56,579 nt of DNA from the IMG/VR virus record IMGVR_UViG_3300038724_000006, positions 1 to 56,579 of that record; one strand, given 5' to 3'. Position 1 is the stretch's first letter; the number at the start of each line of letters is the position of its first letter. Made by a program: the position numbers and the translations under genes. Below, in pieces: positions 1-56,579 of this stretch. The DNA is from a virus. The notes beneath the pieces are model-generated. The model was not told the origin of the DNA, ran no database searches, and was given only the letters and a program-made list of their open reading frames with translations.

Positions 1-269
1 GGGGCAAGGTTTTGCTCTAAAGGCCGCAGAATAACTTTGTTGTCTGGCGCCGCACGCATGCCGATTAAAAGGAAATCCGCTCAACCGCATTTCAAAGTAA
101 AAAACCATAAAGACGTAAAATCAGAAATCAGAAAATTGATCTGAAGCTAGTTTGATTACTCATTAGAGGGCTACCCGCACGACCTCTTAAAAAAAGGTAA
201 CGCGGAGAGGTTATGCGCCTCTGGGGCCGCCGGGATTTACGTTAGATTTGCAGGTAACGTGAGGCAGGA
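1..269. repeat. Tandem repeat unit, part A (left copy)
   Basis: This non-coding stretch is nearly identical to 39071-39340. Both begin GGGGCAAGGTTTTGCTC and end GTAACGTGAGGCAGGA, with a more divergent middle (roughly 100-170). It includes a possible imperfect hairpin, TTACGTTA then TAACGTGA, near 237-262. The left copy was separated from the rest of its unit by the prophage. I see no gene or RNA signature in it. Its start lies outside the window. Confidence 0.85.
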
Positions 270-295
270 TGCCGAACGAGGCTCCATACGGACAT

Positions 296-300
296 GGATG
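296..300. repeat. Left 5-bp target-site duplication (GGATG)
   Basis: GGATG immediately precedes the TGTA terminus at 301 and recurs immediately after the TTACA terminus at 38782-38786. Five-bp duplications are the hallmark of MuA-family transposition. The match coincides exactly with TG and CA termini, so chance is unlikely. Confidence 0.85.
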
Positions 301-348
301 TGTAGCGCGTCGCTTAATTTTAGACAGGCAGACGCTTAACTTTAGACG
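301..348. other. Prophage terminus (late-gene end) with two transposase-binding-like sites
   Basis: The terminus TGTAGCGCG is followed by GTCGCTTAATTTTAGAC (309-325) and GACGCTTAACTTTAGAC (331-347), spaced 22 bp apart. A third near-identical copy lies near the opposite end in inverted orientation. In Mu the R1 and R2 MuA sites are likewise about 22 bp apart at the right end. Positions 349-404 up to the last gene show nothing else recognisable. Confidence 0.7.
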
Positions 349-404
349 GTTTTAATCCGCTATTTCGTGCGCTATCTACATCGCCCTAGCTTAGCGGAGC
401 TGGT

Positions 405-1421
405 TTATATCTTTTCAACGTAGAGGGGGGATGACGTCGAAGTTCCCCATGTCGAGGACCAAACAACAAATGTTCTCGATGAACCTCCGCCTATAGGGGT
501 GATTGTAACCTCATCGCCCGGTGTGTTTGATGGAGCACCATTGTCGTCAATGCGATACCACGGAACATTACTGTGCATTTTGCCCGCGATTACGCGTCCA
601 GACCCCACCCATGGCTTATGAAAAACATACGGCGTTGATTCGTCATTCTGCTCAATTGCAGCTTGAGACAAATCCCCATCAACCCACGCGAAATTTGCAC
701 CGATCGTTGCTTTAATTCCGTAATTGCCCGTGTTATCTATTGAACTTCCTGCGAACGTGTTCATGAACACATCATCATCAGTCCAAGGGTTCGGCAGAGG
801 TAATGCCGCAGATGGATATGATGGTGAACCAAAACTTGCAGATGCAATATACCCGCAGAGCGGGCACCAGTCTTCATCTGGCGACGGAACCCTTTTTAAA
901 TTCTGATTCCACTCAAATTCAAATAATCGTAAAGAATAAGCATTGCTTTGATGGGCACTCATCAACCCAAGGCACTGCGCATTTGCACTTATGTAAAAAT
1001 AAAATGCCGTGTCATTTTTGAGATTCAATCCACTACTAGAACTCATATAGTATTGAACTTCGTAATTGTTTTTCGTATTTAGCAAACTATACGTTGTAGA
1101 TACAGCATCAGAAATAGCAACAGTATACGCTCCCGTTGAAAGAGTTAGACGAAATAGTACATATTTTCTTTTTGTTGTTGCACCACTGTTCAACGACGAC
1201 AGAGTGTAATAAATAGAACCGTTTGAGTGCGTATCGTCACGACTTTCTAACGTCCAGCCCGCAGCCACTGACGATACAATATGACCTTCAGCGCCCAGTG
1301 ACGCCACAGTTAAATTGTTAACATCGGTTTCGCCGCATAGCACAGCAACTATGTCATCAAACATGTCGGCATAGCTTAATGTGCCATTCGAAACACCATC
1401 GAAATATAGTTTTGCGTGCAT
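405..1421 (-). CDS. Distal tail-fibre-like protein, 338 aa
   Basis: This is the last gene of the tail operon and of the prophage, which is the usual place for the receptor-binding fibre or its tip. It is rich in Ser, Thr, Gly, Asn and aromatic residues, lacks membrane segments and a signal peptide, and ends in a Ser/Thr/Gly-rich C-terminus, all typical of beta-rich fibres. I recognise no catalytic motif or named family. A CPLC pair near residue 188 might bind metal or form a disulphide. The gene starts 12 bp after gp48. The fibre role is inferred from position and composition only. Confidence 0.6.
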   Translation of the reverse strand: MHAKLYFDGVSNGTLSYADMFDDIVAVLCGETDVNNLTVASLGAEGHIVSSVAAGWTLESRDDTHSNGSIYYTLSSLNSGATTKRKYVLFRLTLSTGAYTVAISDAVSTTYSLLNTKNNYEVQYYMSSSSGLNLKNDTAFYFYISANAQCLGLMSAHQSNAYSLRLFEFEWNQNLKRVPSPDEDWCPLCGYIASASFGSPSYPSAALPLPNPWTDDDVFMNTFAGSSIDNTGNYGIKATIGANFAWVDGDLSQAAIEQNDESTPYVFHKPWVGSGRVIAGKMHSNVPWYRIDDNGAPSNTPGDEVTITPIGGGSSRTFVVWSSTWGTSTSSPLYVEKI

Positions 1422-1433
1422 AGGTAGCTCTCT

Positions 1434-2120
1434 TTAAATTAAGACTAAATCTGAGTTCGTAGGAGTATCTTGATGACCGATAATGTCACCCAATACATTT
1501 ATGTAAGCGTTACCCGGATTACCGGTTATTTGTGCAGTGCCAACGAGAAACATCAATTCTGACTGCATTGGTATATCGCCGTTGTATATAGTTACTGGCG
1601 GAATGCGGTATACGATTAAAAGTTTATGAGCATGAAAATAGCGGCGAACGGTTTGTTCAATTTTATTGAGTATTTCTGTGGGTACGTCATCAGTTGGCAT
1701 TACTAGCTCAACTACGAACATCCAATCAGTGCCCCAAAAATAGCCGCCAAAGTCTTCACCAAACACTGCTTCTTGGTATTCTTTGATCGTTGCAGTGACT
1801 CCGTAGGCTGTCGCTATCGATAAATAAAACGCACGTGATTGGCTGCCATATACTGAATATGCCGCTTTCAGATCAGTAAGCCGCTGATCAAATTCCGTTG
1901 AGCTATTCAACCCGTAATCTGCTTCCCATTGCTCTAATAGCTCACTAACACCACTCGGCAATGACTCTTTGATGAGCTGATTGCCACGAGTATCGATGCG
2001 CGCAAATTCTTCTGCCAGCCCACGCATGAGCAAGGCGATTGCGCTGTCGTCGTCGCGGTGCCACGCGGAACCAGTCGGCAGTAATTGAAGCAATACATCT
2101 GTGTAATTATTAATATCCAT
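1434..2120 (-). CDS. Mu gp48-like baseplate/tail protein (DUF2313), 228 aa
   Basis: The opening (LLPTGSAWHRDDDSAIALL) and the following segment about a weighed, oriented chain (LEQWEADYGL) are characteristic of DUF2313/YmfQ proteins encoded beside baseplate J in Mu-like phages. Their role is late baseplate assembly or the junction to the fibres. I chose the ATG at 2120 because it overlaps the preceding stop as TGATG, implying coupling; an upstream in-frame start at 2138 lies inside the collar gene. The last 45 or so residues, after PVTIYNGDIP, look like an extension beyond the core domain. Confidence 0.82.
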   Translation of the reverse strand: MDINNYTDVLLQLLPTGSAWHRDDDSAIALLMRGLAEEFARIDTRGNQLIKESLPSGVSELLEQWEADYGLNSSTEFDQRLTDLKAAYSVYGSQSRAFYLSIATAYGVTATIKEYQEAVFGEDFGGYFWGTDWMFVVELVMPTDDVPTEILNKIEQTVRRYFHAHKLLIVYRIPPVTIYNGDIPMQSELMFLVGTAQITGNPGNAYINVLGDIIGHQDTPTNSDLVLI

Positions 2121-2971
2121 CAGTATTTTATGCAGCACATTGTTGCGATGTTTTTAACGCGAGTTTCTGTTCCACCGGCGCTATTTATCGTTACCGTGTG
2201 GCTATGACTACCCGCCGAATTGACTGTCACAGTGTGACCGTGATTGCCAGCGCCTTCTGTTGTGTGTAATTCATTTTGCGAATTATCCATCGTTCCGCCA
2301 ATCGTCGAAGACCCCGCGCCAACGTTCCCGTTATTGAGATTTTTTTCAAGAACTGTGTAGTTGTGAGAGTGACTTCCAGCTGATTCCGTTGATGCTGAGT
2401 GACTGTGCGAGCCTGCTGATTCCGTTGATGCGGTATGGCCGTGTAATTTATTTTGATCGTCTTGGTTTGATCCAATGACCCTGCCGGTATCTATCGCTTT
2501 ACCGTCATCCCAGTTGCGCAAATGTACCCCCCGTAAATCTGGCAAACTGAATGTTGTTGAGCCGTTACCGGGGCCAAATTGCCCGTCAGTTTTTGCGCCT
2601 TCGTTTGCGGCTATATTGCTGCTGCTCTGCGCATACGACCACAGATACGAATATTCGATTCTGCTAACTGTTTGGCCATTCGCTTTTAGCCAGCCAGCAG
2701 GAACAGTAGTGCCAGGAAAATTTGATATTTGACCTGCGGTCTGTGATGAAACGACGCTTTTTGCGATATTCCCTATTGCTGTAAATAACTGATCAAATGT
2801 CGCTTCATTAGGTGTTACATCTCCCCCAGCAATAACGTTTAATAATTCATCGTAAACTGCGTTTTGATATGCCGCACTGTTCTTGCTCGGCGGCACTCCG
2901 GCGACAGGGTCGCCGTCTGTGAACTTACCGCCAACTAAGCGGGCGTTACTGTCGGATACTGGATAATCCAT
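2120..2971 (-). CDS. Tail-collar domain fibre protein with His-rich repeats, 283 aa
   Basis: Residues about 85-160 match the phage tail-collar domain: PAGWLKANGQTVSR, then LPDLRGVHLRNWDDGK. This domain is typical of short tail fibres and tip proteins. Downstream are four or more short repeats of the SAGSHSH type; HxH motifs in trimeric fibres commonly coordinate metal ions. The N-terminus (GDPVAGVPPSKNSAAYQNAVYDEL region) resembles that of other collar-type fibres. The gene lies between baseplate J and gp48, whereas in Mu gp48 follows gp47 directly. Confidence 0.83.
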   Translation of the reverse strand: MDYPVSDSNARLVGGKFTDGDPVAGVPPSKNSAAYQNAVYDELLNVIAGGDVTPNEATFDQLFTAIGNIAKSVVSSQTAGQISNFPGTTVPAGWLKANGQTVSRIEYSYLWSYAQSSSNIAANEGAKTDGQFGPGNGSTTFSLPDLRGVHLRNWDDGKAIDTGRVIGSNQDDQNKLHGHTASTESAGSHSHSASTESAGSHSHNYTVLEKNLNNGNVGAGSSTIGGTMDNSQNELHTTEGAGNHGHTVTVNSAGSHSHTVTINSAGGTETRVKNIATMCCIKY

Positions 2972-2982
2972 CGTTTAAACTC

Positions 2983-4032
2983 CTACGCTGGCCATGTGAT
3001 CGTGCCGAGCACGATCAATTGATTAGGTGTTGATATGACGTTTTCGCTTAGATCGATGATGTGATCTGTTTCGCCCGCCGCGCCAGATATTGCTTCGCCG
3101 ATTGCTGACAGTGTGAGTGTGCCGCCCGGCGTTGCTGCGCGCTTGATGAGATCGTCTAGTTCTGCTTCGATGGCTAAACGCACGTCTGATATGTCGGGCG
3201 TAATGCTTGTGAAGGTGATGTCTAGCGGTGCTGCGACGGTCGTTGCAACGTTAAATCCGGCCATGCCCGCTGGGCGGACGCTGTCGATGTAATCTTGCAC
3301 TGCGTTGATGTGTGCAGCCGTTGGAATTGGTGTTGATAAGTCGTCTGTTGTGAAGCGTACAACGACTGTACCAAGGCCATTTTCGTTGGGGTAACTCCAT
3401 GCACGGGTGACATCCACATGCGCTTCTTTTGCCCAGGTAATATAGTCGTTTGCATTGCCGCCCATCGGTGGGTTTTGTCGGCGATCAGCTAGGCGTTCGC
3501 GCACTCGGCTGATTAGCTCTGCTTCTGCGCCGCCGCTGATTTCAACTACGGTTGCAGTGGTATCTGCACCAGCAATTGTTGATGCAATAGTGAGTGTTTT
3601 ACCGGCTGTTAAATTGCCGTTTATGCCTGGTTCAACGGCTCTTAAATTGAGCGTTGTGGATCCACTTTCAGCGGTCGCGGATTCAGTGACTCGCCATGCA
3701 ATTTGGTCTTTGGTGAATATGGTTTCTGCGAGTATGACTATGCCGTCTGTTGCCGCAATTGTTGCTGTTCCGGCAGCACGAGTTGCGGCGATTTGATAGA
3801 TGCCCATTTCGGCTGCGCGACGCAATAGATTTTCGTCGGCGGCGGTGTCGTCAAACAACTGATCGCGGTTGTAATCTAAGTGCGTGTGCAGGCCGTAACA
3901 TGCCCCCGCATGGGCTTGTGCGATGGGGTAATAAATGTCACCGCGCGCGGTTGCAGATTCGCCGCTGTTGCGTTCAATGTCCGCAGCGATACGAGCCTTT
4001 AATGTTGCGAGTTGTGGACGCTCAAATGGCAT
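2983..4032 (-). CDS. Baseplate wedge protein J-like (Mu gp47), 349 aa
   Basis: The protein has baseplate J features: an N-terminal RPQLATLKARIAADIE helix, a central region with AEAELISRVRERLADRRQNPP, then WAKEAHVDVTRAW, the last two being signature segments of the family. It forms the wedge of contractile-tail baseplates. The start overlaps the stop of the gp46-like gene by 11 bp, so the two are probably coupled. Length (349 aa) is normal for the family. Confidence 0.92.
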   Translation of the reverse strand: MPFERPQLATLKARIAADIERNSGESATARGDIYYPIAQAHAGACYGLHTHLDYNRDQLFDDTAADENLLRRAAEMGIYQIAATRAAGTATIAATDGIVILAETIFTKDQIAWRVTESATAESGSTTLNLRAVEPGINGNLTAGKTLTIASTIAGADTTATVVEISGGAEAELISRVRERLADRRQNPPMGGNANDYITWAKEAHVDVTRAWSYPNENGLGTVVVRFTTDDLSTPIPTAAHINAVQDYIDSVRPAGMAGFNVATTVAAPLDITFTSITPDISDVRLAIEAELDDLIKRAATPGGTLTLSAIGEAISGAAGETDHIIDLSENVISTPNQLIVLGTITWPA

Positions 4033-4459
4033 AGGTTTGCTCCATGATTATTTGCTCCCACGTACCATTATTTAATTGGCAATTGAGCTGGTATGCGAGG
4101 CGATCTAGCCCGTTGCGTTCTACCGTTACTTTGATTGCTAACAGATCACCGGCATCGATCATCCACTGGACAGCTTCGGTGATGTAGTTGCGGGCTTTGT
4201 TGATTGTGTTTGTAGTGATTTTTGAGCGGCCTAATAGCCATAATTTACTGCCTAGGCTTTGACCGGACGGCAGGTGCATATCGCCCCAGTAGCCGCGATT
4301 TTTTTCGCCATTGGGTAGCTCGTCGTCGTTAACGCTGGCGTCTGTAAATAGCGATATTGCGATGGCCGTGGTTAGCTTTGTGAGCTGCGTTGCGGGCTGC
4401 GGAACAACGTCTAAACGCTGATTATTTGAGTCCCAGATCAGGACTAGAATTTGACTCAT
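4022..4459 (-). CDS. Mu gp46-like baseplate protein, 145 aa
   Basis: The segment NRGYWGDMHLPSGQSLGSKLWLLGRSK is diagnostic of the phage GP46 family, which includes the gp25-like wedge component of Mu-type baseplates. It sits between the gp45 spike and gp47/J, as in Mu. It overlaps gp45 by 4 bp (ATGA) and J by 11 bp. Confidence 0.9.
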   Translation of the reverse strand: MSQILVLIWDSNNQRLDVVPQPATQLTKLTTAIAISLFTDASVNDDELPNGEKNRGYWGDMHLPSGQSLGSKLWLLGRSKITTNTINKARNYITEAVQWMIDAGDLLAIKVTVERNGLDRLAYQLNCQLNNGTWEQIIMEQTYAI

Positions 4460-5091
4460 TGCGCGCCTCCTGAAACTTGCGGATTACCATCGTCGGTGTA
4501 GCTGTGCGCATGCGTATCGAACGCAATACCGTTAACCGTTAATGATGCAAGGGTTGCCGCGCCTGCTATTCCTGCGGTACCAACGACGACTAAATTGGCC
4601 GCTAAGGCAGTATCGCCAGCAACACCTAAGGTGCTTTGCAATAGAGTTGCGCCAGCCACTTTTAGGGTTCCGGTCATCTCAACTTGAGGGCTATCGACAA
4701 TCACTTTTGTGTTGCTTTTTAATGTTGCTGTGCCGTCGTTTTTTAAGTGCAAGTAGTCAGCGTTTTGGTTGTAAATAGCAACGTCGCCTTCTTCGATTTT
4801 CATGCGATAGCGACGATCTCCGACTTGCAAACCAACTGAGTGCGAACCATTGCCACCAAACGCTAAAACCAAACACTCTGCACCGGCAGGGGCGTGGCTT
4901 GTAAAACCGAACGGCTCTAGGTGTTCGATGTCTGCCAGTTCGTTTCCTCCTGGCACCTTCACTTGTAGTAAACGCACTTTAGATTCGTATTTAACACGGG
5001 TTAAAACGCTGCGTTGCACAAGCATTTTAATGCGTCGGGCCAGCGGGTTTGCAAATGCCGTTATGGTGCGGACTAATTGAGCGCGGGTCAT
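4456..5091 (-). CDS. Mu gp45-like baseplate spike protein, 211 aa
   Basis: The central region has the Mup45 pattern of an OB-fold followed by a repetitive beta-helix: residues about 50-85 contain VKVPGGNELADIEHLEPFGF and APAGAECLVLAFGG. The Ala/Gly/Thr-rich tail then repeats short beta units. Mu gp45 is the membrane-piercing needle at the baseplate centre, with an iron-binding HxH apex; here the C-terminus contains FDTHAHSY (HAH). It overlaps gp44 and gp46 by 4 bp each. Confidence 0.9.
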   Translation of the reverse strand: MTRAQLVRTITAFANPLARRIKMLVQRSVLTRVKYESKVRLLQVKVPGGNELADIEHLEPFGFTSHAPAGAECLVLAFGGNGSHSVGLQVGDRRYRMKIEEGDVAIYNQNADYLHLKNDGTATLKSNTKVIVDSPQVEMTGTLKVAGATLLQSTLGVAGDTALAANLVVVGTAGIAGAATLASLTVNGIAFDTHAHSYTDDGNPQVSGGAQ

Positions 5092-6152
5092 AGAGTGCCC
5101 CCGCTGGTTGACTCAGGCTGTGTGATCAGATCAAACGCGGCTTTAGGCATGACGGTTAGCGTGCTGGTGCGGCCAGATCGTGCAGTTAGATTAGTGGTTA
5201 CTGCGGTAATCAGGCGTTGTGCATTATCTAAGCCGCTGAACTTATCGGTTACGCGCACCAATTCGTTAGGCATCCAGATCCGGCCCTCATCGCCCGCCTG
5301 ACGCCAGCCATGCATTGTGTAGTTGATGCTGCGGCTGCGACCGTAGTTAACGCGACGTTGCCATTCGGCGCGTGCTTGGCATGCCGCGCTATCGACTGAC
5401 TGATCGGTAACGATGACTGACGGACGATAGCGACGTGCATCGCCAGCGATGGTGCTTTTGCTTTGGCTGTTTGCTTCTGCGCTGAGCGTTGCCCAGTTTG
5501 CCGCTTGGCCTGCGACTGTGTACTCGGAAAATAGCGAACGATGGCTACGCTTGGCACTGGCTGCTTTGATGTTTGTGCCCAACAAGAGAGGCACATCGGC
5601 ATTGCCGGTGCCGGATCGGGTGATGACTAAATTGCCAGCGGAATCTGATACCAACAATACGGCGCGAATGCGTGCGAGTTCTTCTAGCGCTTCCCAGATC
5701 AGCTGGCCAGCATCTAAGGTTAAATCGGTGGCGGTAAATGCTTGGTTGGCGGCAGACGTTGCGCTGTTATCTACCAGCACGCTAATGGCAAACGGATTGC
5801 ACAGCTGGCGCGCAACACTTAAGAGCGTTTGACCGGCTTTGATTTGCTGGCCAGTGGTTGAGCAGTCGGCTAGGTCGCCACATTTACTACGGCCAATCAC
5901 TGTGATTTCGTGCGTTTTTGCATCGTAGTCGACGTTGATGTCGTCGACTGCGCCAGTTAGCACTAGGTCATCATCTATATAGGCTTGGCAGCTCATGCCG
6001 TCTTGTACGTCAAATACACCGGCGTTGGTGTTTAGATCTGGGGCTATCTTAAGTTCAAACTGATGCGGCCCTTGCTCGATGCTGCGTAGTAATACAACGT
6101 CTTTAAAACCTATGTAATTGCGACCGTCGACACGTAACACTAATTCACTCAT
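5088..6152 (-). CDS. Mu gp44 (P)-like baseplate hub protein, 354 aa
   Basis: The N-terminus (VDGRNYIGFKDVVLLRSIEQ) and the segment ITVIGRSKCGDLADCS are typical of Mu gpP, the hub protein related to T4 gp27. It forms the ring that connects the tail tube to the spike. Length is close to the Mu protein. It overlaps gp43 by 4 bp and gp45 by 4 bp. Confidence 0.92.
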   Translation of the reverse strand: MSELVLRVDGRNYIGFKDVVLLRSIEQGPHQFELKIAPDLNTNAGVFDVQDGMSCQAYIDDDLVLTGAVDDINVDYDAKTHEITVIGRSKCGDLADCSTTGQQIKAGQTLLSVARQLCNPFAISVLVDNSATSAANQAFTATDLTLDAGQLIWEALEELARIRAVLLVSDSAGNLVITRSGTGNADVPLLLGTNIKAASAKRSHRSLFSEYTVAGQAANWATLSAEANSQSKSTIAGDARRYRPSVIVTDQSVDSAACQARAEWQRRVNYGRSRSINYTMHGWRQAGDEGRIWMPNELVRVTDKFSGLDNAQRLITAVTTNLTARSGRTSTLTVMPKAAFDLITQPESTSGGTL

Positions 6153-7363
6153 TTCAGCACCTCGATGTCTTTACCGGCGGGCATAAACAAAGGGTTGGCG
6201 ATGCTGTTGCGGCTGACTAATTCGTCTGCCTTTGTGGCATCGCCATATACTTGATGTGCAATCACGAGCGCAGGTAATGACGTGCGACGTTGAATGTATT
6301 CAATTTTATTTAGACCTGGTGCGAGTTGTTCGACGCGCTTGTAGAGTGCGGTTTGTAGCTCGGTGATTGCCGCGTATTCGCTGTAGCTTAATGTGGTGGC
6401 GGCTGATTGATCGTCTAGCTCTGCGAGCAGTGCATCGCGTATTGCGATGGCATCGTCGTAGCTTGTAAATAATACGTCGTCTGCAGCGATGGCTTGGGCC
6501 ATTGATACTACGGCGATAGAGCCGAGTGCTGTACCAATTAACTCTTGGTTATCTGCCATTGCCGCGCGGTTTTGTGTTGCCACGCCATTGGCGGCGGTGC
6601 GTGATATAGGGCTGGTGATTTTAAAACCTGCGAGCAACTGATCGTACACACCAAACGCGGTTTTAATATCGCTAGCAATACCAATAAAACTACTGACTAC
6701 GCCTGCCACTGTGCTTATTAATGTCGCAGGGGTTTGGATGAGGTTTGCTAGCTCGTTGCCGAGATCGTCGATGTCTGACGATATATCTTCGACTTGGGCG
6801 ACCGCTGCATTTATTTTGCCGTTGATTTTACGGATGGCATCAGTAGCGGTATTGAGTTGATCTAGCGCAGAGTTACGCACAAATTCAGGCTGACCGGACG
6901 TGTTAAAATTCGCGACAAATTGAGCGGTGGTTTGTGCCAGGCACTGAGTTGCAGCATCGACCAATGCATCGGCAGTGTTGGCCGAAAAGACAGGCGCGCC
7001 ACGGCCCGCTTTAACGTAATTTATATTAAATGAGCAGTAGCCACCTTGGCGGCTGGTAATTGACCACGAATAATCAACAACGCGTATTGAGAGTGAGCCA
7101 AGGTATGGATGTACCAGCGTTGCGACACTCGGCTGATCCAGCGCAGCTATTAATGTATCGCGGGCGATGTCGTAGTCGTCACCGATTAAAAAAGCTTGGA
7201 ATGAAAACTGGCCAGACTTTTTGCCGAGGTCTTCGGTGTCGTGGTCTTCTTGCAGTGGGTATTCGTGTACGACGACATTGCGACCGCCTGAGCCTGTCGC
7301 TTGATTGACGTGAAACTCGATGCCACGGAATGAAGCTTTTTGTAGACGATTGCGCCACGACAT
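6149..7363 (-). CDS. DNA circularisation protein N-like (Mu gp43), 404 aa
   Basis: The N-terminal 120 residues (MSWRNRLQKASFRGIEFHV, then HEYPLQ and the FLIGDDYD segment) match the phage N / DNA-circulation N-terminal domain. In Mu, gpN is a tail component that injects with the DNA and helps protect or circularise it. The central Ala-rich helical part is variable in the family. The C-terminal LPALVIAHQVYGDATKADELVSRN segment is conserved. The start codon touches the stop of the tape-measure gene. Confidence 0.9.
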   Translation of the reverse strand: MSWRNRLQKASFRGIEFHVNQATGSGGRNVVVHEYPLQEDHDTEDLGKKSGQFSFQAFLIGDDYDIARDTLIAALDQPSVATLVHPYLGSLSIRVVDYSWSITSRQGGYCSFNINYVKAGRGAPVFSANTADALVDAATQCLAQTTAQFVANFNTSGQPEFVRNSALDQLNTATDAIRKINGKINAAVAQVEDISSDIDDLGNELANLIQTPATLISTVAGVVSSFIGIASDIKTAFGVYDQLLAGFKITSPISRTAANGVATQNRAAMADNQELIGTALGSIAVVSMAQAIAADDVLFTSYDDAIAIRDALLAELDDQSAATTLSYSEYAAITELQTALYKRVEQLAPGLNKIEYIQRRTSLPALVIAHQVYGDATKADELVSRNSIANPLFMPAGKDIEVLK

Positions 7364-9192
7364 TAGGCACCTCCTGGCAACATGCTGGCACCGGAAATAT
7401 CCACATCCATATTTTCTGCGTTCGGGGCTTTAATGCTGATGCGATCGTCACTGACTTTAATATCTAATTGAGTGCGTTCGCGTGATGCCTCACGACGTGA
7501 GCGACGAGATGAACTAGGTTTAAATTCTGCAAGATCAGGATCAGCATCTAATGCCGCTCGTGCAACTTCACTGCCGAGCGCTGCCATGAGTTGGGCTGTA
7601 AAACGCCCAATGCTTTTTTTAGTGTTGTCGCTCAGCATCGGATTTATAACGTGTTCGCCGATCTCCCAACCTGCGGCACCTGCCGCCAAAACAGGGACGG
7701 CGCGAGTACCAAAAAAAGCACCTGCGCGACCTAATACCCCCGCACTTGCAGCTGCGCCTGCTGGTGCTGGCAAACGAGGCACGGACGCACCACGGCCACC
7801 GGGTAGGCGTGACATTAAATCCCCAGAACCAAAGCCTATACCGGGCATGTTGACGACATAAACAGGCTGAACACCTGCCAGCTCTTCTAGGCCTTTACCT
7901 ACTGCAACACCGGCACCTAAGCTGCCGAGCTTGCCGAGTAATTTACCGCTGCCTTTTAATAGCAGCGCGCCGCCTAATATACCTGCGGCACCTCCGGCTA
8001 ATAATTCGCCGCCACTGAATTTTTTGTCATCTAATAGGTATTTAATCGCGTCTTGTATTGTTTCGTTGATTGGCTGGGCAAAGCCGTCTGCGGCTTCTTT
8101 TAATACGGATTTAAGACGCGATACTTGATCTACTGAGTTTTCTAATGCGCCACTTAAATCGTTGGCAATGGTGCCACCGGCGTTGGCAATTTCTGCGCTC
8201 ATTTGGCGGGCTTGGCTTAATGTATTGCCGCTTAGTAATACGCGAAGACCGCGCATTGTGTCTAAATCCACCTCACCAAATGCCAAGCTTAAACCTTGAT
8301 CGCGCTGGGCATCGGTTTTGAATTTTTGATAACCCGCCGCGATGTCATCCAGTACATCGAGTGCGGCGCGGCGTTCGCCTTCGGCATTGTAAAAAGTAAC
8401 GCCGGTTGCTTGTGCTGCTTTATCTAAATACTTTTGATTGGTAAATATGCGTAGCGTTGAATCGACCAATGTTGCAAGGCGTTCGGGGTTGCGCTCCATT
8501 AGCGACAATTGTTCGATTAAGCCGAGGGTTTGATCAAACTCCAAACCTGCCGCATTTGCATTAATGCCAACCCGCGCAAAAATAGCTGAAAGGTCTTCTA
8601 GTTCGGCATTACCCAAGCGGCCCGCTTTTGTCATACGGTCGAGAATATCAACCGAGTTTTCAGCCTTAGATAAATCAAAATCAAAGGACTGTGCGGCAAC
8701 AGTTAATGCACCGGATAGAACTTCCGCTTGTGAGCCTGTAACGGCCATTGCTGGGTTGATTGCTTTAATGGTTGCTAGTGCTTCGGCCCAACCTTGGCCC
8801 GCTTGAATTAAATTATTAAAGCCGCCCAACAGTGAATCTAATGACTGACCTGTTTGCAGTGCCATCAAAAATAATTCTTTGCGCAGATCGGCTGTTTGCT
8901 CTGCTGTTGCCCCTGCAGTTTGCTGAATATTAATTAGCTTTTTATCTAACTGTGCTGAGTCGATAACTTGTCGATACCCCGCATACGCTGCACCAGCACC
9001 TGCAACCACAGCCGCAGTATGACCGGCTAAGCCGTCCAGATTGCGGCCAGCGCTTTGTGCTGCCATGCTCATGCGGCCAAGGTCACGCTGACCGCGCTGG
9101 CTAAAACCCGACAACGAGCGGCCATATTGCTGCGCTCGCTGGGTTAGGTTTCCGGCTAGATCTATAACAACACTGGTGCGAAGTTCGGTCAT
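7363..9192 (-). CDS. Tail tape-measure protein, 609 aa
   Basis: The N-terminal 350 residues carry the TP901-type tape-measure core, including QTAGATAEQTADLRKELF and DILDRMTKAGRLGNAELEDL. Hydrophobic Gly/Ala segments follow around residues 400-430 and 510-530, consistent with a protein that lines the tail tube and may insert in the membrane during injection. The C-terminus is charged. The gene follows the frameshifted tail-chaperone pair, as in most long-tailed phages, and its length sets tail length. Confidence 0.9.
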   Translation of the reverse strand: MTELRTSVVIDLAGNLTQRAQQYGRSLSGFSQRGQRDLGRMSMAAQSAGRNLDGLAGHTAAVVAGAGAAYAGYRQVIDSAQLDKKLINIQQTAGATAEQTADLRKELFLMALQTGQSLDSLLGGFNNLIQAGQGWAEALATIKAINPAMAVTGSQAEVLSGALTVAAQSFDFDLSKAENSVDILDRMTKAGRLGNAELEDLSAIFARVGINANAAGLEFDQTLGLIEQLSLMERNPERLATLVDSTLRIFTNQKYLDKAAQATGVTFYNAEGERRAALDVLDDIAAGYQKFKTDAQRDQGLSLAFGEVDLDTMRGLRVLLSGNTLSQARQMSAEIANAGGTIANDLSGALENSVDQVSRLKSVLKEAADGFAQPINETIQDAIKYLLDDKKFSGGELLAGGAAGILGGALLLKGSGKLLGKLGSLGAGVAVGKGLEELAGVQPVYVVNMPGIGFGSGDLMSRLPGGRGASVPRLPAPAGAAASAGVLGRAGAFFGTRAVPVLAAGAAGWEIGEHVINPMLSDNTKKSIGRFTAQLMAALGSEVARAALDADPDLAEFKPSSSRRSRREASRERTQLDIKVSDDRISIKAPNAENMDVDISGASMLPGGA

Positions 9193-9214
9193 TATTTGCG
9201 CCTATTGTTTACGA

Positions 9215-9346
9215 CTATTTAAAGCGTGATTGAATGCGGTTTAATGGTTCTTTTCTTATGGCTTGCAGGTCGGTAATGCTCATGCCTTTTTTTAATAAAT
9301 TACTTTCCATTTGCTCTAACTCATTCGCCAGAGCTATCGCTTCGCC
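9215..9346 (-). CDS. Frameshift extension of the tail chaperone (gp41-42 fusion), 43 aa
   Basis: This frame is open from the slippery site to a TAG at 9215-9217 and encodes a 43-residue extension: GEAIALANELEQMES, a Lys-rich joint, then ITDLQAIRKEPLNRI. It has no good start of its own. The composition (ELEQMES... DLQAIRKEP) resembles the downstream partner of gpG-T-type chaperones that bind the tape measure. With a -2 slip at residue 133 the fusion would be 176 aa. The extension is clear in the sequence; its expression is inferred from Mu. Confidence 0.78.
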   Translation of the reverse strand, partial: GEAIALANELEQMESNLLKKGMSITDLQAIRKEPLNRIQSRFK

Positions 9347-9743
9347 CCCGTTGCGTCACCTCGGGGGACGCGCTGTGAGCTAATGCTGTGAGCTTGTCGC
9401 TTAGTTCAGTGGTACTGATTGCTCCGGCTGCAACGTCGGCATACAGATTTAATATGGCTAAATCTTCTTCGTGCAGCAGCGCAAACATTGACGGCTCTAA
9501 TGGGCCTGCAATAACTCCAATTTTTTTAATTTGTTGGCATAGCATCAGCACACCTAAGCGCGCTGGGCTTTCGACACACACGGGCGTCATGCGGCCATTA
9601 ATATTGCTAATGACAACTTTCTCTGAGGCTTCTTTCGCCTCCATTATTTGCCCGGCGGTTAAGTGGGTATGAAGCTCAAAATTGATTTGTGCTTCATCAC
9701 CCACTTTTAAGCCGTGCTTTAACGTGCCTGTAATTACTGACAT
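9321..9743 (-). CDS. Tail assembly chaperone, zero-frame product (Mu gp41-like), 140 aa
   Basis: This is the short form of the tail chaperone pair, located between the tail-tube and tape-measure genes. MSVITGTLKHGLKVGDE and the EASEKV segment agree with the Mu gp41 family. Near its 3' end the codons CAA CGG GGG CGA contain five consecutive G residues. There a fraction of ribosomes should slip -2 into the frame that ends at 9215. The zero-frame product stops at 9321. Confidence 0.85.
   Translation of the reverse strand: MSVITGTLKHGLKVGDEAQINFELHTHLTAGQIMEAKEASEKVVISNINGRMTPVCVESPARLGVLMLCQQIKKIGVIAGPLEPSMFALLHEEDLAILNLYADVAAGAISTTELSDKLTALAHSASPEVTQRGRSDSSGE
9342..9350 (-). promoter_or_regulatory. 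-2 programmed frameshift site, CGGGGGCGA
   Basis: The minus-strand sequence CGGGGGCGA lies in the zero-frame context CGG GGG CGA. A glycyl-tRNA on GGG can re-pair with GGG after moving back two bases because five G residues are available. Phage Mu is known for an unusual -2 frameshift at a GGGGGCGA sequence in the same gene pair. A -1 shift here reaches a stop within four codons, so -2 (equivalently +1) is the productive frame. Confidence 0.8.
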
Positions 9744-9744
9744 A

Positions 9745-10104
9745 TCAGCTCACCGCGTCTGTGCGTAAACCATTAAAGTCAAAGCTGATCATGCCGTTGC
9801 TTTGAGAGCATGGCGCTGGCGTATAGCTGCCGCTTTGGATGTAGGTTTTGCCGTTGTCGTCTTGGATGGTGACGTTGACGTTAGTGAGTGCGTTGATTTG
9901 CTCCATGCTCACGGTGCCATCGTTCGGGACTTGTATACCGGTGATTTTTGGCTCCACAAGCTCTTCGCTGAAACCCACGGGGCCGTTGTCCGCATTTACT
10001 GGTGTGCGGTTATTGCCGCCCAGGGTAAATGTTGCGCCGGGCATGGCATTGATACGCCCAACGCCATCAACATCAAAAAATAGTTTTTTAGCAACTTTAG
10101 ACAT
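9745..10104 (-). CDS. Tail tube protein (Mu gp40/M-like), 119 aa
   Basis: VAKKLFFDVDGVGRINAMPGATFTLGG at the N-terminus, and the position directly after the sheath gene, identify the Mu gpM tail-tube family. The 119-aa length agrees. The protein stacks to form the inner tube of the contractile tail. It is followed after 1 bp by the chaperone gene. Confidence 0.9.
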   Translation of the reverse strand: MSKVAKKLFFDVDGVGRINAMPGATFTLGGNNRTPVNADNGPVGFSEELVEPKITGIQVPNDGTVSMEQINALTNVNVTIQDDNGKTYIQSGSYTPAPCSQSNGMISFDFNGLRTDAVS

Positions 10105-10114
10105 GACTTACCCC

Positions 10115-11566
10115 TTACAGAATGAATTGTGTTTTGCCTGCGAACACGCGGGCCTGATTAACGAGGTTTGGCGTGCCACGCCAGTTGATGCGGTTACGAT
10201 CGGAGATGTCGCGTTCAACAATTAAGTTTGCAACGTATTCGTCAAACCCTTCTGCCCAGCCGCGTGATTCAAATTCACGGTAAAGCGCGATCAATGTCGC
10301 TTTAACTAACTTGGGCGTCACGATCGCTTGGCCCGCACCGTAATTTGTGCCGTCGTCAGCGAGCTTATGGCGTGGGTAGTTTTGCGCGATGGTTGCGCGT
10401 TGTTCGTAGCGAATACGCTCTAGTGTTTCGGGTGTATTAATGTCGAGATAGGAGGCATCAGGCAAACCGGACGCATTTAATTGATACGTTGTGATTTGAC
10501 GTTCAATACGACACGTTCCGTCTGGATCGACTTTGTACGTTGCAATGCCGTCGTAAAGTAATGAATCACGTTCTTCACGTTTCCAGCTTCCAAACTTTGG
10601 CGGCAGCATGCCTACCAGTTTTAACGTTTGCAGTGGGCGTGCAGGATCTATCGCGAGATTAAATGCTGCGACTGCGCCGTTAATTGCAGCAACTTCATAG
10701 ACCGGCGTTGGTGCGCCGTTAGTACCCAGCACAGACAAGTGCGGCGAGTTATGGCCTTCGCCAAATGTTGCGGTACCAGAGAGCGTTCCACTGTATGCAG
10801 AGAACGCACGAGCGCCTTGCTGAACCAGCGGGCCGTAGCGATTATCTAACTCGGTTTTGAGCGCTAATAAATTCGCCGTGTCTGTATAAGGCATGACGAT
10901 CCAGTTGTACCAAACGTCACCCATCGCATCGATCGCGGTGGTTGCGTCCGGGTTGCCTGCGCCGCCGGTTAAATTAACAAAGGTAATTGCTAGGCCGTCG
11001 GGCTGTGCTTCATCGTAATAGCTCGCATGCAATTGCAGGCCGTTAAATACTTCGCCTTTATGACGTGCGGTGACCGTGACGACACCGGCAGCAGCGAGAG
11101 CAGTCACCGGCAATGTGGTGGCGGCGTTAATTGCTGCCGCAATGTTTGTCGCGACGTCTGCGATTGCGTCGTCTGATGCGATACCAACAGACACAGATTC
11201 ACCACCGACGTACACATATAATGTGCCTGCGGTTGTGGGTGCTGCGGTGACAGTAATTGTTCCGGCAGCGGCTGTGCCTGCGGCGTTGTCATCGAGCGCG
11301 ATAACGTACATTGGCGTTGTTGAGTTTGCCGCTAGCCACTTGCTGCACATTTTATGCAACAGTGAGCCAAGGCCAAAATATTTAGCCGCTTGCGCAGGAT
11401 CGGTCACACGAGTTGGGATGCCTTCGGCAACGGTTCCCGTCGTTAAACGCTGACCGATAATTACTGCTTTAAATTCGGTGGAGGTTGCACCGGCCAATTC
11501 ATTGTTAAATTCGATATACGTGCCGGGGGTGCGTAGCGCTGGGATAGCGTCGAATGAAATAGGCAT
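10115..11566 (-). CDS. Contractile tail sheath protein (Mu gp39/L-like), 483 aa
   Basis: FDAIPALRTPGTYIEFNN at the N-terminus, GGAGNPDATTAIDAMGDVWY in the middle and NLIVERDISDRNRINWRGTPNLVNQARVFAGK at the C-terminus are characteristic of Mu-type sheath proteins. Length is typical. The protein forms the contracting outer tube and makes this a myovirus-type particle. A hydrophobic Ala/Thr/Val-rich insertion (about residues 100-170) is variable in the family. The gene overlaps gp38 by one base. Confidence 0.94.
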   Translation of the reverse strand: MPISFDAIPALRTPGTYIEFNNELAGATSTEFKAVIIGQRLTTGTVAEGIPTRVTDPAQAAKYFGLGSLLHKMCSKWLAANSTTPMYVIALDDNAAGTAAAGTITVTAAPTTAGTLYVYVGGESVSVGIASDDAIADVATNIAAAINAATTLPVTALAAAGVVTVTARHKGEVFNGLQLHASYYDEAQPDGLAITFVNLTGGAGNPDATTAIDAMGDVWYNWIVMPYTDTANLLALKTELDNRYGPLVQQGARAFSAYSGTLSGTATFGEGHNSPHLSVLGTNGAPTPVYEVAAINGAVAAFNLAIDPARPLQTLKLVGMLPPKFGSWKREERDSLLYDGIATYKVDPDGTCRIERQITTYQLNASGLPDASYLDINTPETLERIRYEQRATIAQNYPRHKLADDGTNYGAGQAIVTPKLVKATLIALYREFESRGWAEGFDEYVANLIVERDISDRNRINWRGTPNLVNQARVFAGKTQFIL

Positions 11567-11784
11567 TATTTAGGCTCCTTTTTAGCAGCAACTTTTTTAA
11601 CCGGCGATTTTTCGGCGTCGGCTTTTTCGGGTGCATTTATATCAATTAAATCGCCATCTTTAATGCGTCGGCGGTAGTACGAGTTGTTGGGTACGTCTTC
11701 GCCTTTTGCATCGATGTGTTTGCCACTTTCGACACGGCGGACGTTAACGCCTTCGCGTGGTTTTACTTTTAGCTTGTCAGACAT
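11566..11784 (-). CDS. DUF2635 small tail protein (Mu gp38-like), 72 aa
   Basis: This small basic protein contains KVKPREGVNVRRVESGKHIDAKGEDVPNN and DGDL, the DUF2635 signature. It lies immediately upstream of the sheath gene, as gp38 does in Mu. The C-terminus is Lys/Ala-rich. Function is not established. Confidence 0.85.
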   Translation of the reverse strand: MSDKLKVKPREGVNVRRVESGKHIDAKGEDVPNNSYYRRRIKDGDLIDINAPEKADAEKSPVKKVAAKKEPK

Positions 11785-12327
11785 TTAAACGTCCTCCAGA
11801 TTGACTGTGGTTTCTATTAAGGTGTCGCCGTCTTGATTTTTTGCAGTGCCATTTGCGCGTAGGAAGTCGTCCAGTGCAGCCACGTCGGTTACGTTGCCGA
11901 GTTTGATTTTTTGTTGCCATGTGATGGCCCACATTGCGACGCCGTTTTTATCGATGCTGGTGGAGTACAGATTCTGGCTGCGAATATTTGCTGGGTCTTC
12001 GATCACATCTTCGCTGTCCCAGTCGTTTGAGTCTGTGAGCACGAGCAATGCATTGACGATGTCTAGCACTAGGCTGTCGCGTGTTTTTTGCGGCTGATCT
12101 TTTGTGACGATGAATGCGGCAAAGCTGACGGGTGCTTGTACGTTGCCACTTGAGTTTTCTTGCTTACCTGTGGCTAATGCCGCTACAAATACAGCCGGTG
12201 CGTTGGCGGCCACGCGTTTAATTTCGACAAGATCAAATCTGCCGGGGTGAGATTCGCAGGTTTTTAATGCTGGGATCTCGGCATCGATCATATCGACGAT
12301 GGCGGTGCGCACGGTTTCGATACTCAT
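11785..12327 (-). CDS. Mu gp37-like protein (DUF1834), 180 aa
   Basis: The pattern VRTAIVDMIDAEIPALKTCESHPGRFD and the later DAALDDFLRANG-like tail fit the DUF1834/gp37 family, probably the tail terminator or head-tail joining component. It overlaps the upstream gpG gene by 4 bp and abuts gp38. Confidence 0.8.
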   Translation of the reverse strand: MSIETVRTAIVDMIDAEIPALKTCESHPGRFDLVEIKRVAANAPAVFVAALATGKQENSSGNVQAPVSFAAFIVTKDQPQKTRDSLVLDIVNALLVLTDSNDWDSEDVIEDPANIRSQNLYSTSIDKNGVAMWAITWQQKIKLGNVTDVAALDDFLRANGTAKNQDGDTLIETTVNLEDV

Positions 12328-12815
12328 AGCGCACCTGCCTTTCCAAACCCATTTAAATGTTCGTCTATTGCGGCGTCGATAAAGTCGTCGACGACGAATT
12401 GCAGGTCGGCAAGGTTGTTGTCTGAAAAACCTAAGTATTCGCGTTGTGGAATTCCCGCAGGCGCTGGTGCCATGTCTTCGGTACCGCCCAAGTTATGAAT
12501 GGCGGCATAAATTAAATTGGAGCCGATTTCTACGCTGTCGTCACTGGCTACGGATTCGATGCTGTCGATTAAAGCGCCACTGCTTTCTAGTAGGCTGTGC
12601 CCACCGTGGCGTGTTGCTGCGTAGTCGTCTGTCCACGCTGCCCAGGGTGTGCCATCGGGTGCGGTTTTTTCGTCGCTTAAGCGTCGGCGGGTTTGGCTTT
12701 CGACTTCTGCGGCTAAGCCTTCGAGTAATTCGCTGCGGTCAATATTGCCCAGCGCTTGGATGCGGGCACCCAAACGTTTGATCTGTGACATATTGATGTT
12801 TAATTGCAGGCTCAT
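12324..12815 (-). CDS. Virion morphogenesis protein (Mu gpG-like), 163 aa
   Basis: The sequence has the phage virion-morphogenesis signature: RRRLSDEKTAPDGTPWAAW, then SLLESSGALIDSI and a NLIYAAIHNLGG segment. Family members act in head-tail joining or tail completion. In Mu, G lies between F and I; here it is placed between gp36 and gp37, an order also seen in other Mu relatives. Confidence 0.88.
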   Translation of the reverse strand: MSLQLNINMSQIKRLGARIQALGNIDRSELLEGLAAEVESQTRRRLSDEKTAPDGTPWAAWTDDYAATRHGGHSLLESSGALIDSIESVASDDSVEIGSNLIYAAIHNLGGTEDMAPAPAGIPQREYLGFSDNNLADLQFVVDDFIDAAIDEHLNGFGKAGAL

Positions 12816-12848
12816 AATTACTCGTTTTAAAAGTTTGTTAAATGCTGT

Positions 12849-13265
12849 TTAAAGCAGCTTTTTGCCACGCCCAAAACGACGGGGCTGACTTGTTATTACG
12901 ACCGCGCCATTGGAGCTGGGCGGCGGTGTTTGTATCCCCAAAGACACTTCGCCGGTTGCGATGCGGCGCAACAAATACACTGCGTCTTCATAGCGCTTGC
13001 GGCGCTCTTCGGTTGCGATGTCGCGATCAGCGGCAAGGCGATACATGCTGATGTCGACACACAAACGCGTTAGCACGACGGGCGTGGTGGCCAGAGGTAA
13101 GGCGTATTTGGCTGCAACGTAGGTGTCGATTTCTGCTGTTGCATCGAGTAGCGCTTGCTCAACTACGGCGGCATCTACCACGCTGTCGTTGTCGCGATCA
13201 GCGACGATCAATAGTTGATCGTCGCCGTAGCGGTCGACTATGTTTTGCTGCGTGGCGTATGCCAT
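12849..13265 (-). CDS. DUF1320 head-tail connector protein (Mu gp36-like), 138 aa
   Basis: MAYATQQNIVDRYGDDQLL and the middle motif EIDTYVAAKYALPL are the standard signature of DUF1320 (gp36). These small helical proteins form part of the head-tail connector. The start overlaps the gp35 stop by one base. Confidence 0.9.
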   Translation of the reverse strand: MAYATQQNIVDRYGDDQLLIVADRDNDSVVDAAVVEQALLDATAEIDTYVAAKYALPLATTPVVLTRLCVDISMYRLAADRDIATEERRKRYEDAVYLLRRIATGEVSLGIQTPPPSSNGAVVITSQPRRFGRGKKLL

Positions 13266-13687
13266 TACTCAGCGCCTTCCGCGATTAGAGTTACAACCAA
13301 ACGAGGCTCGCTATTTAGCGCTTCGATTTGATCTTCTGACAGATCATCCAGCGGTATGCGCGTTGGCTGTTGCGTAAACGCGAGGCCAGCGCGACGGAAT
13401 GACGAGACGCCTTTAACTGTTTTCACTTCGATGAAGTCGGGCGCTACTTGCTGAAACGATTTTTTATCGACTGGCTTGTTCGTAACTTCTTGCGAACTGT
13501 TCGTGGTTTCTGCAGCAGCTTCGGCTTCGGCTTTTTCTTGAGCTGCTGCAATGTCAGCGGCGGTTGCGTTGTCATCTACGACCACGGCAGCAGGTGGCTG
13601 AGTGACGGCGGTTTTATCAGCCGCTGCTTTTGCTTCGTCTGCTTTTGATTTAGCCGGTTGTGCTGCTGTTGGCTTTTTTGCTGTCAT
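13265..13687 (-). CDS. Mu gp35-like protein (FluMu N-terminal domain type), 140 aa
   Basis: The first half is a low-complexity Ala/Lys/Glu linker. The second half (IEVKTVKGVSSFRRAGLAF, DLSEDQIEALNSEPRLVV) matches the small globular domain found in gp35 and HI1506-like Mu proteins. Its position between major head and gp36 agrees. Function is unknown, probably structural. Confidence 0.8.
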   Translation of the reverse strand: MTAKKPTAAQPAKSKADEAKAAADKTAVTQPPAAVVVDDNATAADIAAAQEKAEAEAAAETTNSSQEVTNKPVDKKSFQQVAPDFIEVKTVKGVSSFRRAGLAFTQQPTRIPLDDLSEDQIEALNSEPRLVVTLIAEGAE

Positions 13688-13784
13688 GAATCACCTATTA
13701 ATATGTTTTTAAATACGCGTTTAAAGTTGGCCTTCCTTGGCCGTTCAGCGGCACCCTATGACGCTGTTTTTTTTGCTGGCTTTC

Positions 13785-14678
13785 TTACTTGCCTTTAAAG
13801 GCCAACTGCCAGAATCCGTAACCTGCAGCACCGCGAGCTTCGGCACCAAACTTGAACATGCCGGTGTTGAACACTGCGTCGGAGGTGATGTCGGTTTGGC
13901 TGACCATTACTGGTTTTTTACGTTGCTGAAATACGAACGGCTTAACAGGTTTGGTTGTGTCGAGTAGATACCAGGTATCGTCGTCCAGCCACGGCGCAAC
14001 GACGACTTCCGCGGTGCCCTTATAAAGGTTGGGCTTGCCGTCTTCTAAGCGGTCATTCGTCATTAGCGCGTTCGCGGTGTCGTCCACATTAGTGGATACA
14101 AGTAAGATGTTTGGGTTGACGTTGAGCGGGCGACCTTCTTCATCTTTTTGCGTTTTCATGGCTGTACGGACAGCACCGTAAGACGCTTTAGCCGCCGATT
14201 GAGTCGAGATGTCCAGCGTCAATGCGTACTTGTTGCTGACTGAGGCATCGCCCACGGGGTGGTCGGTATCGAAGAAGTACTGGCCGTCGTGACAGATCGT
14301 CGAGGTACCTTTATTAACAGCATCAAACACCAATTCATCAGGCCACTGTTTTGCAGAAAAACCAGCGCCTTGCGCTTGCGGTCCAATAAAACCGATTAGG
14401 TCGTCATCGATGTTATCCCGTAGAACTTCAACCGTTGCCTCATAAGGCTTGTTCTTTAAGCTGTACTTGTTGCTTTCGAGTGATTTAACGAACTTTTCAC
14501 CAATCCATTCACGCATTTTTGGGAAGTTATTTAGCCATGCATAGTCTTCAACGCTTGTCGTTGAGTTGACGAGCATTGCGATTTTTTGCCATTGGCTTGG
14601 TGCGGCATCAAAGGCCTTATTAAAGGTGGCTTTAATATTGGTAAAGATCTGACCAATGTTTGCTTTGTTGATTAGCAT
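13785..14678 (-). CDS. Major capsid protein (Mu gpT-like), 297 aa
   Basis: The sequence begins MLINKANIGQIFTNIKATF and continues with EDYAWLNNFPKMREWIGEK and KPYEATVEVLRDNIDDDLIG, the typical gpT pattern, and has the normal length. It forms the icosahedral head. The 97 bp after the stop (13688-13784) contain two short GC hairpins on the minus strand (GCCGCTGAACGGC and GGCCAAGGAAGGCC) but no T-run terminator. Confidence 0.94.
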   Translation of the reverse strand: MLINKANIGQIFTNIKATFNKAFDAAPSQWQKIAMLVNSTTSVEDYAWLNNFPKMREWIGEKFVKSLESNKYSLKNKPYEATVEVLRDNIDDDLIGFIGPQAQGAGFSAKQWPDELVFDAVNKGTSTICHDGQYFFDTDHPVGDASVSNKYALTLDISTQSAAKASYGAVRTAMKTQKDEEGRPLNVNPNILLVSTNVDDTANALMTNDRLEDGKPNLYKGTAEVVVAPWLDDDTWYLLDTTKPVKPFVFQQRKKPVMVSQTDITSDAVFNTGMFKFGAEARGAAGYGFWQLAFKGK

Positions 14679-14720
14679 GATGTTTCTCCGTTGCTAAATT
14701 AATTAATGATGACGATGGGC

Positions 14721-15122
14721 TTACAGCACCCACACGCCTTCTGAGTCGATGCCAATCACTTTGCCCGCCGCAGAGCGTGAGCTTGTGCCGTCGGTTGCTG
14801 CTACGGTTTCGTCGTCGACGATGTAGCAAGGTTTGCCTAAGCTCGCCTGGGTGACGGCGTCGGCCCCTGAGTTTTTAAACGCAAAGGCTTTGCCGTGATC
14901 GATGGCGATGGATACGTCACCGGCGCTGCCTGCGCTGTTGTCGACGTGCTCACTAGCGCGGCCCAAATACGTGAGCGTGGTTGCGGTTGCGCCTGGCACG
15001 GCGTTGCCACTGGCATCGGCACAAACTAATGCGCCTGCATAAATAACGGTGGATGCAGCAACAGGAGCAGAGATGGTGTCTCCGTTGCGGCGGGGCGTGT
15101 TGCGATCTGCTGTGAGTGCCAT
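14721..15122 (-). CDS. Head protein (Mu gp33-like, decoration type), 133 aa
   Basis: This small Ala/Gly/Val-rich protein lies between the scaffold and the major capsid gene, where Mu-like phages encode gp33 or a DUF2190-type decoration protein. The opening ALTADRNTPRRNGD is common in this family. It has a good Shine-Dalgarno (AGGAGG, 6 bp from ATG). A structural or decoration role is inferred. Confidence 0.72.
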   Translation of the reverse strand: MALTADRNTPRRNGDTISAPVAASTVIYAGALVCADASGNAVPGATATTLTYLGRASEHVDNSAGSAGDVSIAIDHGKAFAFKNSGADAVTQASLGKPCYIVDDETVAATDGTSSRSAAGKVIGIDSEGVWVL

Positions 15123-15180
15123 GCTGGCCTCCTGTTTAGCGGTTATTTAAAGCGGTTTTAAATTGGCGTTTATTCGTTCA

Positions 15181-15684
15181 TTAAGCGCCGTATGTTTTTA
15201 AATCTTCTGCGGTATTACCAAACGCATCAGCGATCTTTTGCTCTTCTGCGTTTAGCGCGGTTTTGTGTTCGCCGGGCTTTTTGCCATCCAGATCGGACGG
15301 TGCTGCAACAACCGGGGCGGCTTTGGCGAACTCGCGGAATTTATCCAGCCCGCCTTCGCTGTTGCAGGCGGTGCGATAAAAGTCTTTATTCGCTGGGGCG
15401 ATTTTTCCCTGGGCGACGGCGTCATCGATGGCGGTATCGATCTCGGCATTGAGCGCGGTTTGCAGGTTGTCGGTTAGCTTTTGCTCGGCGTTCATTGCGC
15501 GTTGCAATACAACTTCGTGCGTTTCTACCGGCACAAACTTGGTGAGGTCTGGCTGGGCTTCGGCATTGCGAGCGGTTTGCAGGTCGGTTTCTTTTTGCTT
15601 AATAACTGACAGTGCTTGCTCTGGGGTGCTGATTTCAGCATTTAGAGCGGTCGCTAATGCGGCTAATAGTTGTGCGAGATCCAT
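15181..15684 (-). CDS. Internal scaffold start (Z-like), 167 aa, in frame within I
   Basis: Residue 176 of the protease/scaffold is a Met in the context AGGAGACATCCACTATG, a Shine-Dalgarno with ordinary spacing. Initiation there gives a 167-aa scaffold without the protease domain. Mu and lambda both produce scaffold from an in-frame internal start. The ribosome site is seen; its use is inferred. Confidence 0.7.
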   Translation of the reverse strand: MDLAQLLAALATALNAEISTPEQALSVIKQKETDLQTARNAEAQPDLTKFVPVETHEVVLQRAMNAEQKLTDNLQTALNAEIDTAIDDAVAQGKIAPANKDFYRTACNSEGGLDKFREFAKAAPVVAAPSDLDGKKPGEHKTALNAEEQKIADAFGNTAEDLKTYGA

Positions 15685-16209
15685 AGTGGATGTCTCCTGA
15701 TTGTTTTGATTAACGGGGGTTTGTTCGCTGTTGAGAGCTGGTGTTAAAAGGTTGTGGCGATTTGTGAGGGCGACACTGCGGATGTCGTAGATGTTGCCGT
15801 GTGCGTCATAGCGGAATACGGGGGATAGATAGCGGTATTCGCGGTTTTGAACTGAGGCTAAGCCGCGCGGGTTTAGCACTAAACGGCCTTCGATATGACC
15901 ATTAGCGACGCGGTATTCTTTAAACCAACCAGCGGCGGGTGCTTCTTCACCTTTGGGCGCTTTTATCTCTGTGCTGTGTTCGTAATCCAGAGGTTGCTCG
16001 CGATTGGTAGCAATGGTGTAACCAATAACGGCGGCAGGATTGATGTTTTTCCATTTGCGGCCATCGCGGCCAATAACTTCGCCCACGGGGATTAGCGGCA
16101 CCCATTCAGGGATGGTGCCGTCTGCGGGTAGCTCAAAGCAAAGCGCAGTCTCTAGTTGCAGTGACTGTTCAGTATTGAGCGCGGTATAAAGGGCGTTTGG
16201 TGTTTTCAT
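15181..16209 (-). CDS. Prohead protease I with scaffold (Mu gp32-like), 342 aa
   Basis: The N-terminal half has Mu I-protein features: WVPLIPVGEVIGRDGRKW, the PLDYEHST segment with the likely catalytic His, and YRYLSPVFRYD. The C-terminal half is helical, Ala/Glu/Gln-rich scaffold, with the short string ALNAE repeated many times. In Mu, I is the maturation protease and its C-terminal part is made separately as scaffold Z. A perfect 7+7 palindrome lies 1-21 bp upstream of the ATG, and no clear Shine-Dalgarno is visible. Confidence 0.9.
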   Translation of the reverse strand: MKTPNALYTALNTEQSLQLETALCFELPADGTIPEWVPLIPVGEVIGRDGRKWKNINPAAVIGYTIATNREQPLDYEHSTEIKAPKGEEAPAAGWFKEYRVANGHIEGRLVLNPRGLASVQNREYRYLSPVFRYDAHGNIYDIRSVALTNRHNLLTPALNSEQTPVNQNNQETSTMDLAQLLAALATALNAEISTPEQALSVIKQKETDLQTARNAEAQPDLTKFVPVETHEVVLQRAMNAEQKLTDNLQTALNAEIDTAIDDAVAQGKIAPANKDFYRTACNSEGGLDKFREFAKAAPVVAAPSDLDGKKPGEHKTALNAEEQKIADAFGNTAEDLKTYGA

Positions 16210-16210
16210 G

Positions 16211-16230
16211 TGGCCAGTATGTTCTGGCCA
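16211..16230. promoter_or_regulatory. Palindrome abutting the start of the protease I gene
   Basis: TGGCCAGTATGTTCTGGCCA has perfect 7-bp arms (TGGCCAG/CTGGCCA) around a 6-bp centre and ends one base before the ATG. It could be an operator or an mRNA hairpin that masks initiation of the protease. It falls where the Shine-Dalgarno would normally be. Confidence 0.55.
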
Positions 16231-16240
16231 CGTTTAGGAG

Positions 16241-16266
16241 GGGCGGGGGTGGGTGTTCCGGTGGGG
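16241..16266 (-). promoter_or_regulatory. 26-bp G-rich repeat, candidate late promoter element (PI position)
   Basis: This block is identical over 26 bp to 27104-27129. It lies 32 bp upstream of the protease start, and the other copy lies upstream of the endolysin gene. Mu has C-activated late promoters PI and Plys at exactly these two places. Reading on the minus strand, a weak -10-like hexamer follows 19 bp after each copy (CATACT here, TACTCT at the other). The element also marks the junction with the AT-rich cargo block. Confidence 0.5.
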
Positions 16267-16269
16267 TGC

Positions 16270-16863
16270 TTAGTTGTTTTTTAGCTTAAACACAAAGGAG
16301 CCAAGTGAACTATAAGTCAACTTGCCTGTAGTCTCCGCTACTGTAGTTATTTTGTTGTCTGTGTCTATCGTAAGACTTATGGGGATGACTAATTGATGCA
16401 ATTGACCGTCTGGAGTAATAACTGACAGTATACAGTTTAGTGTTCTATTAATTGATTCATCTTGATGTCGTCTCATAACAGTCCAATTTTCGTATCCGCT
16501 ATCGTTATCCTTCCCTAATGTTAAATTCAACACCGCCATCGAATCTGGAGGAACTGGCATTCCTTTGCAGTATTTTATATCTGATTCACAATCGTATTTG
16601 GTGTCAGCCACTTCTACTTCCACTGATTCAACAAACAACATGGCGTTGCCAGAATTGAAAATCATCAGGTTAAAGTCATAATGTATATGCAAGTCAATAA
16701 TCTTTTCACCATCATGTGGCCATTCTTTTGTTCGAATAACCCGTAGATAATTCTCTTTTATCTCAGTCCGCGCAATAAGCAGGGCGTGCTTTCTTCGAGT
16801 TAAATAAAAGGAGTATATTGATATACCAAGCGCAGCCAAAGCGATCCAATCACTTGCATTCAT
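16270..16863 (-). CDS. Cargo gene: N-terminally membrane-anchored protein, 197 aa
   Basis: The protein has one N-terminal hydrophobic segment (about residues 5-20: DWIALAALGISIYSFYL) followed by RRKHA, consistent with an N-out/C-in anchor. A soluble region with predicted beta structure and two Cys near residues 73-80 follows. No family recognised. It overlaps the upstream 166-aa gene by 4 bp (ATGA) and is the last gene of the first cargo block, ending 4 bp from the 26-bp repeat. Codon use is more AT-rich than in head genes. Confidence 0.7.
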   Translation of the reverse strand: MNASDWIALAALGISIYSFYLTRRKHALLIARTEIKENYLRVIRTKEWPHDGEKIIDLHIHYDFNLMIFNSGNAMLFVESVEVEVADTKYDCESDIKYCKGMPVPPDSMAVLNLTLGKDNDSGYENWTVMRRHQDESINRTLNCILSVITPDGQLHQLVIPISLTIDTDNKITTVAETTGKLTYSSLGSFVFKLKNN

Positions 16864-17360
16864 CTCTCTGCCTCTTCGCTTGCAAGACTGTGCATGATGA
16901 CCTTATAGCCATAGTCGCTGCTCTCTGTCATGTTACAGAGCTTTAAACAGTCTTCTTTTGAGCCGTAAAATCCCCACTCGCCAATCGGCGATACACCCAA
17001 GCCATAATGGCAGTGCTGACCTTTCGGCAAATATTGAGCGTCAGTAACGATGACGACTTCTGCAGAGGCTTGCGTTTGCCATTGCTTTTCACGCTTTGCC
17101 GTTAGTGACGCTGCGCCTAACTCCATTCGGATCTCTTTGACATCAACACCGTACTTAACTAGATCGGGGCATTCCATCATTAGAGTGTCGGCTGCATTCA
17201 GTAGTGTGGCTTCTTCAACTTCATTCTGTGCGTTGGCAATGACCGGTGGTGTTACGGGGTCGGGCTGTTTGAGTTCGGGCATGATGAAGAAGAGTAATGC
17301 GGTGATGGTTAGCAGGATAACGCCTGCGAATTGTGCGAGGGTAAAACCTTGGTTTTTCAT
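16860..17360 (-). CDS. Cargo gene: secreted or membrane-anchored protein, 166 aa
   Basis: An N-terminal hydrophobic helix (about residues 8-28, AGVILLTITALLFFIMPEL) would act as an anchor or signal sequence. The soluble remainder contains four Cys (around residues 64, 116, 138 and 142), so disulphides in the periplasm are plausible. No family recognised. It is translationally coupled to the 197-aa gene downstream, so the two probably act together. Confidence 0.65.
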   Translation of the reverse strand: MKNQGFTLAQFAGVILLTITALLFFIMPELKQPDPVTPPVIANAQNEVEEATLLNAADTLMMECPDLVKYGVDVKEIRMELGAASLTAKREKQWQTQASAEVVIVTDAQYLPKGQHCHYGLGVSPIGEWGFYGSKEDCLKLCNMTESSDYGYKVIMHSLASEEAER

Positions 17361-17415
17361 GCTTTGTGACTCCTGTCTTAAACGTGACCTATTTATATAC
17401 CACTGCCAAGAACTG

Positions 17416-17817
17416 CTACTTAGCTATTAGACTTGTTAGTTCTTTTTTTAATCTTCTTATTTCTTTCTCAACATTCTTAATGGTTGGAGTATCTAGTTCC
17501 TCAATCAGACAATCTTGCAATTCAGATATTTGTTGGGAAGTTTTAAATTTTTTACTCTCAATTTCTTTATGATTTAGTTTTTTTACGCACCATATAGACG
17601 ATGACTCTACAGATAGGACGATTACGGCTGACACTAATAATTTCACTGGGGTGTGAAATTCACTGGCAGGCATCAAGCCTATGCAGTGAAATACAGGCTC
17701 TACAAAGCCAATTAGGGATGGTAGCGCTATGACTTTTGCGGCAATAACTTGCTTACTATAAGGAGAATGCGTTTCAGCCAATCTACGCACTCCCTTTTTG
17801 TTTCTTAATGCTTGCAA
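17416..17817 (-). CDS. Cargo gene: two-TM protein with C-terminal coiled coil, about 133 aa
   Basis: Two hydrophobic stretches (about residues 25-46 and 57-76) are followed by a charged helical tail, KKFKTSQQISELQDCLIEEL and onward, that looks like a coiled coil. The farthest upstream start is TTG at 17817 and overlaps the preceding gene by 35 bp; GTG or TTG codons some 30-45 bp downstream also have purine-rich leaders, so the start is uncertain. No family recognised. Confidence 0.55.
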   Translation of the reverse strand: MQALRNKKGVRRLAETHSPYSKQVIAAKVIALPSLIGFVEPVFHCIGLMPASEFHTPVKLLVSAVIVLSVESSSIWCVKKLNHKEIESKKFKTSQQISELQDCLIEELDTPTIKNVEKEIRRLKKELTSLIAK

Positions 17818-17989
17818 TTAAAGCATCAACTTCCGGATCTCTGCCTGGCTTTATTTGCACAAATCGCTCAGATCCATCCTTATCAATAATCTTCACTGTT
17901 ACTATCTTTTTGTGTTTAAAACGATAGTAGATTTCTGTCAGGATAAAACTGAGACAGAAAACGGCGATTAAAGTTAGTAAGTAATTCAT
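17783..17989 (-). CDS. Cargo gene: single-TM small protein, 68 aa
   Basis: An N-terminal transmembrane helix (MNYLLTLIAVFCLSFILTEI) is followed by a basic segment and a short soluble tail. The ATG at 17989 has AGGTGA upstream; an alternative GTG lies two codons earlier at 17995. It overlaps the next cargo gene and follows the 289-aa gene closely. The function is unknown. Confidence 0.6.
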   Translation of the reverse strand: MNYLLTLIAVFCLSFILTEIYYRFKHKKIVTVKIIDKDGSERFVQIKPGRDPEVDALIASIKKQKGSA

Positions 17990-18009
17990 TTTCACCTACC
18001 TCGAAACTG

Positions 18010-18879
18010 TTATTCCCGAACTCGTGATCGTACTTTGGTTATTATGTAGTTATCGCGGGAGCCTGATGCGCTTTGTGTCTTTTTGTAGAACAAATCCACC
18101 CTGTATTTTAGGCCATATATGCTTGGTTCATCTTCTTTCTTGATAGCATTTAGAAAAACCTCATCTTGAACTTTCACACTCACATCCTGACCTAAGTGCC
18201 GCATCCTCCACCCTGAGCTACCACTTTCTTTATTGGATGTTAGGAACTCAATCGAAGCAACTGTCTCCAGCTCTTCTACGGTTTCGGATTTTACTCGCGG
18301 AGGTTCCTTGAACATCTCGCTAGCAATCTTATCAACGCTTATAACTTCGTTTTGATCATCCGCCGAGTCCATAACCTTAAACATATCTATGCCTGGATCT
18401 TTAAGCGGTTTGTTAACTATATTGGCAACTCTTTTGCGAATTATGCGTGATTTTAGAAGTTCGATAACTTCTGGAGTTGTCGGGACTTGTTCGTCATCAA
18501 GCATAATTGTAGCAGTACCATTACTCTCATCAATTACAACGGTATTTAGGTCAGGCTCTTTCCTGCCTTTATTCTTCAAGATAGATAGTAAGTTCCCAGC
18601 AACGGCTGTAACTCCAAGACCTAAATACTTTGCGACCTCAATCACACCTTCTACGGAGCCTTGATCAATAATAAGCTCTAGCCCGAAGGATCCTTCAATA
18701 AAGCCAGCTTGGGCTTGTACATCCACAAAGGAGTCAACACCATTCAAGGTAGTGTTGGCATCATAAATGAGATCAGCTAACTCTATTAGAGTCTCTCCAA
18801 GCTGCTTGGCCTCAATTCTGTGTTTCTTTAGTGCATCCGAGTGGCCGTCGTACTTCAGGAAAATATGCGTTTCGCTCAT
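18010..18879 (-). CDS. Cargo gene: uncharacterised 289-aa soluble protein
   Basis: This is the first gene of cargo block 1. It has an N-terminal helical region (YDGHSDALKKHRIEAKQLG), a QAGFIEGSFGLELII segment, a short hydrophobic stretch around residues 85-100 (YLGLGVTAVAGNLLSIL), and a charged C-terminus. The GSF-x-hydrophobic pattern after a helical start recalls uncharacterised proteins found in defence or mobile contexts, but I cannot assign a family. Upstream lies a 400-bp AT-rich region with two TTGTACAATA boxes that may be its operators. A defence or superinfection role is a guess. Confidence 0.65.
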   Translation of the reverse strand: MSETHIFLKYDGHSDALKKHRIEAKQLGETLIELADLIYDANTTLNGVDSFVDVQAQAGFIEGSFGLELIIDQGSVEGVIEVAKYLGLGVTAVAGNLLSILKNKGRKEPDLNTVVIDESNGTATIMLDDEQVPTTPEVIELLKSRIIRKRVANIVNKPLKDPGIDMFKVMDSADDQNEVISVDKIASEMFKEPPRVKSETVEELETVASIEFLTSNKESGSSGWRMRHLGQDVSVKVQDEVFLNAIKKEDEPSIYGLKYRVDLFYKKTQSASGSRDNYIITKVRSRVRE

Positions 18880-19286
18880 TCCAAATCCTTATGATAAAGC
18901 GATATTGTTATAACTAATTGCTAGATAAATGTAGTTGTACAATATAGTTTTGTTGTTTGAGATATGTGTGCGTAAAAAGCGCGGCCACTCTAATAGAATG
19001 ATCAGCATTTGTACAATAACAAAATGGAATACATGGATTTGAGCCTATCAACACTCATCATCCAAGGTCTCACTAGACTATTTATACCTAGTGTTTTCAT
19101 CTTCTACTACTGTGTAACTATAATTGATCTGACAATGATGCTGATGATTGATCACCAATAGCGTTTAAAACCTGTTTAAACCTTCCTGTATTCGCCTTAT
19201 TACTCATTTCCCATACCGATGCCGCACCATTCTATTTTTTAACTACTAGAGAGCCACACAGGCCTACCTGAGCTTGTTTGTCATGG
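18880..19286. other. AT-rich intergenic region with paired TTGTACAATA boxes
   Basis: The region lies between the MuF/immunity pair and cargo block 1. TTGTACAATA occurs at 18935-18944 and 19009-19018; its TTGTACAA core is a palindrome, as expected of a dimeric regulator site. The first copy is 56 bp upstream of the 289-aa gene start, the second 15 bp before a tiny plus-strand reading frame. It looks like cargo-derived sequence. No terminator was clear. Confidence 0.45.
19033..19161 (+). CDS. Possible small hydrophobic protein, 42 aa
   Basis: A plus-strand ATG frame encodes MDLSLSTLIIQGLTRLFIPS followed by VFIFYYCVTIIDLTMMLM and a short polar end, largely one hydrophobic helix. It points away from the cargo operon and lies 15 bp after a TTGTACAATA box. 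The Shine-Dalgarno (GGAA) is weak. Small single-helix peptides next to mobile cargo are often toxins or leader peptides, but chance is a real alternative. Confidence 0.3.
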   Translation: MDLSLSTLIIQGLTRLFIPSVFIFYYCVTIIDLTMMLMIDHQ

Positions 19287-19505
19287 CTACGCACTCTTGG
19301 TGGGATTAGGATAATCTTCGGTAGCGGGTTGAATTAATTCAAACGCCGACCATAAGTCTCCGAACATACCCCTTTCGTCTGGGCGTATTTGCTTCTCTAA
19401 CGCTTCTAGTTGCTGCTCGGCATCATCTGGCAAGGGGGCAAGGTTAAGCAGTTGCTGCGCTTGTTTGAATGCTTCGCTGGGTTCTTTCATTGGCGGTTGT
19501 TTCAT
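19287..19505 (-). CDS. Small acidic protein coupled to MuF, candidate immunity partner, 72 aa
   Basis: The gene overlaps the stop of the MuF gene by 4 bp (ATGA), so the two are translationally coupled. The product is small, soluble and acidic, with helices around EAFKQAQQLLNLAPLPDDAE and EQQLEALEKQIRPDERGMF. No family recognised. Because the MuF protein carries a metallopeptidase-like C-terminus, a coupled small acidic protein directly downstream fits the layout of toxin-immunity pairs. It could equally be a small head protein. Confidence 0.6.
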   Translation of the reverse strand: MKQPPMKEPSEAFKQAQQLLNLAPLPDDAEQQLEALEKQIRPDERGMFGDLWSAFELIQPATEDYPNPTKSA

Positions 19506-21046
19506 CGTGTTGTCTTGCGATCGGATGCGATCGCAACCTCTATCAGTTCATCAAAATATATTGCCACGCTTTCATCCCACTTGGCCAAGCTGGCGCGATT
19601 CATTAGCCATGCTGTGAAGTGCTCTGCGTGCCATTCGAGACTATTTGTATCGCTGTATAAAGTTAGGCTTTTGAGCATTGGCGCTCTGGGTAGTCCTGCC
19701 CAGGCATGCACTTGGTGCCCGACTTCATGTATCCATGTATTCACTAGGCCCGGATGGCTTTCGCCGTTGAGGGCGTCATAGGTTGCCCGCATCGACCAAA
19801 AGCGGCTACGGTCGCCCAGCTCTTGTGCGTGCCTAGCGGCATCGACGGCGGCGGCCATGAGGTCGGAGTCTATTTTAGTGAGCTTATCTGATGCCTTGGC
19901 TTTTACCACTACATATTCTGCGTTTAAACGTGTCCAACCATTTGACCGACCGGCATGAGATGAGTAGTAGGATGACCGCGCCTCTCGCCCTTCAAGCCCT
20001 AAAAACTCGCCTATTGGCTTTTCTAGCTCCCATGCCTTCTTTCCTTTGCCTTGGTCGCTCTGTTTTAGAAAGAGGGTTTTAGTGGGATGGGCTTCCATAA
20101 ATCGGGCGAGCTTTTCAACTTGAGGCGCTGCACCGGGGATCTGCGAGAGTACTTGCTGCACGCCTTCTTGTGTGACGTTTTTACAGGTGCTGAAGGTTAG
20201 GTCTGCCGGGAATACTTGCACGCCTTGCGTCGGTACCGGCTTTGCCAGTGCCTTGGTCATTGTTTTTTTTGTTTGCGCGACGTGTTGCTGTGCAGCTTTG
20301 CCGCGTGCCATGCCGGGGTTGTAGTCCCAGCCGGGGTCGATGCCGTTGGGGACTTGTAGCGTTTCGCCGGTGCGGTCGTTGATGTATTCACGGTTGCGGA
20401 TCGGTGGGGCTTTGTCGGTGAACTCGCCTGAGTTCATTAGTTTGTCGTGTTCGCGCTGGTTGATTTGACGCACGCGACATTTGCAGCCCCAACCGTTGGG
20501 TGGGTAATGCGTTGACCAGAACGGATCTCCAGACGGCAGGATTAACCCTGCCCAGTTAACGTGCTGGACGCGGTGTTGTTCTGATGGCCCCAGCTCATAC
20601 ACTAAATACGGGTGCGTTTTGCTGCGTCGCTCTATGCGCTGCCATTGCCCAGCTGCTCGGGCGGTGCGCATATTGGTGCGGTAAATGGTTTTTAAACGTC
20701 GCGGGCTGCCCAGTTGAGCATTGATCACTTCACCTGTTAGCGGATCCACTTCGTCAGAGCGGCCCCACCAACCCAGCTTTTGCAGTGTGGGGGTTAGCTC
20801 TTGGCGAAACTGCGCTAGGGTTTTGCCTTCCGCTAGGGCTTGGTCTAGTGACTCACGAATACTGGTGAGCACGTCCATGCGCATGGCTTTGGCGACGGTG
20901 AATGCTTGAGCGTGCTCTTGTCGCCATACGTCGCGATGATCAAAGCCGGGTTTAAAGCCTTTGGCGCGAAACCATTCTAGGGCGTCTTTTGGCGGTTGTG
21001 AGGGGAAGCGGTATTCAGGCATCTGCTGATCCGTCGCCCACTCCAT
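19502..21046 (-). CDS. MuF head protein (Mu gp30-like) with C-terminal metallopeptidase-like domain, 514 aa
   Basis: Residues about 75-215 form the MuF domain, including RTNMRTARAAGQWQRIER and HYPPNGWGCKCRVRQINQRE; MuF proteins are minor head components that enter the head beside the portal. Beyond a linker (about 250-290) the C-terminal part is unrelated to Mu gp30. It ends with WIHEVGHQVHAW, an HExxH zinc motif (H440, E441, H444), followed about 26 residues later by EWHAEHFTAWL, which offers a third acidic ligand. This is a gluzincin-like arrangement. MuF proteins fused to polymorphic toxin domains are known in phages. It overlaps the portal gene by 32 bp; a second ATG eight codons in is an alternative start. 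Confidence 0.85.
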   Translation of the reverse strand: MEWATDQQMPEYRFPSQPPKDALEWFRAKGFKPGFDHRDVWRQEHAQAFTVAKAMRMDVLTSIRESLDQALAEGKTLAQFRQELTPTLQKLGWWGRSDEVDPLTGEVINAQLGSPRRLKTIYRTNMRTARAAGQWQRIERRSKTHPYLVYELGPSEQHRVQHVNWAGLILPSGDPFWSTHYPPNGWGCKCRVRQINQREHDKLMNSGEFTDKAPPIRNREYINDRTGETLQVPNGIDPGWDYNPGMARGKAAQQHVAQTKKTMTKALAKPVPTQGVQVFPADLTFSTCKNVTQEGVQQVLSQIPGAAPQVEKLARFMEAHPTKTLFLKQSDQGKGKKAWELEKPIGEFLGLEGREARSSYYSSHAGRSNGWTRLNAEYVVVKAKASDKLTKIDSDLMAAAVDAARHAQELGDRSRFWSMRATYDALNGESHPGLVNTWIHEVGHQVHAWAGLPRAPMLKSLTLYSDTNSLEWHAEHFTAWLMNRASLAKWDESVAIYFDELIEVAIASDRKTTR

Positions 21047-22679
21047 TCGTAAGGAACATAGCGGCTGCTAGGTTGCGCACTAGCTCGGTGTCGTCCATGT
21101 CTTCGAGCAGTTCTTGCAGGCCTGCGGCGAACTCTTCGGCGGTGTCTACGGCATCCAGTAAGTCGCGGATGGGTTGCAAGATTGGGTCGATCTGGGCTTG
21201 CCAATGATTAAGGCTGGCGGCTTCGAGTTCATCGAGTGCTTGTTCGCTGGCGTTGAGTTGCTCACGATTTATCGAGGTATGCAGTGCTTGGGTGCAGGCG
21301 TGGCATCCACACGGCTGCTGTTGATTGAGTGCGGTTTGGTTTGGCTGCGGCTGTTCTGGCGGTGTAGGTGGCGTTGGAGCAGCTGCAACGACTAACACTT
21401 CGGCACCGTCTTCAGGATCTGGCAGACCGAGTTTGTCGCGCATGACGGATGCTTCGACTTTTAAACCGAACGGGATCAACTTCATGACGTTGTCGACCAG
21501 GGCGCTGGTGTCTTCTTGATCTTCTGCCGCAATCATTACGCGTGGGTAGTTTTCTTGCGGGCCGAAGTTCAGGTCGATGAATGAGCGCACCAGGTATTTG
21601 TTGATGGTGTTGCTGAGTTGGCGGGCGTCGGATTCTAAAATATCCTGGCGAACTTCATCCTGGGAATCTGAGTTGCCTAACGCGCCGGGCGTGCCGTCTG
21701 CGGAGGCGGTTTGGCCGAGTATGGCTTTTGAGATTTGTTTGTCTAAATACTCAGCCAAGTTTTTAAAGAGATCGGCACCCCCTGTGCTGTTGCCTGCGGC
21801 TTCGAACTCGATGCGCATGGACTCGGGGATGACGGCGGCGGCATCGGTGCCTATGTTGGCCACGGCGTTAATAAGGGTGTTGATGTCTTCTGGCGTTGCG
21901 CCGGTGCCGTACTTGCCGACCCGCAGCGGCATGCCGAACACTTCGGCAAAGGCCATCCAGTCGGTGACGGTGTAGGCTTTGCACATATAGGCAACGGCAG
22001 CTAAACGCGCCAAGCCGCCACGGATCGGCAAGCCTGATTTAAGGCGTGGGCGGTGAATGATGAAGCGATGCGGTGGCAGTGGTTTGCCATTATAGGTGTC
22101 TTCTTCATCGATTAACCGCAGCTGGCGGCCTTGTACCCGGTCGTACATAAAGAAGCGTGGGTCTCGCCATGCGTAGCCTTCGACTTCGTGCCATTCGCCG
22201 TCGATTAGCTCGTTGCGATCGCGCGGTGTCCACGGGGTGCGTTTGGTGTCCCAGTTCATTTCTATGACTGAGTAGGCTTTGCCTAGGGCATCTAGGCAGT
22301 CGTCGAGCATGTCGCCAAATTCTGGGCGACGTATTAGTTCGCGCACGGCGTCGGCCAGTTTTACGTCGGCGGCATCGTCGGTCGCGGACTCTACGCTAAC
22401 CGGCAAACCGGACACGGCGCGTTTGCGGGTGCCGAGCACTGAGCCGTAGTGCGGGTCGCGCTCTTCCATTTCTTCCGCGAGGGTTAGGTATGCGGTGGCG
22501 TCGCCGTCGTTTGCGGCGCGCAGGATCGCCCCTAGGCGTTCTGGTGTTATGTATTCGGCTTCGCTGCCCCAGTTCCACACTGACCGCACGCCGGTTAGCG
22601 ATGCGTGGGCAACTTCTTTGCTGAGGTCTGACTTTTTAAACGGCTGGCCGTTGTGATCTAGTATTGTGCTGTCTGCCAT
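21015..22679 (-). CDS. Portal protein (Mu gp29-like, DUF935), 554 aa
   Basis: The DUF935 signature is clear: YLTLAEEMEERDPHYGSVLG, then a KAYSVIEMNWD segment and later WMAFAEVFGMPLRVGKYG. The protein forms the dodecameric portal at the head vertex through which DNA is packaged. Length agrees. The Pro/Gln-rich stretch near residues 430-455 and CGCHAC near 460 lie in the variable C-terminus. It sits between large terminase and MuF, as in Mu. Confidence 0.94.
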   Translation of the reverse strand: MADSTILDHNGQPFKKSDLSKEVAHASLTGVRSVWNWGSEAEYITPERLGAILRAANDGDATAYLTLAEEMEERDPHYGSVLGTRKRAVSGLPVSVESATDDAADVKLADAVRELIRRPEFGDMLDDCLDALGKAYSVIEMNWDTKRTPWTPRDRNELIDGEWHEVEGYAWRDPRFFMYDRVQGRQLRLIDEEDTYNGKPLPPHRFIIHRPRLKSGLPIRGGLARLAAVAYMCKAYTVTDWMAFAEVFGMPLRVGKYGTGATPEDINTLINAVANIGTDAAAVIPESMRIEFEAAGNSTGGADLFKNLAEYLDKQISKAILGQTASADGTPGALGNSDSQDEVRQDILESDARQLSNTINKYLVRSFIDLNFGPQENYPRVMIAAEDQEDTSALVDNVMKLIPFGLKVEASVMRDKLGLPDPEDGAEVLVVAAAPTPPTPPEQPQPNQTALNQQQPCGCHACTQALHTSINREQLNASEQALDELEAASLNHWQAQIDPILQPIRDLLDAVDTAEEFAAGLQELLEDMDDTELVRNLAAAMFLTNGVGDGSADA

Positions 22680-22691
22680 GCTGGGTACTCC

Positions 22692-24350
22692 TTACAGGCA
22701 GCCCCGACGGAAACCGCCGGTGGTGCGAATGGATCGGTGACGTTGGTCGTCGTTTCGTTGTTGGTGTTTGGCGGCGCTGTGGTAGGCGAAAAGCTCTACA
22801 TCTTGCTTTGATGCGTAGTAAGCAAGTGCGAGCGCAATGGCTGAGTCGCCATGACGCTTTAATTTGCTGTTGTCGCTGTCTTCTTGTTTAAGTGCCGGTA
22901 GTTTTACGATGCCGTCGATACGCTCTAGCGCACGAATATCGTTTAAGACGTTGTCACTGATGGGCAGATCAATTGTGTCGTCGGTAAAGGCGTCAACGAA
23001 GTCCCCCATGTTGTCGCGATACCAAGCATTAGTAAGCATGATCTGCTCAATAATTTCGTGTCCAAATTTGTCGGCAGTGTATTCTGCGAGGGTTGCACCG
23101 TTTCCGCCTGCATCCATTGCGCCTTTATGAAAGCGCGGCAACTTTTCAATGATGTACCAAATAATCTGTTCTTGTTGTCGAGTTGGAACCTTGTGCATAT
23201 CGACCAGGAACGGACAATATCTTTTTAGATTTTCTTGTATTTCTAACGGAGCGAATACCGCAAAGTCACAATGTCTCGCGTAGTCAGAACCGTACGCGTA
23301 GCGAGATTTTTTATTAAGTGTCGCAATGACTGGATCGACGTTTATTCGTATCCATTCATCACACCAACTTTTTCGGTACTCTTCACTTTGCAGAGCAAAT
23401 TGATCATCACACTCTAAGCGCAATATTGGCCGCTCTGATGTCATGCGTGCTTCGATTAATATGCCGGGGATCGCTACGCCTGAACCTTCACGAGGTATGC
23501 CGTCCAGCTCTTCGAGCATTGCGGCTTTGTTGGTGCCGTATGTGCCGCGCACTCGCTTATACCAAGCGGCCTTTCCTTCTAACGTTGGCTCCCAGCCTTT
23601 AACCATACAGACGCGTTCGTAAAGCCCATTGGCTACGGCATCATCAAAGTAAACATCAAATACTTTGTAATCGTTTAACCCTTTTTTAGCGTCTCTTATC
23701 AACTGATTAAACGGGTTTTGAGCACCGTTGTGAGTCGATATTATGCGAATTTTACCGCCCCAAATAATTAACGCTGACGATGCATCTAGTACGCCTTTTA
23801 CATTTTGATGGAAGGCGGCTTCGTCAACATCGACAATTCCTTGCAAGCCACGAATGTTTGCAGGGTTGGATGATAAGGCGACAATCTGAAAGCCACTTGC
23901 AAAACGAATACGGTAAGATGTTATTTTTTTAGATTTAACTTCTTGCGTAACTTCATCGATGGTTTGATCGTCGAATAAAAAAACTTCTACGCCATTCCAG
24001 TCGTGCGCCATTGCCATCGCCATGACCTTCGCCATGTGCGCACAGTAGCCAATAAATTCCAGACCTTTGTCTTTAGTGTCGCCAATATAAAAGACGTTAT
24101 CGCCTCCGGCTTCGCGGCTGCTGGCTGCCGTAATGGTATCGTCTTTGGCGGTTGCGTAGGTGATGCCGGTACGGCGGCCCTTGGATGCAATGCACAAGTC
24201 ATTTGCATGAATGAACTTAAGCCAGTCGCGCTGATGCTTCATCAGTGCGCCATCTTTTAATAGGTTGGGATCGCTAGGCAGTTCGCGCACACTGGGTGGG
24301 AATTCGTGCTGCTCTACAATGCGAATCACGTCAGACGGCAAGGTGCTCAT
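22692..24350 (-). CDS. Terminase large subunit (Mu gp28-like), 552 aa
   Basis: The ATPase half has a Walker A-like segment ASKGRRTGITYA (about 55-66) and a Walker B with catalytic acids VDVDEAAF (173-180). The nuclease half has GSDYARHCDFAVF (about 354-366), the first acidic motif of the RNase H-like fold. It packages phage DNA by headful from a site near the repressor end. It overlaps gp27 by 4 bp. Confidence 0.95.
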   Translation of the reverse strand: MSTLPSDVIRIVEQHEFPPSVRELPSDPNLLKDGALMKHQRDWLKFIHANDLCIASKGRRTGITYATAKDDTITAASSREAGGDNVFYIGDTKDKGLEFIGYCAHMAKVMAMAMAHDWNGVEVFLFDDQTIDEVTQEVKSKKITSYRIRFASGFQIVALSSNPANIRGLQGIVDVDEAAFHQNVKGVLDASSALIIWGGKIRIISTHNGAQNPFNQLIRDAKKGLNDYKVFDVYFDDAVANGLYERVCMVKGWEPTLEGKAAWYKRVRGTYGTNKAAMLEELDGIPREGSGVAIPGILIEARMTSERPILRLECDDQFALQSEEYRKSWCDEWIRINVDPVIATLNKKSRYAYGSDYARHCDFAVFAPLEIQENLKRYCPFLVDMHKVPTRQQEQIIWYIIEKLPRFHKGAMDAGGNGATLAEYTADKFGHEIIEQIMLTNAWYRDNMGDFVDAFTDDTIDLPISDNVLNDIRALERIDGIVKLPALKQEDSDNSKLKRHGDSAIALALAYYASKQDVELFAYHSAAKHQQRNDDQRHRSIRTTGGFRRGCL

Positions 24351-24916
24351 TTGCCCATCCCTAGAACTTCTTCACGCCAGAACTGAGCATCTTCTTTCGT
24401 CATGCCGCGCTGAACCGCAACATCGTGAACGTGGTTGGCTGCTTCTTCGGCAAAGGCTTTGCGTATTTCTTTTTCGCGTTTGAGGCTGTCCATATTTGCG
24501 CTTTCGAGGCGGCGGATCAGTAGCGATAAATCTTTGAGCATGCCAAGGCTTGCGGGGTCGTCGCCTTCGGCTGCGTCGGATAAAATGTCAAACGCGAGTG
24601 ATTGGGTGATGTTGATCAGCAGTTTGCCTATATCACCTTGTGGTACTTCGCCCAGCTTTGATGTCAGGGCGTTGGCAGCGGCTTGGCGTTCTTGCATCTT
24701 TTTGCCAATCGCTGCCATGCGCGTGGCGTAGCGATTTAATCCGCTGCGGCTGATTTTTTCGTCGTCTGCACCCATCGCTTCGAGCTGCGTATTAACTTCG
24801 TCTAGGATGTCTTGCTGCGTGTATTGCTGATCGCGCAACATGGCGTTTAACAGCGATTTAACAGCATCGGGGAGCTGTTCTATTTTTGATCCACGGCCAC
24901 GAGTAGTTTTAGCCAT
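24347..24916 (-). CDS. Small terminase-like protein (Mu gp27, DUF3486), 189 aa
   Basis: The opening GRGSKIEQLPDAVKSLLNAML and the middle SRSGLNRYATRMA are the DUF3486 pattern. This helical DNA-binding protein is the presumed packaging-site recognition subunit of the terminase. It lies directly upstream of the large terminase gene. Confidence 0.92.
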   Translation of the reverse strand: MAKTTRGRGSKIEQLPDAVKSLLNAMLRDQQYTQQDILDEVNTQLEAMGADDEKISRSGLNRYATRMAAIGKKMQERQAAANALTSKLGEVPQGDIGKLLINITQSLAFDILSDAAEGDDPASLGMLKDLSLLIRRLESANMDSLKREKEIRKAFAEEAANHVHDVAVQRGMTKEDAQFWREEVLGMGK

Positions 24917-25210
24917 TTAAGCCCCCCGGCGAGGTACGCCAATGCCAGGAACGCGTGCGGCACCTTCGGCTACGTCGTAGCCGCGTGACGTGAGTGTGAC
25001 GACGTCGGTGCTTAACACAGATTCGATGGTCACTAGCTCTTGCTCAGCCAACCAATGTAAATGCGTTTTCACTTTGTCGCGGCTAACGCTGTGACCAAAA
25101 CGTCCTAATACTTTTTGCAAAATGGAGTCGTTAGAGCTGCCGTTTAATTCTTTTAAACCGCGCAGAATAACGAGGCGCTGATCTTCTGTGACGATGTCGT
25201 GATAGCTCAT
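24917..25210 (-). CDS. Mu gp26-like protein (VpaChn25_0724 family), 97 aa
   Basis: A small winged-helix-like protein with QRLVILRGLKELNGSSNDSI and VKTHLHWLAEQELVTIE. It is widespread between gp25 and gp27 in Mu-like phages. Its role is not established; DNA binding in packaging or late regulation is plausible from the fold. It overlaps gp25 by 4 bp. Confidence 0.85.
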   Translation of the reverse strand: MSYHDIVTEDQRLVILRGLKELNGSSNDSILQKVLGRFGHSVSRDKVKTHLHWLAEQELVTIESVLSTDVVTLTSRGYDVAEGAARVPGIGVPRRGA

Positions 25211-25557
25211 GACTTACTCCCGTTGAGCAGGTGGCGATGCATCAGCTGCATGGTGTGGTTCATTTGTTTTAGTTCGCCTTCCATACTGGTTAGGCGTTGT
25301 GCGGTTTCGTTGACGCGCGTATGTATTTCGCCCAGATCTTCGTGTCCGGGCATGTGTTCCATTTGCGCTTCTAGGCGTGTTAGGCGGTTGCCTAGCTGTT
25401 CGGTATCTTCGTCGACTTCTGCGCGCAGCGTTTCAATCGCGCTGGCGTTGGCCTTTTGGCGATTGCTGATAATTAACCAAATAAAGCCGCCGATGGTGCC
25501 AACCAGTTGGATGGCTTGTAGTAAAAAACCCAGCGCTTTGTAGTCGAGTTCATCCAT
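25207..25557 (-). CDS. Mu gp25-like membrane protein (DUF2730), 116 aa
   Basis: One N-terminal transmembrane helix (about residues 12-31, LLQAIQLVGTIGGFIWLIIS) is followed by a long heptad-rich coiled coil (TLRAEVDEDTEQLGNRLTRL and onward). This is the DUF2730 layout. The position between the zinc-finger gene and gp26 matches Mu. Function unknown, possibly a lysis or assembly accessory. Confidence 0.87.
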   Translation of the reverse strand: MDELDYKALGFLLQAIQLVGTIGGFIWLIISNRQKANASAIETLRAEVDEDTEQLGNRLTRLEAQMEHMPGHEDLGEIHTRVNETAQRLTSMEGELKQMNHTMQLMHRHLLNGSKS

Positions 25558-25787
25558 TAGCAGCGATCCTTAAGTTCGTGCAGGCCTTGGCAGTTGATAC
25601 AACGTGCCGCATTGGGTTTTGCGTTTAGTCGTTCGGGCGCGACTGTGTCGCCGCAGTCGATGCACCAGACGTTGCCGTCGGTGTCGATGTCTTGCGGTGG
25701 CTCTTTTGCTTTTAATGCCTGCGCTTTTAGGGCGTTGTCACGCTGAAAGTTTTCTAGGTCTTTTGCGCGGTCTAGGTCATCGGCCAT
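25557..25787 (-). CDS. TraR/DksA-type C4 zinc-finger protein, 76 aa
   Basis: Cys residues 42, 45, 63 and 66 form a CxxC-x17-CxxC finger of the DksA/TraR type, preceded by an N-terminal helix that would enter the RNA polymerase secondary channel. Small TraR-like proteins can mimic DksA plus ppGpp. Mu-like phages often encode one in the lysis region. Length (76 aa) is close to that of TraR. Confidence 0.88.
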   Translation of the reverse strand: MADDLDRAKDLENFQRDNALKAQALKAKEPPQDIDTDGNVWCIDCGDTVAPERLNAKPNAARCINCQGLHELKDRC

Positions 25788-26043
25788 TTGTGCTCTCCGA
25801 GTGCGTACTGAGAATGACGGCCTCTAGTTCGTCGGCGTAATTACGGCGAGCACGGTCGCGCCTGATTAGGCGGTAATAGGTTTGCTCGCTGAGGCATTCC
25901 ATGTCGGCTTCATCTAAGCGCGGCAGCTCTGGGCGTGGCGGCATGGGCAATGGAGCCAGCTGATACTCGGTGCGGGTTGCACAGCCGGTGCTAGTAAGTG
26001 TTGTCAAAATGATTGCGACGGCCAGCTTTGAGCGCTTCAGCAT
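25777..26043 (-). CDS. Outer spanin (Rz1-like lipoprotein), 88 aa
   Basis: The protein has a short signal peptide ending in a lipobox (LTSTGC, Cys about residue 21) and a Pro-rich stretch (APLPMPPRPELPRL), both typical of outer-membrane spanins. I chose the ATG at 26043 because AAGGAGG lies 9 bp upstream; the ATG at 26052 would abut that site. The reading frame starts inside the inner-spanin gene and extends beyond it, a classic Rz/Rz1 overlap. Confidence 0.85.
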   Translation of the reverse strand: MLKRSKLAVAIILTTLTSTGCATRTEYQLAPLPMPPRPELPRLDEADMECLSEQTYYRLIRRDRARRNYADELEAVILSTHSESTNGR

Positions 26044-26248
26044 CGGCGGCATCCTCCTTTGCGTGTTGCTCGCGTAATTCAGCGCGGGCGGTGTTGATGT
26101 GTTGGTAGTTGTCGGTAATCGCTTGTGACCGGTCGGCAGTTTCTTCGGCTCTGTCGGCTCGTTCTTCTGCTAATTTGGTGCGGAAAACCAAAGTAAAAAT
26201 GGCACCAGCGGCGGCTAAGAAACCGACGACTTTTGATGTCCAGTTCAT
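25991..26248 (-). CDS. Inner spanin (Rz-like), 85 aa
   Basis: One N-terminal membrane helix (about residues 7-22, VVGFLAAAGAIFTLVF) precedes a charged helical, heptad-like domain (KLAEERADRAEETADRSQAI). The start at 26248 overlaps the holin-like stop as ATGA. With the outer spanin it should fuse the inner and outer membranes at lysis. Confidence 0.82.
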   Translation of the reverse strand: MNWTSKVVGFLAAAGAIFTLVFRTKLAEERADRAEETADRSQAITDNYQHINTARAELREQHAKEDAADAEALKAGRRNHFDNTY

Positions 26249-26508
26249 GGCTGTTTTTCTCCGGGCGGCGGGTGTTGTGGTGACGGTTGCGGCTTGCGCT
26301 TTTCTGTCCACTCTCGGCCCAGCCAAATGGCAAGCACGGCAGTAACGGCGCTGCCGAAGTCGATGGCGCTCATGGTTGGCATGGTGCCGAGCGGGCCTAA
26401 TGTCATGCCTGCAATTACGAATTTAACGAGCAATGCGAACCAGCTAATGACCACAAAGGTGAGGGTTTTAGATTGGCAGCCGCGCCCGTCTTTCATGGTT
26501 GGGATCAT
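26245..26508 (-). CDS. Holin-like membrane protein, 87 aa
   Basis: Two hydrophobic segments (about residues 14-38 and 45-64) are followed by a basic, Pro-rich tail (KRKPQPSPQHPPPGEKQ), as in class II holins. It lies between endolysin and spanins and overlaps both by 4 bp. The role is inferred from topology and position. Confidence 0.72.
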   Translation of the reverse strand: MIPTMKDGRGCQSKTLTFVVISWFALLVKFVIAGMTLGPLGTMPTMSAIDFGSAVTAVLAIWLGREWTEKRKPQPSPQHPPPGEKQP

Positions 26509-27020
26509 GCGACACCACCTAGTGCAATTCGCAGCGCTTCGTTTTGAGAAAGCAGTCCACGGACGTAGACGGTTTTTGGCTTGCGGAACGGGCGCGGGAC
26601 TTTGACGGCGGTTAGTATCTCGCCACGGGCTAACTCACCTTTTGCAGGTATGGATACATGCACCCATTGGCCGAATTCTAAGATAAGCTGATCAAAGCCG
26701 CCGTGCTCGCGAAACTGCGTGGCGAGTTGTATGGGAGTTTTGCCGGTGGCGGTTATATCAACGGCCAAGCCTTGGCAGTGCTGTGATGATGCAGAGCCAC
26801 CAATTTTGGTGTTGAGTGCTGGGCAACGATAACCAGAGCTGACGAACATTGGCCCGACATTGCTGCGAATAGGTTGCAGCAAATTGCGCGCTAAGCGCTT
26901 TATGTTAGAGTAGATCGGGCCACCTAATTTGACGCTGTTATCTATGCTATTACGCGCTGCCGTTTGGGAGCGCGTAAATTCGTCTAGGTAGAAGTTTTCG
27001 CTTAGCTTATGACGCTGCAT
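26505..27020 (-). CDS. Endolysin, peptidase M15 (D-Ala-D-Ala carboxypeptidase-like), 171 aa
   Basis: The M15A zinc motif is visible: SSQHCQGLAVDI (His81, Asp88) and WVHVSI (His121), with SSGYRCPALN upstream. Such enzymes cut the peptide stems of peptidoglycan. No signal peptide is seen, so release would need the holin-like protein. It is the first gene of the lysis/late operon and lies about 84 bp downstream of the 26-bp repeat. Mu itself uses a different lysozyme. Confidence 0.9.
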   Translation of the reverse strand: MQRHKLSENFYLDEFTRSQTAARNSIDNSVKLGGPIYSNIKRLARNLLQPIRSNVGPMFVSSGYRCPALNTKIGGSASSQHCQGLAVDITATGKTPIQLATQFREHGGFDQLILEFGQWVHVSIPAKGELARGEILTAVKVPRPFRKPKTVYVRGLLSQNEALRIALGGVA

Positions 27021-27082
27021 TACATGGCCCCACCCTCGTAGATTAGATTGGATCGCGTGATCGTTTTTCAGAATCTAAAGAG

Positions 27083-27186
27083 TACGTGGGGCGTGTTTGT
27101 GTTGGGCGGGGGTGGGTGTTCCGGTGGGGGTTAAACGGAACTTAATTTAACGATAACACTGCATTACGCAGGACGCGAGTACCTGC
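27083..27186. repeat. Leader of cargo gene 1, sharing two boxes with the leader of cargo gene 2
   Basis: TACGTGGGGCG (27083-27093) and CGCGAGTACCTGC (27174-27186) bracket this stretch. The same two strings occur directly fused at 27888-27909, overlapping by two bases, before the next cargo gene. The second leader therefore looks like a copy of this one with about 80 bp removed. Confidence 0.6.
27104..27129 (-). promoter_or_regulatory. 26-bp G-rich repeat, candidate late promoter element (Plys position)
   Basis: Identical over 26 bp to 16241-16266. On the minus strand it lies about 84 bp upstream of the endolysin start, where Mu has its activator-dependent Plys promoter. A weak hexamer TACTCT follows 19 bp after it, the same spacing as CATACT at the other copy. 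It also marks the border of cargo block 2. Activator binding is an inference. Confidence 0.5.
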
Positions 27187-27219
27187 ATATATGGAGTTTA
27201 GACATTCAGGAAGAAAATC

Positions 27220-27876
27220 GTGGCATTACTCGATCCTAAAGAAATATATAAAAAATTTAGCAATTCTTTTTCCTTGCTTCATCACGCTAAAGAGCCTCTT
27301 TCAGCGAATGATCAAAGGAAAATGGCACACGATCTAGTAAGTGTTAATAACTATTTATTATCAATCACCAAAGAAACAAACGCACTAAATTTACTTTATT
27401 CACAGTCGGCTCATGATGCACGTGTAAAGGAGCAGTTTGATGCTGATAGAGAGCAATTTGATGCACATAGAGCCTTCATCGAAAGCTCATATGAAAAAGT
27501 GGAGCAGTATTTTCGAACTATACAACTTGCAGGTTATGCTGCTTTTTTTGGGTTGTGGAATTTAAGTAAAGACTATCTTCCTGAAAAATATGCATTATAC
27601 AGCTTGCTATTAATGATCGTATCAGCGCTAGTGTTTATGTTCTGGGAGGTATTGAAATCTTCGATCATCATACTAGAAATAAAAGGTCATGCTAAAACTG
27701 GATCAAACTCGGTAGAGAACTTCATAAAATCTAGAGTTAAGATTAGAGGGAAAGGTTCGGCTATATCTATAGTTACTAAATATAGATTCATCCCTTGGTT
27801 TATTTCTATATCAGCAGCAACTGCATCAATCATGATTTTGATTACGCTTTTCGTATGTCGTGTAATTGAAATTTAA
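27220..27876 (+). CDS. Cargo gene: multi-TM protein with N-terminal helical domain, 218 aa
   Basis: Start is GTG with GGAAG upstream. The first 105 residues are soluble and helical (QFDADREQFDAHRAFIESSY heptads). Hydrophobic segments follow at about residues 107-120, 127-150 and 190-215, with a basic loop between them. The soluble-then-TM layout recalls SLATT-type membrane effectors of conflict systems, but I see no diagnostic motif. It is markedly AT-rich and oriented against the phage operons, both signs of separately acquired cargo with its own promoter. Confidence 0.72.
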   Translation: MALLDPKEIYKKFSNSFSLLHHAKEPLSANDQRKMAHDLVSVNNYLLSITKETNALNLLYSQSAHDARVKEQFDADREQFDAHRAFIESSYEKVEQYFRTIQLAGYAAFFGLWNLSKDYLPEKYALYSLLLMIVSALVFMFWEVLKSSIIILEIKGHAKTGSNSVENFIKSRVKIRGKGSAISIVTKYRFIPWFISISAATASIMILITLFVCRVIEI

Positions 27877-27887
27877 CAACACACTAA

Positions 27888-27909
27888 TACGTGGGGCGCG
27901 AGTACCTGC
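27888..27909. repeat. Fused leader boxes before cargo gene 2
   Basis: TACGTGGGGCG and CGCGAGTACCTGC lie in direct succession here, whereas they are about 80 bp apart before cargo gene 1. The arrangement suggests duplication of the leader followed by an internal deletion at the shared GCG/CG. Confidence 0.55.
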
Positions 27910-27951
27910 GTTTTTTACTTTAAAAATCAAACGAAAACTAAAGGAACTACC

Positions 27952-28236
27952 ATGCCAACTCTCCCAAATGGAACAAAACTAGCCAACACCCCTATGTGGG
28001 CCATAAAGCTATCTAAAATAGCAGAACCCTATCTAGAACAGGATGATCGTATTCCTAATAACTTAGTAACCTTCTTTTTTTATGAGTCTGACGAAGGAAT
28101 GCCATCATTCACAGTTGAAAAAAATGAAATGACTCTGAATGATGACGAATTCAAAGTTTATAGAGATATAGCCACTGAGATTTTTGAATCGAATAAAGAA
28201 AGTATATTTGAAGAATTTTATAACTTGTCAAAGTGA
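27952..28236 (+). CDS. Cargo gene: small acidic soluble protein, 94 aa
   Basis: The protein is acidic, without membrane segments or Cys, and has a helical C-terminus (DDEFKVYRDIATEIFESNKE). AAGGAACTACC precedes the ATG at good spacing. No family recognised. It lies between two membrane-protein genes in the same orientation and may act with either. Confidence 0.65.
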   Translation: MPTLPNGTKLANTPMWAIKLSKIAEPYLEQDDRIPNNLVTFFFYESDEGMPSFTVEKNEMTLNDDEFKVYRDIATEIFESNKESIFEEFYNLSK

Positions 28237-28380
28237 AGGTGGGGGTCGTAGCTGCGCTGCGACAAACTCTTTAATTTAGAGAAATAGGCAGAACTATTTG
28301 GTAACCTGTTGAAAAATATTGAGTTTATAAATAAGTGCAAAACTCAATGAAAAATAAATACATACTGTATAGGAAAAATC

Positions 28381-28977
28381 ATGGATCAAATTCTTACTTC
28401 TTACTGGGTGATTACAGTAGTTATCATGGGGCTGGTAGTTAATTTAGCAGCATCATATCTCAAAAGGCCTTTGGATGATTTTTTAGGGAAATACTCCACT
28501 GCTAAGAAAAAGAAAAATGAAAAGGAGTCTAATTTTAAGAAGCAAGAAATCTCCAAACTTGAAGTTAGTGATATTTACAGAAATTTATATCGTGTCAAAA
28601 TAAGAAGGTTTAAATTTTTATCTGTAGTTTTTTTCCTTTATACCATTGTTAATTTCTTGCTTACGCGTGTAGCATTTGAGCTTTACTTGCAAATGGAAAG
28701 TGTATCCAATATTTTCAGGCAGAGTGCAGGCACCCTTAGGATTCAATATAGTGAATTAGGCATCTTAGATATTTTAACAATTACAGTTCTATTTTTTATT
28801 GTTTTAATAACTACTGCATGTTTTTTTATTGCGCTATACCTATCAAAAAGGGCTGTTGCTTTAGAAGCTGGATTGATAACTGTTATTGACAAAATGTATG
28901 AGTCAGAACTGGATGAGTCAGAACTAAACCTGCCAAAGCCGCCGATTACTAATATTACACTTCGTAGGAAGCGCTAA
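28381..28977 (+). CDS. Cargo gene: three-TM membrane protein, 198 aa
   Basis: Hydrophobic helices lie at about residues 8-27, 80-100 and 130-156, with a strongly basic cytoplasmic loop (STAKKKKNEKESNFKKQE) between the first two. No family recognised. It ends convergent with the Mor-like gene: the two stop codons overlap at 28974-28977, so this block was fitted tightly into the phage. A superinfection-exclusion role is possible but unsupported. Confidence 0.68.
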   Translation: MDQILTSYWVITVVIMGLVVNLAASYLKRPLDDFLGKYSTAKKKKNEKESNFKKQEISKLEVSDIYRNLYRVKIRRFKFLSVVFFLYTIVNFLLTRVAFELYLQMESVSNIFRQSAGTLRIQYSELGILDILTITVLFFIVLITTACFFIALYLSKRAVALEAGLITVIDKMYESELDESELNLPKPPITNITLRRKR

Positions 28978-29366
28978 TCAAATAACCCTATCTGCTCACT
29001 GCCGCCCTGTAACTCTACACGGCGGCGGATCTTTCTGATCCCTCTTTCTGTGTAGCCATAACGGCGGGCGATTTCTGTCACGCTACCTTGTGCGTTTGCG
29101 ATCTCCTGATCTTTCATTGCTTTAAGTGCAGCGGCGCAGCGTGGAATTTCTATCTCTTCTCCGGCGTAGATTTCAACCAGTGCGCACAATGCCGTATAGC
29201 CAATCAGTTCGCTTAGCCAGTGGGTCATTTGGGCAATCTTGGGCACATAGAGGCGTATGCCGCCGCGCTCTTCTACGATGCGCAGTGCGGCACTGATGCC
29301 GATGATGTCGGTCATGTCACGGATGGACTCGGGCAGCAGGCTGGTGTCTATGTGCTCAGGGATCAT
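28974..29366 (-). CDS. Mor/C-type transcription activator, 130 aa
   Basis: The N-terminal half (LPESIRDMTDIIGISAALRIVEERGG) and the C-terminal helix-turn-helix (VTEIARRYGYTERGIRKI) match the Mor activator family, which switches on Mu middle or late promoters. I chose the ATG at 29366, with AAGGAG 7 bp upstream; a longer frame to 29453 lies inside GemA. It is the last gene of the early operon. Only one Mor/C family gene is visible, so it may serve both roles. Confidence 0.88.
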   Translation of the reverse strand: MIPEHIDTSLLPESIRDMTDIIGISAALRIVEERGGIRLYVPKIAQMTHWLSELIGYTALCALVEIYAGEEIEIPRCAAALKAMKDQEIANAQGSVTEIARRYGYTERGIRKIRRRVELQGGSEQIGLFD

Positions 29367-29368
29367 GG

Positions 29369-29836
29369 CTAGGCTCCTTGCTTCTCTTTGATGGCTCGGG
29401 CGTGCCATTTTTTGAGGGCTTCTATCACTTGGCTGGCGCTGTATTCGTCGCAAAACTGGGGGGCGCTGAATTGGTTGCGGGTTTGGCGGCGGATGTAGTT
29501 GCGCAGGGCTTCTTCTGAGCGATCACGGACGATGCCGTCGTCTGCCATTGTTAGCCAGAGTGCGCGGATCTTATCGCCTTGTGTTGGGCCACCGATCTCG
29601 GTGCCGTACTGGGTTTTGATGCGCTTGCGCGATGTTGGCCCTGTTTTTTTGCCGGGGCGCACTTTAAAGCCACGCTGGTTAAAGGCGTGGATGGCTTTAT
29701 GCAGATCCGGTACGGTCATGTCGCTGCAGGATGTTTTGCCTGTCGCGCTTTTTAGTAGTGCGCTGTAGGTGTCGTCATCGAGGGCCAGTTCTTTTTTGGC
29801 GATGTGGATCTGGGCGATCAGGGCGCGTTTGCTCAT
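29369..29836 (-). CDS. GemA-like regulator (Mu gp16, DUF1018), 155 aa
   Basis: The N-terminus (RALIAQIHIAKKELALDDDTY and LLKSATGKTSC) and TQGDKIRALWLTMADDG are diagnostic of GemA. In Mu it modulates host gene expression and DNA topology early after infection. It lies directly upstream of Mor with a 2-bp gap and overlaps the zinc-finger gene by 4 bp. Confidence 0.92.
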   Translation of the reverse strand: MSKRALIAQIHIAKKELALDDDTYSALLKSATGKTSCSDMTVPDLHKAIHAFNQRGFKVRPGKKTGPTSRKRIKTQYGTEIGGPTQGDKIRALWLTMADDGIVRDRSEEALRNYIRRQTRNQFSAPQFCDEYSASQVIEALKKWHARAIKEKQGA

Positions 29837-30024
29837 GGTGTTAGCTCTTTTTCTAACTCGTCGATTTCGGCATTGATGCTTGCCGTTTGCTCTCGGATTT
29901 CTATTAAGCGACGACGTAGGTAGATCAACCGCTGCCGCTTGCCTTCGTTGCAGCGGCAGCAGATTGTGACGTCGATATAACGCTCGTTAAATCCGGTGTT
30001 CTCACAGATTTCGCATTCGCTCAT
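29833..30024 (-). CDS. Small zinc-finger-like protein with coiled coil, 63 aa
   Basis: CEIC (C4, C7) and CCRC (C22-C25) would form a C4 zinc site; the rest is a helix rich in Arg and Glu (LRRRLIEIREQ, INAEIDELEKEL). I chose the ATG at 30024 because it overlaps the preceding stop as ATGA. Common in Mu-like early operons, function unknown. Confidence 0.7.
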   Translation of the reverse strand: MSECEICENTGFNERYIDVTICCRCNEGKRQRLIYLRRRLIEIREQTASINAEIDELEKELTP

Positions 30025-30308
30025 CTGGACAGCTCGCAACCGCTACAGCGGCGAAAGAAGTCCATGAACATGACAAGGCCTGTGTACTCTTTGCCCTCCA
30101 TAAACCAGCCAGTAGGCGGCACCCATTTTTCTAGTGCTTTGGCGCACTCTTCGGCTTGCAGTGCGTTGCAGCTGAGGTCATGCGCTGAGACGGTTTGTGC
30201 ATTGCATAAAATCGGTTTTAAAGGCCCGTTTAACAGTGTGTTAAATGTGCCGTTGGCAACGTTAATTCCGGCAATCGCTTTGTTTTTAGGCGTGAGTGTT
30301 ACTGACAT
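30021..30308 (-). CDS. Early-region hypothetical protein, 95 aa
   Basis: I chose the ATG at 30308, which has AGGAGG at good spacing. The sequence is a small mixed domain with five or six Cys (for example FFRRCSGCELSR at the end) and a hydrophobic FMEGKEYTGLVMFMDFF segment. No family recognised. It overlaps the DUF3164 gene by 23 bp. Confidence 0.6.
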   Translation of the reverse strand: MSVTLTPKNKAIAGINVANGTFNTLLNGPLKPILCNAQTVSAHDLSCNALQAEECAKALEKWVPPTGWFMEGKEYTGLVMFMDFFRRCSGCELSR

Positions 30309-30936
30309 AGCCACCTCCTACCGCTGCAATACCGAGCGGGATTGGACGGTATTTATCACTGTCGTTAATGCGCTCTGACACACGCACGTAGACTGTTTTG
30401 CCGTCCACGCTGATGCTGTCTTTGAGGGCTTCGCAGGCTTGCACCCAGTTAGGGTGTTTGATGTCGTATTTGAGCAGTCGGAGCAGATCTGCGGTTCTCA
30501 GTGATCCGTTGTTTGTGGTGCGAAACGCGCCGTCGATGAGTGCGCGAATTTCTCCGTCGGTACCTGCGGTAACTTCATCTAAGTACCGCAAAAAAAGTTC
30601 TTTTGCCGCCTCTAGCTCTAAACCAAAGTTGATTTGATCGGCAAAGGTGCGCTGCACTTTGTAGCGTCCATTGAAGCTGCTGATTGTGATATTGCCTTTG
30701 TCACCGCCTAGCTTTAGGTCATATTTTTCACCAGCGGTTTTGATCAACTCTTGTATGTCGTCCAACGCCATACGTTTAAATTTAACGAGCGCCATGTGTA
30801 TGTCGATCGCTTGTTTTGCCAGCTCATTAGCTGATTGATCTTTGAGTAGATCAATCGGCTTTATGTTCTCGATGCGCACTAAGTCGCCGCGCGAGTTTTT
30901 CATGTAGCCTTCGGGGATTTGGTTTTCAGTATTCAT
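30286..30936 (-). CDS. DUF3164 protein, 216 aa
   Basis: The pattern GYMKNSRGDLVRIENIKPID, then KLGGDKGNITISSFNGRYKVQ and a C-terminal DSISVDGKTVYVRVSERI is the DUF3164 signature. This is a conserved early gene of Mu-like phages whose role is unknown, possibly in replication. The ATG at 30936 lies just inside the end of the MazG-like gene. Confidence 0.9.
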   Translation of the reverse strand: MNTENQIPEGYMKNSRGDLVRIENIKPIDLLKDQSANELAKQAIDIHMALVKFKRMALDDIQELIKTAGEKYDLKLGGDKGNITISSFNGRYKVQRTFADQINFGLELEAAKELFLRYLDEVTAGTDGEIRALIDGAFRTTNNGSLRTADLLRLLKYDIKHPNWVQACEALKDSISVDGKTVYVRVSERINDSDKYRPIPLGIAAVGGGYVSNTHA

Positions 30937-31222
30937 TGATGCTCTCCATGATGTCGTTGCGGTCGATGTATTCGATGATCTGCAGTGCAACGGCAGCGAT
31001 TTGCACAGCTTCTTTACGCAGGCCGTATTTCTTCTCTCCACCGAACTTGAGGTGCAGTATCGCTTCTGCGAGTTCGCCTACTTCTTCGGTCAGAATGAGG
31101 TTCCAATCGCTGAGGTCGTGATCGCGATCGGCTCCCCATTTTTTGTCTTGCGCCTGAATTTCTTGCATGACGCTTTGTAGTGCTGTGCTTGCTAGGTGCG
31201 GTATTTTGGGTGTGGTGGTCAT
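30926..31222 (-). CDS. MazG-like nucleotide pyrophosphohydrolase-type protein, 98 aa
   Basis: WNLILTEEVGELAEAIL contains the EExxE metal-binding helix of MazG-like pyrophosphatases, and a second helix (EAVQIAAVALQIIEYID) supplies the partner acids. Family members hydrolyse NTPs and in phages may adjust nucleotide or alarmone pools. The start overlaps the preceding stop as TAATG. Confidence 0.82.
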   Translation of the reverse strand: MTTTPKIPHLASTALQSVMQEIQAQDKKWGADRDHDLSDWNLILTEEVGELAEAILHLKFGGEKKYGLRKEAVQIAAVALQIIEYIDRNDIMESINEY

Positions 31223-31422
31223 TAGTGAACCTCTTGCGTTTCTTGCGCTTCGCTAACCAGTTTTTTAGTAATAGCTGGCATTCTCTCTCCAATTTCTTTT
31301 GCATACGCTTGGGCCATATTGCTTAGGCCTTCGTCTTTTGATCGGCGCGAGACGGTCTGTACTAAGACATTGCCATCGCAATCGCGCCGAAACGTGATGC
31401 TGATTTCTGGATGTGTTTGCAT
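31222..31422 (-). CDS. Early-region hypothetical protein, 66 aa
   Basis: A small basic protein (QTHPEISITFRRDCDGNVLV, then VSRRSKDEGLSNMAQAYAKE). I prefer the ATG at 31422; an upstream extension to 31473 lies inside the zinc-ribbon gene. No family recognised. It is coupled to the MazG-like gene by TAATG. Confidence 0.55.
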   Translation of the reverse strand: MQTHPEISITFRRDCDGNVLVQTVSRRSKDEGLSNMAQAYAKEIGERMPAITKKLVSEAQETQEVH

Positions 31423-31424
31423 GG

Positions 31425-31601
31425 TTATTTTTCGCCTCGGGTGCTGCGCACGTCGGTTAGGGTTTGGCGGCAAATTCGTAAGCTGCGCTTGCCAAATTTA
31501 ATTTGGTTAGTGCAGGCGCTTGGCTGGCTAATTTGTGTAATGCGCACCGGGCCGCAATTTGGGCAGGTGCCGATCCATATTGGTTTTGTTGCTGCTTTCA
31601 T
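31425..31601 (-). CDS. Small zinc-ribbon-like protein, 58 aa
   Basis: CPNC (C13, C16) together with Cys30 and Cys44 could form a zinc site. The ATG at 31601 has AAGGA 9 bp upstream. The longer frame to 31742 runs antiparallel to nothing sensible and lies within the membrane-protein gene. Function unknown. Confidence 0.6.
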   Translation of the reverse strand: MKAATKPIWIGTCPNCGPVRITQISQPSACTNQIKFGKRSLRICRQTLTDVRSTRGEK

Positions 31602-31665
31602 GGTGGCTGTCCTTTGTTTGTCTGTTCTTGGTTTTTCTGTTTGGCGGCCTTGGTGATGCTGACGA

Positions 31666-32367
31666 CTACGCCTTGCCGCGCTGGCCTGCGGGTTTGGCGT
31701 CGGGCTTTGGCCGTGCGATCGCGAGCTGTGCAACGGCTCCAAATAGGCTGTGTTCGGGTTTGTCTTCGTTGGTGTTGTGTTTGGTACCGGCTGTTGTTTT
31801 AGGTGCTGGGCGCGTCAGTGTTCGGGTGGTCATTACGATCAGGCACTGCAGCAGGCAGACGGCGGCCATTTGCATAATTAATGGCAGCCAAACGGCCTGT
31901 GTTGTGGGTGCTGGTGTGCGCTGTTCGCTTTGCAGGCTGGCGAGGTTTGTACGGGCAGCGGTGAGCTGCTGTTCGGTGCTGACGATCAGGCTGTGCCAGC
32001 CGCTTCGGTATTCGCTGTTGCTGAGGTACTGGGCCAGCGAGGCTTCTAGCGTGGCGATGCGGGCCTCTGTTGCTGCTGTGCGCTGGGGCAAGGTGTCAGC
32101 GGCTTGGGTGCTGCTGCGTTGTTGCTCTAGCACTGGGGCTGCAAGGTCGGCCAGCGGTGCAATTAATGCCAGTGTGGTGGCGATGATGGCCATGCCGGTG
32201 GTAATGGCTCCACGGCGTGACCATAGCCATACGGCTCCGGCTTCGATCGCGATGGCCCAAAGCCAGCCAGTGGCGGCATCGTGTTGTGTCCACCAGGTGA
32301 TTGCGTGGCTTTGCATTAATACGATCGCGGCGATCAGGATCAGGACTGCGGGTAGTTTGCGGATCAT
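31666..32367 (-). CDS. Early-region membrane protein with periplasmic-type coiled coil, 233 aa
   Basis: Hydrophobic helices lie at about residues 5-20, 34-50, 55-75 and 158-178, with a long Ala/Gln-rich helical region (about 85-150) between the third and fourth. The C-terminal 50 residues are basic and Pro-rich. Similar proteins occur in Mu-like early regions, but I know no function. Interference with host envelope processes or other phages is possible. Confidence 0.65.
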   Translation of the reverse strand: MIRKLPAVLILIAAIVLMQSHAITWWTQHDAATGWLWAIAIEAGAVWLWSRRGAITTGMAIIATTLALIAPLADLAAPVLEQQRSSTQAADTLPQRTAATEARIATLEASLAQYLSNSEYRSGWHSLIVSTEQQLTAARTNLASLQSEQRTPAPTTQAVWLPLIMQMAAVCLLQCLIVMTTRTLTRPAPKTTAGTKHNTNEDKPEHSLFGAVAQLAIARPKPDAKPAGQRGKA

Positions 32368-32648
32368 GCTGCCACCTCGTTAGTTGGGTTGCTGTTGGGT
32401 TTGTTGTATTCGATGACGCAACCGCAGAGCACAGCGCGCACGGTTGTGCCGTCGGCTCTGCGCACGCTGCTTAGCGGCATGGCTTTCACCGTCTCTGGAA
32501 TTGGGTCGGTGATGATGGTCGGCTGGCCGTTGTTGGTGGCGATGTCGTGCATGGCGACGTCGGCATCCATGAGCACTTGCATGGCGTTGTGGATTTGGCT
32601 GATGGTGCATGCCATGCGGTAGTTTTTTTGCGTTGCGATGGTTGGCAT
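32364..32648 (-). CDS. Early-region hypothetical protein, 94 aa
   Basis: I chose the ATG at 32648, with AAGGAGG upstream and overlapping the preceding stop. The product is a small mixed alpha/beta domain (CTISQIHNAMQVLMDADVAM) with AVLCGCVIEYN near the end. No family recognised. Confidence 0.55.
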   Translation of the reverse strand: MPTIATQKNYRMACTISQIHNAMQVLMDADVAMHDIATNNGQPTIITDPIPETVKAMPLSSVRRADGTTVRAVLCGCVIEYNKPNSNPTNEVAA

Positions 32649-32983
32649 TAGGCCTCCTTGTGTTCGCATTTTTGGCATGCTTTAAACAGCTGCACGCGGG
32701 TCGGGTTGACCGAGCTGGCTTTTTGCTTTTGGTTGGCAATGCAGCGGTGTGTTTCTAGTTCTCCGAGCACTGGGCAGTTAACGGTCGCGCCAAGGTATGC
32801 ACCACGCACGGCGCGTTCGAGTTTGGCGAGGTCGCCGGGGTAAACTCGTTTTAATGCCTGGTTAATCATGGTTGGCGAGACGTTTAATGTTTGGGCGACG
32901 GCGCGCTGGCTGCTGTCTGCACATTGCTGTGCGAGTACGTCTAACCAAAGCGGCTGATCTGTTGCTATGAGTGCGGCGTTCAT
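32648..32983 (-). CDS. Helix-turn-helix protein with C-terminal Cys cluster, 111 aa
   Basis: SSQRAVAQTLNVSPTMINQALKR (about residues 24-46) reads as a helix-turn-helix. CPVLGELETHRC and CQKC farther on suggest a zinc-binding tail. The same combination is common in Mu-like early operons beside B, where it is presumed regulatory. Confidence 0.72.
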   Translation of the reverse strand: MNAALIATDQPLWLDVLAQQCADSSQRAVAQTLNVSPTMINQALKRVYPGDLAKLERAVRGAYLGATVNCPVLGELETHRCIANQKQKASSVNPTRVQLFKACQKCEHKEA

Positions 32984-33246
32984 ACGTTGGCCCTCCGTGT
33001 GAAGTCGCTTTTGCCTCGGCTTCGCGGATGACGCGTGTGCTTTAGGGGTTCGTCTACACGACCGGTTGTTGCTTTTGGTTGGCGGCGCTCTGCAAGGTCG
33101 TGTTGCGTGCGCAGGTCGTAGTGCTCGCGGTAGCTTTGTGGGCTGCGGATGAACTGTTCTAAGTTGACGCCTGCGCGCGCTAGGTTTAGGCGAATAAATT
33201 CGTCGGCCAGTGAGTCGAGCTGGGCGTCTGGGATCATTAGTGTCAT
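32980..33246 (-). CDS. Early-region hypothetical protein, 88 aa
   Basis: A helical N-terminal half (DAQLDSLADEFIRLNLARAG) and a highly basic C-terminus (KHTRHPRSRGKSDFTRR) suggest nucleic-acid contact. It overlaps both neighbours by 4 bp. No family recognised. Confidence 0.6.
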   Translation of the reverse strand: MTLMIPDAQLDSLADEFIRLNLARAGVNLEQFIRSPQSYREHYDLRTQHDLAERRQPKATTGRVDEPLKHTRHPRSRGKSDFTRRANV

Positions 33247-33836
33247 AGCTCTACCTCGACTGGTTTGATGTAGACGATTTTGCGGTTGTTTTGGTCGTAG
33301 ACTGTGTCCACTTTTGTGACGATTGGCGCTTGTGGGCCGGTGTAGCGAGAGGTCAGCGCGGTATAGCGCCCACGCTTTAGGCGTAGGTATCCGGCGCGGC
33401 GTAGGTGTTCGCAGTATTCGCGTGTGGAGTCTGCGCTGGGTTGCACTGTGTCTGTGCTCGCAGCGGCTTGCAGTTCGGCGAGGTTAAAGGTGCCGAGTAT
33501 TTTCATGGTGCGCCAGAGCGATTCATTGACTGCGCCGTTCAGGCTGAGGCTTCCGTCAGCTTTTAAGCGCGGGGCTGTGTTGCCTATATCTTTAATCAGT
33601 TTGTAGATGTATAGGCTGTGGCCATCATTGGTGCGTTTGCGGCCCGCTGAGACGACAAAGCCGCCGCGCGTTAATCGCTGGATGTAACTTTTGATGGTGT
33701 CTGCGTTGACGTTGTCGCCGAACTCTTTTGATAGTTCAAAGATCACGTCTTGGCGGGTGAATTCGCCAAGCTTTCGGATGACTGCCCACGCGCTTTGGTA
33801 GCCCGCTTTGTTCTGTAGCTCTATTACTTGTGGCAT
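33243..33836 (-). CDS. Winged-helix-type DNA-binding protein, 197 aa
   Basis: Two helical modules resemble winged helices: QSAWAVIRKLGEFTRQDVIF with IQRLTRGGFVVSAGRKR, and WRTMKILGTFNLAELQAAA with CEHLRRAGYLRLKRGRY. The tandem layout suggests a regulator or replication accessory. It is coupled to the B gene by a one-base overlap. Homologues next to B are frequent in transposable phages. Confidence 0.72.
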   Translation of the reverse strand: MPQVIELQNKAGYQSAWAVIRKLGEFTRQDVIFELSKEFGDNVNADTIKSYIQRLTRGGFVVSAGRKRTNDGHSLYIYKLIKDIGNTAPRLKADGSLSLNGAVNESLWRTMKILGTFNLAELQAAASTDTVQPSADSTREYCEHLRRAGYLRLKRGRYTALTSRYTGPQAPIVTKVDTVYDQNNRKIVYIKPVEVEL

Positions 33837-34558
33837 TACAGTGCCCCCCTGCCGCGTGGGGCTTGGCCGGTGAACATTGGCGTGTCGTAATTCGCTAGGG
33901 TGACGGTGTCGGTGCCTTGGTTGCGCGCAAAGGCGCGGATGCCATCAAGGTTTACGCAGACGCGACGGGTCACGCCTTTGGTCGCAGCGTGTAGGTTTTG
34001 CAGTAGTTGGTCGTCAATGTTGATGCCGGGGGCGTAGATCCGGGCCAGTTCGTTTACGTCATCGATGGCGCACGGTTGGGCTGGTGTCCATTCCAATATG
34101 CGATTGTGAATTTTTTCAAACGCGGCGAGCTTCGCTGGCAGTTTTTCTTCGCCTATTAATAGGATCGGTGCCTCACTGCCTTCATACAAATCCATGACCA
34201 TGAAAATTTTGTTTTTGTCGGCTAGGTGGTCGGCTTCATCGATGATGAGCGGACGATCGGAGAGCATGAGTTCTTCGCTGACTTGCTCGGTTAATCCGGC
34301 AATGGTTTTAGCGGGGTTCAGCCCCATATCTTTTGCGATGGCTTCTAAAAATGCTTTGCGCGTCCATGTGCTTTTGCACTGCACATAAAAGGCGCGGTGT
34401 TTGTTGGCTGCGTATGACGCGCTGAATGATTTCCCCAATCCTGAAAAGCCGTAGAAGCAAACGATACCCGGCAGGCCGTGTGCTCGCTCCATCGCTCTGA
34501 CCAGTGTCTGGTTGCAGAGTGCGACATTGGTAATTCCCGCAATGCTTGTTTGTGTCAT
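33836..34558 (-). CDS. MuB-like AAA+ ATPase, transposition target selector, 240 aa
   Basis: Walker A GFSGLGKS (37-44) and Walker B LIIDEAD (103-109) are clear, and TRRVCVNLDGIRAFA corresponds to the sensor-2/lid region. MuB coats DNA, provides target immunity and delivers target to the MuA transpososome. At 240 aa it is shorter than Mu B (312 aa) and lacks the N-terminal helix-turn-helix appendage, as in several Mu relatives. Confidence 0.93.
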   Translation of the reverse strand: MTQTSIAGITNVALCNQTLVRAMERAHGLPGIVCFYGFSGLGKSFSASYAANKHRAFYVQCKSTWTRKAFLEAIAKDMGLNPAKTIAGLTEQVSEELMLSDRPLIIDEADHLADKNKIFMVMDLYEGSEAPILLIGEEKLPAKLAAFEKIHNRILEWTPAQPCAIDDVNELARIYAPGINIDDQLLQNLHAATKGVTRRVCVNLDGIRAFARNQGTDTVTLANYDTPMFTGQAPRGRGAL

Positions 34559-34606
34559 AATCGTTTCCGCTTGTTTGATTTTCCGTCAGTTGCCGCTGGC
34601 GGTTTT

Positions 34607-36796
34607 TTATTGGCCGGTTGCCCCGGTTCGCATTTCTATTAGCAATTTCCCGGACTGCCACGCGGCAGATCCGTAGAAGTTGCGTGCCCACTTTGTTTCT
34701 TCTTCTGTTGCTGTTCCGTTCTCCATTTTTGTGTTGATGTCTGCCCAGAATTGATAGCGCTCGGCCATCCCTGTGGGCGCGTTTAACCCCCGGTTAAATT
34801 CCGCTTTAACTACGTTGGCTTTTTCAGCGGGTGCTGATGTTTGGATGCTTTGAAGTTCTTTAGCTGCTGCGGCTTTGTCGAACCATGCTGGTAGGTTGTT
34901 TTGTGATTTTTGGTCGTTTAGTGCGTGTGTGGCTGCTGTTAATCCGGCACTCGTGTGCTCGGTTTCTGGGCGCGGGAACTGACGCACTTTGTTGGCGCGT
35001 TCTTCGGCTGCGCGGTGATCTAAAATTTGTTGTGCAACGTCGCGTTTGGTCACACGTTTTGCGGCTGCTTTTAATTGGCGTTTACGCTCTTGCACTTGTT
35101 CGCGCTGGATCTCTTTTGCAGCGACGGCAACGTCTGTTCGGCTAACGCCGGTAATGGCTGGGTCTTCTGCTGTGCAGAGGTAATTGCCGTCGATGTCGTA
35201 GACATAGATTCGACCTATGTCGGCTTCGTCGTAATAGGTGTTTACTTGGTCGCCGGTGTGCGCCGCTAGTTGTGCGTGTATATAGATGCTGCCGTTGAGT
35301 TTGATGCCTTTTTTGCCGACTGTGCGGGTGCCTGCTGGCTCGCTTAGCAATACGTCTAGTGCGCGCTCATTCGTGATGGTGCGAATGCTGCCGATGTAGT
35401 TGGCTGCCATTTGGTTGGGCGAACATTTCAACTCTGAATGACGGCGGGTGTGGTATTCATGCTCTAGCCATCCATCGCAGAATGTTTGCAGCTCTGCTGA
35501 TGACATTTTGACTTCGATGAGCTGGTCTTTTTTGAATAAGCGATCGCTAAAAGTATTTCGTGCTTCGATGGCTGAGCGCTCGGCTACGTTGTGGCCAATA
35601 AATCCGGGTAATAGCTCGGCTACATCGTGGCTAAAAGTGCGGAATACGCGTTCGATGTGTGGCTTTTTCCAGCCCTGAAATGGTGGACAACGATCGACGT
35701 CTACACCGACCATTCGTAAGATGCCGGTGATCCAATCGGATTTATAATCTGAGCCGTTATCCGCCTTGACGGTTTCGGGTACGCCCCATGCAAGTATGGA
35801 ACGTCGAATAACAGCAGCAACGCCTTTGCTATTGGATGTTGGCATGACAACAAACATGACGCGGCGGCTATAAACTTCGATAGCACCGATGATGGTATAG
35901 CGGCCATCAGTGAGCATGAGATCTGCGGGGGTTGAGTCCATTTCCCAAAGCTGGTTTAGCGCGATGACGTGTTCGGATGCAGAGCCTTGGGCATCCATGT
36001 ATTTGTTTTTCCATGCGTCTGGATTGGTGACGGCCATGAATACTTGCTTGTTTTCGTCTTTCCATTTGGCTACCCAATCGCACAGGCGTCGCTCGCTGGG
36101 GACTGATACGCCGGTAGCTGCAAACTCAGCACGAATAGCTTTGTGCAGTGTTGAGCTTTTGGCGTGTGGGTGCTCTACGAGCATGCCGATGACGTACTCG
36201 CGCAGCTCTGGCTGGCTGTCGATTAGGCCGCTGCCGCGACGATGTGCGCCGATGTCTTCGCACAGGTAGGCGATGCCCTTCTCGCGGATGATTTTTTCCC
36301 AGCGGTAAAGCGATGCGCGACTGCATTTAGTAACGACGTCCCGGATCTCGGCTGATATTTCGATGTCGTTACGGTTATAGAGCGCTGAAAATTCAGCGAA
36401 CGCTTTGCCCTTGGTCATACCGGTTGCCCGGAGGAACTCGGCTACGATGCTCATTAGGCAATTGATAGCGTCAACTTTGACGCGCTGGTACGGCTTAAGC
36501 TGGTGATATAGCACGAGCGATTCTTGGCGGCTGGCTGACTGATTTGAAGCGATTTCAGACAGTGCCTGCGATGTTTCGCTATTGCGTGCAGCAGCTGCGG
36601 CGCGTTTGCCGTTGCTGATTTTTAGCGCACGCTGCGTCTCGACTGGCAAGCTGCTGATGTGGTATTCGTTGCCTTTGCCAGCGGCACGCGGGCGGCTTAG
36701 CCATGTTTCTTTTTGCGAGCGGATCTGTATCGCTCGGTCAGTCGCAGGTAGGCCTGTGATGCCCGATAGCTGCTGAGCTGTGAACCATTCGCTCAT
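34607..36796 (-). CDS. MuA-like DDE transposase, 729 aa
   Basis: The N-terminus (EWFTAQQLSGITGLPATDRA and YHISSLPVETQRAL) is the Mu-type winged-helix enhancer-binding domain. The catalytic core has D287 (LWEMDSTPAD), D346 (VKADNGSDY) and E382 (KKPHIERVF), spaced like Mu D269-D336-E392. A Mu C-terminal beta-barrel and a basic helical tail that would contact MuB and ClpX follow. Length is a little above Mu A (663 aa). It starts within the stop of the preceding gene (ATGA), with GAGGA upstream. Confidence 0.96.
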   Translation of the reverse strand: MSEWFTAQQLSGITGLPATDRAIQIRSQKETWLSRPRAAGKGNEYHISSLPVETQRALKISNGKRAAAAARNSETSQALSEIASNQSASRQESLVLYHQLKPYQRVKVDAINCLMSIVAEFLRATGMTKGKAFAEFSALYNRNDIEISAEIRDVVTKCSRASLYRWEKIIREKGIAYLCEDIGAHRRGSGLIDSQPELREYVIGMLVEHPHAKSSTLHKAIRAEFAATGVSVPSERRLCDWVAKWKDENKQVFMAVTNPDAWKNKYMDAQGSASEHVIALNQLWEMDSTPADLMLTDGRYTIIGAIEVYSRRVMFVVMPTSNSKGVAAVIRRSILAWGVPETVKADNGSDYKSDWITGILRMVGVDVDRCPPFQGWKKPHIERVFRTFSHDVAELLPGFIGHNVAERSAIEARNTFSDRLFKKDQLIEVKMSSAELQTFCDGWLEHEYHTRRHSELKCSPNQMAANYIGSIRTITNERALDVLLSEPAGTRTVGKKGIKLNGSIYIHAQLAAHTGDQVNTYYDEADIGRIYVYDIDGNYLCTAEDPAITGVSRTDVAVAAKEIQREQVQERKRQLKAAAKRVTKRDVAQQILDHRAAEERANKVRQFPRPETEHTSAGLTAATHALNDQKSQNNLPAWFDKAAAAKELQSIQTSAPAEKANVVKAEFNRGLNAPTGMAERYQFWADINTKMENGTATEEETKWARNFYGSAAWQSGKLLIEMRTGATGQ

Positions 36797-37281
36797 TGGT
36801 CGCCATCCTCATCAAACAAACCGAGTTCTGGGGTGGCGTAAGACTCAACGCGTGCGTGATGGCCTGCGATCCCAGTCATGACGTTGCGTAGTTCGCGTAG
36901 GGTTTGATCGCCAGAGGCTTTGCCTTTGTAGAACTCTTCAAGCACTTTTAATGCGTCGTTAAACGAGCTGTTAAGTGTTAGTAAATCATTGTCGTTGGCT
37001 GGCTTGGCTGTTGGGATGTCGACTAACAGTTTGTGACCGCTGGTTGCTAAAAACTGTGTGACATAAGACGCGCCTGTTGATAACTCAAACGGGCGAATCA
37101 TGTTGGCGGGTAGACGGCCAGATTCAAGCCATTTGTAAAGCGTCCAGTGATTAGGCATCCCCATGTCACATGCAATTTGCTCAACGCTTTTGTTTTTACG
37201 CACACGACCAAATTCAACGCACAATTCCATTGCGTTGCACAGTGATGTGGGGGCTGTACGCTTCCAATTTCGTTTCGCCAT
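36793..37281 (-). CDS. Early regulator-like protein, 162 aa
   Basis: The N-terminal half contains a helix-turn-helix-like segment (KSVEQIACDMGMPNHWTLYKWL); the C-terminal half is helical (LKVLEEFYKGKASGDQTLREL). Comparable genes lie between ner and A in many transposable phages and are often annotated as CII-like or phage regulatory proteins. I can only infer DNA binding. Confidence 0.7.
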   Translation of the reverse strand: MAKRNWKRTAPTSLCNAMELCVEFGRVRKNKSVEQIACDMGMPNHWTLYKWLESGRLPANMIRPFELSTGASYVTQFLATSGHKLLVDIPTAKPANDNDLLTLNSSFNDALKVLEEFYKGKASGDQTLRELRNVMTGIAGHHARVESYATPELGLFDEDGDQ

Positions 37282-37395
37282 TGGGTGTTCCTCTTTTTCT
37301 TATGTTCCAAACAAAAACATGCTCTGCATCTATACGGCGCTGAGTGCGCGAATTACCGTATAAGCCATCAACTACGATAAAAAAGGGGCGGCATC

Positions 37396-37680
37396 CTATG
37401 AGGCATTTCTATAAACTGTTGGCGTTGCGTGTTTACTCCGACGAATCGGGGTAGGTTCGCTGTAGCGACTAGGCCAAATGACATCGGGCGTAGTACCTAA
37501 AAACTCGGCAACGATCTTTTCGAGCTTTGGGTACTTGAGGTGCAGTACGTTTGCGAACGTGCGCGGGTTGTAATCGTTTGCGCGTGCTAAATCAGACATG
37601 CTGACGCCGCGTTTACGGATCGCGGCTTTGATGTCTTCTTTATGCCAGTCGCTGATCGGGCGAGTCTCTGACTTGCTCAT
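37396..37680 (-). CDS. ner: Ner-like early regulator, 94 aa
   Basis: The segment DWHKEDIKAAIRKRGVSMSD followed by LARANDYNPRTFANVLH and FLGTTPDVIWPSRY is the Ner/Nlp (SfsB) family signature. Ner represses both the early and repressor promoters during lytic growth. It is the first leftward gene, facing the repressor, as in Mu. The 114-bp gap to the next gene holds no obvious terminator. Confidence 0.93.
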   Translation of the reverse strand: MSKSETRPISDWHKEDIKAAIRKRGVSMSDLARANDYNPRTFANVLHLKYPKLEKIVAEFLGTTPDVIWPSRYSEPTPIRRSKHATPTVYRNAS

Positions 37681-37892
37681 TTTTTTGGCCTCTTGCTAAT
37701 GACTTTCGTTTAACGCTTTATCTAATCGGTTTGGATAAGTTAGCCGGAATCAGCGCAATGATCAAGCCACAATCGGCGCATTTCGTATTTAAAATGCGCT
37801 TAATTTTGCTTAATTTCGCTATCTTATTGATTTTAAAGGGATTATTTAAAGCGAAAAGCAGCGTAAACATTTGCTAATTTTTCGGATTCGGC
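37681..37892. promoter_or_regulatory. Repressor/Ner control region
   Basis: This 212-bp divergent region holds the lysis-lysogeny switch. GCTTAATTT occurs twice in succession near 37798-37815. TTTCGC and GCGAAA lie inverted across about 30 bp (near 37813-37855), and AAAGCG-type half sites occur near both gene starts, plausible operators for repressor and Ner. Assignment of each box is not possible by eye. Confidence 0.6.
37737..37765 (-). promoter_or_regulatory. Probable early promoter (Pe)
   Basis: On the minus strand TTGATC (37765-37760) and TAACTT (37742-37737) are separated by 17 bp, a reasonable sigma-70 promoter. It reads into ner and the transposition genes, 57 bp upstream of the ner start. 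Confidence 0.6.
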
Positions 37893-38606
37893 ATGAAGAA
37901 AAACGAAACGATAATGGATTTAGCGCAAAGGATTCGCGAGTGCGCTGATATTTGCGGAGGGGTTGGTGCTCTTGCGCAGAAATCGGCAATACCTAGACGA
38001 ACGCTGGATTCCTATCTGGCTGGTGGAAGTGAACCTAAGTGGTCGAACTTATGCGCAATAGCTAAAGCTGCAGTTGTTAACTACGACTGGATCATGGATG
38101 GCGCTGGGCCGATGACTGACTCTGCTAGTGGGTATGGTAGTGATATGATTGCAGAGCCAAGCAGTCCATATGGTTATGCTCCCGCAGATGACTACGCGTT
38201 TATCCCTGGGTATAGCATTCAGGTGAGTGCTGGCGTAGGTATAACAACGGATGACGAAAGCGTCACCCGCCGCCTAGCGTTTAGAAAAAACTGGTTAAAA
38301 TTCAGAGGCTTAAACGAAAAAGATTTGGTTGTTGTATTTGCTAAAGGCGACTCGATGGAGCCGACAATTAGCGATAACAACACGATAATGGTCGATACAA
38401 GCGATGCTATGCCGCAGGACGGTCGCATGTATGTCATTCGCGTTGATGGCCATCTCTTGGTTAAACGCACGCAGATCGTGCCTGGTCAGGGCGTACAACT
38501 GCTGAGCGACAATAAAGACTACCCACCGATGATGGTAAAAATGATTGACGGTGATGAGTCGATTCAATTTATCGGTCGTGTTGTGTGGGTTGGTAAGGAT
38601 GTCTAA
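37893..38606 (+). CDS. Prophage repressor with LexA-like S24 domain, 237 aa
   Basis: The N-terminal part has a helix-turn-helix (GGVGALAQKSAIPRRTLDSYL). The C-terminal half is an S24 peptidase domain with Ser154 (AKGDSMEPT) and Lys191 (HLLVKRT); Ala113-Gly114 in QVSAGVG is the likely self-cleavage bond. Such repressors are inactivated with RecA in the SOS response. Mu's own repressor has no such domain, so this phage is probably induced by DNA damage. It reads toward the prophage end, as Mu c does. Confidence 0.93.
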   Translation: MKKNETIMDLAQRIRECADICGGVGALAQKSAIPRRTLDSYLAGGSEPKWSNLCAIAKAAVVNYDWIMDGAGPMTDSASGYGSDMIAEPSSPYGYAPADDYAFIPGYSIQVSAGVGITTDDESVTRRLAFRKNWLKFRGLNEKDLVVVFAKGDSMEPTISDNNTIMVDTSDAMPQDGRMYVIRVDGHLLVKRTQIVPGQGVQLLSDNKDYPPMMVKMIDGDESIQFIGRVVWVGKDV

Positions 38607-38781
38607 AAGTAAGCGTCCAAATTCTAAATAGCGTTGGCGCTTAGAATTGGACGCTATCAAATGTGTTTTTCGTTTTACCTCCCTGTAAGCCCCATTAATA
38701 CTGGGTTCGTCCCATCAATTCCCGTTAAATCTCGTTTGTTCCCGGTTTAGCCGTCTATCTCAGGGTATCTGTCTGGTTACA
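38601..38781. other. Prophage terminus (repressor end) with transposase-site-like motif and inverted repeat
   Basis: A 17-bp motif at 38601-38617 (GACGCTTACTTTTAGAC on the minus strand) matches both sites at the other end. It lies 164-180 bp from the terminus, close to where Mu has L3 (about 150-170). An imperfect 15-bp inverted repeat follows (38612-38627 and 38641-38655), either a weak terminator or part of the end structure. Nearer the terminus are repeated CCCGTTAAA/CCCATTAAT-like boxes (38690-38745). The last bases are GGTTACA. Confidence 0.65.
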
Positions 38782-38786
38782 GGATG
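38782..38786. repeat. Right 5-bp target-site duplication (GGATG)
   Basis: GGATG follows TTACA at 38781 and matches 296-300. Removing 301-38786 would join ...GACATGGATG to TCCGCCGGAG. Confidence 0.85.
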
Positions 38787-38795
38787 TCCGCCGGA

Positions 38796-38913
38796 GCCGG
38801 TTACCGAAAAATCCAGTAAATATCGGGCGTTCGGCCCAGAAAAGCGCGAAGCAGGGGGATGGGCCGTCCGCCCGGGGGACGCAGTCCACCAAAGAGGGCA
38901 ACAGTTATCGGGG
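38796..38913. repeat. Tandem repeat unit, part B (first copy)
   Basis: From GCCGGTTACCGAAAAATCC to GGGCAACAG this segment matches 39341-39458 with a few substitutions. In the second unit part B directly follows part A. In the first unit 40 extra bp and the prophage separate them. The stretch 38914-39070, downstream to the next part A, is found only once in the window and holds no convincing gene. Confidence 0.85.
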
Positions 38914-39070
38914 CTCCGCCCCCGGCCCCATGCAAGGAGAGGTTTCTCCTTACGATCCTCTCTTCTCGGCGCATCCGGCTTCATCCAGCCAACGGCAGTC
39001 ATTATGCGACACGCAAAACAATCGGCCCCGGAGCGACCTTTTACAGTATCCATTTTTTTGTATCGCTCCG

Positions 39071-39340
39071 GGGCAAGGTTTTGCTCTAAAGGCCGCAGAA
39101 TAACTTTGTTGTCTGGCGCCGCACGCATGCCGATTAAAAGAAAATCCGAACAACCGCATTTCAAATCAGGCGGTGTTAGAGAGGCGAAATAGCCAAGCAG
39201 AAATTTGATCTAAAGCTAGTTTGACTACTCATTAAAGGACTGCCCCGCACGACTTCTCAAAAGAACGGTATCGCGGAGAGGTTATGCGCCTCTGGGGCCG
39301 CCGGGATTTACGTTAGATTTGCAGGTAACGTGAGGCAGGA
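39071..39340. repeat. Tandem repeat unit, part A (second copy)
   Basis: Second copy of the 1-269 sequence, identical over its first 81 bp and again over the last 62 or so. Together with part B it shows that the phage integrated into a pre-existing tandem array with a unit of about 584 bp. Possible reading frames across it have no protein-like features. Confidence 0.85.
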
Positions 39341-39458
39341 GCCGGTTACCGAAAAATCCAGTAAATATCGGAGGTTCGGCCCAGAAAAGCGCGAAGCAGG
39401 GGGGTGGGCCGTCCGCCCGGGGGACGCAGTCCGCCAAAGAGGGCAACAGTCATCGGGA
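39341..39458. repeat. Tandem repeat unit, part B (second copy, truncated)
   Basis: Matches 38796-38913, then diverges at AAAGTTAAAGCC. It ends the array. From here to pseB (39784) there is no gene; the interval holds the 13-bp minisatellite and the probable operon promoter. Confidence 0.85.
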
Positions 39459-39556
39459 TAAAGTTAAAGCCTGCCCACAAGTGTGGCTACGTCTTCATAA
39501 ACGACTTACATTCAAGTCTCAAACTCAGCTCTTATATTCAAATCCCGTTCGGGGCT

Positions 39557-39660
39557 GAGCTTGAGAGTTGAGCTGGAAAGTTGAGCTTGAAAGTTGAGCT
39601 GGAAAGTTGAGCTGGAAAGTTGAGCTGGAAAGTTGAGCTGGAAAGTTGAGCTGGAAAGTT
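39557..39660. repeat. 13-bp minisatellite, eight copies
   Basis: Eight head-to-tail copies of GAGCTGGAAAGTT, the first and third slightly divergent (GAGCTTGAGAGTT, GAGCTTGAAAGTT), end at GAACTTTTAA. The array ends 123 bp before the pseB start. The last five copies are identical, so slippage is recent or ongoing. Thirteen bp is not a multiple of the helical repeat, so copy changes would rotate upstream sites relative to the promoter. Confidence 0.92.
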
Positions 39661-39783
39661 GAACTTTTAATAAACGCGATTAAACGCATGACTCCATGCC
39701 CGTAGTGGCACCTCTACCTGTATCCACTGGCACACCCCTTGCTACTTACCTTCTATCAGTGACTTCAGTGTCAGGAGTTTGAC

Positions 39784-40782
39784 ATGTTGGACGGTAAGAC
39801 TATTTTGGTCACGGGCGGCACCGGTTCGTTTGGGCATGCTTTTATTCCAATGACGTTAGAAAAATATAATCCTAAGAAGATCATCGTGTTTTCTCGTGAT
39901 GAGATGAAGCAATGGGAGATGGCGAAGCTTTTCGAGAATGATCATCGTGTTCGTTTTTTTATTGGTGATGTTCGCGACAAAGACCGCTTGTATCGCGCGC
40001 TAGATGGTGTGGATTATGTTGTTCATGCGGCGGCTACCAAGATTGTTCCTATTGCTGAATACAATCCCTTTGAATGCGTAAAAACGAATATTAATGGCGC
40101 GATGAATGTGATCGATGCCTGTATTGATCATGGCGTTAAGGGCTGTGTCGCTTTATCAACAGATAAGGCCAGTTCGCCGGTCAACTTGTATGGGGCTACG
40201 AAGCTGGCGTCGGATAAGTTGTTTGTTGCTGGTAATGCGTATTCTGGGGAGCATGGTACGCGCTTTTCTGTAGTTCGGTATGGCAATGTGATGGGGTCAC
40301 GCGGTTCGGTGATTCCGTTTTTTATGTCGATTAAAGATAAGGGTATTTTGCCGATCACGGATGATCGCATGACGCGGTTTATGATTTCGCTTGATGATGC
40401 GGTAGATCTTGTCTGGCACGCTTTCGATGATATGGTGGGTGGTGAGGTGTACGTTAAGAAGATCCCATCTATGAAGGTGACGGACCTTGCCCGTGTGGTT
40501 GCGCCAGAAGCTCGTCAGGATGTGGTGGGCATTCGTCCCGGTGAGAAGTTGCACGAGCAAATGATTGGCAGTGAAGACTCATATCACACCTACGAATACG
40601 ACGAGCATTTTAAGATTTTACCGGCGATCAATGGCTGGGATCACTGCCCAGAGCGTATAAAGAATGGTCGTCTGGTAGCAGAAGGGTTTACCTATTCGAG
40701 CGATAATAATACCGAATGGATGACGGATGCTGAGTTACAAGCGTGGATAGACATCAACCGGAATAAAATCGGAAATATTTAA
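39784..40782 (+). CDS. pseB: UDP-GlcNAc 4,6-dehydratase (inverting), PseB, 332 aa
   Basis: The NADP-binding GGTGSFG (11-17) and the catalytic set T126-D127-K128 and Y136-xxx-K140 (STDKASSPVNLYGATK) identify the inverting 4,6-dehydratase FlaA1/PseB. It makes the 4-keto-6-deoxy-AltNAc precursor of pseudaminic acid in the cytoplasm. AGGAG precedes the ATG. It is the first gene of the operon, and its stop overlaps the pseC start (TAATG). Confidence 0.95.
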   Translation: MLDGKTILVTGGTGSFGHAFIPMTLEKYNPKKIIVFSRDEMKQWEMAKLFENDHRVRFFIGDVRDKDRLYRALDGVDYVVHAAATKIVPIAEYNPFECVKTNINGAMNVIDACIDHGVKGCVALSTDKASSPVNLYGATKLASDKLFVAGNAYSGEHGTRFSVVRYGNVMGSRGSVIPFFMSIKDKGILPITDDRMTRFMISLDDAVDLVWHAFDDMVGGEVYVKKIPSMKVTDLARVVAPEARQDVVGIRPGEKLHEQMIGSEDSYHTYEYDEHFKILPAINGWDHCPERIKNGRLVAEGFTYSSDNNTEWMTDAELQAWIDINRNKIGNI

Positions 40783-41942
40783 TGATGATCCCTTATGGAA
40801 AACAGGACATTTCAGCTGAGGATATTGCCGCTGTCAGTGAGGTTCTGCGTTCTGATTTTTTAACTCAAGGGCCGGTTGTTCCAAGATTTGAAGAAGCCGT
40901 CGCTGAGGCTGCCAAGGCTAAGTACGGTGTGGCAGTAAACAGTGCGACCTCTGCGCTTCACATTGCTTGTTTAGCTTTAGGCGTGGGGCCGGGGGATCGT
41001 GTGTGGACAACACCGGTCACCTTTGTTGCTTCTGCCAATTGCGCTTTGTACTGCGGCGCTGACATCAGTTTCGTTGATATTGATCCTGATACCTACAATC
41101 TATGCCCGAAGGCGCTTGAGCAAAAGCTTATAGTCGCCAACGATGAAGGCACCCTCCCTAAGGTTATTATTCCCGTCCACTTGGCTGGGCAGTCGTGTGA
41201 TATGGAAGCGATTGCTGCCTTGGCCAGGCAATATGATATTCGTGTGATCGAAGATGCCTCTCACGCCATTGGGGCAGACTATGCCGGTGACGCGGTAGGA
41301 TCTTGCCGCTTTAGCGATATTACCGTGTTCAGTTTTCATCCGGTAAAAATCGTGACCACGGCTGAAGGGGGAGTGGCAGTTACGAATAATCTTCAATTGG
41401 CGGAACGTATGCAGCGTTTACGCTCACACGGTATTACGCGAGATCCTGAGTTGATGACAAAAGCACCGGACGGTGCTTGGTATTATCAGCAAATCGAATT
41501 GGGTTTTAATTATCGAATGACTGAGATGCAAGCGGCGTTAGGCTTAAGCCAAATGCAGCGCTTATCTTTGTTTGTTAAGCGTCGTCGAGGGTTGGCAAAA
41601 AGATACAACGAATTACTCTCTGATTTACCGGTCACTTTGCCTCAGCAATTAGCAGATTCGGCGTCTTCTTGGCATTTATTCATTGTGCGTTTCAACTTAA
41701 ATAAGATAGGCAAGACTCAGTCGCAGATATTTGATGAATGTCGTGCTGCGGGAATAGGTGTGAACTTACATTATATACCTGTTCATCTTCAGCCATATTA
41801 TTCTGATCTTGGGTTTAAGCAAGGAGACTACCCGGCGGCAGAAGCTTATTACGCGAATGCCATAAGCATTCCGTTGTTTCACTCCATGACGGATACACAA
41901 CAGGATGAAGTCGTTAGAGTGGTGAAGGAGATTGTTTTATGA
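40782..41942 (+). CDS. pseC: UDP-4-amino-4,6-dideoxy-AltNAc transaminase PseC, 386 aa
   Basis: DegT/DnrJ/EryC1 aminotransferase fold with the PLP lysine K189 (FSFHPVKIVTTAEGG) and the cofactor-binding Asp158 (VIEDASHA). It places the 4-amino group on the PseB product using glutamate. The sequence and its coupling to pseB make PseC the specific assignment. Length is normal. Confidence 0.95.
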   Translation: MMIPYGKQDISAEDIAAVSEVLRSDFLTQGPVVPRFEEAVAEAAKAKYGVAVNSATSALHIACLALGVGPGDRVWTTPVTFVASANCALYCGADISFVDIDPDTYNLCPKALEQKLIVANDEGTLPKVIIPVHLAGQSCDMEAIAALARQYDIRVIEDASHAIGADYAGDAVGSCRFSDITVFSFHPVKIVTTAEGGVAVTNNLQLAERMQRLRSHGITRDPELMTKAPDGAWYYQQIELGFNYRMTEMQAALGLSQMQRLSLFVKRRRGLAKRYNELLSDLPVTLPQQLADSASSWHLFIVRFNLNKIGKTQSQIFDECRAAGIGVNLHYIPVHLQPYYSDLGFKQGDYPAAEAYYANAISIPLFHSMTDTQQDEVVRVVKEIVL

Positions 41943-42646
41943 GCTGTGTGGCGATCATTCCTGCAAGAGGTGGCAGTAAACGAATTCCGGGGAAAAATAT
42001 TAAACCTTTTTTCGGTAAGCCAATGATTGCTTGGTCAATCGAGGCGGCTAAGGCATCGGGGTTATTTGATCGTATTGTGGTGTCTACGGATGATCCGGAC
42101 ATTGTTGAGGTGGCCAAGCAGTATGGCGCTGAAGTCCCGTTTATACGCCCTCCAGAATTAGCGGATGATTTTACGCCGACGATTCCGGTCATTGCTCACG
42201 CGATTAATACCCTAAATGAGCAGGGGGATACCATTACTGAAGCCTGTTGTATTTACGCCACTGCGCCTTTTATCCGTAAAGACGATCTTATTGAAGCGCA
42301 TCGACAGCTTCAGAGTGGTGATTGGAAATATTGTTTTACCGTTACTGAATTTGCCGCCCCAATTTTTAGAAGCTTTGAAGCGGATGAGAGTGGCGCAGTG
42401 TCTATGTTTTGGCCTGAGCATTTTGAAACACGTTCGCAAGATTTACCGGAAGCCTTACATGACGCCGGACAATTTTATTTTGGGCGTGTGGATGCATGGC
42501 TAGAAGGGGCGGTATTTTTTGCTAAACACGCAACGGGATATCGCATCCCGCGTTGGCGCGTGCAGGATATTGATACCGCAGACGATTGGACCAGAGCAGA
42601 AAGCATGGCGGCAATGTTAATTGAGAGTACCGAGGCAAAGATGTGA
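41939..42646 (+). CDS. pseF: CMP-pseudaminic acid synthetase PseF, 235 aa
   Basis: The nucleotide-binding signature IIPARGGSKRIPGKNIKPF (6-24) and VVSTDD are typical of CMP-nonulosonate synthetases, and length fits PseF. It activates the finished sugar with CTP for transfer. It overlaps pseC and pseG by 4 bp each. Confidence 0.95.
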   Translation: MSCVAIIPARGGSKRIPGKNIKPFFGKPMIAWSIEAAKASGLFDRIVVSTDDPDIVEVAKQYGAEVPFIRPPELADDFTPTIPVIAHAINTLNEQGDTITEACCIYATAPFIRKDDLIEAHRQLQSGDWKYCFTVTEFAAPIFRSFEADESGAVSMFWPEHFETRSQDLPEALHDAGQFYFGRVDAWLEGAVFFAKHATGYRIPRWRVQDIDTADDWTRAESMAAMLIESTEAKM

Positions 42647-43809
42647 ACGTCGTTTTTCGGTGTGATGCGTCACTTGAGATAGGAACTGGCCATGTCATGC
42701 GTTGCCTTACTTTGGCCGATGCTCTGACGTTGCGTGGTGCTGAGTGTGAATTTATGTGCCGTGATCATGACGGTAATATGATCTCGCACATTGAATCACT
42801 CGGCTATCGAGTTCATACGCTGGCTAGCGCATCTTTTAATAAGGGTGACATAAGCAATACGGGTGAAGTGAGTGACGCGCTAGAGAGTGAGTTAGCGCAT
42901 GCTCACTGGTTAGGTTGTTCGCAAGTACAAGATGCCGAGCGGTGTTTGCAGGCACTAGCAGGGCAAACTTTTGATTGGCTGGTGGTTGATCATTATGCCT
43001 TAGATCACACTTGGGAAGTCAGGTTTAATGCTCAGGTGAAGCAGATCATGGTGATTGATGACCTCGCTGATCGAAGGCATCAATGTGATGTGTTGTTTGA
43101 TCAAAATTACTACGGTGATGCGGCAGCTGAGCGCTATCTACAAAAAAGCTTAGAAAAAGGTTTAGTACAAGATACAACCACCTTACTGCTTGGGCCAGAA
43201 TACGCATTAATACGACCCGAGTATCGTGAGCTTAGAGAAAAGCTGATCTTAGAAAAAGAGACGCGTGAAAACGCCTTTGATAATGCGGGTAAAATAGAAC
43301 GGGTATTGGTGTTTCTGGGCGGCAGTGACCCTGATGATGTGACCGGAAAAGTCGTCGCAGGCCTGTGCCGGGATGAGTTTACGTCAGTGTCTTTTGATGT
43401 GGTTGTTGGCGTTAACTATGCCTATAAACATGAGCTGGCAGCAAGCACTGAAAACCGGGGCAATATATACATTCACTGCGGGCTACCTTCGTTAGCAGGC
43501 GTAATGAGTGAGTGCGATTTAATGATTGGTGCCGGCGGCAGCACCAGCTGGGAGCGTATGTGCTTGGGATTACCAGCATTAGTCACATGCATTGCTGAAA
43601 ATCAGCGTGAGTATACTTACGCATTGGCAAGGGATGAGTTTTTGATGTTATTGCCTGATGCCAAAGAGTTACTCCCGGATCAAGTCGCAGACGCTTTGTT
43701 ATTGTGTATGAAAAATAACATCAAATTAAAAGTAATGAGTTTAAAAGGCATGAGTTTAGTGTCCGGATTGGGTCTGGAATCTGTGTGTGAATGTCTATTC
43801 GGTGACTAA
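42643..43809 (+). CDS. pseG: UDP-sugar hydrolase PseG, 388 aa
   Basis: The opening FRCDASLEIGTGHVMRCLTLADAL is the PseG signature with the catalytic His of GTGHVMR, and IGAGGSTSWERMCLGLPAL near the C-terminus is the nucleotide-binding part of its GT-B-like fold. It releases UDP from the bis-acylated AltdiNAc intermediate. The C-terminus (after about residue 360) is slightly long for the family. Confidence 0.93.
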   Translation: MNVVFRCDASLEIGTGHVMRCLTLADALTLRGAECEFMCRDHDGNMISHIESLGYRVHTLASASFNKGDISNTGEVSDALESELAHAHWLGCSQVQDAERCLQALAGQTFDWLVVDHYALDHTWEVRFNAQVKQIMVIDDLADRRHQCDVLFDQNYYGDAAAERYLQKSLEKGLVQDTTTLLLGPEYALIRPEYRELREKLILEKETRENAFDNAGKIERVLVFLGGSDPDDVTGKVVAGLCRDEFTSVSFDVVVGVNYAYKHELAASTENRGNIYIHCGLPSLAGVMSECDLMIGAGGSTSWERMCLGLPALVTCIAENQREYTYALARDEFLMLLPDAKELLPDQVADALLLCMKNNIKLKVMSLKGMSLVSGLGLESVCECLFGD

Positions 43810-43818
43810 AGACATCCA

Positions 43819-44529
43819 TTGAGTTTAACGATACCGAAAATCGACTCTGACAAGGCAATAGGTGAAGCATTGGCGTACAAAATTACCATCATTACGGATC
43901 AGTCGAGTTGGTTGTTGCCGTATATTCAGGATGTGAAAGCTCAGTGGCAGCTATTGGGTCATGAGGTTATTTTGTGTCATGCCAATATGGATCTGGCCGG
44001 TGGTGATTTCTGCTTTTGTTTAAGTTGCTCTGATTTAATCACTCAAGAAAAGCGTAAATTATATCGAAATACACTAGTGGTGCATGAAAGTGACTTGCCT
44101 CAAGGGCGTGGCTGGGCGCCGGTTGCTTGGCAAATATTAGCCGGACAAAAGACTATTCCTGTTGTGTTATTAGAAGCAGAAGACACTGTCGATAGCGGAG
44201 TGATCTACTTAAAAGACAGCATCACCTTAACAGGCGCAGAATTGAATTCTGAATGGCGTGAATTACAGGCTCAAGCAACTTTCCGGTTGTGTAATCAATG
44301 GTTGAGTGAGTACCCCAGTGTGTTAGATCTTGCCGTTCAACAAACGGGAGAGCCAACGTATTTTTCAAAGCGCTTACCTAAAGACAGTGAGCTAGATGTG
44401 AACATCAGCCTCGCTGAACAATTCGATTTACTCCGGGTAGTCGATAATGTCAGATATCCAGCATTTTTTAATCATGCCGGTAAGCGCTACAAATTAACGA
44501 TAGAGCGAGTGGAGGGAGATGATGACTGA
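43819..44529 (+). CDS. Formyltransferase-like protein 1, 236 aa
   Basis: The HESDLPQGRG motif (His89) and VDSGVIYLKD (Asp125) match the catalytic region of N10-formyl-THF formyltransferases, and the His-Asp spacing of 36 equals that in GART/Fmt. The usual Asn two residues before His is Val here. Formyltransferases in nonulosonate loci formylate sugar amino groups. The start is TTG (43819); another TTG at 43870 has AGGTGA upstream and may be the true start. It overlaps the second formyltransferase by 11 bp. Confidence 0.8.
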   Translation: MSLTIPKIDSDKAIGEALAYKITIITDQSSWLLPYIQDVKAQWQLLGHEVILCHANMDLAGGDFCFCLSCSDLITQEKRKLYRNTLVVHESDLPQGRGWAPVAWQILAGQKTIPVVLLEAEDTVDSGVIYLKDSITLTGAELNSEWRELQAQATFRLCNQWLSEYPSVLDLAVQQTGEPTYFSKRLPKDSELDVNISLAEQFDLLRVVDNVRYPAFFNHAGKRYKLTIERVEGDDD

Positions 44530-45259
44530 TGCCTGCATTGAAGCGCCTACTAAAATCGAACCTCTAACCTATATCGTCGCCAGTAATAAAGGTTGGCACT
44601 ACCCGGAGTTTGAGAAGCTAAAAGCTTCACAGCAAGGTGTGTGGTTATGGGCGTCGGATACTCAAGAGCTTGTCTCTGCATTAGCTCAGAATGCTTCTAT
44701 TCGTTATGTGTTTTTCTTGCACTGGAGTGAACGAGTCGCGGATAACGTTTGGAAAAACGTGCCTTGTGTTTGTTTCCATATGACCGACCTGCCTTACGGA
44801 CGCGGTGGTAGCCCGCTGCAAAATTTAATTGTCCGTGGACACTCAGACACTAAATTGACAGCCTTTCGGATGGTGGAAGCAATGGATGCTGGCCCTGTTT
44901 ATTTAAAGCGGGATTTGTCGTTGGCGGGTAGTGCCGAAGACATCTATGTGCGTGCCGGTCAACTTAGCGCCGCGATGATTCGTGACATTGTTGCTGCTCA
45001 GCCAGAACCGGTTGAGCAAGAAGGTGATGTTGTGCTTTTTAAGCGCCGAACACCGGTTGAAAGTGAGCTTCCTAACGACGTCTCTCGATGCGATATTTAT
45101 GATTTTATTCGTATGTTGGACGCGGATGGATACCCTCATGCGTTTGTTGATCACGGCAATATGAGAATACATTTTACTGACGCTGAATTAACGCCTGAGG
45201 GCGTGACGGCCAAGGTTTGCATTAGTGAGCAAGCAGGAATAATTAACAATGACATTTGA
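44519..45259 (+). CDS. Formyltransferase-like protein 2, 246 aa
   Basis: HMTDLPYGRGGSPLQNLI (His87) and MDAGPVYLK (Asp123) give the formyltransferase fold with the same 36-residue spacing. Asn before His is replaced by Cys (VCFH). The RRTPVESELP segment near residue 180 is typical of sugar-formyltransferase-like proteins beside neuB/pseI genes. A second such gene directly after the first suggests paralogues with different amino-group targets or a heteromer. Confidence 0.82.
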   Translation: MMTDACIEAPTKIEPLTYIVASNKGWHYPEFEKLKASQQGVWLWASDTQELVSALAQNASIRYVFFLHWSERVADNVWKNVPCVCFHMTDLPYGRGGSPLQNLIVRGHSDTKLTAFRMVEAMDAGPVYLKRDLSLAGSAEDIYVRAGQLSAAMIRDIVAAQPEPVEQEGDVVLFKRRTPVESELPNDVSRCDIYDFIRMLDADGYPHAFVDHGNMRIHFTDAELTPEGVTAKVCISEQAGIINNDI

Positions 45260-46295
45260 GATAAATGGACGCCGCATAGGCCCAGATTGCCCGCCTTATA
45301 TTATTGCTGAATTATCCGCGAACCATAACGGTGACATAGCGCAGGCATTAAAAACCATTGATGCTGCAGCCAAAGCGGGCGCTTGTGCGATTAAGATTCA
45401 AACCTATACCGCCGATACCATGACCATTGATTGCGACTTACCGGATTTTAAAATTGAAGGTGGGTTATGGGATGGCTACAAGCTGTATGATTTATACACG
45501 TGGGCACAAACCCCTTTTGAGTGGCACCAAGCTATTTTCGCTCACGCTAAAAAGGTAGGCATTACGCTCTTTTCAACCCCGTTTGATGAAAGCGCCGTTG
45601 AATTATTAGAGTCGTTAAATACTCCGGCGTATAAAGTCGCGTCATTTGAACTGACGGATTTACCGTTAATTCGTTGTATCGCGGCGACTGGGAAACCCAT
45701 GATTATGTCCACCGGGATGGCGACGTTAGACGAGATACACGAAGCCGTTGAGGCTGCGCGCTCTGCCGGATGCAACGACTTAGTATTGTTACATTGCATT
45801 AGTAGTTATCCCGCGCCTATGGATCAGGCGAATCTAAAACAAATGGATATTATCCGTCAGACTTTTGGTGTGACGGTGGGGTTATCTGATCACACTTTAG
45901 GCACAACGGCGTCGGTGGCAGCAGTGGCATTAGGCGCGTGCGTGATTGAAAAACATTTTATTTTGGATCGTACTGAGAAGGGCCCAGACAGTGAGTTTTC
46001 GATTGAGCCTGCTGAATTATCTGGTTTGGTAAACGATGCAAACGATGCGTGGTCTGCTTTAGGTAATGGTGAGTTTTCACGCCAGCCTGCGGAGTCTTCT
46101 AATACCATTTTTAGACGTTCCTTGTATTTTATTAAAGACTTACCGGCAGGCCATAGAATTGGCCCTGAAGACATTCGGCGTATTCGTCCGGGTTATGGTC
46201 TAGCACCAAAATATTACGATGAACTATTGGGGCGTCGTCTGAAGCAGCCTGTGGTTCGAGGCACAGCCACGAGCTGGGAGATACTAGATGACTAA
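45249..46295 (+). CDS. pseI: Pseudaminic acid synthase PseI, 348 aa
   Basis: NeuB-family TIM barrel (YIIAELSANHNGDIAQAL, then VGLSDHTLGTTASVAAVALG) with a C-terminal SAF/antifreeze-like domain (about 285-348). It condenses the six-carbon sugar with phosphoenolpyruvate. The pse context makes PseI more likely than the legionaminate enzyme. It overlaps both neighbours. Confidence 0.95.
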   Translation: MTFEINGRRIGPDCPPYIIAELSANHNGDIAQALKTIDAAAKAGACAIKIQTYTADTMTIDCDLPDFKIEGGLWDGYKLYDLYTWAQTPFEWHQAIFAHAKKVGITLFSTPFDESAVELLESLNTPAYKVASFELTDLPLIRCIAATGKPMIMSTGMATLDEIHEAVEAARSAGCNDLVLLHCISSYPAPMDQANLKQMDIIRQTFGVTVGLSDHTLGTTASVAAVALGACVIEKHFILDRTEKGPDSEFSIEPAELSGLVNDANDAWSALGNGEFSRQPAESSNTIFRRSLYFIKDLPAGHRIGPEDIRRIRPGYGLAPKYYDELLGRRLKQPVVRGTATSWEILDD

Positions 46296-46956
46296 TACAG
46301 TACTGGTGATTGCCGCACATCCCGATGATGAAGTGTTGGGGTGTGGTGGCGCTATTGCGCGTCATACGGCATTAGGTGATCAAGTGCATGTGTTGTTTAT
46401 GGCAGATGGTGAAACGTCGCGTACCTCACTTGTTAAAGATTTAGAAGAAAAACGACGTCATGCAGCGCAGGGTGCGTTGGATGTTCTTGGCGTTGGCGAG
46501 CGTATTTTCCTTGATTGGCCCGATAACCGGTTAGATACGATTCCCATGCTTGATTTAGTACAAAGCATCGAGCCGGTCATCATGAGGCTTCGCCCAGATA
46601 TTATTTATACACATTTTGAAGGTGATCTGAATGTTGATCATCAGAAAACTGCTCGCGCCGTATTTACGGCGTGCCGGCCTCAGCCTGAATTTTCAGTGAC
46701 AAAAATTATATGTTTTGAGGTGTTGTCCAGTACCGAGTGGAATCCGACTCAACACTTTACCCCTAATTATTGGGTGGATGTATCGGATTATTTATTAGTC
46801 AAAGAAGAAGCATTATCCTTTTACGATACAGAAATGCGTGAGTATCCTCACTCTCGCTCTTATCAAAACATGCGGCAATTGGCCGGTGTACGAGGCGCAA
46901 CTATTGGTGTTGAGTACGCAGAGGCCTTTATGATTGTACGAATGATCGAGCGTTAA
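46288..46956 (+). CDS. PIG-L/LmbE-type deacetylase, 222 aa
   Basis: AHPDDE (10-15) is the zinc-binding motif of PIG-L deacetylases, and THFEGDLNVDHQ carries the second His pair. The enzyme removes N-acetyl groups from sugars. Its place in the pse operon suggests it unmasks an amino group for another acyl group, for example formyl. The substrate is inferred. Confidence 0.9.
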   Translation: MTNTVLVIAAHPDDEVLGCGGAIARHTALGDQVHVLFMADGETSRTSLVKDLEEKRRHAAQGALDVLGVGERIFLDWPDNRLDTIPMLDLVQSIEPVIMRLRPDIIYTHFEGDLNVDHQKTARAVFTACRPQPEFSVTKIICFEVLSSTEWNPTQHFTPNYWVDVSDYLLVKEEALSFYDTEMREYPHSRSYQNMRQLAGVRGATIGVEYAEAFMIVRMIER

Positions 46957-46958
46957 TC

Positions 46959-47972
46959 ATGCAACGTGTCTTGATAGTGGGTTGTGGAAGAATTGCCGGT
47001 GGCTTTGATGAACACCGTGATCCAACACTTTTTGCACTAACGCATGCTGGTGCTTATAGCAAACGTGATGATGTTAAGGTGGTGGCGTGTGTTGATCCTA
47101 ACCTTGAGTTGGTGAAAGCCTTTGCTCAGCGCTGGAATATCCCTGCGATGTATTCTTCATTGGCAGAAATACCGCCCACAGAACAGTTCGATATTATCAG
47201 TGTGTGTGTGCCGACGGCTTTTCATGAGGAAACAATTTGTCAGGTGCTTGAGCTTTCTCCGCGTGCTTTATTTATTGAGAAACCTATTTCGATGTCAGCG
47301 GCCAACAGTACTGAGTTAATCTCACGCTGCAAAGATAAAGGTATTCCAGTATTGGTTAATTACAGCCGTCGTTGGGATACGCAAGTGAATACCTTCTTTG
47401 ATGAGCTTCGTTCAAGAAAATACGGCGAATTACGAAGTGTGGTGGCTATTTATAATAAGGGTATTCGTAATAATGGGTCTCATATTATCGATTTGTTATT
47501 CAACCTGTTTGGAACGCTTCAACCTATTTGGTCTGAGGTACGGCTTGCTAGTTCAGCTCATGAGACCACAGCTCATGAGACCACAACTCATGAGACAGTC
47601 CTAGATCCAGATATTAATGCAATTTTACGTGGGCCAAATCAGGAGAGCATACATCTAGTTTGCACTGATGCCACTGACTTCTCACAATTTGAATTACAGA
47701 TTTTAACCAGTGATGCTGAACTGCGAATGCTTGATGGCGGCGCACGCTGGTCGGTACGTAAAAAACAAGCCAGTCCGGAATTTTCAGGTTATTCCCGCTT
47801 AGGTGAGGAAGAGTATGTTTCGGGTGGTTACTTGCCCGTGATGGAAGCAGCCATTAAGCAGTTAACCTCAGATGTACACGCGAATGTGCTGTCGTATGGA
47901 TCGGCAGAGAGTGCATTACAGGTTGAAGAACTATGCGAACAATTGATTAGGCAGGCATATGAAAAACATTGA
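46959..47972 (+). CDS. Gfo/Idh/MocA-family oxidoreductase, 337 aa
   Basis: N-terminal Rossmann fold (VLIVGCGRIAGGFD) and the EKP motif (107-109) define the family. It should oxidise or reduce a sugar with NAD(P). An in-frame 15-bp repeat (47556-47597) encodes AHETT units near residues 200-213, an insertion in a surface loop. It is followed with a 14-bp overlap by a DegT aminotransferase, so the pair may install an amino group. Confidence 0.9.
   Translation: MQRVLIVGCGRIAGGFDEHRDPTLFALTHAGAYSKRDDVKVVACVDPNLELVKAFAQRWNIPAMYSSLAEIPPTEQFDIISVCVPTAFHEETICQVLELSPRALFIEKPISMSAANSTELISRCKDKGIPVLVNYSRRWDTQVNTFFDELRSRKYGELRSVVAIYNKGIRNNGSHIIDLLFNLFGTLQPIWSEVRLASSAHETTAHETTTHETVLDPDINAILRGPNQESIHLVCTDATDFSQFELQILTSDAELRMLDGGARWSVRKKQASPEFSGYSRLGEEEYVSGGYLPVMEAAIKQLTSDVHANVLSYGSAESALQVEELCEQLIRQAYEKH
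47556..47597. repeat. 15-bp in-frame tandem repeat in the oxidoreductase gene
   Basis: GCTCATGAGACCACA occurs twice exactly, followed by a partial third copy (ACTCATGAGAC). Copy changes keep the frame and alter the length of an AHETT loop. Confidence 0.85.
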
Positions 47973-49260
47973 TGAGTTACGTGCTCAAACATTGGCTGAA
48001 GCTGGCGGGCAGCCTGTTATTCAAACACCGTTTCAGCGTTACAACAGTTTAGGCAAAGAAGAACAAGTCGCCGTACAGCAGGTAATGGAAAGCGGCGTGC
48101 TGTCGCAGTTTCTTGGATGTTGGCATGAAGATTTTTACGGCGGTTCAAAAGTTCGTGAGTTTGAAGCGGACTGCTGTGAATTCTTTGGTGTAAAACATGC
48201 GATTACCGTAAATTCTTGGACGTCTGGTTTAATTGCTGCTGTCGGCGCGTTAGATATTGAGCCGGGTGACGAGGTGATTGTTAGCCCGTGGACTATGTGT
48301 GCAAGCGCTACCGCTATATTGCAGTGGAATGCAATTCCTGTGTTCGCCGATATTGATCCGTTAACCTTTAATATCGACCCCGCGTCAGTACGCGCGAATA
48401 TTACTGAAAAAACCAAAGCCATTATGGCGGTCGATATTTTTGGACAGTCGGCGGATATGGATGCATTACGAGCCATCGCTGATGAATTTGATCTTAAAAT
48501 TATTTCAGATACGGCTCAGGCGCCGGGGGCTTTTTATAAAGGCAAACCCGCCAGTACGCTCGCAGATATTGGCGGCTACAGCTTAAATTATCACAAGCAT
48601 ATTCATACTGGTGAAGGTGGTGTGATTGTGACCAATGATGATGCGCTCGCTGAGCGTATGCGTTTAATTCGTAATCACGCAGAAGCGGTATTGCCGGATC
48701 GTGAAGCGATGCCCATTAACAATATGCTGGGCTATAACTTTCGCTTGGGTGAAATTGAATGTGCCATTGGTATTGAGCAGCTTAAAAAGTTACCGGCGCT
48801 GGTGGCGTCTCGGCAGCATTTGGCTGAACGCTTAGCGGATGGGCTTCGTGGTCTTGTGGGGTTAACGGTGCCTACGGTGGCAGAAGGGAATACGCATGTG
48901 TATTACATGTTTCCTTTATTGGTGGATACAACGCTTACAGGTTGCAGTAAACATGAATTGGCCAGCGCACTAAAATCCGAAGGTTTGGAGCTTGCGACTG
49001 TGTATCAGAATCTTCATTTACTGCCGATGTACCAGCAGAAAATTGCGTACGGTCATCATGGTTTTCCATGGACGGCTGAGTTTGCTCGTCAGTCGGTCAG
49101 TTATGAGAAGGGTATTTGTCCGGTGGCTGAAGAGATGAACGACACCAGCTATTTAGGTTTTGGTATGTGTACTTTTAGCCTAAGTGATGATGACGTTGAT
49201 TTGATTATCGAGGCCTTTCATAAAGTTTGGGCCCATAAAGTGGCCAGTCGCTCGGCGTAA
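47959..49260 (+). CDS. DegT/DnrJ/EryC1-type aminotransferase, 433 aa
   Basis: The fold-I PLP lysine is K213 (NYHKHIHTGEGG) and Asp184 (ISDTAQAPG) binds the cofactor ring. A 40-residue N-terminal extension (LAEAGGQPVIQTPF) precedes the core. The YHKHIHTGEGG form is typical of aminotransferases from perosamine-like or nonulosonate side pathways. It likely transaminates the product of the adjacent oxidoreductase. Confidence 0.9.
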   Translation: MKNIDELRAQTLAEAGGQPVIQTPFQRYNSLGKEEQVAVQQVMESGVLSQFLGCWHEDFYGGSKVREFEADCCEFFGVKHAITVNSWTSGLIAAVGALDIEPGDEVIVSPWTMCASATAILQWNAIPVFADIDPLTFNIDPASVRANITEKTKAIMAVDIFGQSADMDALRAIADEFDLKIISDTAQAPGAFYKGKPASTLADIGGYSLNYHKHIHTGEGGVIVTNDDALAERMRLIRNHAEAVLPDREAMPINNMLGYNFRLGEIECAIGIEQLKKLPALVASRQHLAERLADGLRGLVGLTVPTVAEGNTHVYYMFPLLVDTTLTGCSKHELASALKSEGLELATVYQNLHLLPMYQQKIAYGHHGFPWTAEFARQSVSYEKGICPVAEEMNDTSYLGFGMCTFSLSDDDVDLIIEAFHKVWAHKVASRSA

Positions 49261-49291
49261 CTTCACTCAGTATAATGTGGGGAGAATTTGT

Positions 49292-49864
49292 ATGGCACTA
49301 ACGACGATTAATAAGCTTTCATTACGAGAGCAATTTGAAGCGAATCTTATTGTGTCTAAAGGAGATATGCTTATTCGCACTTTCCAAGAGAAAGACATTA
49401 CGCCACGTTATATCTCTTGGTTGAATAATCCCGAGGTTGTCCGCTTTAGCAATCAACGTTTTATTACCCACACTGAATCAAGCTGTCAGAGTTTTTATCG
49501 TTCAATGGCATCATCGCCATCAAGCTTTCTTGCCATTGAGCATGCCGAGTATGGGCATGTTGGTACGCTGACTGTGCACTTTAATGATCATCATGGTACC
49601 GCTGATATGGGAATTTTGGTCGGTGAACCTTCCATCTGGGGAAAAGGGGTTGGCATTACCGCATGGATGCTTGCCATGACTACAGCATTGAAGATTCCAA
49701 GAATGCGTAAGGTGACTGCAGGTACATTAGCGTGTAATACAGGGATGCTATCTATTATGCGCAAGTCTGGGATGGTGATGGATGGCATTCGTGTGAATCA
49801 GGAGCTAGTGGAAGGCAGGCCCTACGATATGCATTATTACGCGTGTTTTTCTGATGATTCCTGA
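49292..49864 (+). CDS. GNAT acetyltransferase (RimJ/RimL type), 190 aa
   Basis: The acetyl-CoA-binding region is GVGITAWMLAMTTALK, and ISWLNNPEVVRFS near the N-terminus is the usual substrate loop. The ATG at 49292 has GGGGAG at good spacing; a GTG at 49277 is the alternative. It is the only GNAT in the window, so it may supply the PseH step or acetylate another position. Confidence 0.88.
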   Translation: MALTTINKLSLREQFEANLIVSKGDMLIRTFQEKDITPRYISWLNNPEVVRFSNQRFITHTESSCQSFYRSMASSPSSFLAIEHAEYGHVGTLTVHFNDHHGTADMGILVGEPSIWGKGVGITAWMLAMTTALKIPRMRKVTAGTLACNTGMLSIMRKSGMVMDGIRVNQELVEGRPYDMHYYACFSDDS

Positions 49865-50813
49865 AGATTATTTCTCTAAAGGCAATGTCTCTAAAGGCAA
49901 TGTTTCTGAAGGTCATGCTCCTAGAGGTCATGCTCCTAAAGGAAAAGTCGCTGTCATTGCTCATGATGCAGGCGCAGCGAATCAAATCATTCATTGGTTT
50001 ATTCAAGGTGATTTATCTCCAGAACTCGCCTATTTTTCCTTGTCTGGCCCTGCCTTAGTTTTGGCTAGAAAAGCGTTGGCTGAAAAGTCTGCATTCATTT
50101 TCCAAAATCATTCGATCACTGATGCCATCGCTCAATCTGATTGGGTATTGGCAGGCACGGGGTGGGCTAGCGAGTATGAAAAAGAAGGTATGGCGGAGGG
50201 GATTCGTCAGCATAAAATAACCATTGCCGTATTTGATCACTGGGTGAATTATGAACCCAGGCTGAAATATCAGGATCGCATTTTAGATATTGATCAAATT
50301 TGGGTAACCGATGTGTATGCTCAGGTATTGGCAGTAGATGTGTTTCCTGAGATTGTTACTCATGTAATGCCAGGGCGGTATTTAACCTATGAATCTAGCC
50401 GAGTACAGGGTGATGGGGTTAAAGGGAACATTCTTTTTTTAATGGAGCCGGTTAGAGTATCTTGGCAGGGGGTTGCTCATGGTGAGTTCCAAGCATTCCA
50501 GTTTTTTTTAGATCACCTAGCACTAATCTCAACGCACGCTCCATATAATATAATCATCCGTCCTCATCCGTCTGACCCTGAGGGTAAGTATCAAGCGTTA
50601 CTGCAAACAAGTGATGACTTTACGATCACAGTGTCGTCCGATACGTCCTTATATGAAGCACTCTCTACTGCTGAGGTTGTTGTCGGGCTAAATAGTTATG
50701 CCATGGTGGTGGCATTAGCGGCAGGACGAAAAGTATGTAGTGTCTTGCCTCCGACGGCCCCGGCGTGTGTTTTACCACAGCCGGGTATCATTGAGTTGCG
50801 CACACTGATTTAG
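49854..50813 (+). CDS. GT-B-like protein of the glycosylation locus, 319 aa
   Basis: The core resembles the nucleotide-sugar binding half of GT-B or epimerase folds: VAVIAHDAGAANQI at the start and IIIRPHPSDPEGKYQ with VVVGLNSYAMVVALAAGRKV later. It may transfer or handle a sugar. Residues 8-32 come from five 15-bp tandem repeats and probably form a flexible N-terminal extension. It overlaps the GNAT gene by 11 bp. Specific function unknown. Confidence 0.72.
   Translation: MIPEDYFSKGNVSKGNVSEGHAPRGHAPKGKVAVIAHDAGAANQIIHWFIQGDLSPELAYFSLSGPALVLARKALAEKSAFIFQNHSITDAIAQSDWVLAGTGWASEYEKEGMAEGIRQHKITIAVFDHWVNYEPRLKYQDRILDIDQIWVTDVYAQVLAVDVFPEIVTHVMPGRYLTYESSRVQGDGVKGNILFLMEPVRVSWQGVAHGEFQAFQFFLDHLALISTHAPYNIIIRPHPSDPEGKYQALLQTSDDFTITVSSDTSLYEALSTAEVVVGLNSYAMVVALAAGRKVCSVLPPTAPACVLPQPGIIELRTLI
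49875..49949. repeat. 15-bp degenerate tandem repeat, five copies, in the GT-B-like gene
   Basis: Five in-frame units encode SKGNV, SKGNV, SEGHA, PRGHA and PKGKV. The first two differ by one base; the others have drifted. The repeat keeps the reading frame and lengthens the N-terminus only. Confidence 0.88.
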
Positions 50814-50822
50814 GCGAGTTAG

Positions 50823-52874
50823 CTACTCTGCGTAGAGATGCTCGTTCGAAACGATATCTTCACGAATCCAAGGGTCAGAGTTGTCGGGGTAATTTTTACT
50901 GGTGATACTGTGAAAGTGTTCAGGTAGGTCTTTCAAAAACCCTTCAAAGTTACTTTTCCACTCATTGATAAACTCAGTACGTTTGTTTGCATCATTAATG
51001 GATAAGGTGTGTGCGGCGGCGATGTTTAGGTAGTGCCAGACAGACCCCCTGAGAAAGAATGCTAGGTTGCCATATTTTGGGAATATTCCGGTCATTAAAT
51101 GCATATTAAGGTTGTGACATGTTTTGAATATTGATTCAGGGTCAGTGTGTTCAAAATGTTTTAAACATGTCAGCAGTGATGTCGCCATTTCTTTCAATGA
51201 CTTATCGAGAAAATTGATTCTTGCGCGTAATTCTTTTTGGTTAAATGGTGTACCAATAAGCGTGTCAATAAACTCTGAGATATTTTTATCTGGCTTCTCT
51301 GCAAAGTAGCTATGGATATCATCTGGCGTCCAGTATTCGGTATCGCAAATTTTTACCCCTTCAGAACAGGTAATGTTACGGCGATTCGCTTGTAAGCTAC
51401 GAATTTTCATTGATTGCTCAGCACTCATCCGCGAGGTGTTGTACATCGGTATGGTGTACATTTTTTCGCCGTGTACTGATTCGGTTTCTACCAAGCTTTC
51501 AAAGTTTCGCTTAATGGCGGATTGAATAGCGTCACTCATTTTGTCTGAGAAATAGATACTGGTTTTTGAGTGATGTTGAGTCCTTTCTGGAAAACCAAAG
51601 TCCATACCGTATAAAAAGATGTCTTGAATGCCAAAGTGCGTAGCGATAGCTATCCCGGTATTTGTACAAGTGGGTGTAGCACGGTGAACAATGTTCTCTT
51701 GTGTGGTGAACATTGTGGCTAGCGCGGTTGAGTCTTTCAAAAAATACGTTCTTCGTTCAAACAAAGAGAAGACATTCGGCGGAACTTGCAGTGCTGCAAT
51801 GAGTAGGGTGTTCTTGAAGAAGTCAGGGTTGATAATGTTTGATAGATGTTCATGAGTGAGCATGTGCGATTCTATTTCTACATGAATATCTGGAACCAAT
51901 CCACACGCCAGCAAGCTATGAACAGATGTGCCACAAGAAATTAACAGTACTTTATCGCGGTAGCGGGTGATTTCATTGACGCGCATATCAAACGAAGGCC
52001 CTGCCCCAACTATGATCGTAGGTAGGCTGGTATCTATGTCACTGAACTCCAGTGGGGAGATACCCGCCCCAATATTATGTAGGGCGTTATTGAGTTGATT
52101 AATCTCATCATCGTAGTAGCCCCACTGGTTGAGAAAGAAGTGCATATCTTCGCGGATACTATCAACCAGAGGTTGGTATGTCGCTGAATTGATGTGGTTG
52201 TAAAAAAGTGAGCAAAGCGGGTAACTAGGCCCGTAATTAATGAGTAGGTTCCATAATGCAGGGGCTGAAACTTCGGTGGTGGCTATTCCACCAGATGCGA
52301 TGAGCAAATCAATTTTTTGACCTTTCTTCTGAACTTCTTGGAATATGGATTCCCAGTCGGTGATGTATAAGCTAGCAAAGAAATATTCTGGGTCTGGCTC
52401 AAAAATAACAACATTAAGGATTTGAGTCTCTTTCACCATCTTATCTATGTGAATTCCTACCCCACAGCCAAAAAAGACCATTAACGGGTAAAAATCTGGA
52501 ATCGTGTAGTTAGCGGATAGATCAGATTCGCTTGGTATTTTTTGCGTTAATTCATGCATACGTTTCGAAAAGAAACGGTGGAAACCAAGTTCGCCAGGTA
52601 CTGGTGGGGTAATGGTCGCAATACTCGACCCTGGCGAAAAATGTTGGCGATACTTTTCTACTTCCTTTTCTGCAAAGGCATGAGCATCTCCTTCGTAAAG
52701 GCTAACACGGTCATCCCAGAGATCGACTTTACCGGTATCGCCATCAATATTAAGCGTCAAATGATTAAACGATTCCGTTAGGGCGGTTTGATATAGCGGC
52801 TGGTGATGCTTTTCGAAAAACGCCAGATTTTTGTCTTTCAGTGCCATTGCACCAGTAGCTCGGGGGTGTGACAT
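50823..52874 (-). CDS. maf: Motility accessory factor (Maf), flagellin glycosyltransferase, DUF115, 683 aa
   Basis: The central DUF115/MptE-like domain is clear: PTIIVGAGPSFDMRVNEI, LISCGTSVHSLLACGLVPDI and a YGMDFGFPE motif. Maf proteins transfer nonulosonic acids, including pseudaminic acid, onto Ser/Thr of flagellin before export. Helical N- and C-terminal regions are usual. It is convergent with the pse operon (9-bp gap, no terminator visible) and divergent from the flagellin gene. AAGGAG precedes the ATG. Confidence 0.92.
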   Translation of the reverse strand: MSHPRATGAMALKDKNLAFFEKHHQPLYQTALTESFNHLTLNIDGDTGKVDLWDDRVSLYEGDAHAFAEKEVEKYRQHFSPGSSIATITPPVPGELGFHRFFSKRMHELTQKIPSESDLSANYTIPDFYPLMVFFGCGVGIHIDKMVKETQILNVVIFEPDPEYFFASLYITDWESIFQEVQKKGQKIDLLIASGGIATTEVSAPALWNLLINYGPSYPLCSLFYNHINSATYQPLVDSIREDMHFFLNQWGYYDDEINQLNNALHNIGAGISPLEFSDIDTSLPTIIVGAGPSFDMRVNEITRYRDKVLLISCGTSVHSLLACGLVPDIHVEIESHMLTHEHLSNIINPDFFKNTLLIAALQVPPNVFSLFERRTYFLKDSTALATMFTTQENIVHRATPTCTNTGIAIATHFGIQDIFLYGMDFGFPERTQHHSKTSIYFSDKMSDAIQSAIKRNFESLVETESVHGEKMYTIPMYNTSRMSAEQSMKIRSLQANRRNITCSEGVKICDTEYWTPDDIHSYFAEKPDKNISEFIDTLIGTPFNQKELRARINFLDKSLKEMATSLLTCLKHFEHTDPESIFKTCHNLNMHLMTGIFPKYGNLAFFLRGSVWHYLNIAAAHTLSINDANKRTEFINEWKSNFEGFLKDLPEHFHSITSKNYPDNSDPWIREDIVSNEHLYAE

Positions 52875-53315
52875 GCAGATTTCTCCTTATTTACTTAAAA
52901 GAAGCAGGGATCATGCCACTGGTTTTCTGACACATAGGCGTTTTACTCCAAGATGAATATGTTTTTTCAACACCACTTCGAGAGGTTTTTAGAAGGGTTG
53001 ATGTTTTGAAAAAATTCGATGTGTCATTCTTTTATCATTAAGGCTCCAAGATTGAGGCTTGTTAACACTTTTTTACAAACTTTTTTCACCTTGTTTTTTC
53101 TTCGCGTCAAAATATTTTTTCTATATAAAACAATGTGTTATTGCTTTTGATTGGCTTGTGTCAAGTATGTGTCGCTAAGGGGTAGGCGCTCTCCTTAAAT
53201 AATTTCTAAAGAACCTCAAGGAGACGCCGTTAAAGGCTATGACAAAGTCAGGCTGAGCCGAACAGCATCGAATGGTGATGCCGGTTCTCTATGAAGCAGG
53301 TACAGGAGAAACACT
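52875..53315. other. Divergent maf-flagellin intergenic region, 441 bp
   Basis: The region is AT-rich near maf and carries the sigma-28 promoter and a leader of about 80 nt before flagellin. Several T-runs occur near 53070-53120. I find no gene in it, and no convincing sigma-54 promoter in either direction. Confidence 0.7.
53207..53233 (+). promoter_or_regulatory. Sigma-28 (FliA) promoter of the flagellin gene
   Basis: TAAA (53207-53210), a 15-bp spacer, and GCCGTTAA (53226-53233) match the consensus TAAA-N15-GCCGATAA with one mismatch. The predicted start near 53240 leaves a leader of about 75 nt before the ATG. Confidence 0.85.
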
Positions 53316-56300
53316 ATGCCTCAAATTATTAATACCAACATTGCCTCGCTGAATGCTCAGCGTAACCTCGACAAATCGCAGTCTTCTAACCAGCAAGCTC
53401 TGCAACGTCTGTCTTCAGGTCTTCGTATTAACAGTGCGAAAGATGATGCGGCCGGTTTGGCGATTTCTACCCGTTTCACTTCTCAGATTAAAGGTCTAGA
53501 TGTTGCCGTGCGAAACGCCGGTGATGGTATCGCTCTTGCGCAGACTGCTGAAGGTGCACTGGGTTCTATTAACGAGTCACTGCAACGTATTCGTGAGCTA
53601 GCGGTTCAGTCTGCGAACGCCACGAACTCTGACGTTGACCGTGACGCACTTCAGTCGGAAGTGGATCAGCTGGTGGCTGAGATCTCTCGTACTGCTGATG
53701 AGACTGACTTCAACGGTCGTAAGTTGTTGGACGGTTCTTTCTCTGCGACTTTCCAGGTAGGCGCGAACGCTGGCCAGACGGTAGATATTTCTATCGGTGA
53801 GCTAACGGCTGACAAACTGGGTTCATCTTCTCAGTCTGGTTTAAGTGCACGTGGTACGGATCAATCACTGGGTAACGGTGACTTAACCATTAACGGCGTT
53901 GCTGTTCAGGCGTCTCGTGCTGAAGACGATACGTCTTCTACTTCTAATAACTCTGCATCGGCTATCTCTAAAGTTGCAGCGATTAACCGCGTTTCTGATG
54001 ATACTGGCGTGTCTGCGTTTGTTAACGACAACGTTGCGGCGGGTTCAACTCAGTCTCCAGAAGCAGGTACGGGTACCTTTAAGCTGAACGGTGTTGAGAT
54101 TTCTTTCTCTACCACTACAGACTCTGCGCAAACGCGTGCCGCGATTTCTCAAGCAATTAACGCGGTTGCTGAACAGACGGGTGTTAGCGCTGTAGATACT
54201 GAATCTGGTTCTACCGGTGTGAACTTGGTCGCTGAAGATGGTCGTAATATTCAGATTTCTGATGTGACTTTCTCAGGTACAGACTTTGCCGCAGCGACTG
54301 GTCTGGCTGAAGCGGGTACCTATGAAGGTGGTTACACTCTGATTGCTGATGGCGACCAGAAAACCATCGATATTTCTGGTGGTAACGGTACTGGCCGTGG
54401 TGATCTTGCAAACGCAGGTTTGACGGCTGGCAGCTACGACCGTGCTGAAGCGGTGTCTGTTTCCACAAAAGTGTCTGACTCTACTCAGTCAACAACTGTT
54501 GGCGGCGGTTCACTGGCGAATACTCTAGCCCGTGCTGATTCTGGTGGTACCTTCATTTCAGCAACAGCCGGTACGGCAACCAGTGTTGTAACCTCGACTG
54601 CAACCACCGCTCAGATTACTGATAGTGGTGCGTCAGTGACTATCACTCAGGGCACGACTGCAGTTACCTACTCGAATGCGGGTAACCAAGATATTTCTGC
54701 CTATGCAGATGCCGCAGAAACGGCAGCAACTACTGCGGGTATCGCTGTTAACTTCTTCGAGCAAGGTTCTCTGGATTTATCTTCATTGGATGTGGGTGAC
54801 TCGTTCACAATTGGTGCTGTAACCGTCAATGTTGCTGGTACGTCAGCCATCTTACGCGCAGAAAATGTTGTTGATCAGCTGAATGCGGGTGACTTCTCGG
54901 CAGACTTAGGTGCAACTGGCTTCTTGAATGCTGAGCTTCAAGGTACGGCTGGTGATGTTAATATTACCTTCCGTAATGAAACCAACTCACCGCTGACTGC
55001 TTCTCGCTCTACAGCCGGTGCTGTCACTCTGGGTGGTACAACCATCTCAACCACAGCGACGGGTACCATTATTACTGGTGAGCTAGGCTTCGCATCAACG
55101 TCAGCAACTGGTGAAGCGGTTGATGTTGTACTAACTGATGCAGCCGATGACCTTTTGGCAGCAAATGGGACTGTCACTGGTAGCTCGTCTTCGGGTGATG
55201 TACTGACCACGACCAATGAAACCAACATCAGTGTTTCAATCGGCGATACAGACGCATCTCCTGCAGCGCCATTGGCAGCGGGTTCTACGGTGGCTGAGTT
55301 GGCTCAAGCGGTTGACGGTGTTGCTGGTGTGAAAGCGTATGAAGAGATCACTCTGACGATTGATTCTTCAAACCTTGAGTCTGGTGAACAGCTACGTTTA
55401 TCTTCTGGCGCGACCAATATTGACGTAACGGCTACTCCAGACAGTGCGGGTAACTTTACCCTGCAAGGTCTCGCAGACGATATTAACGGAACGGATTTCT
55501 CAACAGCCAATATGGATGTATCGGCTGCCTACGATGCAGATTCTGGTGAAATCACCATGACTATCCGTAACTACAGTGCAAATACCGTGGGTATTGAATC
55601 TGAAGGCGCAAGCGGTGGCGGTATTACTGTTGCTGAAGGCGGCGGTACTACTGTTGGTGAGAACACACTCAACCTATCTGGTGAGCTGAAGTACTTCTCT
55701 GAAGATGGCCAAGACGTTAACGTGACCTTGTCTGATCCAACGACGGGTGGTGAGTTATTCACCGGTAAGAGCTCATCTTCAGACTACACAGGTGTGAACG
55801 GTCTTGAAGATGGTGACTTGCTGATCAACGGTGTAACCATTGGTGCGGCGGATGTGAATGCGGATAAGGCATCAGCAACTGTATCTTCTGATGGTGCTAA
55901 GATCCTGTCTTCTGAGAAATCTCAGTCGGCGATTGCGATTGCTGCAGCCATCAACAAGGTATCTGATGAGACTGGTGTAACAGCCAACGTTAATGCTACC
56001 GAGGTGGTGGGCGGCGATGGTACGAACATCGACCTTACTCAGTTTGAGGAAGGCGACCAAGCGGGTATTTATATCAACGGTGTTGAAGTAGGTACAGTGA
56101 CACTTCAGGCTGACGGTGGCGGTACGCTGGATTCAGACCGGGCACGTGCTGATGCCTTGAACTTGATCAATCAGAACGCTGGTAAGACGGGTGTGACTGC
56201 AACAGACAATGGTGTTTCTCTAACACTGAGTGCTGCGGATGGTCGTAACGTCTCTATCGCGATTGATGATAAGTCAGGTTCTAGCGCTTCGATTGGTGCA

Positions 56301-56579
56301 GTGATGGGCTTGGATGCCGAGGTTGCTGGTATCGGTGAGCAAACTTTCGGTGATGCGTCAGTGGCTAGCGCTGCAACTTCTCCTGAAGCGGCTGCTTACG
56401 AAACCACTTACGGTTCTGTTAGCTTGTCTTCTGCGAAGGAGTTCACTCTGGAAGGTGGAGCAAACGGTAACTCTGAGCTAAGTGCAATGGGTCTGGCGAC
56501 AGGCACATACGGCGGTGGTGAAGATGGTCAGTTCTTATCTGATATCGACATCTCAACCTTCGAAGGTGCTACGGCAGCC
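53316..56579 (+). CDS. fliC: Giant flagellin (3' end beyond the window), at least 1,088 aa
   Basis: The N-terminal D0/D1 domain (about residues 1-170) is classic flagellin: MPQIINTNIASLNAQRNLD and LRINSAKDDAAGLAIS. The frame stays open to the window edge, 1,088 codons, without reaching the C-terminal D1/D0 domain, so the protein is more than twice the usual size. The outer part contains repeated flagellin-IN-type motifs (TINGVAV about 190, KLNGVEIS about 252, INGVTIG about 834, INGVEVG about 919), each followed by a helix like SAISKVAAINRVSDDTGVSA. AGGAG lies 8 bp before the ATG. It is rich in Ser/Thr, the likely glycan sites. Confidence 0.95.
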   Translation, partial: MPQIINTNIASLNAQRNLDKSQSSNQQALQRLSSGLRINSAKDDAAGLAISTRFTSQIKGLDVAVRNAGDGIALAQTAEGALGSINESLQRIRELAVQSANATNSDVDRDALQSEVDQLVAEISRTADETDFNGRKLLDGSFSATFQVGANAGQTVDISIGELTADKLGSSSQSGLSARGTDQSLGNGDLTINGVAVQASRAEDDTSSTSNNSASAISKVAAINRVSDDTGVSAFVNDNVAAGSTQSPEAGTGTFKLNGVEISFSTTTDSAQTRAAISQAINAVAEQTGVSAVDTESGSTGVNLVAEDGRNIQISDVTFSGTDFAAATGLAEAGTYEGGYTLIADGDQKTIDISGGNGTGRGDLANAGLTAGSYDRAEAVSVSTKVSDSTQSTTVGGGSLANTLARADSGGTFISATAGTATSVVTSTATTAQITDSGASVTITQGTTAVTYSNAGNQDISAYADAAETAATTAGIAVNFFEQGSLDLSSLDVGDSFTIGAVTVNVAGTSAILRAENVVDQLNAGDFSADLGATGFLNAELQGTAGDVNITFRNETNSPLTASRSTAGAVTLGGTTISTTATGTIITGELGFASTSATGEAVDVVLTDAADDLLAANGTVTGSSSSGDVLTTTNETNISVSIGDTDASPAAPLAAGSTVAELAQAVDGVAGVKAYEEITLTIDSSNLESGEQLRLSSGATNIDVTATPDSAGNFTLQGLADDINGTDFSTANMDVSAAYDADSGEITMTIRNYSANTVGIESEGASGGGITVAEGGGTTVGENTLNLSGELKYFSEDGQDVNVTLSDPTTGGELFTGKSSSSDYTGVNGLEDGDLLINGVTIGAADVNADKASATVSSDGAKILSSEKSQSAIAIAAAINKVSDETGVTANVNATEVVGGDGTNIDLTQFEEGDQAGIYINGVEVGTVTLQADGGGTLDSDRARADALNLINQNAGKTGVTATDNGVSLTLSAADGRNVSIAIDDKSGSSASIGAVMGLDAEVAGIGEQTFGDASVASAATSPEAAAYETTYGSVSLSSAKEFTLEGGANGNSELSAMGLATGTYGGGEDGQFLSDIDISTFEGATAA

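Follow-up and report, generated by a model that had tools for sequence, protein, structure and literature searches.

The pseudaminic acid (Pse) operon described here probably makes a form of the sugar in which formyl groups take the place of acetyl groups, and the gene content points most readily to 5,7-di-N-formyl-pseudaminic acid (Pse5Fo7Fo). The operon lies in a window of 56,579 nucleotides, which is the whole of a virus-collection record (IMG/VR IMGVR_UViG_3300038724_000006), although the operon itself is bacterial chromosome located 3' of a Mu-like prophage. Two formyltransferase-like genes, FT1 and FT2, stand between pseG and pseI, as the initial annotation had reported, and both were recovered as open reading frames with formyltransferase profiles and fold. 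With somewhat less confidence, we favour the wider reading that Pse has an interchangeable acyl code, spread over bacteria from many phyla and consisting of an N7 slot (PseH, FT1 or others) and an N5 swap (a PIG-L deacetylase with FT2 or with another cassette), and that formyl is used at both places here, by formyltransferases without the usual Asn. The genes concerned are the following.

39784-40782, + strand: pseB, UDP-GlcNAc 4,6-dehydratase (inverting); TIGR03589, 538.5 bits against a cut-off of 407.75
40782-41942, + strand: pseC, aminotransferase; TIGR03588, 564.3 bits
41939-42646, + strand: pseF, CMP-Pse synthetase; TIGR03584, 327.8 bits
42643-43809, + strand: pseG, UDP-sugar hydrolase; TIGR03590, 293.4 bits
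43819-44529, + strand: FT1 (236 aa), predicted to formylate N4 (later N7) of the PseC product; PF00551, slot and fusion evidence, AF2 fold
44519-45259, + strand: FT2 (246 aa), predicted to formylate N5 after deacetylation; PF21553, 1ZGH family, PIG-L gene beside it
45249-46295, + strand: pseI, pseudaminic acid synthase; TIGR03586, 497.5 bits
46288-46956, + strand: PIG-L/LmbE-type N-deacetylase, whose predicted role is to strip off the acetyl group destined for N5; PF02585, 105.8 against 28.2 bits
46959-47972, + strand: Gfo/Idh/MocA oxidoreductase, the first gene of a further module that Pse does not need; PF01408
47959-49260, + strand: second DegT/DnrJ/EryC1 aminotransferase; PF01041, 318 bits, under the PseC cut-off
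49277-49864, + strand: GNAT N-acyltransferase belonging to the further module and distinct from PseH; PF13302, no NCBIfam match
49854-50813, + strand: 319-aa protein travelling with the module, family unassigned; no Pfam match
50823-52874, - strand: Maf-type flagellin glycosyltransferase; PF20157, 107.5 bits, and PF01973
53316-56579, + strand: very long flagellin gene, recognised by an open frame whose N-terminus looks flagellin-like in the sequence; 1088 or more codons, running off the record

PseB, PseC, PseF, PseG and PseI all score above their NCBIfam equivalog cut-offs, which places the operon in the pseudaminic acid pathway. The genes are tightly packed, with overlaps of 11 nt between FT1 and FT2, 11 nt between FT2 and pseI, and 8 nt between pseI and the next gene. 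The absence of PseH from the operon, also pointed out in the initial annotation, was confirmed: no gene scanned in the window matched the PseH profile (TIGR03585) above its cut-off, and neither did any in the nearest relative, the Oceanobacter MAG NORP38, where the best score was 30.6 against a cut-off of 93.1 bits.

To compare gene content, 81 FT2-bearing loci (80 genome contigs and a slice of the window) were annotated with profiles made from the window and locus proteins, and about 125 other clusters were compared for the partners of FT1 and FT2. Loci, given below by their L numbers, were drawn by separate searches for FT2, FT1 or PseH, the presence of PIG-L not being a selection criterion, and scanning genomes order-wide with the FT1 profile supplied FT1 clusters beyond the FT2 set.

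FT1 very likely formylates N7 in place of PseH, judging from its gene neighbourhoods. The slot between PseG and FT2 or PseI in the 81 FT2 loci holds FT1 only in 17 (one of them the window slice), a PseH-type GNAT only in 46, both in three and neither in 15; several of the last end early or carry other acyl-transfer families in the slot. Classical sugar formyltransferases with an N_formyltrans_C domain occupy it in L043, L066 and L080, and a WbqC-like protein in L068. Across 100 full-context clusters, any PseH-like match was found in 8 of 37 with FT1 and in 59 of 63 without it (Fisher p 8e-14, a test that ignores relatedness), and in tree-independent pairs FT1 and PseH were opposite in 5.8 of 5.9 informative pairs (median p 0.03). 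Parsimony on the FT2 tree gave at least 10 switches between FT1 and GNAT, a count that errors in this short tree, built by a quick method, could have inflated. Both families also occur as C-terminal fusions to PseG, FT1 in four loci (L036, L055, L077, L078) and GNAT in 28, and the closest relatives, from Thalassolituus (L003-L006), have the same operon with a PseG~GNAT fusion in place of PseG and FT1. Finally, operons of the form pseB-C-F-G-FT1-pseI exist with neither FT2 nor PIG-L nearby (for example L104, L106, L138, L139 and L146-L149), and together with the slot exchange they form the arrangement expected of a PseH substitute.

The exchange is not strict. About six clusters (L041, L058, L069, L134, L135 and weak cases) have FT1 and GNAT domains both in or near the slot, which weakens its exclusivity; these clusters may make mixtures or use one of the domains elsewhere. 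Among them, L041 has a PIG-L~FT1-like fusion beside PseG~GNAT, and L134 (9495-11771) and L135 (8142-10313) encode triple PseG~GNAT~FT1 fusions in a single reading frame, with the two acyl-transfer domains adjacent. In L143 and L144, no pse genes were recognised up to about 9 kb from the FT1-family genes (284 and 246 bits), which may belong to another aminosugar context.

The initial annotation had let both formyltransferases stand in for PseH, a proposal that fits only FT1, which occupies the PseH slot; FT2 does a different job and is linked to the PIG-L gene at 46288-46956, which that annotation had not mentioned. FT2 co-occurs with either FT1 or PseH and never replaces them, and in L026 PseH and FT2 share one reading frame, as expected of steps that are complementary rather than alternative. 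Among cultured carriers, Stutzerimonas stutzeri 28a22 (L008) combines FT2 and PIG-L with FT1, and Marinobacter sediminum R65 (L010) combines them with PseH. Wherever the flank was sufficient, a PIG-L gene was found near FT2: 79 of the 81 loci were flagged, and the contigs of the other two are too short. Near PseI, PIG-L was found in none of 18 full-context PseH-only clusters and in none of 14 FT1 clusters without FT2, four PIG-L-bearing exceptions being counted apart. For full-context clusters the association of FT2 with PIG-L has a Fisher p of 4e-22, which ignores relatedness; in this test L058 was entered by hand as carrying both, the script having centred on its other PseI. Of the 3.9 tree-independent pairs, 3.7 agree (p 0.125), too few pairs for significance alone. 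Searches of plasmid and phage collections returned no close FT2 relatives and no annotated context of use.

The four exceptions, with PIG-L and FT1 and without FT2 (L100, L101, L140, L142), have other genes between FT1 and PIG-L, which in three of them include putative acylation genes. L100, besides its PIG-L gene, has genes for an ACP, an AMP-ligase, a ketoreductase and a GNAT, the latter set lying between FT1 and PseI. ATP-grasp (amino-acid-ligase-like) genes were observed in L101 (9888-10823) and L140 (12274-13563), possibly for N5 aminoacylation. The nitrogen N5, which is the hexose C2 nitrogen, arrives already acetylated from UDP-GlcNAc, and any other group on N5 therefore needs a deacetylase. 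PIG-L accompanies FT2 or a different acyl cassette and is missing from clusters with PseH or FT1 alone, which fits this requirement, and on this genomic pattern PIG-L and FT2 probably act at N5. The metal and acid residues of PIG-L (H11, D13, D14, H118) are invariant, and its relatives in the PDB include BshB1 and diacetylchitobiose deacetylase.

Both formyltransferases matched ArnA and Fmt models. FT1 scored 28.3 bits with the Pfam domain Formyl_trans_N (PF00551; cut-off 26.1), and FT2 scored 64.6 bits with Formyl_trans_C_2 (PF21553; cut-off 27), a 1ZGH-type domain family. AF2 models, built from alignments of locus-derived homologues, had mean pLDDT values of 89.2 (FT1) and 93.4 (FT2), with 1ZGH as the best PDB match of each; next in rank were ArnA and further formyltransferases for sugars or Met-tRNA, including HypX. 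A recent tandem duplication was rejected as the origin of the pair, the two proteins being 26% identical to each other, against about 38-59% within each family across distant relatives.

The initial annotation had also described a His-Asp pair at a spacing of 36 without the usual Asn, and the residues are as described: H89 and D125 in FT1 and H87 and D123 in FT2, all four invariant, with Val (V87, FT1) or Cys (C85, FT2) two positions before the His, where the sugar formyltransferase ArnA has Asn in the alignment. Among homologues this position is Cys in all 81 FT2 sequences and Val, Ile or Leu in 43 of the 44 FT1 sequences with the motif (Thr once), so that the missing Asn is a family-wide feature rather than local damage, and the suggestion of a specialised subfamily is upheld. 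The Asp 36 residues after the His is found in 81/81 FT2 and 42/44 FT1 homologues, the likely reason for the two FT1 exceptions being their alignment with a one-residue insertion. 1ZGH has Val at the -2 position. The NLH motif is retained by the classical formyltransferases that occupy the PseH slot in L043 and L066, and it is also found in the L080 sequence; the loss of Asn thus belongs to the FT1 and FT2 subfamilies and not to the reaction step. Degeneration of the two enzymes was considered and rejected, as the motif residues are invariant.

Several alternatives have to be weighed against a di-formylated product. The absence of the catalytic Asn from all 81 FT2 and all FT1 homologues, and the invariant Cys in its place in FT2, could mean that these proteins are no longer formyltransferases and instead move a different group or are active only in a complex. 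We regard this as quite improbable, since the His, the Asp, the fold and the C-terminal domain are kept, both families are widespread and strongly conserved, FT1 occurs without FT2 and hence in no obligate complex, and classical NLH sugar formyltransferases occupy the same slot in L043 and L066. Nor is it at all probable that the GNAT encoded at 49277 is a relocated PseH making ordinary Pse5Ac7Ac, with the formyltransferases serving something else: the gene does belong to the GNAT superfamily and lies in the same operon, but its product has no NCBIfam PseH match and reaches only 22 bits on a PseH profile built here, where most genuine PseH proteins score about 145-220. Orthologues of this GNAT coexist with PseG~GNAT fusions in L003-L006, and from this coexistence and the low score we conclude that it is not the missing PseH. 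The module to which it belongs (46959-50813) has the same gene order in Thalassolituus (L003-L006) and in a Bdellovibrionales MAG (L067), and could place an acylated amine elsewhere on the sugar (at C8, for example) or else produce another amino sugar.

This module and the nearby Maf gene also leave some room for a product with one formyl group, in which FT1 makes Pse5Ac7Fo and the targets of FT2 and PIG-L are the module's product or a different sugar in the flagellar glycan. Such a division of labour is unlikely, as the FT2/PIG-L pair flanks PseI, is present in most clusters without the extra module, and stands beside synthases that matched the pseudaminic acid synthase model in all 24 cases tested. 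Alternatively, FT2 and PIG-L might act at N7 like FT1 and PseH, the first acyl being a temporary protecting group that is swapped later, for PIG-L must remove some acetyl, which in clusters with PseH could be the one on N7. In clusters with both FT1 and FT2, however, a formyl would then come off for a formyl to go back, PseH or FT1 is never replaced by FT2, and L100 pairs FT1 and PIG-L with a different acyl cassette, matching a sugar with an N7 formyl and an N5 hydroxybutyryl group; we hold action at a single nitrogen to be improbable.

An N-formyl pseudaminic acid, proposed in the initial annotation as a possible product, is thus supported as probable by the slot exchange of FT1 and the coupling of FT2 to PIG-L. 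Computation gave the identities of the genes, the exchange in the slot, the coupling of FT2 with PIG-L, the fold and the conserved His and Asp residues; beyond these, we infer the substrates, positions, order of steps and product of a pathway, the nitrogen assigned to each enzyme being argued from pathway logic and from L100. PseB and PseC would yield UDP-4-amino-4,6-dideoxy-L-AltNAc, and FT1 would formylate its free 4-amine, the future N7, replacing PseH. PseG would take off UDP and PseI would add pyruvate, while PIG-L, before or after PseI, would strip the acetyl from the future N5 (hexose C2), onto which FT2 would put a formyl from N10-formyl-THF. PseF would then activate the sugar, and Maf would transfer it to flagellin. 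The predicted Pse5Fo7Fo residue has a mass of 288.10 Da, compared with 316.13 Da for the di-acetyl form, before any change by the Gfo/Idh-DegT2-GNAT module.

The precedent for the FT1 step is PseJ (PDB 6CI2/6CI4/6CI5/6EDK), the formyltransferase of the Anoxybacillus Pse pathway. PseJ is reported, in work by Reimer and colleagues (Reimer et al. 2018), to formylate the PseC product in place of PseH. FT1 shares with it the gene position that replaces pseH in the pse operon and a similar proposed role, and the FT1 profile matches PseJ distantly (E 2e-6), but 1ZGH and ArnA score far better against FT1, which therefore looks like a separate recruitment. PseJ has no bearing on FT2 or PIG-L, and we see the N5 exchange module as the new part. 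The closest solved relative of FT2 is 1ZGH, a structural-genomics entry from Clostridium thermocellum named 'methionyl-tRNA formyltransferase' by similarity (39% identity, TM 0.83/0.90, phmmer 7e-51); it is also the best structural match of FT1 and likewise lacks Asn at the catalytic place, and the comparison suggests that the family is misnamed as a tRNA enzyme. The sugar N-formyltransferases of the ArnA transformylase, VioF and FdtF type, which act on aminodeoxy sugars, have in common with FT1 and FT2 the fold, the His and Asp 36 apart and an HxSLLP/HxTDLP-type loop; they differ in the Asn two before the His, where FT1 has Val, Ile or Leu and FT2 Cys, and in some NulO clusters (L043, L066, L080) the PseH slot is filled by this classical type.

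Two known sugars resemble parts of the predicted product. The pilin sugar of P. aeruginosa 1244 is 5-N-hydroxybutyryl-7-N-formyl-Pse (PMC6222762), with formyl at N7 and a non-acetyl group at N5, hydroxybutyryl there and formyl as predicted here. The gene set of L100 (FT1, PIG-L and ACP, ligase, ketoreductase and GNAT genes) is that expected for such a sugar, which argues that PIG-L goes with a non-acetyl N5 and FT1 with a 7-formyl. Halorubrum sp. PV6 has 5-N-formyl-legionaminic acid, whose gene cluster includes a predicted formyltransferase (PMC6137143); this is likewise a nonulosonic acid with an N5 formyl, but it is legionaminic and archaeal. In the open-licence literature searched (N-formyl Pse biosynthesis, PIG-L in nonulosonate clusters, PseJ, di-formyl Pse), we found no description of the FT2/PIG-L module, of 5,7-di-N-formyl-pseudaminic acid, or of an enzyme for the exchange of N-acetyl for N-formyl at N5 of a nonulosonic acid. 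If the proposed reading is right, it supplies the enzymes for this de-N-acetylation and N-formylation, the acyl groups on the pseudaminic acid of flagella or of the cell surface can be predicted from gene content, two formyltransferase families whose present names refer to Met-tRNA or ArnA can be given new ones, and a simple mass readout is available, with residues of 316.13 (di-acetyl), 302.11 (one formyl) or 288.10 Da (di-formyl).

The host of the operon is a marine bacterium, and the operon is a flagellin-glycosylation operon. The Maf gene and the very long flagellin gene downstream make flagellin the likely acceptor; the flagellin (53316-56579) is rich in Ser and Thr and unusual in its length. 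The Mu-like prophage spans positions 301-38781, looks complete, has TGTA...TACA ends and encodes a Mu transposase, a Mu portal protein and Gp48. It is flanked by a 5-bp target duplication, GGATG, at 296-300 and 38782-38786, and its flanks are colinear with a contig of the Oceanobacter MAG NORP38 (L002). The operon as phage cargo was rejected, because it lies outside this clean-ended prophage and is colinear with the bacterial MAG contig. Related intergenic DNA is present on either side of the prophage, at 1-301 and at about 38908-39344, both matching the same stretch of L002 at 83-87%, and the sequence suggests that the region upstream of pseB carries a repeat. The prophage is inserted about 1 kb upstream of pseB, where it may influence how the flagellin-sugar operon is expressed.
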